Of a stretch of 34,156 bases of DNA, positions 1-34,156 are shown piece by piece (position 1 is the stretch's first letter; the number at the start of each line of letters is the position of its first letter). The position numbers and the translations under genes were made by a program. Source of the stretch: a virus; the IMG/VR virus record IMGVR_UViG_3300045922_000102, positions 1 to 34,156 of that record; one strand, written 5' to 3'. The notes under the pieces are model-generated. The model was not told where the DNA came from, did no database searches, and saw only the letters and a list, made by a program, of their open reading frames with translations.

Positions 1-17
1 GCTGTTTTTCGAAGGCC

Positions 18-23
18 AGGAGG
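18..23 (+). promoter_or_regulatory. Ribosome binding site of the glycosyltransferase fusion
   Basis: A perfect AGGAGG lies six bases before a GTG codon at 30. It fixes that GTG as the start of the large fusion gene although no ATG is nearby. Confidence 0.8.
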
Positions 24-29
24 ATTGCA

Positions 30-3000
30 GTGGATGTTGTGATCTACAGCGCTGGAATGCCGTTCAACGGCGAGACCGTGCGCACGCGCTCTTTGGGCGG
101 CAGTGAAAGCGCGGCGTACTACCTTGCGCGTGAACTCGCGCGACGCGGCCATCGCGTCAAGTGCTTCACCTCGCAGCGCGATCCGGCGGAAAGCGCGTGC
201 GATGGCGTCACATACATCTGGCACGGCGACACGTCGCAACAGTCGCCACTGGGCGAGCGGTTCGAGCACTACGCGCTCAACACGCCGCACGACCTGCTCA
301 TCATCCAGCGCCTGCCGTTCGCGTTTCACAAGCAGTACGCGGCGAAGGTCTGCATCTGGCAGTTGCACGATCTCGCCCTGCACCGCAGCGCGCAGCAGGC
401 GCTCGGCGGCACGTGGCAGATCGACGCCGTGACGACGGTCAGCGATTGGCACCGACAACAGGTTCTGAAGGTCTGGGGCCTGAACCCGGACTACGTGAAC
501 GTCGTCCCGAACGGCGTGGACCCGGCGCTGTACGGGCCGCAGACCCATGACGCGCTCAGGATCACGCTGACCGACAACTCGGCCAACGTCGGGCGCACGG
601 ACGAGGATGCGGTGTGCATGCCCTCGGGCAAGTTCCTGCTGCTGTACCAATCGCGTCCGGAGCGCGGCCTCGAGAACGCGCTCGCATTGATGGAGCGCGC
701 GAAGATCACCGGCCTGCCGATCCATCTGATCGTCTGCGGCTACGACAACACGACCGCCACCATGGCGCCGTACTACGCCATGCTGCGCCGCAAGATGACG
801 GGCATGGACAACGTGTCCTACATCGGCTCGCTCTCCAAGCCTCAGCTGGCCGCCCTGCAACAGCGCTGCGACCTGCTGCTGTACCCGACGACGTTCGAGG
901 AAGTGTCGTGCATCACGGCCATGGAGGCGATGCACGCGGGGCTGCCGATGCTCACGTCGGAGTGCGCCGCGCTGCCGGAGACATGCAAAGACTCCGGCAC
1001 GACGCTCATCCCGCTGACGGCGGACGGGCAGGCGGACCTGGACGCTTTCGATCAGTGGCTGCAAACGACATTCGGTCTCGTGCTGCCAGGTCAGTATCCG
1101 GACGAGTTGACGGCGATGCGCGCGAGGCAGCGCGAGGCGGCGCAGTCCCGGACGTGGGAGCGCGCGGTCGATACGCTGCTCAACGTGTACCGCGCAGCGC
1201 TCGCCCGCCGCCGCAACGTCAACGCCATCGTCCGCCACGCCATCGAGCACTCGGACATCGGCTTTGCGGAGTGGGTGGTCAGGCACAACGACAGCGCCGT
1301 CAGCGACACGCTGAAGCGCGAGCTGGCGACCATGTACGCGTTCAAGTCGTCGCAAGACGCTTATGCCGCGCACTACGCCAAGCACCAGACGGCCTACTAC
1401 GACGAGTTCGAGGAGCGCGTCATTGGCGAGGACGTGACGGGCACGGCGCGGTTCCGCGGCACGATGCATCACTTCGCGACGCATGTCGAGAAGTCGAAGG
1501 CCACGTCGCTGCGCGTGCTGGACTACGGTTGCGCGCATGGCCACTACACGATCCCGTTCGCCAAAGCGTTCAGCGTCTGCGAGTTCGTCGGGGTGGACAT
1601 CTCCGACCGCGCCGTGAACGCCGCCCGCAAGTGGGCGGAGCGCGACAAGGTCGAGAATGTGACCTTCGTGCGCGGCGATCAGTCGGTGCTGGCCGGTGGC
1701 GAACTCGGCAAGTTCGATGTCATCGTGGCCGGCGAGGTGGTCGAGCACGTCTGGGATTACAACAAGCTGCTCAACGACCTCAAGGAGCTGCTGCGCCCTG
1801 GCGGCTGCCTGATCGTGACGACGCCGTGCGGACGCTGGGAGCATTCCGGCACGGTCGCTTTCCGCACGGGCCGCGAGCATCTGCACCATTTTGAGCGCGC
1901 GGACATCGAGGACATTTGTCGCGGGCATGAGGTGTCTGTGCTGCACGCGCCTGCGGGCCACGACCGCAGCGGCTTCTCGCTCGGCTCGTGGGTGTGGGCC
2001 GTGTGGCCGACGCAGTCTATTCCGTTCTGGACGGTTGACTACGAGCGCAAGCTGGCCGAGTACGCGCCGCGCCAGACCGTGGCGGCGTGCCTCATCGTCC
2101 GCGACGGCGAGAAGACGCTCCGCCGCTGCGTCGAGTCGTTCGTGGACTGGGTGGACGAGATCATCATCAGCATCGACCCCGCGACCAGCGATCGCACGCT
2201 AGAAATTTGCGCGCACTTGGTCGCCGACTTCCCGCATCGTTCCATCGTGTACGGCATTGGCGAGAAAAGCGCGCAACGCGACGGATTCGAAGAGGCGCGC
2301 AACGAGACCATCGACAAAGCGACCGCCGACTGGATCATCTGGATCGATTCGGACGAGGAGCTGCGCGACGCGCCGCTCTTGCACAAGCTCGCGCGCCCGT
2401 CCATGCACAACGCCTACGGCTTCGCGCAGATTCACTACGCCGTGGACCCGCCGAGCGTGCTCACGACCGACTACCCGTGCCGCCTGTTCCGCAATCACAT
2501 CGGCGTGCGGTTCTACGGCGTCGTGCACGAACATCCCGAGCAGACGCTGGGCAAGGCGATCCCGTATTCCATCGTGCGGCCCGAACTGAAGTTCCTGCAC
2601 CACGGCTACTTCGACGAAGCGACGCGCCGGGCCCGCTACCAGCGCAACCTGCCGCTGCTCATGCGCGACGTGGCCAAGTACCCGAACGAGCGCCCGCTCA
2701 ACAAGTTCCTGTGGCTGCGCGACATCGCCCAAAGCATTCAGTTCGACGCCGAACGCAACGGGCACAGGCCGGAGCATCTTGAGCAGGCATACCAAGGCAT
2801 CAAGCTTATGGAGCAGATTGCCGACATGCCGCAGATCAAGATGATCTCCGACGCGATGCCGTACTACTCTCTGTGCGTCGCCACGACGGGCGGCGGGTTC
2901 GACGCCGAAGTGACACTTCACACCGTGCACGCTGCCGCGCCGGACCTCGCGGCAACGAGCAATCTCAAGGGCCGGTTCCACAGCCGGGACTTTTACCTGA

Positions 3001-3059
3001 AGGTTCTGAACAAGCTCTCACAGGAGACCACCAAGCACTATGAAGATCGACACCTCTAA
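30..3059 (+). CDS. Trifunctional glycosyltransferase (GT4) - SAM methyltransferase - glycosyltransferase (GT2) fusion
   Basis: A 1009-residue protein with three enzyme-like parts. Residues 1 to about 400 resemble a GT4 (GT-B fold) glycosyltransferase, with NGVDP near 160 and the E-x7-E-type stretch EEVSCITAMEAMHAGLP near 290-307. Residues about 440-640 form a class I SAM-dependent methyltransferase; VLDYGCAHGHYT near 496 is the SAM-binding loop. Residues about 685-900 resemble GT2, opening ACLIVRDGEKTLRRC and carrying the DxD-like WIDSDEE near 770, followed by RLFRNH and VHEHP elements seen in GT2 proteins. The likely role is to build and methylate a glycan on a virion protein or a host surface polymer; the acceptor is unknown. 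The start is GTG with a strong Shine-Dalgarno. The 3' end overlaps the next gene by 20 bp, so it belongs to the structural operon. Confidence 0.88.
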   Translation: MDVVIYSAGMPFNGETVRTRSLGGSESAAYYLARELARRGHRVKCFTSQRDPAESACDGVTYIWHGDTSQQSPLGERFEHYALNTPHDLLIIQRLPFAFHKQYAAKVCIWQLHDLALHRSAQQALGGTWQIDAVTTVSDWHRQQVLKVWGLNPDYVNVVPNGVDPALYGPQTHDALRITLTDNSANVGRTDEDAVCMPSGKFLLLYQSRPERGLENALALMERAKITGLPIHLIVCGYDNTTATMAPYYAMLRRKMTGMDNVSYIGSLSKPQLAALQQRCDLLLYPTTFEEVSCITAMEAMHAGLPMLTSECAALPETCKDSGTTLIPLTADGQADLDAFDQWLQTTFGLVLPGQYPDELTAMRARQREAAQSRTWERAVDTLLNVYRAALARRRNVNAIVRHAIEHSDIGFAEWVVRHNDSAVSDTLKRELATMYAFKSSQDAYAAHYAKHQTAYYDEFEERVIGEDVTGTARFRGTMHHFATHVEKSKATSLRVLDYGCAHGHYTIPFAKAFSVCEFVGVDISDRAVNAARKWAERDKVENVTFVRGDQSVLAGGELGKFDVIVAGEVVEHVWDYNKLLNDLKELLRPGGCLIVTTPCGRWEHSGTVAFRTGREHLHHFERADIEDICRGHEVSVLHAPAGHDRSGFSLGSWVWAVWPTQSIPFWTVDYERKLAEYAPRQTVAACLIVRDGEKTLRRCVESFVDWVDEIIISIDPATSDRTLEICAHLVADFPHRSIVYGIGEKSAQRDGFEEARNETIDKATADWIIWIDSDEELRDAPLLHKLARPSMHNAYGFAQIHYAVDPPSVLTTDYPCRLFRNHIGVRFYGVVHEHPEQTLGKAIPYSIVRPELKFLHHGYFDEATRRARYQRNLPLLMRDVAKYPNERPLNKFLWLRDIAQSIQFDAERNGHRPEHLEQAYQGIKLMEQIADMPQIKMISDAMPYYSLCVATTGGGFDAEVTLHTVHAAAPDLAATSNLKGRFHSRDFYLKVLNKLSQETTKHYEDRHL

Positions 3060-3606
3060 GACGTACACCGGCGAGCAGGTGCAGGCCCTGCTTGACGAGG
3101 AGCGCGCGCGGATCGCTGACCAGATTCTGCCGCTCGGCGGGTTTCAGGTCCGGGTGACGCGGGCGTCGGGCGAAGTTGAGGAAAAGTTCGTCCGCAACAT
3201 CGTCCTGGCGCAGGGCTTGAACCGCCTCGCCAACCGCGCGGTGCAGGGCACCGGCACGACGCCGTTCTTCGTCATCGGCATCGGCACCGCGACCGCTGCG
3301 CACACGCTCGGATCGGATCAGCCGAACTGGGGCGAGGTGTCGCGCAAGACCTCGAACGTGACGGGTGCGGCGGCGCAGTCGCGCGAATGGGCGTTCATGA
3401 CCCAGACGTGGGCCGGCGCGGCGGACAACATCACGTCGGTGGAGTTGGCGACCGCGTTCATCGCGGACCTCACCACTTCGCACGCGACGAACGGCGACTA
3501 CCTGGCTGCGGCCAACGGCCTCGGCGTGACGCTGGGCAACAGCGACTTCCTTGCGCTCACGTACCGCGTTCGCGTCGGGTCGCACGACCTCGCGCACAGC
3601 ACTTGA
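3040..3606 (+). CDS. Hypothetical virion-associated protein (188 aa)
   Basis: The protein has a charged helical N-terminus (residues 8-30), then GGFQVRVTRASGEVEEKFVRN and a Gly/Thr-rich stretch, VIGIGTATAAHTLG, around residues 81-94. That layout, a short lead followed by a loop reading roughly (A/I)GIGTxT, recalls small phage structural proteins in tail-fibre regions, but I do not recognise a named family. It overlaps the glycosyltransferase gene by 20 bp and is followed 15 bp later by the next gene, so it is cotranslated with the modification module. It could be the protein that the enzymes on either side act on; this is inference only. Confidence 0.75.
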   Translation: MKIDTSKTYTGEQVQALLDEERARIADQILPLGGFQVRVTRASGEVEEKFVRNIVLAQGLNRLANRAVQGTGTTPFFVIGIGTATAAHTLGSDQPNWGEVSRKTSNVTGAAAQSREWAFMTQTWAGAADNITSVELATAFIADLTTSHATNGDYLAAANGLGVTLGNSDFLALTYRVRVGSHDLAHST

Positions 3607-3621
3607 TAGGAGGCGATCACG

Positions 3622-3825
3622 ATGTCAATTGTGGACAAGGCAACCCGCTCGAAGCAGCACTTCGACGCGCGTGAGTGGAAGCTCGCCGCGCAGTTGTTCT
3701 ACGAAATCCGGGATGAGCTGGCGCAGGCTGGCAAGGAAGCGGTGCAGCTTGGCGATGGCAACATCGCCATTGTCATCGAGCGCGACAGCGAAGGCAACGT
3801 CACCAAGACGGAGCCGCTTGCGTGA
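3622..3825 (+). CDS. Small hypothetical protein (67 aa)
   Basis: Starts at an ATG with a strong AGGAGG at 3608-3613. The protein is acidic and mostly helical in its first half (DAREWKLAAQLFYEIRDELAQ), with a short strand-like end (GNIAIVIERDSEGNV). No family was recognised. The stop TGA overlaps the GTG start of the radical SAM gene (GTGA), so the two are translationally coupled. It could be a partner or substrate of that enzyme: small proteins directly before radical SAM genes are often peptide substrates. It lacks an obvious Cys/Ser/Thr-rich core, which weakens that idea. Confidence 0.7.
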   Translation: MSIVDKATRSKQHFDAREWKLAAQLFYEIRDELAQAGKEAVQLGDGNIAIVIERDSEGNVTKTEPLA

Positions 3826-4514
3826 TCCCGCTGCGCAGCATCCACCAGATTGAGATCACCTCGCGGTGCAATCTGCGGTGCCGCTATTGCGTGCATCCGA
3901 CCATGAAGCGCGAGAAGCGCGACATGGACGCAAACACGTACCTGGCGGCCATTGGATGGGCGTACCACTTCAAGAAGCGCGGCACGCAGGGAGAGCTGAA
4001 CTTGGCGGGCATTGGCGAGAGCACGATGCATCCGGAGTTCATCCCGATGCTCGCCCTTGCGCGTGAGGCGTTGGGTGATGAGCATGACATTGTGCTTGCG
4101 ACCAACGGCCTGTTGGTAGATGACGACATGGCGCAGGCGATGGCTCCCTATCGCCCGCGCGTGTACGTGTCGCTGCACAGGCCGGAACGGGCGGGGCCAG
4201 CAGTCGAAGCACTCAAGCGTGCGGGCATCCTCGCCGGCGTCAGTGCTGATCCGTCAATCTCGGCTGTCGATTGGGCCGGTCAAGTCAAATGGCACGTGAG
4301 CGCGCAACGCATGCCGTGCCCGTGGGTGCGCGGAGGCTGGGCAATGGTGCTATCCGACGGGCGGCTGACGCGCTGTTGCTTCGACGGCACCGGCGTCGGC
4401 GTGTTTGGGCATATCACCGACAACCTCGAAGCGATGGGCACGTCGCCGTACAAGCTGTGCGCGACGTGTCATCAAGATGTTGGCGTCGAACTTGAGCAGG
4501 AGGCAGCGGAATGA
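3822..4514 (+). CDS. Radical SAM protein with C-terminal cysteine cluster
   Basis: A 230-residue protein opening with ITSRCNLRCRYC, the CxxxCxxC [4Fe-4S] motif of radical SAM enzymes at Cys16, Cys20 and Cys23. NLAGIGEST (residues about 63-71) matches the GGE-type SAM-contact motif. The C-terminus carries Cys185-Cys186 and Cys213/Cys216, resembling an auxiliary SPASM-like iron-sulfur site. The enzyme would cleave SAM to a 5'-deoxyadenosyl radical to modify a peptide, sugar or cofactor; the substrate is unknown. It is shorter than a typical full radical SAM plus SPASM enzyme. Start GTG overlaps the upstream stop and its own stop overlaps the next ATG (ATGA), so it sits in a tightly coupled series downstream of the glycosyltransferase fusion. 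Confidence 0.87.
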   Translation: MIPLRSIHQIEITSRCNLRCRYCVHPTMKREKRDMDANTYLAAIGWAYHFKKRGTQGELNLAGIGESTMHPEFIPMLALAREALGDEHDIVLATNGLLVDDDMAQAMAPYRPRVYVSLHRPERAGPAVEALKRAGILAGVSADPSISAVDWAGQVKWHVSAQRMPCPWVRGGWAMVLSDGRLTRCCFDGTGVGVFGHITDNLEAMGTSPYKLCATCHQDVGVELEQEAAE

Positions 4515-5071
4515 AGCTTGTTCGTTGGCTCGTTCTTGCAACAATGGCTATTCCAGCGCTCTCGCACGCGGGCACTGCCACGCTGACGTGGGTGGCCCCG
4601 ACGCAAAACGTGGACGGAACACCCATCACTGCCGCGCTCACCTATCGCGTGTTCGGCGGCGTGCAGGGGCAGTCGAAGTCGTTGATCACCACGACTAGCG
4701 CCGTCACCTACACGCACACGAGCGCGCCCAATGGCGTCACGTACTGCTACCACGTCACGGCGGTCGCCAACGGCCTTGAGTCCGCGCCGAGCAACGAGGC
4801 GTGCAAGGCCATTCCTGTGCCACCGCCGTCGCCGCCCAATCCGCCGTCGAGCCTTGTCGTCGCAGTCGTGGCAGCGCTCAACATGAACCCGGTGTATCGC
4901 ATCAATGCTGACGGCACGCGTGGCACGACGGTCATCGGTTTCGTGCCGACTGGATCGGAATGCTATGGGCCCACCGTATACACGTACCGAGGTCGCACGT
5001 ACAAGCGCGTCAAGAACGTGACGTGGTGGGGAACAGCTCCGACAACGGAGGCTGCGGCGGCGTGCAGTTGA
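4511..5071 (+). CDS. Secreted fibronectin type III-like protein
   Basis: A 186-residue protein with a typical Sec signal peptide, MKLVRWLVLATMAIPALSHA, predicted cleaved after SHA. Residues about 21-97 look like one FN3 domain: ATLTWVAPTQNVDG with the core Trp, YRVFGG, and CYHVTAVANGLESAPSNE as the closing strands. A proline-rich linker (PVPPPSPPNPP, about 100-111) leads to a domain of about 70 residues with paired cysteines, a Tyr-rich stretch and a Trp pair. FN3 domains in phages often bind surfaces, but a cleavable signal peptide is not expected on a particle component, so it may act in the periplasm or at the cell surface. ATGA overlap with the radical SAM gene. Confidence 0.78.
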   Translation: MKLVRWLVLATMAIPALSHAGTATLTWVAPTQNVDGTPITAALTYRVFGGVQGQSKSLITTTSAVTYTHTSAPNGVTYCYHVTAVANGLESAPSNEACKAIPVPPPSPPNPPSSLVVAVVAALNMNPVYRINADGTRGTTVIGFVPTGSECYGPTVYTYRGRTYKRVKNVTWWGTAPTTEAAAACS

Positions 5072-5169
5072 AGGACCTCCGCGCGCAGCACAGGGCTGAG
5101 GAGGGGCGCTTCATTGCGTCGCTACTCGAAAACGCTCGCGGCAACGCAGCGTGGAGCTCGCTTGCATAA
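5062..5169 (+). CDS. Small ORF (35 aa) between the FN3 and fibre genes
   Basis: GTG at 5062 is preceded by GGAG at 5047-5050. The reading frame gives a 35-residue charged helix beginning MQLKDLRAQHRAEEGRF. It overlaps the FN3 gene's 3' end by 10 bp, and its TAA overlaps the next ATG (TAATG at 5167-5171). A TTG at 5068 overlapping the upstream TGA is an alternative start. The fit between two genes with overlapping junctions on both sides supports a translated gene. No function can be given. Confidence 0.55.
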   Translation: MQLKDLRAQHRAEEGRFIASLLENARGNAAWSSLA

Positions 5170-6674
5170 TGGCCACGCGCATTGAACGTAAGCATCATTT
5201 TCCTCCGCGCGTGCTGGGCGGCGGAGGTGGCGGAGGCGGCGACATCACGCCCGATCTAAAGGTCGAGTACGTGGACACGAACGGTAATTTGCAAACCGTA
5301 ACCGTGGCAACTGACGGATCGACTACAATCAGCGGAATCGCGCCTTTCTTGGTCCACTTCGACGCAAGCGGAACGAGGTCAACGCACTCAAGCGGTAACA
5401 GCGAATCCGGTGCATGGTGGCATCTTGGATACCGTATCAACTACGACGAAAATATCGGAGGCACTTGGCCGTGGTATGGAGCATCGCGAGACGAGGATAC
5501 GGGTGAGCCTATTTTTGATCGCGTGTTCACTACGACTGGCACCAAAAACGTCCGATTGAGGATTAGAGATGGTGCCGGAAACGAAACAACAGTCAGCCTT
5601 TCTGTTGTGGTTTCTGCTCCGCCAGCCCCAACGATTATTGATCCAAGCGCCGGATCGTGGCCAGCTTTTTCGAGCAATAGCCACTACGCTTTGGTCGCTG
5701 GTGGCAACTATACATCGTTCGGCGAACTTGGCTGCGCTGGACTCCACAACGTACTTTTCAGCAAAACGGGATCGGGCGCTGACCCAATCATCGGTACGTT
5801 TGCGCCGGAAACTCGCGACCTTAGCACGAGCGTTTTGACGCCTTCCGCAAATATCAGAATTCAAGATATCGACTGCGCTCTATTCCGCACAAGCATTATC
5901 GGATACCGTTATTGCGGTGCTGTTCGTGGCCGAGTTCGCACTTTTGAAAACGGCAGCTTTGAGTGGTATTACGACAACGTTGCGACCACTGCGAACGAGC
6001 GAGAAAATATCAGATGGCCGCGCGGCACGTTCTTTTGGGACATTGGGGAAATTAACCCCCTATCCGGTGCTCAGTACATCATGATTGCCGGGTTTCGCGT
6101 GCTCTGCGCGCATGGCGTTGACTTTCATAAAAATCAAGTTGTGGCGAATCACGCGCTCCGCAATTTTGGCCTGTCGCACAACTATCGACATTGCAGGATT
6201 CGCGCCTCGGTTGCGTCCGCGTCCCTTGTCAAACATCAAGCTGGTCGCGGTACCGATCTTTGGAATGACTTTGACCAAGTCGGAACAATTACCGGACCAA
6301 AGTATCGGTATGAGTACCCCTCTAGCAAGTTCGTCATGGCTCAGATGGTGTATCACGCACCCGGATCAACGATCCCAGATATATGCGTGAGTGCAGGAGC
6401 CGAAAATGCTGACCCGGACGGACCAATCGGAACTATAGAACTTGCGGCGTTTTCCGATTCGGTGAGTGCTCAAGACGCTTGGCAATTAGTAGCTGGATTG
6501 GACACGCAGATGAACGGTCGAATCCTCTCAACTCGGAATATTCGTCTGAACAATGGAACAGGCGCCTATGTGACGCAAAGCGCCAACTCGTACATCACGA
6601 ATGTCCCGCCTTCATTTCAAGGACCTTACCTGTACGAGACCGTGAACACGCGCCCGGTGCCGACCCCATTTTAA
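5169..6674 (+). CDS. Putative tail fibre / decoration protein with Gly-rich lead and PKD-like domain
   Basis: A 501-residue protein. I place the start at ATG 5169, which overlaps the upstream stop, not at GTG 5151. A basic lead (MATRIERKHHFPPRVLGG) runs into an eight-glycine stretch (residues 18-25). Residues about 25-130 look like an immunoglobulin/PKD-type domain, with FDASGTRS followed by VRLRIRDGAGNETTVSLSVVV. The remaining roughly 370 residues are rich in aromatic residues and Asn and may be a beta-rich receptor-binding part. By eye the DNA is distinctly poorer in G+C than the genes on both sides, suggesting recent transfer. Identity as a fibre is inferred from position and composition. 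Confidence 0.7.
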   Translation: MATRIERKHHFPPRVLGGGGGGGGDITPDLKVEYVDTNGNLQTVTVATDGSTTISGIAPFLVHFDASGTRSTHSSGNSESGAWWHLGYRINYDENIGGTWPWYGASRDEDTGEPIFDRVFTTTGTKNVRLRIRDGAGNETTVSLSVVVSAPPAPTIIDPSAGSWPAFSSNSHYALVAGGNYTSFGELGCAGLHNVLFSKTGSGADPIIGTFAPETRDLSTSVLTPSANIRIQDIDCALFRTSIIGYRYCGAVRGRVRTFENGSFEWYYDNVATTANERENIRWPRGTFFWDIGEINPLSGAQYIMIAGFRVLCAHGVDFHKNQVVANHALRNFGLSHNYRHCRIRASVASASLVKHQAGRGTDLWNDFDQVGTITGPKYRYEYPSSKFVMAQMVYHAPGSTIPDICVSAGAENADPDGPIGTIELAAFSDSVSAQDAWQLVAGLDTQMNGRILSTRNIRLNNGTGAYVTQSANSYITNVPPSFQGPYLYETVNTRPVPTPF

Positions 6675-6691
6675 ACTATACGCGGTGATCT

Positions 6692-7345
6692 ATGGCAGGA
6701 ACCGTTGTTCAGTATGTTGCGCTTAACTCATCAGGAAATTCGACGTACACGATGACGTTTTCGAATCCGGTTCAAGCTGGAAATGTGGTAATTGCGATGT
6801 CTTTCGGCGACATTGCAAATCACACCGCTCCCTTGACGCTTGGATCGACAGACATGACGACCGATCAAACAACTTATTATGGAAGTATTGCATGGGCGTC
6901 TATTGTCGCAAGCGGCGGTGAGACAAACGTAACAGTAACACTGGCGAGTACAAGTAACTGGCGTGGAGTCGCGCTTGAAGTGTCAGGCCTCGTTACGCCT
7001 GTGGCGACTGACGCCATTGTAGGTTTTACCCCAACAGGAGAAGGTACGTCTACATTTCATTCGTGCGAGTATACGAATTCGGGTGGCGGACGATTTGGCG
7101 TAGCGTTCTTTGACACGTTCAATCCGGCTACCATCACCGGAGCGAACGGGTCTACATTTTACGGCGGCACCAACAGATACGGTTGCGTCGTGAAAAGTGA
7201 CTTGCCGTCCGGTGCAGGATCACTTGACTTCACTCTGTCGGGGGCGCATTCGGTTGAATATTCGCTTATCACGTACGAAGAATCAACCGGCGGCCCTCCG
7301 ATCCAATCCCTGTTCGCAACCATCACGAGGAACATTCCGGGGTGA
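6692..7345 (+). CDS. Hypothetical structural (beta-rich) protein, 217 aa
   Basis: The protein begins MAGTVVQYVALNSSGNSTYTM and alternates short hydrophobic strands with Ser/Thr/Gly turns throughout, as expected of a beta-sandwich. Cysteines and charged residues are few. It has no signal peptide and no recognised motif. Base composition resembles the preceding gene (lower G+C) and differs from the following ones, so the two likely arrived together. It lies 17 bp after the putative fibre gene and 3 bp before the next gene. A decoration or fibre-associated protein is the most likely role. Confidence 0.65.
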   Translation: MAGTVVQYVALNSSGNSTYTMTFSNPVQAGNVVIAMSFGDIANHTAPLTLGSTDMTTDQTTYYGSIAWASIVASGGETNVTVTLASTSNWRGVALEVSGLVTPVATDAIVGFTPTGEGTSTFHSCEYTNSGGGRFGVAFFDTFNPATITGANGSTFYGGTNRYGCVVKSDLPSGAGSLDFTLSGAHSVEYSLITYEESTGGPPIQSLFATITRNIPG

Positions 7346-7348
7346 GTT

Positions 7349-8338
7349 ATGCCGCGCAATTTCATCGCGAATAATGCGTTCAGCACCTTGTCGGTTGCGG
7401 TCACTAGCAACACGCAATCGACGCTGACGCTTCAGTCTGGGCACGGCGCGCGGTTCCCGAGTCCTGTGCCGCCCGGCTTCTTTTACGTGACGATTGACGA
7501 TGGCACGAACATCGAGGTGTGCATCTGCATTGAGCGCAGTGGCGACGTGCTGACGGTGCTGCGCGGGCAGGATGGCACGACGGCGCAGTCGTCGTTCGCG
7601 GTGGGGACGCCGGTGCAGTTGCGACTGCCGCGCGCGTCGTTGCAGGAAATGGCCTTCGACTCGCGCATGAATCAGGTGGGGATGATCCCGCTGATCGGCG
7701 TGGCGTCGTGGTCGTCGTTGGGGTTGCGCGTGCCGACACAAGTGGGCTGCGTCACGGGCAATACGCTCAACAACTCAAGCTGGGCCAATTCCCAGCCGCG
7801 TATCAGCCTGCGCTCGGCAACATCGGCGCAAAACCCCATCAACTGGCGCGTGCCCGATCCGGTGTGCAACGTGGGATTCGGGTTCAAGTACAGGCAGCGC
7901 TTCGGCGTCTGGATTGCGCCGAACTCGTCGCATTTCTTCATCGGACTGGTGAACACGACCGGCGCGGTGAATTCGGTGCATCCGCCGTCATCGCTCACGA
8001 ACGCCATTGTAGCAGGCTGGGCGGAACAAGGCGGCGTGCCCAACTTGTCCATCTGGCGCAACGACAACGCGGGCAACGCGGTCCAGTGGGACTTGGGGTC
8101 ACACTTCAACTGCGGCTCGACGGCGTTCTTTGAGCTGGACCTTGAGTGTCAGGGCAACACGCCAGCGGTCGAGTGCACCGTGCGCAGGCTCGATATCTCG
8201 TCCATTGCAGCAGTGAGCACGGTGTTCACTTCGGATATACCGCCCAACTCGGCCTGGCTGTCGCCGTATGTGGCGGGCTCGACGATGGTCACGAGTTCCA
8301 TTTGGGTGAACCTGGGGCCGGTGACGGTCACCATCTGA
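7349..8338 (+). CDS. Tail fibre-like protein (329 aa)
   Basis: Residues 1-100 show a pattern common at the N-terminus of phage fibre or appendage proteins: MPRNFIANNAFSTLSVAVTS, then LTLQSGHGARFP, YVTIDDG, ICIERSGDVLTVLRGQDGT and LRLPRAS, that is, a lead followed by a small beta domain with the VLRGQ(D/E)GT element. The remaining residues form a beta-rich domain of unknown fold with few cysteines. G+C returns to the level of the tail genes. A role in host binding or as an appendage is inferred from the N-terminal element and position. Confidence 0.7.
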   Translation: MPRNFIANNAFSTLSVAVTSNTQSTLTLQSGHGARFPSPVPPGFFYVTIDDGTNIEVCICIERSGDVLTVLRGQDGTTAQSSFAVGTPVQLRLPRASLQEMAFDSRMNQVGMIPLIGVASWSSLGLRVPTQVGCVTGNTLNNSSWANSQPRISLRSATSAQNPINWRVPDPVCNVGFGFKYRQRFGVWIAPNSSHFFIGLVNTTGAVNSVHPPSSLTNAIVAGWAEQGGVPNLSIWRNDNAGNAVQWDLGSHFNCGSTAFFELDLECQGNTPAVECTVRRLDISSIAAVSTVFTSDIPPNSAWLSPYVAGSTMVTSSIWVNLGPVTVTI

Positions 8339-8339
8339 C

Positions 8340-9185
8340 ATGATCAACGAGAAGGTCATCAACGGAGCGGCGATAAACGGTAGTCCGAACTACCGTTATC
8401 GGTTCGCGCCGTCTGTCGATGACGTTGTCTCTGTCGTCGATGGTGAGGTGCAGCGCCAGTTCAACGTCACGATGACCGGCGTGCTGGACGTGCTGGAGTC
8501 GATCACTGCGACGTACATTCCAGGCGACTCGGGCGGCACGATCTACACGCAGACGCGCGAGGACTTCATCACCGTTGGGGATGAGGTGCTTCTGTCCCTC
8601 TTGCGCGGTGTCGTTGTTCTGGATGTCGTGCTGCTGACTGACGATTTTGTGCGCGTGTTGGTGCGCGGGCGCACGCTGATCGAGTTGCTGACGCTGACGG
8701 ACCCGACTACAGCGACTCGTGAGATAGAGATTGCTGTGTCGGAGGACATCGAAGTCACCGACCAGACCATTCGTAGCATCTTGTTCCAGCGGGTCACCAG
8801 CGATGGATTGACGCTGCTGGACTTCATCATCGGTGACGCGGCTAACGTGACCAATGTCACGGTGTCCGAGTTCATCGCGTTGGTCGACGAGGCGCTGTGG
8901 TCCATCGAACGAAACCGTTTACTGGCCGACACGGCTTCGTTCAGCGACGAACTCGCGCTGTCCATTGCGCGACTGGCGACGCTCATCGAGTCGGTGACGA
9001 TTCAGGACGGCAACCTGAACATCTTCCTGCGCAACACGCGGATCACCGAAGGTGTCACCGTCACCGATCAAGTGCTCACGTCGTTGCTGTTGGCGGTCCT
9101 GTACAATGTCCGCGTGTTCATCGGGCACGCGGTGGATGTGCGCCTATCGTGGGTGCGCGGGCCGGAACTCGGAGCGTATGCCTGA
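8340..9185 (+). CDS. Structural protein built of about 20-residue repeats
   Basis: A 281-residue protein. From about residue 75 to 265 it consists of degenerate units of about 20 residues, each with the pattern xxExVTVxDEVLxSLLRxx. Examples are EDFITVGDEVLLSLLRG, SEDIEVTDQTIRSILFQR, TLIESVTIQDGNLNIFLRN and TEGVTVTDQVLTSLLLAV. Each unit alternates a hydrophobic strand, an acidic turn and a second strand, as in a fibrous shaft. The repeat is visible in protein but not as identical DNA, so it is old. The start ATG lies one base after the upstream stop codon. A fibre shaft or particle-surface protein is the best guess. Confidence 0.65.
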   Translation: MINEKVINGAAINGSPNYRYRFAPSVDDVVSVVDGEVQRQFNVTMTGVLDVLESITATYIPGDSGGTIYTQTREDFITVGDEVLLSLLRGVVVLDVVLLTDDFVRVLVRGRTLIELLTLTDPTTATREIEIAVSEDIEVTDQTIRSILFQRVTSDGLTLLDFIIGDAANVTNVTVSEFIALVDEALWSIERNRLLADTASFSDELALSIARLATLIESVTIQDGNLNIFLRNTRITEGVTVTDQVLTSLLLAVLYNVRVFIGHAVDVRLSWVRGPELGAYA

Positions 9186-9188
9186 CGT

Positions 9189-9479
9189 ATGTCAAAGCGA
9201 CCCAATCCCCCCTATGAGGTCATCGCAGGGGCCACGATCAAGCTGACCTGGATCAGCTCCGGCGCGGTGCCGTCTACCATTGCCTGCACGCTGCGGAACC
9301 GTAGCGAGGCGCTCATCACGTCGATGGCTGCGACCAGTTCTGGGAATGGCCACTACTACGCGTTGATGCCGCACCCCGGCTCCCGCCAGTGGGTCGTGAA
9401 CGAGTGGATCGCGGTGATCAACGCCAACACTTACGTAGACCGGCAATTCGGCAAGGTCGTCACGCTGGAGGTCGATTGA
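9189..9479 (+). CDS. Small hypothetical structural protein (96 aa)
   Basis: Reads as a single small beta domain: VIAGATIKLTWISSG, IACTLRNRSEALI, GHYYALMP, WVVNEWIAVINANTYVDRQFGKVVTLEV. No cysteine pairs, signal or membrane segment. It sits 3 bp after the repeat protein and 1 bp before the DUF1320-like gene, at the switch from fibre-like proteins to the head-tail connector genes. Similar-sized proteins are found at this place in several siphovirus-like genomes, but I do not recognise a named family. Confidence 0.65.
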   Translation: MSKRPNPPYEVIAGATIKLTWISSGAVPSTIACTLRNRSEALITSMAATSSGNGHYYALMPHPGSRQWVVNEWIAVINANTYVDRQFGKVVTLEVD

Positions 9480-9480
9480 C

Positions 9481-9930
9481 ATGGGCCGTTACGTGGACTG
9501 GGCGGATGTGAACGAGCGCTACCCAGGCGTCGCTGCCAACGTGCCTGCGGAGCGTGCTGCGGCGTTCGTGGACGACGCGGAAAGCGAAGTGGACGCACGG
9601 CTCGCCAAAAAGTACATCGTGCCGTTCGTGCCGGGATCGTCTAACGCGCCGCAGGTCGTGCGCACGCTGTCCATTGACCTCGCCTACTACCGCATGATCT
9701 GGATGCAGGAGAACGCCGACAAGCTCAAGGCCTACATCGACGAACGGTTCGAGGCGCTGCTGGACGGCACGATGGAACTCGTGTCCAGCGGCACATTGCT
9801 GGCCACCAGCAACCCCAAGCCGTGGACCGACAAGGACTACCGCACGGCATTCGGCTTCGACGATCCCGTCAACTGGAGCGTGAGCAGCGGGGCGCAACTC
9901 GATAACGCTTGGGACCGGATCAATGATTAG
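9481..9930 (+). CDS. DUF1320 / Mu gp36-like head-tail connector protein
   Basis: A 149-residue protein with the layout of the DUF1320 family (Mu gp36-like). It starts with YVDWADVNERYPGVA, then a helix AAFVDDAESEVDARLAKKY and IVPFVPGSSNAPQVVRTLSIDLAYYRMI, and ends in a variable loop region. Members sit between the capsid and tail completion genes and act as head-tail joining or neck proteins. Here it is followed, with an 8-bp overlap, by the virion morphogenesis protein, the usual gene order. Confidence 0.8.
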   Translation: MGRYVDWADVNERYPGVAANVPAERAAAFVDDAESEVDARLAKKYIVPFVPGSSNAPQVVRTLSIDLAYYRMIWMQENADKLKAYIDERFEALLDGTMELVSSGTLLATSNPKPWTDKDYRTAFGFDDPVNWSVSSGAQLDNAWDRIND

Positions 9931-10405
9931 CACGAGCATCGATGTGACCAAAACGTCCGCGGCCATGTCGCAAGTGGCTCGCGGGCTGCGTGATCGCACC
10001 GCACTGCACGGTCAGATCGGAGCGCAGTTGTTCGCGTGGGTCATCCGCAATTTCGAGCAGGAAGGCGGCCTGACGGGCGCTGGGCGATGGGCACCGCTGA
10101 AGGCCGGCGGGCGATGGAAGGGGCGCGGCAAGAATCGGTACTTCCAGACCGAAGCCCGCATCCTCCAGGACACCGGCAACCTGCGAAACTCGTTCGCGCC
10201 GTTCTACGACAATGACACGGCGGGCGTGGGTGCGCGAGCATCGTACGGCGTCGATTACGCTGCAGTGCACCAGCAAGGCGATCCGGGCCGCAACCTGCCG
10301 GCACGGCCCATGCTGCCGCCCGAAGACGTGGCGCTCGATATCGCTTCTCGGATCTACACGCTGCGACTGTCGAAGCTGGCGCAAGATGCGGGGTTGTCAT
10401 CGTGA
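9923..10405 (+). CDS. Virion morphogenesis / HK97 gp10-like tail completion protein
   Basis: A 160-residue protein resembling the phage virion morphogenesis family (Mu gpG, P2 gpS; HK97 gp10-like). Visible features are an N-terminal helix region, WVIRNFEQEGG, GRWAPLKAGGRWKGRGKNRYFQTEARILQDTGNLRNSF, and a later YGVDYAAVHQQGDPGRNLPARPML. The last block (A-x-x-H-Q-x-G near the C-terminus followed by P-A-R-P) is the hallmark of the family. It joins the head-tail connector to the tail. It overlaps DUF1320 by 8 bp and the tail terminator gene by 4 bp. Confidence 0.87.
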   Translation: MISTSIDVTKTSAAMSQVARGLRDRTALHGQIGAQLFAWVIRNFEQEGGLTGAGRWAPLKAGGRWKGRGKNRYFQTEARILQDTGNLRNSFAPFYDNDTAGVGARASYGVDYAAVHQQGDPGRNLPARPMLPPEDVALDIASRIYTLRLSKLAQDAGLSS

Positions 10406-10869
10406 AGGTGATGCCGGTCAACGCGGCGGATGTCACGGCGGCGCTGGTCACGCAGATCAAGCAGTTCCCGGACGTGGACGACCTGACCGCAGTGGTCGAG
10501 AGCAACGAGCCGGTCAACGCCGACGCGGGCCGTTGTCCGTGGGTGGGCGTGTACGAAACGCGCCAATCGCTGTCCATCCGCACGCTTGGATTGGGATCAG
10601 GCTTCAGGATGCAGCGCATCGAGCTGGCCGTGGTCATGACCGAGGCGAGCTTCAACACTGGGCGCGAGGCGGAGGAAAAGCTCGAACGACTGATCGCCGC
10701 CACCTGCGGCGCGATCCTTTCCGACCCCAGCATTCGCGGCACCGTGGAAGTGACCACGGACCCGTTCCAGATCGTGTACTCCAATTTCAGGTCCGAGTCT
10801 GGTGCTTTTTTCAAGGAGGCGGTGCTTCAGTTCGCCGTCGAAGTTCCCGTTACAGTTCAATCTTCATAG
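10402..10869 (+). CDS. Tail terminator-like protein
   Basis: A 155-residue protein that starts at GTG 10402 in a GTGA overlap with the preceding stop. It has an N-terminal helix (AADVTAALVTQIKQF), a strand with VVESNEPVNADAGRCPWVGVYETRQ, and later AVVMTEASFNTGREAEEKLERL followed by a C-terminal strand, FKEAVLQFAVEVPV. The layout and its place between the virion morphogenesis and tail tube genes fit the tail terminator (gpU-like) group, which caps the tail tube. Sequence similarity in this group is weak, so the assignment rests largely on synteny. Confidence 0.72.
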   Translation: MKVMPVNAADVTAALVTQIKQFPDVDDLTAVVESNEPVNADAGRCPWVGVYETRQSLSIRTLGLGSGFRMQRIELAVVMTEASFNTGREAEEKLERLIAATCGAILSDPSIRGTVEVTTDPFQIVYSNFRSESGAFFKEAVLQFAVEVPVTVQSS

Positions 10870-10884
10870 GAGGCACTGCAATCA

Positions 10885-11880
10885 ATGCCGTATGGCGCAC
10901 AGATCAAGTTTGGCATTGCCCGTCAGGCGTCAGCCGGTACGGGCGTCACCGCTGCAACATCGTTTCATGGATTCGCGCACGTGTCGCAGGACATCGGATT
11001 GGAGCGCGAGGAGCTGATCAGCCAGAATCTGGTCGGTCGGTTTGAGCAGGGCGCGGCTTACGATGGCGTGGATCGAGTGCTCGGCACGATTGAGTTCGAG
11101 GCGACCCCGCGCAACATGCTTGCGGCGCTCGCGGCGTGCGTGAATCACGCCCCTGTGAGCGTCACGTCCGGCTCGCTTCGCACGTACACGTTCTTGCCGA
11201 ACACGGAGGACTTCAGTTCCACGCTGGTCAAGGCACCGTACACCGTGTACTCGCAGTTCACCGACGCGGCGTCGGCAGAGCATTTCTTCGACGTGCAGTT
11301 TGGGCAGCTTGAGTTACAGATCGCACAGGGCCAGTTCCTGCGCGGGCGGCTGTCGGCGGCAGGTGGGCGTCGCACTGCGACGGGCATTGGATCGCTGAAC
11401 GTGCTTCCAGATGCGGCGGACGTTGGCGCTTTGTTCCCGTGGAACACGACCAGCATTTCGCTCGGCGGCGTCGGCGTTGGTGAGAATTCCGACATCACGA
11501 TCACGCTGAACGAGAACGTGGAACCGCTGTACACCGTGAACGCCTCGCGCGAACCGTACAAGTACTCGCGCTCTGGATTCCGGGAAGTGACGATCAGCGG
11601 CACGCTGTACCTTGCCAACCGCGACCGGCTCAACGACTTCGTGAACGGCACGCAGCGCCGTCTTCTGGTCACTGTGGCCAACACGCGCACGGCGATTCAG
11701 AGCGGGTACTTCAACACGCTGACCATCGACGTGCCGCAGATGAAGATCACGGCGTTGAAACTCGCGTCGCAGGGTCCTGGCGAAGTGGCTGTCAACTTCA
11801 CGGGACGCGGCGTGCTCGACCCGTCGAGCAATTACGCGATCCAGTTTACCGCCATCTCCACGTGGGCCGCAGGGTTCTAA
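10885..11880 (+). CDS. Major tail tube protein
   Basis: A 331-residue protein with a strong AGGAGG before its ATG, as expected of an abundant protein. It opens with YGAQIKFGIARQASAGTGVTA, then FHGFAHVSQDIGLEREELISQNLVGRFEQG, an arrangement seen in phage tail tube proteins whose N-terminal part records the lattice contacts. The rest alternates beta strands (ITITLNENVEPLYTVN, FREVTISGTLYLAN) and ends MKITALKLASQGPGEVAVNFTGRGVLD, typical of the tube-protein C-terminus. The gene is directly followed by the tail chaperone pair and tape measure gene, the diagnostic order. It polymerises into the tail tube. Confidence 0.85.
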   Translation: MPYGAQIKFGIARQASAGTGVTAATSFHGFAHVSQDIGLEREELISQNLVGRFEQGAAYDGVDRVLGTIEFEATPRNMLAALAACVNHAPVSVTSGSLRTYTFLPNTEDFSSTLVKAPYTVYSQFTDAASAEHFFDVQFGQLELQIAQGQFLRGRLSAAGGRRTATGIGSLNVLPDAADVGALFPWNTTSISLGGVGVGENSDITITLNENVEPLYTVNASREPYKYSRSGFREVTISGTLYLANRDRLNDFVNGTQRRLLVTVANTRTAIQSGYFNTLTIDVPQMKITALKLASQGPGEVAVNFTGRGVLDPSSNYAIQFTAISTWAAGF

Positions 11881-11895
11881 CCCAAAGGACGATGC

Positions 11896-12222
11896 ATGGG
11901 CAAGTTCGTCAGAAACATCGTAGTGACCAAGCAGTTCGACGGCGAGACGTGGCGCGTGACGCTCAAGCCATTGACGCATGCCGACGCGGTGCAGTTGATG
12001 TCAGCAACCCGCGAAAGCAGTCAGGAAGGGCTGTACATGGTCGCGGTGCAGATGCTGCCGCGCTACATCGTCGAGGTGTCGGGCGGCACGGACGCGGCGG
12101 GCAATCCGATCACCGCCGAAGATGTGTGCTCGCTGGCGTACTTCGGCCCGCTGCTGTCGGAAGTGACGGAGGAGTGGATGGCGCAGTCCATGCCGGGAAA
12201 CTCGACGCCTTCCGGCGCATAG
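11896..12222 (+). CDS. Tail assembly chaperone, short (gpG-like) product
   Basis: A 108-residue protein starting at ATG 11896 with AAAGGA at 11884-11889. Features are VVTKQFDGETWRVTLKPLTHADAVQLM and a helical remainder, RYIVEVSGGTDAAGNP. By analogy with lambda gpG it coats the tape measure protein during tail assembly. A heptamer GGGAAAC at 12195-12201 in the correct register near the 3' end allows a minority of ribosomes to shift to -1 and make the longer product listed separately. Its place between the tail tube and tape measure genes is the standard one. Confidence 0.85.
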   Translation: MGKFVRNIVVTKQFDGETWRVTLKPLTHADAVQLMSATRESSQEGLYMVAVQMLPRYIVEVSGGTDAAGNPITAEDVCSLAYFGPLLSEVTEEWMAQSMPGNSTPSGA

Positions 12223-12485
12223 CAACGCGCGTCGCTGCTGGGAAGGCACAGTTCGCAGACGCGCAAGATCCGCTGTGGGGAGGTTTGACGGTCGATGTCT
12301 GGTTTGACTTGTTCGCCGCAACGCATTGCCCGAATGGGCAAGGCGGCTTTGTGCGCGTCGAGTGGCCAGAACCCGGTGGGCTGGCCGATCAGCCGACGGT
12401 CGTCGTGCGAGCATTTTCGCTCGTGCAGTCGGCCATCATTGCAGAGATGGAGCGTTCGCTGAGTGGCCGCCAACAACGTCATTGA
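11896..12485 (+). CDS. Tail assembly chaperone, -1 frameshift (gpGT-like) product
   Basis: Ribosomes slipping back one base on G GGA AAC at 12195-12201 leave the short frame and continue as KLDAFRRIATRVAAGKAQF to the TGA at 12483-12485. About 102 codons are read in the first frame and 94 in the second, giving about 196 residues. The -1 frame after the site has clear protein character (DPLWGGLTVDVWFDLFAATH) but no usable start of its own. By analogy with lambda gpGT the T part binds tail tube subunits and brings them to the tape measure. It ends 23 bp into the tape measure gene. Confidence 0.85.
12195..12247 (+). promoter_or_regulatory. Programmed -1 ribosomal frameshift signal
   Basis: The slippery heptamer GGGAAAC spans 12195-12201 with the zero frame reading G GGA AAC, the X XXY YYZ arrangement. 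Five bases later GCCTTCC (12207-12213) can pair perfectly with GGAAGGC (12241-12247), a 7-bp stem around a 27-nt loop. The spacing is in the range of known frameshift stimulators. The zero-frame stop TAG at 12220-12222 lies inside the loop. Confidence 0.87.
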
Positions 12486-14346
12486 GCTGGTACTGCGGCT
12501 CAAGGATCAGATCACCGCGCCATTGAGCGGTGTTCAGAACCGCATTGGCAAATTCGGCTCTGCGGTCGCTGGCCTGGCCGGCGTGGCTACGGTCGGTGCT
12601 GCATTTGCCAAAGTGGTTCGCAGCACGATTGAGGCCGAGAACGCGGTCTTTAAGCTTGATCAAGCTTACAAAGTCTTTGGCAAGACGGTCGGTGTCACGC
12701 GCGACAACATTCTGGAGTTCTCGTCCGCGACGCAGCGGGCGACGATCTTTGGCGACGAGGAGATCACGCGCGCGCAGACTGAGCTGCTTCGATTCCAGGC
12801 CGTCACCGGCGAGACGTTCAAGCGTGCGCGTCAGGTCGTGGTGGACTTTGCGGCGGCGACCGGGCAAAGCGTTGAATCGGCTGCGCAGACCGTTGGGCGC
12901 GCCATCGAGCGGCCAGAAATCGCGCTGCGGCGGTTGCGCGAGACAGGGATCGTATTCTCGAAGTCGCAAGAGGACACGATCCGCAGATTGTCCGAGACCG
13001 GCCAGCGCGCGAAAGCGAGCGAAGTCTTGCTCGGCGAACTGGAACGGCGGTTCAAAGGAACGGCAGAAGCCGCCCGCAACACGCTCGGCGGCGCGCTGAA
13101 AGGATTGAGCAACGCATTCAGCGACCTGTTCGAGGCGTCCGCCAAAACGTCCAGCAAGGCGGCGGAGGCCATCAACAAACTGACCGCGACGCTGGCTGAC
13201 CCTCGCGTGGTGCAGGGCTTGCAGACCGTGGCGTCGTTGTTGACTGACATTGCGGCGCTGGCGGTGCGCGCGGTCGCCGCGCTCGGCAACCTGTTCAGCA
13301 GCGGCGCAAACAACACGACTGAGACCCGGCTCAACACGCTGCGCGCGCAACTGGCATCCATCGAGAAAGGCTACAACGAGGCCGAGAAGGCAAGGTTGCG
13401 CGCGGAGATCGCACGGCTGGAGAACGCCAACCCGAAGGGGCCGCAAGGGCGTAGGCGCGCTGCGGGCCCGGTGGCTGCGGTCGCTGGCAGCGGCCTGTCG
13501 GACGACGCACGAGCCGCGCCCGCAGCGTTGGAGGATGGGCTGGAGGTCGTCGTCACGGCGACGAAGCGATCCTTGTCCGCGATGGAGCAGTTCTATCAGG
13601 ACTTGGAAGAACGCACGCGCACGTCGGTCGAGGCGCAGGCGGCGGAGTACGCGAAGCTCGAAGCGCAAGTGCAGGAGCTTGTGCGCGCAGGGCGCATCTC
13701 GCAAGAGCAGGCCGCAGACAGAGTGGGCGAGGCGCTAGATCGGATACTTGCACCTGTACAGACTACCGCAAAACGGGTCGAGGTGCCCCTGACCGCCGCG
13801 CAGGAGCGGCTGCGACAGTTCGCGGACACCATCGGCGCAGGCATCGGTAATGCTATCTCTCAAGGTGGCCTGAACGGCCTGACGTCCCTGCGTGACATCG
13901 TCAAGCAGGCGCTGCGCAACATCGTCGCGGACATCCTCACGTCCGGGATCAGCAAGGCGCTGCGCGAGCAGTTCACGGCGGCTGCCGGTGGCGGTGGCGG
14001 CGGATTCCTCGGCTCCGTCATCAAGGGATTCACCACGTTGTTCGGATTCGGCAAGGCGGGCGGCGGTCAGTCCAGCGGCTGGACGCTCGTAGGCGAGACA
14101 GGGCCTGAACTCGTGCGCGCACCCATCGGGTCGATGAAGGTGTACAACCGCGCGCAGATGGCTACCATGATGCCGCGCGAGTCAAACCCGATAACCATCA
14201 ACATGAACCCGCAGGTCATCGTGCAAGGCGACATGAGCGAGAGGAACCAGGCCACCGTGCTCGCCGCGATGGAGCAGACGCATGCGCGTTCCATGCGCGA
14301 GGTCGTCCGCCTGCTTGAGCGCAACGGACTGCGGAGGCCGGTCTAA
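12463..14346 (+). CDS. Tail tape measure protein
   Basis: A 627-residue protein starting at GTG 12463 inside the end of the frameshift product. It opens VIELVLRLKDQITAPLSGVQNRIG, the usual start of tape measure proteins, followed by long helical stretches (TRAQTELLRFQAVTGETFKRARQVV and others) and a glycine-rich part. It ends GWTLVGETGPELVRAPIGSMKVYNRAQM, the recognisable C-terminal (F/W)xLVGExGPE(L/M) element. It sets tail length and passes into the host at injection. Using the family rule of about 0.15 nm per residue, a tail of roughly 90-100 nm is expected. It overlaps the next gene by one base. Confidence 0.92.
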   Translation: MAANNVIELVLRLKDQITAPLSGVQNRIGKFGSAVAGLAGVATVGAAFAKVVRSTIEAENAVFKLDQAYKVFGKTVGVTRDNILEFSSATQRATIFGDEEITRAQTELLRFQAVTGETFKRARQVVVDFAAATGQSVESAAQTVGRAIERPEIALRRLRETGIVFSKSQEDTIRRLSETGQRAKASEVLLGELERRFKGTAEAARNTLGGALKGLSNAFSDLFEASAKTSSKAAEAINKLTATLADPRVVQGLQTVASLLTDIAALAVRAVAALGNLFSSGANNTTETRLNTLRAQLASIEKGYNEAEKARLRAEIARLENANPKGPQGRRRAAGPVAAVAGSGLSDDARAAPAALEDGLEVVVTATKRSLSAMEQFYQDLEERTRTSVEAQAAEYAKLEAQVQELVRAGRISQEQAADRVGEALDRILAPVQTTAKRVEVPLTAAQERLRQFADTIGAGIGNAISQGGLNGLTSLRDIVKQALRNIVADILTSGISKALREQFTAAAGGGGGGFLGSVIKGFTTLFGFGKAGGGQSSGWTLVGETGPELVRAPIGSMKVYNRAQMATMMPRESNPITINMNPQVIVQGDMSERNQATVLAAMEQTHARSMREVVRLLERNGLRRPV

Positions 14347-15938
14347 TGAGCGTCATCATCCCGCCCGACATCCTGCCGGAGTCCGGCGAAACGATTGAAC
14401 TCGTGGACGATCAGACGTTCGTGTTCAGCGGGCAGTTCTCGCGCCGCTACACGCAGCGCAACAGCTACGGCGACCCGCGCTGGCGCATGCGTCGCACATA
14501 CCGCGCACTGCGCGCCTCGGATCGCGCACGGCTGCTCACTGCATTGAATGAGGCACAAGGCGCGTACCGCATCGTGTACGTGTCGCCGGCGCAGAACATT
14601 CGCGGTTCATTCCCCGCGCCTGAGCTGTTCACCAATGCGGACTTCTCGCAAGGATTTGGCGTCGGTTGGTTAGCGTATAGTGACTACGACTTACAGCACG
14701 TCAACGGTGTGCGCCGCGCCGTATCAAGAGGCACCAGCAACAATGGGACGGGCGGCGTTGGCGGGACTAGCTATCCCGCGTTTCAGGACCCCACAAAAAC
14801 GATCTACGCGCCGCACGCCATGCGCGCGTTTGCTCGGGCATATGGTGAGAGCGCGTTGCCTAGTAACACGGGTGTCTATCAGGTTGACTTAGCACAATCA
14901 GCATTTTCTGCGTTTCCGTCCGATGGCGGCTATGCAATCGCGCATCAGGTCCCAATCAGCACTGGACAGTCGACTGGTATTCAAGCTCAAGCCATAGGAC
15001 GAGCTGGCACCGGGATCGACATTCACTTTGCCAGTTACGCGCGGTGCATTCTCGTGGACAACGGCCCTAACCTGTTTACCTACAGCGATGCGCTGGATAA
15101 CGCGGATTGGATCAAAATCGAGGCAACCGTTTCGACGGGATTTGCTGGGCCTGACGGCGCGACGACCGCCGACAAGATTGTGCCGACCACTGCTAACGCA
15201 ACTCACACGACTTATCAGGCTGAGACCATTTCGTCATCAGTCGCTGATTATTGCATCGCGGGCGCATTCAGGGCGGACGGATATAACTTCATCAGGTTGC
15301 AGTTGGATATTCCGACAGGATCTGTGTATCAGTTTTTCAACCTGTCAACAGGCATACTCGGCGCGACCGCCAGCACCGGCACTGGTTGGGGCTATCGTCG
15401 TTCATTCATCCGCAGCATGGGTGACGGTTGGCATTACTGCGCAATGGTAGCGACCAAAACAAACTCAGAGACTGCGTTAAACGGTGTTTTGGTTGTTCAT
15501 AACGCAGACTCGTTTACGACTTTTGCAGGTGACGGCACGTCAGGTGTCCGCGTATTCCGGCCCGCACTCGCGCGGTCCGGCGTGCCGGTCAGGTTGACGA
15601 CGACCACCGCAAGCACGGCCCCATCAGGCACTGCGCAGGCCGGCTCCGCGATCTACGTCAAAGGACTGCCCGCGAGCACGAACGGGCTGCTGGTGCCGGG
15701 CGACTGGATCGAGATCAACCAGCAGTTGAAGATGGTCACGGCGTCGCTGGATTCTGATGCGGCAGGCCTCGGCTACTTGCAATTCCGTCCGCGCTTGCAT
15801 CGCCCGGTTGCGGACAACGACCCGATCATCGTCACGAAGCCCATGGGCAAGTTCCTGCTGCGCGACGGCGCGCAGTGGAACAATCGCTATGGGCTTTACA
15901 TGGACATCGACCTGACGCTTGACGAGGTGTACGAATGA
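14346..15938 (+). CDS. Distal tail / tail-tip protein with inserted carbohydrate-binding-like domains
   Basis: A 530-residue protein. Residues 1 to about 95 (LVDDQTFVFSGQFSRRYTQRN, YRALRASDRARLLTALNEAQG, YVSPAQN) and about 430-530 (GSAIYVKGLPAST, GDWIEINQQLKMVTASLDSDA, FRPRLHRPVADND) are GC-rich and resemble a distal tail protein. Between them lie two beta-sandwich-like blocks. The second opens NLFTYSDALDNADWIKIEATV and PDGATTADKIVPT, a pattern typical of carbohydrate-binding modules in phage tail proteins. The inserted DNA (about 14650-15540) is visibly poorer in G+C. It likely binds host surface sugars at the tail tip. Overlaps the next gene by 4 bp. Confidence 0.78.
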   Translation: MSVIIPPDILPESGETIELVDDQTFVFSGQFSRRYTQRNSYGDPRWRMRRTYRALRASDRARLLTALNEAQGAYRIVYVSPAQNIRGSFPAPELFTNADFSQGFGVGWLAYSDYDLQHVNGVRRAVSRGTSNNGTGGVGGTSYPAFQDPTKTIYAPHAMRAFARAYGESALPSNTGVYQVDLAQSAFSAFPSDGGYAIAHQVPISTGQSTGIQAQAIGRAGTGIDIHFASYARCILVDNGPNLFTYSDALDNADWIKIEATVSTGFAGPDGATTADKIVPTTANATHTTYQAETISSSVADYCIAGAFRADGYNFIRLQLDIPTGSVYQFFNLSTGILGATASTGTGWGYRRSFIRSMGDGWHYCAMVATKTNSETALNGVLVVHNADSFTTFAGDGTSGVRVFRPALARSGVPVRLTTTTASTAPSGTAQAGSAIYVKGLPASTNGLLVPGDWIEINQQLKMVTASLDSDAAGLGYLQFRPRLHRPVADNDPIIVTKPMGKFLLRDGAQWNNRYGLYMDIDLTLDEVYE

Positions 15939-16600
15939 GGTTCGCGAGCGCCGCCGCCAATTCCGCCGCGCATGACTATCTCATGCGCTACCGTCAGCTT
16001 GTCGATATTGGCGTCACGTCATCGACGCTGTATTTGTGCAACGGCAACGAGTTCGTGTACACGCTCGGTAACACGTACTCGCCCGTCGGCGGCTTCGGCG
16101 GCATGGAGGCCATCGACGAGGCGACTGGGCGGAGCGCTCGCGCCATCCGTGCATGGCTGGCCGCCGTCGGCTCGGCAGACCTCGTAGAGCCGCTGCGCGA
16201 GGACATGGCGGGCCGTCCGTTCGTGGTCCGTCACGGCTTTTTGACGCAGCAAGGCGATACGTTCGTCAGCACCCCGGAACTGCTGTGGAGCGGCTTCATC
16301 AACAAGGTCGAGGTGCGATTTGCGGACCCGGAGCGCGGCAACTTCTACGAGATCGAGGCGGAGACAGCGTTGCGTCGGCGCGCGCCGGCCAGCAACTTCA
16401 ACCTTGAGACACACCAGACCGTGCTCGCGCAGTCGGGCGATACGTTCTTTCAGTTCATCGACCAGGTGCCGCTGTTTCGGGCCATGTGGGGGCAGCAGCC
16501 GACGGCGTTCTCCGGAGCAAGCGGCGTGAACCGGTCCGGCGGGCCCGGAAATCCCACCGATTTCCCGTACTGGGACATTCCGTTTCGGGGGCTGCCGTGA
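15935..16600 (+). CDS. DUF2163-like minor tail protein
   Basis: A 221-residue protein in an ATGA overlap with the preceding gene. YLMRYRQLVDIGVTSSTLYLCNG near the start, GGMEAIDEATGRSARAIRAWLAAVGSADLVEPLRED, then VRHGFLTQQGDTFVSTPELLWSGFINKVEVR fits the DUF2163 family, found in tail-tip modules of GTA- and lambda-like phages beside an NlpC/P60-like gene. C-terminal residues DTFFQFIDQVPLFRAMWGQQ are also of that kind. It likely forms part of the hub between the distal tail protein and the central tip protein. The following GTGA overlap couples it to the next gene. Confidence 0.75.
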   Translation: MRFASAAANSAAHDYLMRYRQLVDIGVTSSTLYLCNGNEFVYTLGNTYSPVGGFGGMEAIDEATGRSARAIRAWLAAVGSADLVEPLREDMAGRPFVVRHGFLTQQGDTFVSTPELLWSGFINKVEVRFADPERGNFYEIEAETALRRRAPASNFNLETHQTVLAQSGDTFFQFIDQVPLFRAMWGQQPTAFSGASGVNRSGGPGNPTDFPYWDIPFRGLP

Positions 16601-17025
16601 CGCGACAGCAGGCGCTGCACAATCACCTGCTGCGTTGGCGCGACCGCGCGTTCGCGCTCGGCAGCGTGGACTGCGTGACGTTCACCTGCGAATGGGTGGA
16701 TGGGCAGTGCGGCACGCAGTACTTGCAGCGCGTGCGCAGCGTGCTCGACTACACCACGCGGCTCAGCGCGCTGCGGCTGATCGCCAAGCGCGGCGGCTAC
16801 GAAGCGCTGGTGACAGAGTTTACGGGGCTGCCGGGTCGGCGCGAGGGCGAGTATGAGGCCGGAGACATTGCCATCTTCAGCAACGCGCTCGGCGAAACGA
16901 CGCTCGGCGTGCTTGGCTCGCGGCTCGTGTATGCCCCCAGCCCCGAAGGGCTGACGGCGACGGACGTGGGCATGGCGGATTGTTTTTGGAGGCTTGACGA
17001 CTTGTGGCAGCAGCGGTTGTCGTAG
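16597..17025 (+). CDS. DUF6950 / NlpC-P60-like tail assembly protein
   Basis: A 142-residue protein; I choose GTG 16597, overlapping the previous TGA (GTGA). It starts VTRQQALHNHLLRWRDRAFA with LGSVDCVTFTCEWVDG, where Asp25-Cys26 corresponds to the DC motif of NlpC/P60-like tail proteins (DUF6950). GEYEAGDIAIFSN and a final FWRLDDLWQQR are also family-like. A clear catalytic His is not visible, so peptidoglycan cleavage is uncertain; an assembly role similar to lambda gpK's place in the operon is likely. It overlaps the tail-tip gene by 22 bp. Confidence 0.72.
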   Translation: MTRQQALHNHLLRWRDRAFALGSVDCVTFTCEWVDGQCGTQYLQRVRSVLDYTTRLSALRLIAKRGGYEALVTEFTGLPGRREGEYEAGDIAIFSNALGETTLGVLGSRLVYAPSPEGLTATDVGMADCFWRLDDLWQQRLS

Positions 17026-19148
17026 TCGCGAAGGCGGTCACGTCCGCTGCGATTGCGTTTGGCGCGTCATCGGCTGGCGCGCTGCTCGCGGCGTCCTACG
17101 TGGGCCTGGCATTCGGTTATGCGGCGGTCGGCTTTGCGCTCAACAAGGCGATGAGCCTGTTGTCGCCGCGCCCCAAGAGCGGCGCGGGGCGCGGGCTGGA
17201 AGTGTCGGTGACCGACAGCGCGGCGGAAGGGCTGATCATTTACGGGCGCGTGCGGGTGTCGGGCGTCAACGTGATCCCACCGCTGTCGAGCGGTTCCAAC
17301 GGTCGCTACCTGCATCAGGTGCTGGCGCTCGCCATACACGAGGTCGATGGATTCGAGGACGTGTACTTCAACCAGGACCTGATCACCAACGCGTCCATCG
17401 GCAGCGTTACTGGCACGTCGTCGGATGGCGCGGTCAGTTCCGGTCCTTACGCTGGGTCTGCGTGGATTCGTCGCTACCGTGGCACGAACACGCAGAACGT
17501 GGACTTCATCCTCAACGCTGCGTTCCCGTCGGCGTTCACCAGCGCGTTCCGAGGGCGTGGCATCGCATACGCCGCCGTGCAGTACGATTGGGGCAAGGGC
17601 AAGGTGTACACGGGCGGCGTGCCGCTGACCACGTTCGTCGTGCGCGGGAAGCGCTGTTACGATCCGCGACTGGACACGACGCCGGGCGCGAACCCGACCA
17701 ATCCATCCTACGCCGCGTGGACCGACAACCCGGCGTTGTGCTGGGCCGACTACCTCATGGCGTCGTACGGGTATGCGCTGAACCCGGCGCGCATCGATTG
17801 GGCGACTGTCGTGACGGCGGCCAATGTATGCGACCAATTGGTCAACATCCCAGGGTCGGCGACACAGAAGCGGTACACGCTCAACGGCAGGCTGTCCACG
17901 GCGGCTGATCCAGAGGACAACATGCGCACCATCGTGGACGCGATGATGGGCAAGGTGTCCGACACCGGCGGCGTCTATCGCATCTTCGCGGGCGCGTGGC
18001 GCACGCCGGAGTTCACAATCGACAAAGAGGATTGGCTGCAAATCAACGCCATCCAGACCACCGCGCCGCGCAACGAGGGCCGCTACAACGGCGTCGTGTG
18101 CTACATCGTCAACCCTGAGCGCAATTGGCAGCGCGTCGAAGCCTTCCGGCGTTTCTCGAACACGTACCAGTCCGCCGACGGCGGCGAACGCATCTGGATC
18201 GAGATCGAGCAACCGCTGTGCACCAATGAGTACGAGGGCCAGCGCAAGGCGGAGTTTGTGCTTCGCCAGTCGCGCAACGGCATCGTGCTCTCCGGCACTT
18301 TGCCGCCGCGATTCATGAAGCTGCGGTTGTGGGACAACGTCGCGCTGAACTTCGATGAACTGGGCTGGGCGGGCAAGACCTTCACGGTGTCCGGGCTGCG
18401 GCTTGCGCCGAACGGCACGGTCGAGGTTGCGCTCACGGAGGAACAGTCCGGCGACTGGACCGACCTTGCGGTGAGCGAGTACAACGCGCCATCGTCGGCA
18501 ACGTTGCCGACGACCAACCCGACGACACCGAGCGAGCCGCAAGACTTCACCGCCACTGTCATCGGCGGCACCATCCAGTTCTCGTGGAACGAGCCTATCG
18601 TCGTCCCGTTTGGCACACGCTACCGGCTGGTGAGCTATCCCGGCTCGCTGAGCGACGCCGCATCGAAGCAGGTGGAATGGGAAGGCGACGTACTCAACGC
18701 GGCTATCACGTTCGATGTGAACTCCGTGAAATATTGGCAGGTGCAGGCGCGCGCCGGAAGCTACTTCAGCGCGTTCGTTCCTAACACATTTGGCGTCTCA
18801 CTTGCGCCGCAATACGAGCCGCCACCACCGCCGCCCTCGTCTGGAAGCTGGGGCGCATCTCGTTCCCCTTCGTCGGTGTTCAAGTCCGGTTCGCAGTCAA
18901 TCCTAACGACGAATCAAGTCGTGGTCACGATCACCGGCTCTGTGTCGCCCGTGTTCTCGTGGACGAATCCAGACAGCGTAAACATTCGGATCAATTCGGT
19001 CGGCGCGCCGATTACGACGTTCACCGGTAGTGGCATGGCGCAGTCCGAGGAACGTCAAGGCACATTCTGGTGCAACATCGTGGACGGGACGAATACGGCG
19101 TCGCTTTCTGTGTATGTCAGCATCACCCGCTACGGGCCGTTTCAGTGA
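17004..19148 (+). CDS. Tail tip / host specificity (J-like) protein
   Basis: A 714-residue protein starting at GTG 17004, with GGAGG at 16988-16992. The first 60 residues form a hydrophobic Ala/Gly-rich segment (VVVVAKAVTSAAIAFGASSAGALLAASYVGLAFGY), followed by LLSPRPKSGAGRGLEVSVTDSAAEGLIIYGRVRVSG, as in tail hub proteins with a membrane-like N-terminal helix. Its middle resembles a hub (DPEDNMRTIVDAMMG, ERIWIEIEQPLCTNEYEGQRKAEFVL). Near 500-600 an FN3-like domain appears (PSEPQDFTATVIGGTIQFSWNEP), then a PPPPPP linker and a C-terminal beta domain. It likely binds the receptor and anchors the tail tip. Confidence 0.82.
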   Translation: MAAAVVVVAKAVTSAAIAFGASSAGALLAASYVGLAFGYAAVGFALNKAMSLLSPRPKSGAGRGLEVSVTDSAAEGLIIYGRVRVSGVNVIPPLSSGSNGRYLHQVLALAIHEVDGFEDVYFNQDLITNASIGSVTGTSSDGAVSSGPYAGSAWIRRYRGTNTQNVDFILNAAFPSAFTSAFRGRGIAYAAVQYDWGKGKVYTGGVPLTTFVVRGKRCYDPRLDTTPGANPTNPSYAAWTDNPALCWADYLMASYGYALNPARIDWATVVTAANVCDQLVNIPGSATQKRYTLNGRLSTAADPEDNMRTIVDAMMGKVSDTGGVYRIFAGAWRTPEFTIDKEDWLQINAIQTTAPRNEGRYNGVVCYIVNPERNWQRVEAFRRFSNTYQSADGGERIWIEIEQPLCTNEYEGQRKAEFVLRQSRNGIVLSGTLPPRFMKLRLWDNVALNFDELGWAGKTFTVSGLRLAPNGTVEVALTEEQSGDWTDLAVSEYNAPSSATLPTTNPTTPSEPQDFTATVIGGTIQFSWNEPIVVPFGTRYRLVSYPGSLSDAASKQVEWEGDVLNAAITFDVNSVKYWQVQARAGSYFSAFVPNTFGVSLAPQYEPPPPPPSSGSWGASRSPSSVFKSGSQSILTTNQVVVTITGSVSPVFSWTNPDSVNIRINSVGAPITTFTGSGMAQSEERQGTFWCNIVDGTNTASLSVYVSITRYGPFQ

Positions 19149-19170
19149 TTGTTGTTTGCATAGGTGTGTC

Positions 19171-19704
19171 ATGAAAAAACTCGTCGATCATTTTCGCAAA
19201 TTGCTCCCGCACAAGAAGCCGGTATTCATCGCGCTCGTCGTGTTCATCGCACTGTTCGTGCTGTTTCAGTGTGCGAAAGCTGCGGAGCTGCCGCATACGC
19301 GGTTCGATGCGGGCGCACGCATCGGCAAGGGCGAGGCTGGGTACATCGCCGTCAGCGTGGCGTATCCAGGGCCGACGGCCAATACGCACTGGGAAGGCGG
19401 TCTACTGCTACTCGGGTCGAGCAATGACGACGAGTACGGATACACGCGCAACAACCTCATGCCATTCGGCATGCTGGTCGCCACCCGCTGGCGCGTGTCT
19501 CTGGGGCTCGGGCTGGGGCATTGGATCGCGGAATCTCCCTACAGCGGGACGCGCACGCAGGCGGCTCTGCTGCTGCGGTACCGCTTGTTCCACGTGAAAC
19601 ATGGCTCGTGCTCGGTGCAGCACTTGCACGCCAGCAACGCTGGCATCAAGCCGCCCAATCCGGGATGGGAACTGCCCGGCGTAGGCTGCACGCTTCAGTG
19701 GTAA
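19171..19704 (+). CDS. PagL-like lipid A 3-O-deacylase (acyloxyacyl hydrolase) candidate
   Basis: A 177-residue protein; start chosen at ATG 19171, after the previous stop. Residues 1 to about 37 form a Sec signal with a basic lead and hydrophobic core (FIALVVFIALFVLF), probably cut near QCAKA. The mature part alternates short strands (VSLGLGLGHWIAE, AALLLRYRLFHV), as in a small outer-membrane barrel. Near the end HASNAGIKPPNPGWE carries His153, Ser155, Asn156 and Glu167, with the same spacing as the His-Ser-Glu triad of PagL (His126, Ser128, Glu140). PagL removes a lipid A acyl chain. Here it sits between the tail and lysis genes. Whether it changes LPS, for exclusion or exit, is inference. 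Confidence 0.72.
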   Translation: MKKLVDHFRKLLPHKKPVFIALVVFIALFVLFQCAKAAELPHTRFDAGARIGKGEAGYIAVSVAYPGPTANTHWEGGLLLLGSSNDDEYGYTRNNLMPFGMLVATRWRVSLGLGLGHWIAESPYSGTRTQAALLLRYRLFHVKHGSCSVQHLHASNAGIKPPNPGWELPGVGCTLQW

Positions 19705-19729
19705 ATCGTGTGATGGAGAACACAAACGA

Positions 19730-20038
19730 ATGGCAGAGTCGGATCTGGTTGCATGGTGGATGGCAGCCACAGAGTGGGTGTCAAAAGTCGTTGCCACCGC
19801 CGCAATCGTCCTCGGCGCGATGTGGAGATGGCTGACGCACATGATCACCCGCAAAGTCAAAGAGGAAATCGAGTTAGCGATGCGCGTCGTGACTGACGCG
19901 ACGAGCAAGGCAATTGATGCGTTGCGGCATGAGATGCACGATAACGAAAAGCGCAACGAAGAACGCCTCGAGCGGCTCGCGGACCGCATCACCGACCGCA
20001 TCGACGGCCTGATCACCAAGCGCGGCGACCGATCATGA
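19730..20038 (+). CDS. Small membrane protein with coiled coil (102 aa)
   Basis: GGAG at 19715-19718 precedes ATG 19730. Residues about 9-37 make one hydrophobic segment (WWMAATEWVSKVVATAAIVLGAMW); the rest is a charged helix (IELAMRVVTDATSKAIDALRHEMHDNEKRNEERLERLADRI). The layout, one membrane helix plus a cytoplasmic coiled coil, is common in lysis cassettes, and a holin or holin regulator is possible. No family is recognised. Its stop overlaps the next ATG (ATGA), coupling it to the DUF5675-like gene. Confidence 0.7.
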   Translation: MAESDLVAWWMAATEWVSKVVATAAIVLGAMWRWLTHMITRKVKEEIELAMRVVTDATSKAIDALRHEMHDNEKRNEERLERLADRITDRIDGLITKRGDRS

Positions 20039-20547
20039 TCTTCACGCTGTACCGCGACTATCGGGATGCACGCTGCACGCTCGGCACCATCGAGGCGCAT
20101 GGCCGCCGCGTGCAGTCGCTCGAACGTCCGTGGGTGCCGTCCACCAACGGCGGAATCGGGGGGCAGAAGGGCGTCAGTTGCGTACCGCCGGGCCGATACA
20201 GGCTGTTCCCGCACAGCGGGGAAGCGTTCAAGAACGTCTGGGCTTTGGTCAATCCGGCGCTCGATGTGTATCACTGGGACTCGCAAGTGCCCGCAGCACG
20301 GCGCGGCAAGGCGCGCACGACCGTGCTGATCCACCCCGCGAACTACGTGAGCGAGCTGCGCGGCTGCATCGCACCGGGCAAAGAACGCAAGCGCATCGAC
20401 GGCAAAGAGTGGGCCGTATTCCGCTCGCGCGATGCGCTGAATGAACTCAGGCAATGGGCCACCGGCGCATTGGACCTGTGGCTGGACATCGATGAGTCGC
20501 GCCTACCACGCCAATGCCCACGACCAGAAGGAGAGACGACACCATGA
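20035..20547 (+). CDS. DUF5675-like protein, putative cell-wall enzyme
   Basis: A 170-residue protein with the layout of DUF5675: YRDYRDARCTLGTIEAHGRRVQSLERPWVP near the start, CVPPGRYRL at about 49-57, and LIHPANYVSELRGCIAPG around His100 and Gly110-Cys111. The H-x-x-N then G-C-I arrangement recalls the His and Cys positions of L,D-transpeptidase-fold enzymes. Its place between two small membrane proteins and before the spanins makes it the best endolysin-position candidate here, since no classical lysozyme, amidase or chitinase-like gene is visible. Enzymatic activity is unproven. ATGA overlaps on both sides. Confidence 0.72.
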   Translation: MIFTLYRDYRDARCTLGTIEAHGRRVQSLERPWVPSTNGGIGGQKGVSCVPPGRYRLFPHSGEAFKNVWALVNPALDVYHWDSQVPAARRGKARTTVLIHPANYVSELRGCIAPGKERKRIDGKEWAVFRSRDALNELRQWATGALDLWLDIDESRLPRQCPRPEGETTP

Positions 20548-20849
20548 CGTTCGACCATGACCCGTTTTCCGGCCTGCTCATCTTCGCGGGACTGCTGCTG
20601 CATTTCCTGTCGCGCTGGGGCGAGCACTGGCGCACAACGGCGCATGACGGCTTTTGGGCGTACATCAAGCTGGACCCGCCCGGATGGTCGATGGCGGCGG
20701 TGGCGGCGCTGGCGAGCTATCTGGTGCTGCCACAGTTGGGCCCGTACGTGGGCGTCGAACCGCCGCTGGGGGCCTTGGCCGCCGGGTACATGGCCTCGTC
20801 GCTGGCCGCCAAGTTGCCGAACCTGACCGGCAAGTCGGGGGTGCGATGA
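20544..20849 (+). CDS. Holin-like small membrane protein (101 aa)
   Basis: Start ATG 20544 is preceded by AAGGAG at 20528-20533 and overlaps the preceding stop. Two or three hydrophobic segments are visible: FSGLLIFAGLLLHFLSRW, MAAVAALASYLVLPQLG and ALAAGYMASSLAAKL, separated by short polar stretches, with a Lys-rich end. This size and topology suit a phage holin, which would make holes in the inner membrane at lysis. The position just before Rz/Rz1 supports this. No sequence motif confirms it. Confidence 0.68.
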   Translation: MTFDHDPFSGLLIFAGLLLHFLSRWGEHWRTTAHDGFWAYIKLDPPGWSMAAVAALASYLVLPQLGPYVGVEPPLGALAAGYMASSLAAKLPNLTGKSGVR

Positions 20850-21295
20850 TCGGCGCACTGGCGGTCGCGAGGACGTTCCTCGCCAACTTCCCCGGCCCGG
20901 TCGCGGCCGTGGCGGTCGTGGGGCTTGTGGTCGGAGCGGGGGTGGGCTGGGGCGTCTCCAAAGCCTTCTACGGGGCCTCTGTGGCACGTGCCGAGGGCCG
21001 CACGGCGGCGGCCATCGCGGACCTAGAGCGATACCGGGGCGAGGTGGCGCGGGCGGCGGCAGAGGTCGCCCAGCGCGCCCGTGACAAGGAACGGGAAGCG
21101 TATGAGCGGCGGATCGCCGAACGCGACGCCGTGGTGCAGGCGATCAACGATGGATTCCGGCGCATCGCCGGCGAGGAACGGGTGACACGTGAAAAGCTAC
21201 GCCAAGAACTGGCCGCGCCTGAGTGGGCGTGCCTGCGCAATCCTTTGCCTGACGACGTTATTGAGCGCCTGCTCGAACAGGCCAACGGCCCCTGA
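20846..21295 (+). CDS. Rz: Inner-membrane spanin subunit (Rz-like)
   Basis: A 149-residue protein; I take ATG 20846 (ATGA overlap with the previous stop) instead of an upstream codon. One N-terminal membrane segment lies at about 17-38 (PVAAVAVVGLVVGAGVGWGV). A long charged helix follows (AAIADLERYRGEVARAAAEVAQRARDKEREAYERRIAERDAVV), the periplasmic coiled coil of an i-spanin. The C-terminus contains WACLRNPLPDDVIERL, typical of Rz. Rz1 begins inside this gene in another frame. It fuses the inner and outer membranes at the last step of lysis. Confidence 0.87.
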   Translation: MIGALAVARTFLANFPGPVAAVAVVGLVVGAGVGWGVSKAFYGASVARAEGRTAAAIADLERYRGEVARAAAEVAQRARDKEREAYERRIAERDAVVQAINDGFRRIAGEERVTREKLRQELAAPEWACLRNPLPDDVIERLLEQANGP

Positions 21296-21491
21296 CGTTG
21301 CGCCGGGCGCGGTGGTCGAGGTGCCGAAGTGGGTCGAGCTGCCCGCCGAGTGCCGGCAGCCGATCCTGCTGACGCTGCCGCCGAGGGCATCGGCGGAGGA
21401 TGTCATGGCGGCGCAGAGCGCGGCGCTGGCCCGCTACCGGGTTCTGATCGAGTCGTGCGCTGCGTTGGGTGGCAAGCCAGTGCCCTATTGA
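21189..21491 (+). CDS. Rz1: Outer-membrane spanin lipoprotein (Rz1-like)
   Basis: A 100-residue protein in a different frame, starting at GTG 21189 within Rz and running about 200 bp beyond it. Residues 14-28 form a lipoprotein signal with lipobox LSAC at 25-28 (Cys28 acylated). The mature part is Pro-rich (PTAPDVAPGAVVEVPKWVELP) and ends in a helix. Together with Rz it forms the periplasm-spanning complex. The overlapping arrangement is the classical one for spanins. Its 3' end overlaps the antisense HTH gene by 89 bp. Confidence 0.87.
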   Translation: MKSYAKNWPRLSGRACAILCLTTLLSACSNRPTAPDVAPGAVVEVPKWVELPAECRQPILLTLPPRASAEDVMAAQSAALARYRVLIESCAALGGKPVPY

Positions 21492-21696
21492 CCTGCGCTC
21501 CCGCCTTCCCAGCGGGTGTTCGCGTTGCGGCCCACCGGTCTACGGCGTCGGCTTCAAACAACCGAGCGCCTCGGACGGTTCGGATGACCGGCAACTCGCC
21601 CCGGTCGGCGGCAGCGGTCAAGGTGCGGGTGCAAACCCCGGCGCGCTGTGCGGCCGGCGTTTTTTCAAGCAGCGGTTGGCGATTCAATGTATCCAT
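21403..21696 (-). CDS. MerR/excisionase-type HTH protein
   Basis: A 97-residue protein. Residues about 8-58 (LLEKTPAAQRAGVCTRTLTAAADRGELPVIRTVRGARLFEADAVDRWAA) show the helix-turn-helix pattern of small MerR-like or excisionase-like DNA-binding proteins, with RTVRGARLFEADAVDRWA as the wing and last helix. The C-terminal 35 residues are Pro/Thr-rich and overlap Rz1 antisense, so they may be unimportant. It would act as a regulator or directionality factor; no integrase is in this window. Direct repeats at 21730-21767 lie just upstream of its start and could be its operator. It is the last gene of the minus-strand recombination operon. Confidence 0.6.
   Translation of the reverse strand: MDTLNRQPLLEKTPAAQRAGVCTRTLTAAADRGELPVIRTVRGARLFEADAVDRWAATRTPAGKAGAQVNRALACHPTQRTTRSEPGSGPAPRSAPP
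21638..21665 (+). terminator. Possible weak intrinsic terminator for the late operon
   Basis: CCGGC (21638-21642) can pair with GCCGG (21653-21657) and six T residues follow at 21660-21665. The stem is short, and it lies inside the antisense HTH gene, so it is only a candidate for ending rightward late transcription. Confidence 0.28.
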
Positions 21697-21729
21697 GGCC
21701 TAATCCTACACGTGGCAAATCGCAAAAAC

Positions 21730-21767
21730 CGGAAGCCAGGTTTTCAGAAAGCGGAAGTTAGGTTTTC
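21730..21767. repeat. Direct repeat, putative operator
   Basis: Two 16-bp copies, CGGAAGCCAGGTTTTC (21730-21745) and CGGAAGTTAGGTTTTC (21752-21767), match at 14 of 16 positions and are 22 bp apart, two helical turns. A third shortened match lies at 22037-22051. They sit just upstream of the minus-strand gene starting at 21696. Confidence 0.55.
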
Positions 21768-21973
21768 GGTCGAGATGATCTGCGCATCAGCTCGCGCTCC
21801 AGCTCTGCAACGACCTGCTCGGCCTGTGCGGGGGTGAAGCGCAGGCGGCCCGAGAAAGTGCGAGCCGGGGTGATACCCGCACGCTGCGCCGCGGCCGCAA
21901 GAGTCTTGGGGTCGACGCCCAGGTGCAGGGCGAAAGCGCGTCCGCTAATGAGCGGTGCGTTCATGATGTTCAC
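21758..21973 (-). CDS. Small HTH-like DNA-binding protein
   Basis: I use GTG 21973, eight bases after AAGGAG (21982-21987), giving 71 residues. ISGRAFALHLGVDPKTLAAAAQRAGI resembles the helix-turn-helix start of a small DNA-binding protein, followed by RLRFTPAQAEQVVAELERELMRR as a wing and helix. It could be a Cro-like or excisionase-like regulator. An ATG at 22000 is also possible but lacks a ribosome binding site. The gene lies downstream of the W-rich small gene and upstream of the excisionase-like one in the minus-strand operon. Confidence 0.55.
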   Translation of the reverse strand: MNIMNAPLISGRAFALHLGVDPKTLAAAAQRAGITPARTFSGRLRFTPAQAEQVVAELERELMRRSSRPKT

Positions 21974-22003
21974 CGGTCTTACTCCTTGTCGCATGTTCAC
22001 GTT

Positions 22004-22018
22004 TTCATTTAGAATGAA
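22004..22018. promoter_or_regulatory. Perfect dyad TTCATT-TAG-AATGAA, putative operator
   Basis: Six-base arms (22004-22009 and 22013-22018) around a three-base centre. It lies upstream of the minus gene starting at 21973 and at the 3' edge of the preceding minus gene, a natural position for an operator or part of a promoter. Confidence 0.4.
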
Positions 22019-22220
22019 GCAATGAGTGCGAAGTGGCGGAAGTCCGGTTTCGGCGCGCCGTGATCACCGTGTCGCGCCGCTCCGCCGGCGTGTCCCACGT
22101 CACGGTCCCGCCGAACCTAGCAGCTTCGTGCTCGATCCTGCGGCGCGTCGCGGCCTCGCTCTGATCGCCGGTCCACAGCCACCACCACCAGTTGCGGATG
22201 CGCGACAGCAGGTTTTTCAC
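22005..22220 (-). CDS. Small hypothetical protein with W-rich N-terminus
   Basis: The preferred start is GTG 22220, eight bases after GGAG on the minus strand, giving 71 residues; ATG 22241 is the alternative. After MKNLLSRIRNWWWWLWTGDQ, with five tryptophans within six residues, comes a charged helix (SEAATRRRIEHEAARFG) and a basic end. The W-rich start could lie at a membrane surface. No function is known. Confidence 0.5.
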   Translation of the reverse strand: MKNLLSRIRNWWWWLWTGDQSEAATRRRIEHEAARFGGTVTWDTPAERRDTVITARRNRTSATSHSLLHSK

Positions 22221-22243
22221 GTCACTTGCTCCCAGAACCATAT

Positions 22244-22291
22244 TGAACGCAGCGTTTAGTACAGACGCACTTGCACTGCATGCTAAACGCT
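22244..22291. promoter_or_regulatory. Operator-like inverted repeats upstream of the small minus genes
   Basis: AGCGTTTAG (22251-22259) and its perfect inverse CTAAACGCT (22283-22291) are nine-base arms with a 32-bp centre-to-centre distance, about three helical turns. The left arm also belongs to a near-palindrome TGAACGC-A-GCGTTTA at 22244-22258. It lies between the methyltransferase end and the next minus gene. No T-run follows, so an operator fits better than a terminator. Confidence 0.5.
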
Positions 22292-22293
22292 GG

Positions 22294-23019
22294 CTATCGC
22301 ACGGCGCGCGATTCGGCCATGATTGCGCGCCCGATCACTTCGACGACTCGCGGGACGACGGAGTTGCCGAGTCCTCTAAGTCTGTCCACTTGGCGGGGTA
22401 TCCCATGAGCCACTCGACAAACTCCGGGTTCAGCCGTCCACCGGCTACCGGAGCCGTCTGATTCGCCAATATCGCCCGGCACCCCTTGTGCTTTTGCATC
22501 GACGGTGCAAGCTGATTCGCGGTCGCGGTCGGGGTCGCGAGCCACGATCCAGACTCGCCGTCGGATGTGCGTGGCATCGACAGCGCAAGCCGGAACAACA
22601 ATCGCCCGCGCGGCGTAGCCGAGACCTTCCAAGTCAGATAACACTTGGTCGAGGCCCATGCTGATGTGGCCAGCAACGTTTTCAGAAACGACCCAAGTGG
22701 GTCGGACTTCGCCAACAATGCGGCGTACTTCCGGCCAGAGGTAACGGTCATCCTTCGCGCCAAGTCGCTTCCCGGCGTGACTGAATGGCTGGCAAGGGTA
22801 CCCTGCACAGATGAGGTCGATTTTTCCGACTCCATCGCTAACCAGTCTATCTGCCGTGAGTTTTCGAACGTCGTCATAAATGGGCACCTTCGGCCAGTGT
22901 TTTGCCAATACCGCACGAGCGAACGGCTCGATTTCGCAGAACGCGACCGTGGTCATGCCTGCGCGTTCAAGACCAAGCGAGAATCCACCGATGCCGCTGA
23001 ACAGGTCTAGAACCCTCAT
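22294..23019 (-). CDS. C5 cytosine-specific DNA methyltransferase, short form
   Basis: A 241-residue protein with the conserved C5-methyltransferase motifs in order: LDLFSGIGGFSLG (motif I, residues 4-16), GYPCQPFSHAGKR with catalytic Cys76 (IV), SENV at 112-115 (VI), HIRRRVWIV at 151-159 (VIII), and RLRGLGNSVVP with GNS at 218-220 (IX-X). It transfers a methyl group from SAM to cytosine, probably guarding the phage DNA or marking it. Between motifs VIII and X only about 50 residues are left for target recognition, far less than in typical enzymes of over 300 residues. A second reading frame is open through most of the gene (22335-22916). Confidence 0.9.
   Translation of the reverse strand: MRVLDLFSGIGGFSLGLERAGMTTVAFCEIEPFARAVLAKHWPKVPIYDDVRKLTADRLVSDGVGKIDLICAGYPCQPFSHAGKRLGAKDDRYLWPEVRRIVGEVRPTWVVSENVAGHISMGLDQVLSDLEGLGYAARAIVVPACAVDATHIRRRVWIVARDPDRDRESACTVDAKAQGVPGDIGESDGSGSRWTAEPGVCRVAHGIPRQVDRLRGLGNSVVPRVVEVIGRAIMAESRAVR
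22335..22916 (-). CDS. Overprinted ORF inside the C5 methyltransferase gene (+1 frame)
   Basis: A 193-codon frame on the same strand as the methyltransferase but shifted by +1. It contains SGRKYAALLAKSDPLGSFLKTL, TKCYLTWKVSATPRGRLLF, SWLATPTATANQ and LNPEFVEWLMGYPAKWTDLE. From memory these match a recurrent phage hypothetical protein in which TPTAxA, LTWK and LNPxFVEWLMG recur, often encoded beside or over Dcm-type genes. That makes a translated overlap plausible, not certain. The reading frame ends 41 bp before the methyltransferase stop codon. No obvious ribosome binding site was seen at its first ATG. Confidence 0.45.
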   Translation of the reverse strand: MRYWQNTGRRCPFMTTFENSRQIDWLAMESEKSTSSVQGTLASHSVTPGSDLARRMTVTSGRKYAALLAKSDPLGSFLKTLLATSAWASTKCYLTWKVSATPRGRLLFRLALSMPRTSDGESGSWLATPTATANQLAPSMQKHKGCRAILANQTAPVAGGRLNPEFVEWLMGYPAKWTDLEDSATPSSRESSK

Positions 23020-23025
23020 TGCATA

Positions 23026-23412
23026 CTATCGGCGGATTATCGCACGGCGCGCGTCCTCGATGTCGTCAATCGGCACCATGTAACCGTCCATCGCGCCGCC
23101 CATCGACGGGTCGGGGGTCAGGATCGCGTTCAGCACGATGTTGCTCAGAAGCTCTTCCAGCTTCTCAATCCGCGCGTATGCCTTGCCCAGCATTTCGACC
23201 GCGTCCGCCGTCTTGCCACAGCCGGGATTGCCGTCCTCCGATTCGACCCAGCACGGGATTTCTCGAAGGCTTGCGTTCTCGGCCTCCAACTCCGCGACGC
23301 GGGCGCGGAGAGCTTTGAGCTCGGCATCCCTCCAGCGCAGCGCGTCTGCGAGAGCAACCGTCGTATGCTCGTTTTGCGAGGCTTGGCGCAGTCGTTCGAT
23401 TGCGTCTCTCAC
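23026..23412 (-). CDS. Coiled-coil hypothetical protein (128 aa)
   Basis: The protein begins MRDAIERLRQASQNEHTTVALADALRWRDAELKALRARVAELEAENASLREI, a coiled coil with clear heptads. After a Cys-containing linker (CWVESEDGNPGCGKTADAVE) comes KAYARIEKLEELLSNIVLNAIL and a C-terminal IDDIEDARRAIIRR. No enzyme motif is visible. Its ATG overlaps the stop of the preceding gene (ATGA at 23409-23412), and the methyltransferase starts a few bases after its stop. It may be a structural or accessory partner of the other coiled-coil protein. Confidence 0.65.
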   Translation of the reverse strand: MRDAIERLRQASQNEHTTVALADALRWRDAELKALRARVAELEAENASLREIPCWVESEDGNPGCGKTADAVEMLGKAYARIEKLEELLSNIVLNAILTPDPSMGGAMDGYMVPIDDIEDARRAIIRR

Positions 23413-23660
23413 TTCTCCCCCTTCGCCACTCGCTGCAACTCATCGAGTTGGTGGCGCAGGGCTTCTGCGGTCTGCGCGAGTTGGTGGCGCAGGGCTTCTG
23501 CGGTCTGCGTCAGTTCAGTAATGCGCCATCGCAGGTCGATGTTCTCGCGCACCAACTCCAAGACGCGGTCGAGCAGTTTGTCGATCTCGGAGTCCTTGCG
23601 CTCGATGATGTCATTTTGCGCGCGGGCGACATCTTCCCAAGAGGCACTAGGGTTGCTCAT
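23409..23660 (-). CDS. Coiled-coil protein with an 11-residue tandem duplication (83 aa)
   Basis: The protein begins MSNPSASWEDVARAQNDIIERKDSEIDKLLDRVLELVRENIDLRW, followed by a perfect tandem of QTAEALRHQL. It is almost all coiled coil, with no catalytic or binding residues. The start overlaps the upstream small ORF's stop (ATGA at 23657-23660). Likely an oligomerising accessory protein of unknown role in the recombination operon. Confidence 0.65.
   Translation of the reverse strand: MSNPSASWEDVARAQNDIIERKDSEIDKLLDRVLELVRENIDLRWRITELTQTAEALRHQLAQTAEALRHQLDELQRVAKGEK
23444..23509. repeat. 33-bp exact tandem duplication
   Basis: Two identical 33-bp copies, 23444-23476 and 23477-23509, within the 83-aa coiled-coil gene. 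Each encodes 11 residues, so the duplication keeps frame and adds a hendecad, which leaves a coiled coil intact. The exact identity shows it is recent. Confidence 0.9.
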
Positions 23661-23740
23661 ACCTCCCCCTCCACGAGCACGTAGCGCAGGATGTGCTCGG
23701 CATCCTCCCCGCCCATGGCCGCACCGCTGGCGTAGCGCAC
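23657..23740 (-). CDS. Small ORF (27 aa) between RecT and the coiled-coil gene
   Basis: GTG 23740 lies immediately after the RecT stop and about ten bases after GAGGAA in the RecT end. It encodes MRYASGAAMGGEDAEHILRYVLVEGEV and its TGA overlaps the ATG of the next gene. The fit between stop and start and the absence of a gap favour translation, but 27 residues with no relative recognised leave it uncertain. Confidence 0.4.
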   Translation of the reverse strand: MRYASGAAMGGEDAEHILRYVLVEGEV

Positions 23741-23741
23741 A

Positions 23742-24581
23742 TCAGAACACTTCCTCGTCGCTGTACGGCGGCGCAGGCTCCGGCTCCGCCTCGACGACGG
23801 ATTGCAGCGTCTTGGGGCGCTTGGCGGGCGAGGGCGCAGGCGGCGGCTCGACAGCCTCGACCGCCGGCGTCGGCGCATGGTCGAGCAAGGCGGCCTCATC
23901 GTCCTCGCGCAGCCGCTCCACCACGTCGTCATCGCCCAAGATCGCGACCCGCTTGCGCAGCCGGTGCAGGACGGTCTTCTGCTCCATGCGTTCCGGCCAG
24001 TCCTTCCACGGGCCGATAGGGTTGCCCGCCTTGTCCTTGGAGCGAGACGCCGCCGCCGCGCGGGCAAGCTCGGCCATGTTCATCGCCTCGACGTACGTGC
24101 GACCGTCTGCATCCTTGGCGCTGGCATACGCGCCCACGCGCGCGCCGCGATCACCGAACACCTTGGGCCGGTGCATGACATGCTGCCCGTCGTCGTCCGA
24201 CCAAATCTCAATGGTGTCGTGCTCGTACACGCTGGCGGCATACGCCTTGATGCCGGCCTTCGCCATCTCCTTGATGATGCCCTCGGGCATCGGCATGAAC
24301 TGAACCTTCTTGACCCACTGGTCGCCCTGCTTGGTGTTGAACGACACCAGCGCGCCTTCCTTGCCGTCAGGCAGCAACCCGCGCTGTGCAGCCGTCACGC
24401 AGGCGTTGTACAGGCTGGCTCGGTCGCACTCCAAGAGTGCGGAATTGTTCTGCACGGCGGTCAGCGTGACGCGCGTGAATCGATCCAATGACACGTTGGG
24501 CGGCAGCACAGAGCGGAACTTGTCCTGCATGGCAGGATCCGCAATGGCGCGGCAGACAACGGCAAGGGCGTTCTCATTCAT
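23742..24581 (-). CDS. recT: RecT-family single-strand annealing protein
   Basis: A 279-residue protein; the start is ATG 24581, preceded by GGAG on the minus strand and overlapping the small upstream ORF. It begins MNENALAVVCRAIADPAMQDKFRSVLP, then FTRVTLTAVQNNSALLECDRASLYNACVTAAQRGLLPDG, KVQFMPMPEGIIKEMAKAG and ASRSKDKAGNPIGPWKDWPERMEQKTVLHRLRK, in the order seen in RecT/Redbeta-like proteins. It anneals complementary single strands during phage recombination. The C-terminal 60 residues are acidic and Pro-rich, as in many such proteins. It is encoded with the YqaJ nuclease, the usual pair. Confidence 0.9.
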   Translation of the reverse strand: MNENALAVVCRAIADPAMQDKFRSVLPPNVSLDRFTRVTLTAVQNNSALLECDRASLYNACVTAAQRGLLPDGKEGALVSFNTKQGDQWVKKVQFMPMPEGIIKEMAKAGIKAYAASVYEHDTIEIWSDDDGQHVMHRPKVFGDRGARVGAYASAKDADGRTYVEAMNMAELARAAAASRSKDKAGNPIGPWKDWPERMEQKTVLHRLRKRVAILGDDDVVERLREDDEAALLDHAPTPAVEAVEPPPAPSPAKRPKTLQSVVEAEPEPAPPYSDEEVF

Positions 24582-24652
24582 TGGCAGACTCCGGTGTCGT
24601 GGTGGGCGTAATCTCGGGCGCATCGGCTGTTGACGATGTAGACCTTACTCAC
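24578..24652 (-). CDS. Small ORF (24 aa) between yqaJ and recT
   Basis: GTG 24652 is preceded by AAGGAG eight bases upstream within the end of yqaJ, overlaps the yqaJ stop (GTGAGTAA) and ends in an ATGA overlap with recT. It encodes MSKVYIVNSRCARDYAHHDTGVCQ, which contains two Cys and two adjacent His residues. The tight junctions and good ribosome binding site support translation; the function is unknown. It may also couple translation of recT. Confidence 0.5.
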   Translation of the reverse strand: MSKVYIVNSRCARDYAHHDTGVCQ

Positions 24653-25628
24653 GTGACTTCTCCTTTGATGACTTCTTGGCCGTGATACGGACGTTGCGAT
24701 AACCCTTGCGGGTGTACGCTGGCACTTCGGTATCACCGACCATGCCAGCGCTGACATTGAACCCATCGACGATGACGCGCTCGGCATCGCCAATCAGCAT
24801 CAGCAGCTTGGCCTTGAGCGTATCCTTGGTCGCTTCGGCCTCGCGCGCTTGCTTTGCCGCAGCGACGTAACCACGGCACAGCTCCGCAATCTCTTCGTTG
24901 CCGGTGGCGTCCATCACTTTGCCCGGCTCGGCGTAACGGTACAGCTTGGCGACGATGTCGGCGTCTGCCGGCAGGTCCACTGGCGGCATGATGCCGTTGT
25001 CGAGGTCGGCCCAAAACTTCTCGCACTTGGCCACAATCGCCTTGTGCACGGCGTCGTCGCGCTCGCGAACGAACACGCGCAGCTCGTTGCCGCCGATCAG
25101 CGCGCCAATCGCGCCCCAAAACCGACCGATGCACGCTAGCTGGTGCTGCAACTGCAACTCGATGTGCACGGGCGGCTCGCCGTCCGTCCAGTCGTTGCGG
25201 TAGACGAACGTGTCCACGTTCTTGATTTCGAGAATGCCCGCGCCGTGCTTGGCGTACATATCCCGCAGCAACGAGTCCTTTGGCGGTTCCGCGCCATCCG
25301 ACAGCCCGATGATCTCGTAGTCGAACGACGCGCCCGCGCGGATGTGCTGGTAACTGTGAATGGCGTAGCCGCTGATCGCGCGCACCTTGACGCCATACTC
25401 CGATGCAATGCCTTTTGCAATGGCATGCTGCACACGGATGCCCCACCGCATGCGCTCGTTGCCCTCGAACTCCGGGTCCGGGTCCGGCTGCCTCTTGACG
25501 ACCGCCAACTCGAATGCGGTCGAATAGGGCGACAGGCCAAACAGTGCAGCCACTTCCGTGCTGCCGACATGCTTGTGCCGCAGCGCGAGCCATTCCTCGC
25601 GTGTCTTGGGGTATTCCACTTGTGTCAC
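24645..25628 (-). CDS. YqaJ-type viral recombinase / exonuclease
   Basis: A 327-residue protein with EEWLALRHKHVGSTEVAALFGLSPYSTAFEL (residues 11-41), the R-x-x-x-(I/V)G-x-SE-x-A-x-(L/I)-x-G motif of the YqaJ (lambda exonuclease-like, PD-(D/E)XK) family. Catalytic residues are Asp103 in SFDYEI and Glu134/Lys136 in GILEIKN. A later helix with a Lys-rich end (RKGYRNVRITAKKSSKEKSRE) closes it. It digests double-stranded ends to give 3' overhangs for RecT to anneal. It is the first gene of the minus-strand operon and diverges from the helicase gene across a 62-bp control region. Confidence 0.9.
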   Translation of the reverse strand: MTQVEYPKTREEWLALRHKHVGSTEVAALFGLSPYSTAFELAVVKRQPDPDPEFEGNERMRWGIRVQHAIAKGIASEYGVKVRAISGYAIHSYQHIRAGASFDYEIIGLSDGAEPPKDSLLRDMYAKHGAGILEIKNVDTFVYRNDWTDGEPPVHIELQLQHQLACIGRFWGAIGALIGGNELRVFVRERDDAVHKAIVAKCEKFWADLDNGIMPPVDLPADADIVAKLYRYAEPGKVMDATGNEEIAELCRGYVAAAKQAREAEATKDTLKAKLLMLIGDAERVIVDGFNVSAGMVGDTEVPAYTRKGYRNVRITAKKSSKEKSRE

Positions 25629-25637
25629 CTAGCAGGG

Positions 25638-25667
25638 TTGACTTATTCAATGTCTATACCATACATT
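25638..25667 (+). promoter_or_regulatory. Rightward promoter (helicase operon)
   Basis: TTGACT (25638-25643) and TACATT (25662-25667), 18 bp apart, match sigma70-type boxes at 5/6 and 4/6 positions and point to the helicase gene, whose GTG start (25691) follows AAGGGG (25675-25680). It overlaps the opposing promoter and the dyad at 25648-25668. Confidence 0.55.
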
Positions 25668-25668
25668 G
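25648..25668. promoter_or_regulatory. Dyad operator candidate shared by two divergent promoters
   Basis: CAATGT (25648-25653) and ACATTG (25663-25668) are perfect inverted six-base arms around nine bases. The dyad covers both -10 boxes, so one protein binding here could shut off both directions. Confidence 0.55.
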
Positions 25669-25686
25669 TCTAAAAAGGGGTGTCAA
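25658..25686 (-). promoter_or_regulatory. Leftward promoter (YqaJ/RecT operon)
   Basis: On the minus strand TTGACA (25686-25681) is a perfect -35 box, 17 bp before TATGGT (25663-25658), four of six -10 bases. It would transcribe from about 25651 toward YqaJ, giving a short leader before the ATG at 25628. Confidence 0.6.
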
Positions 25687-25690
25687 CACT

Positions 25691-27100
25691 GTGCCTATTG
25701 TTCTCCGCGACTACCAGCACAAAGCCATCGAAGACGTGCGCGCCGCCTTCCGCTGCAAGCTGCGCTCGGTGCTGCTGGTCGCGCCGACCGGATCGGGCAA
25801 GACCGTGATGTTCTCGTACATCACGCACGGCGCGATGATGCGCGGCAACCGCGTCGCCATCCTGGCGCATCGCATCGAGCTGGTGGATCAGATTGCGGCG
25901 GCGTTGGCGGCCATGAACGTGCCGCACAGCTACGTCGCAGCAGGCTATCCCTATGATCGCCGCGCGCCCGTGCAAGTCTGCTCCACGCAGACACTGGCGC
26001 GCCGCATTGACAAGATGCCAGCGCCGGAACTCGTCGTGATCGACGAAGCACACCATGCAACCGCATCCAACACCATCGGGCAAATACTGCGCAAATGGCA
26101 CACAGCGCGCGTGCTCGGCGTCACCGCAACACCCATCAGGCTATCAGGCGAGGGACTGAATGAAGTTTTCGAAGGCATGGTTCAGGGCCCGACCGTGGCC
26201 GAACTCATTGAAATGGGCGCCCTGTCGCCCGTCACGGTTTATGCGCCGCCGACTGTGGACACTAGTGGGCTGCATCTACGCGCCGGTGAATTCAGGCGTG
26301 ACGAAGTTTCGGCGACAATGGATAAACCTTCGATTACGGGCGATGCCGTGGACCACTACAAGAGGCTTACGCCTGGTCGCCCAGCCGTCGTTTTCTGCGC
26401 GTCAGTGGAACACGCGCGGCATGTCGCGCGGGATTTCGTGGCCGCCGGCTACAGCGCCGCACACATCGACGGCGGGATGGACTCGTCATTCAGGCGGAGC
26501 ATCATCAATGACTTCAGACAACGCAAACTCACAGTCCTCACCTCCTGCGACCTCATCAGCGAAGGGTTCGACGTGCCAGGAATCCACGTCGGCATCAGCT
26601 TGCGCCCCACCGCAAGCATCGGCCTCTGGCTGCAACAGTGTGGCCGATGTCTCAGACCGGCTGACGGCAAGGACCGCGCCGTCATCCTCGACCACGCCGG
26701 AAATACTCTCCGACATGGCCTTCCAACTGAGGATCGTCAGTGGTCACTGGAAGGCCGCGAGCGAAGCACTCGACGAACTGCGGATCATCAATCTCTCTTT
26801 GTTAGAGTTTGTCCGCAATGTTTTGGCGCAGAGCGCTCAGGCAGACCCAAGTGCAGTCAGTGCGGCTTCGTCTACCCAGTCCAATCGCGCCAAATCGCCA
26901 AAGTCGACGGCGAACTCCAAGAAGTCAAAGCGCCCGACCGCGCCGTCGAAACGCGCAAAGGCGAGCAAGCCAAAGCCTCGGACCTCGAAGCGCTCACCGA
27001 TCTCGGCAAAATGAGAGGCTACAAGAATCCTCGTGGCTGGGCCATGCATGTCATGGCGGCTCGTGCTGCAAAACGCAAAGGGCGCGGGGTGGTGTTGTGA
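25691..27100 (+). CDS. SF2 DEAD/DEAH-box helicase with zinc-ribbon-like C-terminus
   Basis: A 469-residue protein. The start is GTG 25691 after AAGGGG. LVAPTGSGKTVMF near 31-43 is Walker A, VVIDEAHHATAS near 115 is the DEAH box, and GVTATPIRLSGEG near 143 is motif III. SCDLISEGFDVPGI and QQCGRCLRP supply the motif V and VI positions of the second RecA-like domain (near 300-325). Near 375-395 CPQCFGAERSGRPKCSQCG looks like a zinc ribbon. SF2 helicases of this kind unwind or translocate on DNA in phage replication and recombination. It begins a plus-strand replication operon and diverges from the RecT operon. Confidence 0.9.
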   Translation: MPIVLRDYQHKAIEDVRAAFRCKLRSVLLVAPTGSGKTVMFSYITHGAMMRGNRVAILAHRIELVDQIAAALAAMNVPHSYVAAGYPYDRRAPVQVCSTQTLARRIDKMPAPELVVIDEAHHATASNTIGQILRKWHTARVLGVTATPIRLSGEGLNEVFEGMVQGPTVAELIEMGALSPVTVYAPPTVDTSGLHLRAGEFRRDEVSATMDKPSITGDAVDHYKRLTPGRPAVVFCASVEHARHVARDFVAAGYSAAHIDGGMDSSFRRSIINDFRQRKLTVLTSCDLISEGFDVPGIHVGISLRPTASIGLWLQQCGRCLRPADGKDRAVILDHAGNTLRHGLPTEDRQWSLEGRERSTRRTADHQSLFVRVCPQCFGAERSGRPKCSQCGFVYPVQSRQIAKVDGELQEVKAPDRAVETRKGEQAKASDLEALTDLGKMRGYKNPRGWAMHVMAARAAKRKGRGVVL

Positions 27101-27131
27101 CGGGTGGTGCTGCAACGAACGGGGTATCGCT

Positions 27132-27482
27132 GTGAAAGAAACGCAGATACTGCAGAAAATTCGCCTTGAGTGCTCGCGCGGCGACGTGCGCCTGTGGCGC
27201 AACAACGTCGGCGGGCTGATCGACAGCACAGGCCGCTTCGTCCAGTTCGGTCTGTGCGTCGGCAGTTCCGATCTGATCGGGTACAAGTCCATCGTCATCA
27301 CGCCCGACATGGTCGGCCAGCGTGTCGCAGTGTTCACCGCGCTGGAAGTGAAGGCGCATCACAACAGCAAGCTCACCGACGCGCAACGCAGGTTCCTCCA
27401 ACTCGTGCGCAATGCCGGCGGCATTGGCGCTGTAGTGCGCGGCATCATCGAAGCCAAAGCAGCCTTGAAGGTGACGACATGA
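27132..27482 (+). CDS. VRR-NUC domain nuclease
   Basis: A 116-residue protein from GTG 27132, 31 bp after the helicase. VRLWRNNVGGLIDSTGRFVQFGLCVGSSDLIGY and ALEVKAHHNSKLTDAQRRFLQLVRNAGGIGAVVR follow the VRR-NUC order (R-x-N in the first strand, G-x-S-D-L, E-V-K, then Q-R). It is the size of a stand-alone phage VRR-NUC, a PD-(D/E)XK-fold nuclease thought to cut branched or flap DNA structures. ATGA overlap with the following HTH gene. Confidence 0.88.
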   Translation: MKETQILQKIRLECSRGDVRLWRNNVGGLIDSTGRFVQFGLCVGSSDLIGYKSIVITPDMVGQRVAVFTALEVKAHHNSKLTDAQRRFLQLVRNAGGIGAVVRGIIEAKAALKVTT

Positions 27483-27658
27483 CCACGACCGCACGGCGCA
27501 ACGAACTCAAACGCATCATGCAAGAGAAGCGACTCACCGCGCACGACGTGGCGAGGATCGTCTACAAGTCGCCGTCCACCGTCTATGCGTGGCGGTGCGG
27601 CACACGCACGATGCCGAAGTCGTCCCTGCGTCTGCTCATGCTGTCGATCAAGGAATGA
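27479..27658 (+). CDS. Small XRE-like HTH protein (59 aa)
   Basis: ATG 27479 overlaps the VRR-NUC stop and its own stop overlaps the next ATG, giving continuous translation. NELKRIMQEKRLTAHDVARIVYKSPSTVYAWRCGTRTMPKSSLRLLML is a compact XRE/Cro-like helix-turn-helix (HDVARIVYKSPSTVYAWRCG as helices 2 and 3). It likely controls transcription, perhaps at the divergent promoter at 25638-25686, or acts as a loading factor. Placement inside the replication operon suggests autoregulation, which is inference. Confidence 0.7.
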   Translation: MTTTARRNELKRIMQEKRLTAHDVARIVYKSPSTVYAWRCGTRTMPKSSLRLLMLSIKE

Positions 27659-30039
27659 CCGTGGCTATCGACTTCAGCGGTTTGGCGGCGCAGTTGCTGG
27701 CGTCCGCAGAGTCCTACGTCCGCGAGTGGTTGCCCGCAGGCCGGCGTCGGGGAAATGAGTATGTCGTCGGCTCGGTGCGCGGCGACGAGGGCGACTCGCT
27801 GTCGATCAACCTCAACAGCGGGGTGTGGATGGACTTCGCCACCGGCGAAAAAGGCGGCGACCTCATCAGCCTGTACGCGGCCATCCACGGACTGACGCAG
27901 GCGCAAGCGGCCCGCGCGCTCGGCGGCGTGAACGGCCACGACCATGCGCCTCCGTCCGCTGCGAAGCGCAAGCCGACCGTGATCGACGCCCCGCTTCAGC
28001 GCCCGCCCGAAGATGCGGAGCCGCCAGGACCGCACCGCAAGCACGGCCCGCACACCATGCTGCACGCCTACCGCGACGCGGAAGGGCTGCTCATGTACGT
28101 CGCCCGGTACGATCTACCGGACGGGTCGAAGCAGTTCTCCCCGTGGCGCTGGACCTCGACCGGCTGGCAGGCCAAGGCGGCACCGAAGCCGCGCCCGCTG
28201 TACGGCCTCGACGCGCTCGCACAGCGCCCCCATGACCGGGTGATGCTGGTGGAGGGCGAGAAATGCGCCGATGCCCTGCGCCCCGTCCTGCGCCGGCACG
28301 TCGTCATGACCTGGCCCGGTGGCGCGTCAGCCGTTGACACCGTGGACTGGGCCCCGCTCGCCGGCCGCAAGGTCGATATCTGGCCGGACAACGACACCCC
28401 CGGCAGAGCGGCCATGGCCAAGGTGGCCGAGAAGCTCATCAAGCTCGGCTGCCAAGACATTCGCCTGATCGACCCCACCGGCCAGTCAGAGGGATGGGAC
28501 GCCGCCGACGCCGTGGCCGCCGGCATGGACGCCAAAGCCATCGCCCGGTGGATCAAAAGGAATGGCGGACGGCATATCACCTCTGTTAGACTTCAGGCCG
28601 CAGGGTCCGGCCTTCATGCGACCGATGCTACGCCTAGCAGCACCCCTCACCTCGCATCCGGGTCGCCGCCCATCACGCCGGACCCTGCAACTCCCGCGCT
28701 CAGTATCTTCCACAACGAGGATGCCCCGGCTTCTTTTGATCCGCGGCTAGATAGGCTGCTGGCGCATCGGATGGACGGCCGCTGGCACCAGATCGGCATT
28801 CCCCAAGATTTCATCGTCAACAATCGCGCGATCGCGAACGAAGACACGGTCCATCGCTTCTGCGAATACTTCGATGGCGTGTTCTGGTTCGATACGTTCC
28901 TCTCGCGCCCGATGACGACCTGGATGACCGGCGTCGCGCGCCCTATCGATACCGCCACCCTGCAAGCCCTCACCGTGTGGCTGCAACGCAACCTCGCACT
29001 GACCAAGATCAGCCCGAACACGATCAAGGCCGGCATCGGCGCATACACCTCCCTGCATCGCCGCAACTGCGCGCAGGAATGGCTGCACTCGCTGAAATGG
29101 GACGGCAACGAACGGCTGAAGCTGGTCCTACCAGCCGCATTCGGCACCGACGACGACGAGTACCATGCCGCCGTGGGCCGCTGCTTCTTCGTCGGCATGG
29201 CCCGCCGCGTGCTCGAGCCAGGCTGCCAGATGGACAACGTCATGCTGCTGGAAGGCGGCGAGGGTAACGGCAAGTCCAGCATCCTGCGCATCATCGGCGG
29301 CGACTGGTACACCGAAGCCATCGAGCCGATCACCAGCAAAGACTTCTACTTGTGCCTGCAAGGGCGGATTCTCGTCGAACTGTCGGAAATGTCGTCTTTC
29401 GAGCGCGCGAGCGTCGAAAAAGTAAAGGCCGTCATCACCAACCGCGTAGACACGTTCCGCTCGCCGTACGACATGCTGCCCGCAGACTATCCGCGTCAGT
29501 GCGTCTTTACCTGCTCGACCAACCGCGACGACTGGAACAAGTCCGATACCGGCGCGCGCCGCTTCTGGCGCGTCCGGACCGGCAAGATCGATCTCGAGTG
29601 GATGCGCGCGAACCGCGAACAATGCTTCGCCGAAGCGGTCGCCCGGGTGCTGCGCAATGAGCCGCACTGGGACGTGCCTCAAGACGTTGCCACCGCCCTC
29701 AATGAGGATGCCAGGATCACCGATCCATGGACCGAACGGGTGCTGAACTACGCGATGCAACGGTCATTCGTGCGGCCCGAGGAAATGCTCGGTAACCAGC
29801 TTTTGGAACTGACCACGGACAAGCAGGATGATAGAGCGGTTTCCCGCGTGCGCTCGATCCTGCGCCGCGCCGGGTTCGTCAGCACCGTCAAGTGGGAGAA
29901 CGGTCGTTCGATCCGCGTATGGCGTCCAAGCCGGATCAGTGCCGCCGACGAGCCCGTCGAACAGAAGTACCGAGGCAAAATGTCGGCACCTGTCATCCCT
30001 GACGCCGACCTGGATTTCGACCCCGAGGTGGAGTTATGA
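27655..30039 (+). CDS. TOPRIM primase - VirE-type helicase fusion
   Basis: A 794-residue replication protein from ATG 27655. The N-terminal part (residues about 20-75) has the zinc-finger-primase fold pattern without clear Cys ligands (NSGVWMDFATGEKGGDLISLY). The TOPRIM part lies near 196-260: MLVEGEKCADAL and VDIWPDNDTPGRAAM. After a Pro/Ser-rich linker (about 340-360) the VirE/SF3-like domain has LLEGGEGNGKSSILR (Walker A, near 531), ILVELSEMSSF (Walker B, near 571) and FTCSTNRDDWNKSDTGARRFWRVR as sensor and arginine finger (near 616-640). It synthesises primers and unwinds DNA. A small HTH protein and VRR-NUC precede it. It converges on the minus-strand HTH gene at 30034 with 6-bp overlap. 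Confidence 0.92.
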   Translation: MTVAIDFSGLAAQLLASAESYVREWLPAGRRRGNEYVVGSVRGDEGDSLSINLNSGVWMDFATGEKGGDLISLYAAIHGLTQAQAARALGGVNGHDHAPPSAAKRKPTVIDAPLQRPPEDAEPPGPHRKHGPHTMLHAYRDAEGLLMYVARYDLPDGSKQFSPWRWTSTGWQAKAAPKPRPLYGLDALAQRPHDRVMLVEGEKCADALRPVLRRHVVMTWPGGASAVDTVDWAPLAGRKVDIWPDNDTPGRAAMAKVAEKLIKLGCQDIRLIDPTGQSEGWDAADAVAAGMDAKAIARWIKRNGGRHITSVRLQAAGSGLHATDATPSSTPHLASGSPPITPDPATPALSIFHNEDAPASFDPRLDRLLAHRMDGRWHQIGIPQDFIVNNRAIANEDTVHRFCEYFDGVFWFDTFLSRPMTTWMTGVARPIDTATLQALTVWLQRNLALTKISPNTIKAGIGAYTSLHRRNCAQEWLHSLKWDGNERLKLVLPAAFGTDDDEYHAAVGRCFFVGMARRVLEPGCQMDNVMLLEGGEGNGKSSILRIIGGDWYTEAIEPITSKDFYLCLQGRILVELSEMSSFERASVEKVKAVITNRVDTFRSPYDMLPADYPRQCVFTCSTNRDDWNKSDTGARRFWRVRTGKIDLEWMRANREQCFAEAVARVLRNEPHWDVPQDVATALNEDARITDPWTERVLNYAMQRSFVRPEEMLGNQLLELTTDKQDDRAVSRVRSILRRAGFVSTVKWENGRSIRVWRPSRISAADEPVEQKYRGKMSAPVIPDADLDFDPEVEL

Positions 30040-30225
30040 CGCGGGCTCAGTCGGTTTGTCAGGAACCGACTTGTACAGCTCCCGCGCCATGATGCCGCGC
30101 ACGGTACGCTTGCTGATGCCGTAGGTTTTCGCCAGCTCGTCATCGCTTGGCGTATGGGTGCGCGCGACGGCGACCGCACGGATTGCGCGCACTTGGTCGT
30201 CTGTCAGCTTCCCCTTTTTTCTCAT
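30034..30225 (-). CDS. Small HTH protein (63 aa)
   Basis: ATG 30225 overlaps the preceding gene's stop (ATGA). LTDDQVRAIRAVAVARTHTPSDDELAKTYGISKRTVRGIMARELYK is a typical small phage HTH: an N-terminal LTDDQVRAIR helix followed by DELAKTYGISKRTVRGIMAR, the recognition helix. It ends Lys/Pro-rich. It is probably a regulator of early or late transcription. Its 3' end overlaps the primase stop by six bases in convergent orientation. Confidence 0.72.
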   Translation of the reverse strand: MRKKGKLTDDQVRAIRAVAVARTHTPSDDELAKTYGISKRTVRGIMARELYKSVPDKPTEPAS

Positions 30226-30422
30226 TCGTAGTCTCTTGGTCTGACGCTCTTGCCCACGCGGTAGTCCACCTGCGGCCATAGCGACGGCGGGATGTGCGCG
30301 AACAGGCGATGACGGATGCGGCGCACGTAGCGCCGCGCCAGCCACCACGTCATCCATGAGGCCGTCAGTGCCGCCGTGCCGACGACAATCGACAGCGCGA
30401 AGAGCCAAGCGTAGTCGGTCAT
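30222..30422 (-). CDS. Small membrane protein (66 aa)
   Basis: Preferred start is ATG 30422 after GGAGG four bases upstream; ATG 30443 is an alternative seven codons earlier. One membrane segment (YAWLFALSIVVGTAALTASWMTWW, residues about 4-27) is followed by a basic RRYVRRIRHR, so the tail is probably cytoplasmic. The last 14 residues (DYRVGKSVRPRDYE) are encoded by a 41-bp sequence that recurs at 30832-30872. Confidence 0.6.
   Translation of the reverse strand: MTDYAWLFALSIVVGTAALTASWMTWWLARRYVRRIRHRLFAHIPPSLWPQVDYRVGKSVRPRDYE
30226..30266. repeat. 41-bp direct repeat, copy 1
   Basis: An exact 41-bp sequence (opening TCGTAGTCTC and ending GCGGTAGTC) that recurs at 30832-30872. Here it encodes the C-terminus DYRVGKSVRPRDYE of the membrane protein and contributes the leader of the HTH gene. 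The repeats flank 565 bp holding three small genes. Confidence 0.95.
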
Positions 30423-30449
30423 GCTTCCTCCACCGGCGACCATGCGCCG

Positions 30450-30551
30450 TCAGTCAAGAGCTTGCGCACCATGCGCCATGTACTGCGGCGGCCCAAACGT
30501 GATAGGCGGTACCTGCAGTTCTTGAGACTGCCATCGCATTGTGCAGATCAT
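30450..30551 (-). CDS. Small ORF (33 aa)
   Basis: ATG 30551 lies eight bases after GGAG and overlaps the lipoprotein stop (ATGA). It encodes MICTMRWQSQELQVPPITFG and continues to LD, 33 residues in all. The junction style matches its neighbours, but an alternative frame ending in an ATGA overlap with the membrane protein is also open here, so this call is tentative. Confidence 0.4.
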   Translation of the reverse strand: MICTMRWQSQELQVPPITFGPPQYMAHGAQALD

Positions 30552-30874
30552 GGCAGCTCTCCTAGCACCGTGCTGTCTTTGTGCATGACGCAGGCTTTGC
30601 CGCAGTTCTCGTCCCACTCGGCGGACACGCCGCGCGAGCCGTCATGGCATCGCGCAAAATATCGTCGATGGCCGCCATCCGTGAATCGCCAGATTTTGCA
30701 GCCGTCAATCACAGTCAAAAGATCGGCGCGAATTTGGGCATTTATCGTTTGCTCGGAACGGATTGGCTCCTTGTCACAACCCGCAACCATTAGCGCGAAG
30801 CTGGCGGCGATTAGCTTGGTGTAGGTCGTCCTCGTAGTCTCTTGGTCTGACGCTCTTGCCCACGCGGTAGTCAT
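30548..30874 (-). CDS. Small lipoprotein (108 aa)
   Basis: ATG 30874 is preceded by GGGGGAG six bases upstream and overlaps the previous stop (ATGA). After a long N-region the signal LIAASFALMVAGC gives lipobox VAGC with Cys33 as the lipid-attached residue. The mature part contains several Cys (DGCKIWRF, FARCHDG, DENCGKACVMH) and probably two disulphides. It likely sits at the periplasmic side of a membrane, and superinfection exclusion is a possible role. The first residues MTTAWARASDQETT are encoded by the second copy of the 41-bp repeat, in a different frame from copy 1. Confidence 0.68.
   Translation of the reverse strand: MTTAWARASDQETTRTTYTKLIAASFALMVAGCDKEPIRSEQTINAQIRADLLTVIDGCKIWRFTDGGHRRYFARCHDGSRGVSAEWDENCGKACVMHKDSTVLGELP
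30832..30872. repeat. 41-bp direct repeat, copy 2
   Basis: Exact copy of 30226-30266, offset by 606 bp. It lies within the first codons of the lipoprotein gene, read in another frame than copy 1. Recombination between the two copies would remove the three small genes between them. Confidence 0.95.
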
Positions 30875-31110
30875 GGCAGCTCCCCCGCCAGCGCCGCGAA
30901 CTCGCCCCGCAGCTCGCCGATGCGCGCCTCGGTCGCATACAGGTCCGCGCGCAACTGGCTCGCGCGCACGCGCAGATGCGCCAGCTCGTTGCGAATCTGC
31001 ACCAGCCGCTCGGCACGCTCGAACACCGGGTCCGCATCGCGGTACGGCGGCTCGGCCTCGATCTCGCGCATGGCGCGCAGCCACGGCGCGGTGTGCTCGT
31101 TGGTGATCAT
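30871..31110 (-). CDS. Hypothetical coiled-coil protein (79 aa)
   Basis: ATG 31110 overlaps the stop of the IS110-like gene (ATGA). The protein begins MITNEHTAPWLRAMREIEAE and is mostly one helix, RAERLVQIRNELAHLRVRASQLRADLYATEARIGELRGEFAALAGELP, with heptad-like Leu/Ile spacing. No enzyme motif. Its stop overlaps the lipoprotein ATG. Its close coupling to the IS110-like gene suggests a partner role, but this is unproven. Confidence 0.6.
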   Translation of the reverse strand: MITNEHTAPWLRAMREIEAEPPYRDADPVFERAERLVQIRNELAHLRVRASQLRADLYATEARIGELRGEFAALAGELP

Positions 31111-31931
31111 GTCAGCCTCGATGACTCGGACGTCGGCACGGCGATCTTGTGCGCATGCCCAAGATGCGCAATCGCATACGGCAGCGGCGGCTCCGTCTTG
31201 TAGTGGTCCTTGTACGCCACCTCGTGGTAGTGCGCCAGGAACAGCTTCACCGCATACCGCTTGGCACGCGCATGGATATGCGCGGGCGGCAGGCGGCCCG
31301 CCTCGTAGTGCTTCTTCGCGTCCGTCTCGTTGCGGAACTTCTTCTTCGCCAGCATCGCCTTGGCCTGCTCCGCGTACTCCCCCGCCTCGTTGCGGCGCGT
31401 CTCCAGCTCCTTGCGCTGCGCGTAGACGTGCCCGTAGAAGGCATCCTCGGCGTTGCACACCTTCACGAACGACTCGCCGATCTTCCAGCAGAGCGTCTTG
31501 AGCGATGCGTTCCAGGGCCGCTTCTGGCCCTTGTCCCACGTCACCGTCGGGTCGAGACCGGCGAAGCGCCAGATGTGCCCGACCGTCGGGGCTTTGGTGA
31601 TGTCGATGTGCGCCAGCAGACCGGCGGTGATGACCGGGCCGATGCCCTTGACGCTCATCGCCCACTCACCGACCGGCTTCGACTCGGCGTACTTGCCGAG
31701 CGCGCGCTTGATCTGCCCTTCGAGCGCTTCGTCCTGCGCCGCCAGCCACGCAAGCACGTCGTGCGGCTCATTGGACTCCGTCAACGCCCGCACCTGCGCG
31801 TGCGTGCGGATGCGGTTCTCCTGCATCGCGTAGTACGCGTCCACCAGGAAGCGCGCCTCGCCTGCGCTCAACGTGCGCGCCGCGTTCGCAAGGTCCTTCG
31901 TCAGTCGTGCAATCGGTTCAAGTGTATCCAT
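31107..31931 (-). CDS. IS110-like transposase C-terminal (Tnp) domain protein, orphan
   Basis: A 274-residue protein with the C-terminal layout of IS110-family transposases: SVKGIGPVITAGLLAHIDITKAPTVGHIWRFAGLDPTVTW (residues 93-132) is the helix-hairpin-helix followed by the AGLDP element, and KRPWNASLKTLCWKIGESFVKV aligns with the helix bearing the catalytic Ser. The N-terminal DEDD RuvC-like catalytic domain is absent, replaced by about 90 helical residues. AAG-GAG precedes ATG 31931. Such stand-alone Tnp domains occur in phages, so it may be domesticated, binding or recombining DNA without transposing. It sits directly beside the 36-bp array at 31985-32426 and no element ends are visible. 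Confidence 0.75.
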   Translation of the reverse strand: MDTLEPIARLTKDLANAARTLSAGEARFLVDAYYAMQENRIRTHAQVRALTESNEPHDVLAWLAAQDEALEGQIKRALGKYAESKPVGEWAMSVKGIGPVITAGLLAHIDITKAPTVGHIWRFAGLDPTVTWDKGQKRPWNASLKTLCWKIGESFVKVCNAEDAFYGHVYAQRKELETRRNEAGEYAEQAKAMLAKKKFRNETDAKKHYEAGRLPPAHIHARAKRYAVKLFLAHYHEVAYKDHYKTEPPLPYAIAHLGHAHKIAVPTSESSRLT

Positions 31932-31984
31932 GATTTCTCCTTGGTTGATCCGTCGGTTGTGTCAGATGTTGCTGTCGCTGGTCG

Positions 31985-32426
31985 TGGGTCGATCAATTGT
32001 CGTGGTGCTCTCCCGAAGTGTGTCTCGATCCGCGCATGTGGTTCTCTCTCAGGTCCTGTCTCGATCTTCGAGTTTGGTTCTCTCCATATCCCTGTCTCGA
32101 TCGCATATCATGGTTCTCTCCACAGAAATGTCTCGATCGGCGCCCGTGGTTCTCTCAGGCGTTTTGTCTCGATCCTCGCCAGTGGTTCTCTCTCTTGGTA
32201 TGTCTCGATCGCGCTCAATGGTTCTCTCCGGTCCCGTGTCTCGATCTGACTTCATGGTTCTCTCTGCGCAGCTGTCTCGATCCGACGAGATGGTTCTCTC
32301 GTCACACATGTCTCGATCTCGTACCTTGGTTCTCTCGTCGGCGATGTCTCAATCCGCGTGCTTGGTGCCCTCGATACTCCTGTCTCGATCGATGAATCTG
32401 GTTCTCTCCGCGACCGTGTCTAAATC
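31985..32426. repeat. 36-bp-period array of two constant 10-mers and unique 8-nt spacers
   Basis: Starting at 31985 and then at 32021 plus multiples of 36 up to 32381 (with a half unit at 32417), each unit reads TGTCTCGATC, 8 variable bases, TGGTTCTCTC, 8 variable bases. Ten units (32021-32344 and 32381-32416) keep both 10-mers exactly; the edge units and the one at 32345 carry one or two changes. No two 8-base spacers are the same. The half-period is 18 bp and the two 10-mers share six positions. Stops interrupt two of the forward frames and the minus frame, so it is not clearly a gene. It fills the 534-bp gap between the IS110-like gene and the next minus gene. Confidence 0.95.
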
Positions 32427-32465
32427 CCCCGCACGACGCCGCCGCCACCCTCCGCCCGCCACCCA

Positions 32466-32885
32466 TCACGTGTAGTCCGCTCCCAGCTCCCGCTCCATCT
32501 CCACCTCGATCAGCGTCCGCTGCTCCACCGTCAGCCCGGATCGATCCAGCAGCCCGTACAGCCGATCCACATCCCCCTGACTCAGCGGGTTCACTCCAGC
32601 CGCGATCAAGTCTTCGCGCGCTCGCTTCTCCGCAGCCGCCAGCGCATCCTCCTTCGCACAGTGCGCCTTCCAGCACCCATCCACGTGCGTCAGCGCCGCG
32701 GTCAGGTCGTCCTGCAACAGCGTCAGCCCGGCATACTCCGCCTGCTTGATCGCCTCAATGATGCACAGCTCCGCGTGCGCCGCTGCCGGCATGTGGTAGT
32801 CGTGCAGCGCCTGGTTCGCCTCCGCCCAGCGCAGCGCCAGCGCCCCCAGTTCGGTTGGCGTCACCTCACGTCGTCCCGATTTCAT
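32466..32885 (-). CDS. Hypothetical helical protein (139 aa)
   Basis: I place the start at ATG 32885 (MKSGRREVTPTELGALALRW) because an earlier start in the same frame would read through the neighbouring gene's coding sequence. The protein is helical throughout: ANQALHDYHMPAAAHAELCIIEAIKQAEYAGLTLLQDDLTAALTHVDGCWKAHC, and an end rich in Glu and Leu (LTVEQRTLIEVEMERELGADYT). No family is recognised. It is the gene nearest the 36-bp array on its upstream side in the minus-strand series and overlaps the previous gene by 20 bp. Confidence 0.65.
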   Translation of the reverse strand: MKSGRREVTPTELGALALRWAEANQALHDYHMPAAAHAELCIIEAIKQAEYAGLTLLQDDLTAALTHVDGCWKAHCAKEDALAAAEKRAREDLIAAGVNPLSQGDVDRLYGLLDRSGLTVEQRTLIEVEMERELGADYT

Positions 32886-33075
32886 AACACTCCTCCCGGC
32901 TCCAGCCGTCCGCGACCATGCGATCCACCAGCGCCATGGCGTCATCGTCGCCGTCCACCCGCACCGCAATCGCCGGCTGCCCCGCCTTGCGCAGCACCAC
33001 CATGTCGCCATATTCCGCCGCGTCGTAGGTCTCCAAAATGCGCGCAAGCTGCGGATCTGGGTCGACAAGACTCAT
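32866..33075 (-). CDS. Hypothetical small acidic protein (69 aa)
   Basis: ATG 33075 overlaps the preceding gene's stop (ATGA). The protein reads MSLVDPDPQLARILETYDAAEYGDMVVLRKAGQPAIAVRVDGDDDAMALVDRMVADGW, an acidic alpha/beta pattern without cysteines except one near the end. No function recognised. It lies between two small genes of the same kind and may be one of a set of early regulators or anti-host proteins, as is common beside a phage control region. That last point is inference. Confidence 0.65.
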   Translation of the reverse strand: MSLVDPDPQLARILETYDAAEYGDMVVLRKAGQPAIAVRVDGDDDAMALVDRMVADGWSREECYEIGTT

Positions 33076-33329
33076 GGCCGCACCATGCGCTGGGCTTCGG
33101 CAAGGACTTCGGCCTCGACCACGAGTTCGTCGCAGCCCGGTGTCAGTCGATCCGCCGCGACGACCTGAACCGCGCGCTCGCGCATCGCCTGTAGCAATCC
33201 GACCATTTCCCAGCTCGCATTGCCGGCAATGGCGTCGCGTTCGTACCCGCGCGCAAGTTCCACGATCATGGTGCCGAGCGCGGCAAGGTCCGCCGCGACG
33301 ACCTGCTGTACAGCGTTCTGTGGTGTCAT
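33072..33329 (-). CDS. Hypothetical helical protein (85 aa), first gene of the minus series
   Basis: ATG 33329 is chosen because AGGAG lies a few bases upstream on the minus strand; ATG 33371 has no such site. The product MTPQNAVQQVVAADLAALGTMIVELARGYERDAIAG is Ala/Val-rich and helical, with a later ERAVQVVAADRLTPGCDELVVEAEVLAEAQRMV. It is first in the minus-strand series, directly behind the TTGACA/dyad region at 33377-33398. No family recognised. Confidence 0.65.
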   Translation of the reverse strand: MTPQNAVQQVVAADLAALGTMIVELARGYERDAIAGNASWEMVGLLQAMRERAVQVVAADRLTPGCDELVVEAEVLAEAQRMVRP

Positions 33330-33376
33330 CGTCCCTCTCCTCTGTGGCTCACCGCGAGCCAGTGATGACACTGTTC

Positions 33377-33398
33377 CACGTCGCTAATGACGTGTCAA
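33377..33398 (-). promoter_or_regulatory. Leftward promoter -35 box with overlapping operator dyad
   Basis: TTGACA on the minus strand at 33398-33393 is a perfect -35 box for the leftward series; no good -10 is visible at 16-18 bp. CACGTC (33377-33382) and GACGTG (33389-33394) form a perfect dyad overlapping it, and ATGACGTG occurs twice as a direct repeat (33388-33395 and 33401-33408). Confidence 0.45.
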
Positions 33399-33469
33399 GC
33401 ATGACGTGACGCCATCGTCATCATCGACCGCTATGCGGATAACACACCCCCATCATGCGCCCGCAACGC

Positions 33470-33854
33470 GACCGCCACGTGGTCATCTCGGCCATACACG
33501 CGACCACCACGCGGTCATTGAGACCATACGCGCGACCACCACGCGGTCATCTCGGCCATACACGCGACCACTACGCGGTCATTGAGACCATACGCGCGAC
33601 CACCACGCGGTCATTTTCGGGCCCAAAACTCGATTTCGCACCCAGCACAACCGAAACGCGACCACCACGCGGTCATAAACGCGACCACCACGCGGTCATT
33701 TCTGGAAAAACGCGACCGCCAGGCGGTCATCTAGGCCAAAACGCGACCACCAAGCGGTCATTTCCAGCCTCAACGACTCGATCTCGCGCCCACCACCGCC
33801 AAAAACGCGACCACCAGGCGGTCATCTAGGCCAAAACGCGACCACTAGGCGGTC
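33470..33854. repeat. Iteron-like array of eleven near-palindromic GACC...GGTC sites
   Basis: Fifteen-base sites start at 33470, 33502, 33534, 33566, 33598, 33660, 33683, 33714, 33745, 33809 and 33840, with a degenerate copy at 33426. Consensus GACCRCYANGCGGTC, preceded by CGC and followed by AT. The copy at 33714 (GACCGCCAGGCGGTC) is a perfect dyad with seven-base arms. Distances are 32, 32, 32, 32, 62, 23, 31, 31, 64 and 31, close to multiples of three helical turns apart from the 23. The first five alternate two linker sequences, indicating a doubled 64-bp unit. It fits an origin, partition or repressor array. Confidence 0.95.
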
Positions 33855-33903
33855 ATCGGCCCTCTACAACACCCGCCAACGACCCACCCAGCACCAAAAA
33901 TTC

Positions 33904-34128
33904 CTTACACCTGCTCCCCACCTCGACTCCCGCGCAAAACACCCTCCATCCGGTCGCGCGACGACCCTAACACCACAGTGTAAGAAACGTAATGAGTGTA
34001 AGAGCGCATCAAAGACAGCCAATCCCGCACATGGCACAACTGGCATCCAACTCAGAAAAAAACCCAACGCGCCCAACAGACACGCCAACCGCGCCTTACG
34101 CTTCCTTACGCCTTACACGGACTTACGC
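33904..34128. repeat. Cluster of seven CTTACRC motifs near an A+T-rich end
   Basis: Forward copies of CTTACRC at 33904-33910, 34095-34101, 34105-34111, 34112-34118 and 34122-34128; inverse copies GTGTAAG at 33978-33984 and 33996-34002. Just after, 34138-34154 is almost pure A+T. A repeat cluster next to an A+T-rich stretch is a usual origin arrangement, but a promoter with repressor sites is equally possible; the window ends here. Confidence 0.7.
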
Positions 34129-34156
34129 CCTTCCCCTTATATTATTTATTTTCCTA

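What the first reader, a model, noticed from the sequence alone, without database searches (positions are those of the whole stretch)
31985..32426. Strict 36-bp array with two invariant 10-mers and unique 8-base spacers
Each unit is TGTCTCGATC-N8-TGGTTCTCTC-N8 and ten units keep both 10-mers perfectly while no spacer repeats. Copying by slippage would duplicate the spacers too, and drift in a gene would change codon third positions of the constants, so the constants appear selected as sites while spacers are free. CRISPR spacers are much longer. The array fills the gap directly upstream of the IS110-like gene. I know of no described phage element with this layout, so it is the best candidate for something new: a phased protein-binding array, an RNA leader, or a recombination substrate.
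Basis: seen in the sequence. Interest (0 to 1): 0.86.

Follow-up and report, generated by a model that had tools for sequence, protein, structure and literature searches.

The report
Phage TIGR-Tas guide-RNA array
The repeated stretch is a phage-borne TIGR-Tas array, a recently described CRISPR-like store of very short paired guide sequences next to its RNA-guided DNA-binding protein; the kind of system is known, but near-identical sister phages carry strongly reshuffled guides, which bears on the open question of how these arrays change.

Summary
In detail: two alternating invariant 10-mers with unique 8-nt spacers, period 36, at 31985-32426. It is not something unknown. On the minus strand the unit reads GATCGAGACA-N8-GAGAGAACCA-N8, directly upstream of and co-directional with the 'IS110-like' gene. 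That gene is a Tas protein: NCBIfam TIGR_Tas_endo 223.8 bits against a cut-off of 100, and its predicted fold matches TasH- and TasR-tigRNA-DNA complexes best. With no HNH or RuvC domain found it is TasA-type. The array is therefore a dual-repeat TIGR array (Faure et al. 2025, PMC12045711), expected to be cut into 36-nt tigRNAs that direct TasA to DNA by pairing two spacers with opposite strands. 70 of 81 related loci carry such arrays, against 1 of 130 unrelated viral loci. Repeat positions 3 and 8 covary as G-C, A-U and U-A, supporting an RNA. Sister phages have 13, 25, 26 and 47 units; most spacers differ, and single spacers recur with new partners far above chance. Natural targets were not found. 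Transcription, processing and DNA binding are inferred from studied relatives, not shown here.

The parts
31967..32426 (-). TIGR array: 26 alternating repeats (13 edge-type, 13 loop-type), 36-bp unit, 8-nt spacers; read on the minus strand
   Evidence: end units degenerate (GATTTAGACA at 32417-32426; GATCGACCCA at 31985-31994; GACAGCAACA at 31967-31976)
32381..32390 (-). edge repeat GATCGAGACA (example; ten perfect copies, starts in the observation check)
   Evidence: called edge by similarity to the GAGCGAGCCA/GAACGAGTCA type of relatives and AAGCGAGCCA of Salicola phage CGphi29
32399..32408 (-). loop repeat GAGAGAACCA (example; ten perfect copies)
   Evidence: A-rich centre as described for loop repeats in PMC12045711; cf. 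AAGACAACCA in CGphi29
32201..32246 (-). example unit with both bounding edge repeats: spacer A CGGGACCG (32229-32236), loop repeat 32219-32228, spacer B TTGAGCGC (32211-32218); this spacer pair also occurs in sister phage L002
31107..31931 (-). tas gene, 274 aa, TasA-type (Nop domain, no HNH or RuvC found)
   Evidence: NCBIfam NF052498 223.8 bits; Pfam Transposase_20; PHROG 4285; fold match to TasH/TasR; model pLDDT 85.6
31937..31942 (-). AAGGAG, likely ribosome-binding site of tas, just after the array
   Evidence: read
32466..33068 (-). 200-aa open frame upstream of the array on the same strand, no family match; array and tas may share its transcript
   Evidence: no terminator-like site on the minus strand between it and tas

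Best explanation
This is a phage-encoded TIGR-Tas system of the TasA (nuclease-less) type with a dual-repeat array. The array is most likely transcribed leftwards (minus strand) ahead of tas and cut within the edge repeats (GATCGAGACA) into 36-nt tigRNAs of the form half edge - spacer A - loop repeat (GAGAGAACCA) - spacer B - half edge. A TasA dimer would bind one tigRNA, edge and loop repeats each contacting one protomer, and go to a double-stranded DNA site at which spacer A pairs with one strand and spacer B with the other. Having no nuclease, it probably acts by occupying and bending DNA, for instance blocking transcription or replication of a competing element. Shown here: the array, repeat covariation, protein family, predicted fold, association and spacer turnover in relatives. 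Inferred from published relatives: transcription, processing, RNA binding, two-strand targeting. Biological role and target are open.
For: NCBIfam equivalog TIGR_Tas_endo at 2.3e-66, 223.8 bits against cut-off 100; all 43 relative records tested also pass it. phmmer and profile hits to TasR 9mty and TasH. Foldseek top 11 hits, E 4e-8 to 2e-4, are all TasH/TasR complexes, ahead of IS110 recombinases at E about 0.015. Array layout as in PMC12045711. Arrays in 70 of 81 tas loci against 1 of 130 control loci, that one a GCAGCAG repeat. In 68 loci 117 of 127 gap-free consensus repeats read GA......C(A/G) on the tas-sense strand, and positions 3/8 are GC 93, AT 15, TA 6; covariation score 0.696 against 0.146 shuffled, 0 of 500. 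Salicola phage CGphi29, the published SpTIGR, has the same 8-nt spacers and similar repeats.
Against: No transcript or tigRNA data. No terminator after the array and no clean truncated edge repeats at its ends, which published arrays typically have. No target found. Identity to characterised Tas proteins is only about 24-29%, so TasA-type biochemistry is extrapolated.
Confidence: 0.93

Rival explanations
1. Same TIGR-TasA system, but guiding TasA to the phage's own genome or the host chromosome (regulation, integration) rather than against competing elements.
For: TasA lacks a nuclease, so self-targeting would not be suicidal; PMC12045711 raises regulation and integrase help as options.
Against: No self-target at 0 mismatches and none above shuffled pairs at 1 mismatch in the window and two sister contigs. 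Most spacers differ between sister phages that are otherwise highly similar, unlike regulatory guides. Host genomes were not searched.
Confidence: 0.3
2. IS110-family transposase with its bridge RNA, or a recombination substrate.
For: Pfam Transposase_20 hit, PHROG name 'transposase'.
Against: No DEDD domain found; IS110 equivalog model 26.2 bits against cut-off 140; IS110 structures match far worse than Tas. A bridge RNA is a single unit, not an array of tens of units.
Confidence: 0.02
3. Phased protein-binding sites (iterons or operators) with neutral spacers.
For: Constant 10-mers at 18-bp steps.
Against: Compensatory changes at positions 3/8 of the repeat, two co-evolving repeat types, consistent strand relative to tas, family membership of the neighbour.
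Confidence: 0.02
4. A repeat-containing coding sequence.
For: Period 36 is a multiple of 3, so long frames stay open.
Against: 34 of 69 relative loci have 7- or 9-nt spacers and L017-L019 have a 35-bp unit, so frame is not kept; spacers are unconstrained between sisters.
Confidence: 0.01

Closest known systems
SpTIGR-TasH of Salicola phage CGphi29
   Same: Dual-repeat array of 36-bp units with 8-nt spacers; repeats AAGCGAGCCA and AAGACAACCA resemble GATCGAGACA and GAGAGAACCA; homologous Nop protein, 29% identity over 68% of the query
   Different: CGphi29 Tas has an N-terminal HNH nuclease (PMC12045711) and its array lies downstream of the gene; here no nuclease and the array is upstream
FpTIGR-TasA (Flavonifractor plautii), described in PMC12045711
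   Same: Nuclease-less solo Nop protein with a dual-repeat array; bound 36-nt RNAs in pull-downs
   Different: 9-nt spacers there, 8-nt here; direct sequence comparison not made
IS110/IS621 RNA-guided transposases
   Same: Related Nop-like RNA-binding domain (Foldseek E about 0.015)
   Different: No DEDD catalytic domain found, no bridge RNA unit, IS110 model not met
CRISPR arrays
   Same: Constant repeats with unique spacers serving as guides (by analogy)
   Different: Two alternating 10-nt repeats, 8-nt paired spacers, no cas genes recognised among the proteins scanned

Membership tests
TIGR-Tas (dual-repeat) | Adjacent Nop-domain Tas protein | tested here: met
   (223.8 bits, cut-off 100)
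TIGR-Tas (dual-repeat) | Two alternating 8-12-nt repeats with short unique spacers | tested here: met
TIGR-Tas (dual-repeat) | Edge and loop repeats share box C/D-like ends; internal pair of the edge repeat covaries | tested here: met
   GA...C(A/G) ends, pair 3/8 GC/AU/UA; the motif differs from the UG...CCA of TasR, as the paper allows
TIGR-Tas (dual-repeat) | Array ends in truncated edge repeats and a terminator | tested here: inconclusive
   Degenerate end repeats seen; no terminator-like site on the minus strand between array and tas
TIGR-Tas (dual-repeat) | Processing into 36-nt tigRNAs bound by Tas | not testable with these tools
   Needs RNA sequencing
TIGR-Tas (dual-repeat) | DNA target with spacer A on one strand, B on the other | tested here: inconclusive
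   No natural target above shuffled guides
TasA subtype | Solo Nop protein, no HNH or RuvC | tested here: met
   Only Transposase_20 above threshold in Pfam; N-terminal part all helical in the model
IS110 transposase | DEDD domain and IS110 family model above cut-off | tested here: not met
CRISPR-Cas | Single longer repeat, spacers of about 30 nt, cas genes | tested here: not met
   (two 10-nt repeats, 8-nt spacers); no cas family among four proteins scanned

The most novel reading that the evidence does not exclude
TIGR arrays are fast-evolving combinatorial guide stores: in one phage population single 8-nt spacers are exchanged between partners by recombination in loop as well as edge repeats, and units are gained and lost, so new dual guides arise without an adaptation machinery. 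Targets would be co-occurring phages; one exact 16/16 match (gap 2) of an L004 guide lies in a recT-like gene of a phage contig from the same metagenome.
Probability: 0.35. Interest if true: 0.78.

Novelty: new member of a known kind. Interest (0 to 1): 0.5.

Why it matters
TIGR-Tas was described in 2025; PMC12045711 lists how arrays emerge and expand, what the natural targets are and what nuclease-less TasA does as open. Sister phages with near-identical tas genes and reshuffled arrays of 13 to 47 units give a natural experiment on array evolution, and about 70 related loci give roughly 960 dual guides for target searches. The repeat rule GA-n-NNNN-n'-C(A/G) gives a simple way to find more arrays that annotation now shows as 'transposase' plus an empty gap.

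Tried and rejected
Self-targets in the window and sister contigs: none above shuffled pairs in four geometries. 962 guides against 2.4 Mb and then 3.8 Mb of viral DNA with arrays masked: no excess at 0 or 1 mismatch for any gap or orientation. Whole-collection scans of four real guides gave 13, 94, 36 and 20 hits. The 94-hit guide CGGGACCG/TTGAGCGC has 64 hits with a gap of exactly 2, many in what I read by eye as an HGTGALNID-like methyltransferase motif, but a same-composition control gave 43 hits, so it is a weak lead only. Shared 8-mers between arrays of different repeat families: 2 seen, 1.4 expected, chance. Rfam: no family. A first covariation count used seeds that required pairing and was circular; it was redone without that condition. 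The input was a hand-made list of distinct repeat types, mostly with AAGCGAGCCA and AAGACAACCA from CGphi29; it counts types, not independent events. The one genome-contig scan found a single relative, in a Solibacteraceae MAG.

Full report
The observation. The array is real and as described: ten perfect copies each of TGTCTCGATC and TGGTTCTCTC alternate every 18 bp, with unique 8-base spacers. Shuffled sequence gives 0.01 expected matches to the two-repeat pattern with up to 3 mismatches; 12 are seen. Degenerate units lie at both ends and one inside (32345-32372).

What it is. Sequence search of solved structures instead gives TasR (9mty) and TasH (21kl) first. A predicted model (pLDDT 85.6) matches eleven TasH/TasR chains best, with IS110 recombinases well behind. 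NCBIfam's TIGR_Tas equivalog is passed at 223.8 bits against a cut-off of 100; the IS110 model is not. The model's name says 'endonuclease', but I found no HNH or RuvC domain and the N-terminal part is helical, so this is TasA-type. Faure et al. 2025 (PMC12045711) describe TIGR arrays as two alternating 8-12-nt repeats with short paired spacers beside such proteins, processed into 36-nt tigRNAs. The window array fits that description.

Orientation. On the minus strand, that of tas, the repeats read GATCGAGACA and GAGAGAACCA. In Salicola phage CGphi29 (the published SpTIGR) they read AAGCGAGCCA and AAGACAACCA on the tas strand, with 8-nt spacers, and a terminator-like stem follows the last CGAG-type repeat (read by eye). 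I therefore call GATCGAGACA the edge and the A-rich GAGAGAACCA the loop repeat; this is by similarity, not by RNA data. The array sits between a 200-aa open frame and tas on the same strand, with no terminator-like site on that strand between array and tas, so a shared transcript is likely but not shown.

Relatives. A viral-contig search with the family alignment found 279 relatives, the best 80 kept. A motif-free detector of 36-bp periodicity finds arrays (score at least 3) in 70 of 81 tas loci and 1 of 130 control loci, the latter a GCAGCAG repeat. Some of the 81 are near-duplicates from related assemblies, and the control loci came from the guide-pattern scans, so they are other viral contigs rather than a random sample. 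In the 68 loci with score at least 4, 117 of 127 gap-free consensus repeats have the form GA......C(A/G), and positions 3 and 8 are G-C 93, A-T 15 and T-A 6 times; most of the rest are repeats caught one base out of register. On a list of 24 distinct repeat types the pair's covariation score is 0.696 against 0.146 for shuffles. The window's edge repeat carries the U-A version. An internal covarying pair in the edge repeat is a feature of published TIGR arrays. Arrays lie downstream of tas in 50 loci, upstream in 8 and on both sides in 10.

Not a coding sequence. A 36-bp period keeps frames open, but 34 of 69 loci contain 7- or 9-nt spacers and L017-L019 have a 35-bp unit.

Spacer turnover. Four contigs have tas genes 99-100% identical to the window's; three of them were compared with the window by blastn. 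Aligned blocks over 1 kb that stay outside the array run at 94-98% identity, those that run into it at 89-91%. Arrays hold 13 (window), 25 (L002), 26 (L003) and 47 (L004) units. Of 91 distinct spacer pairs, two to eight are shared between any two arrays. Six A-spacers and 14 B-spacers occur with more than one partner, against about 0.1-0.2 expected by chance. In 14 of these 20 the partners differ at 5 or more of 8 positions; the other six include partners 1-2 positions apart, which may be point mutation. Shared runs end at an edge repeat in 30 of 37 cases. Recombination in both repeat types is my inference.

Targets. By the published rule, worked out from the cleavage geometry in PMC12045711, a target is spacer A followed within 0-2 bp by the reverse complement of spacer B. 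No self-target was found, and 962 guides showed no excess over shuffled pairs in 2.4 and 3.8 Mb of viral DNA. One exact match (L004 guide GCGACGGC/AGCACGCG, gap 2) lies in a gene that reads like recT, on a contig from the same metagenome as L004 (L332:351; none exact in six shuffles); it was noticed after the fact and could be chance. The guide CGGGACCG/TTGAGCGC has many gap-2 matches in one conserved coding motif, without a decisive excess over a control.

Verdict. A new member of a known kind, TIGR-TasA, in an uncharacterised phage lineage. I put the identification at 0.93. Processing, binding and role are inferred from studied relatives; the role (competition against other elements rather than self or host regulation) I hold only moderately likely. 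The new content is the population-level view of array change and the catalogue of related arrays.

Noticed in passing
window 33466-33857: Second block of 23-32-bp repeats built on palindromic CGCGACCACCACGCGGTCAT-type units, some forming terminator-like stems on the minus strand; also present in sister contigs L002-L005. Upstream of the tas operon; function unknown.
   Followed up: partly
window 24648-25628 and 23742-24623, minus strand: RecE-like exonuclease (PHROG 434) followed by an open frame that reads like RecT (by eye).
   Followed up: partly
window 22297-23019, minus strand: DNA cytosine methyltransferase (PHROG 363; PADLOC type II methyltransferase).
   Followed up: no
window 30-3059, plus strand: 1009-aa open frame that reads by eye like a glycosyltransferase/methyltransferase fusion; not searched.
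   Followed up: no
L023 (Gordonia phage Morrissey) 2560-3830: Palindromic units around a Tas-like gene that look like the stem-loop type of TIGR array; annotated only as hypothetical protein (by eye).
   Followed up: no
L024 (Microcystis phage Mvi-JY20) 3631-3950: Dual-repeat array (CGAAACCCA / TGCGAGCCA, mostly 9-nt spacers) just downstream of a Tas-like gene annotated as hypothetical.
   Followed up: partly
L015, L016: Several separate arrays (four and five) around a single tas gene, whose protein has an insertion near residue 53 in L016.
   Followed up: partly
L014 4870-4940: Minimal array of about two units upstream of tas, missed by the detector (by eye).
   Followed up: no
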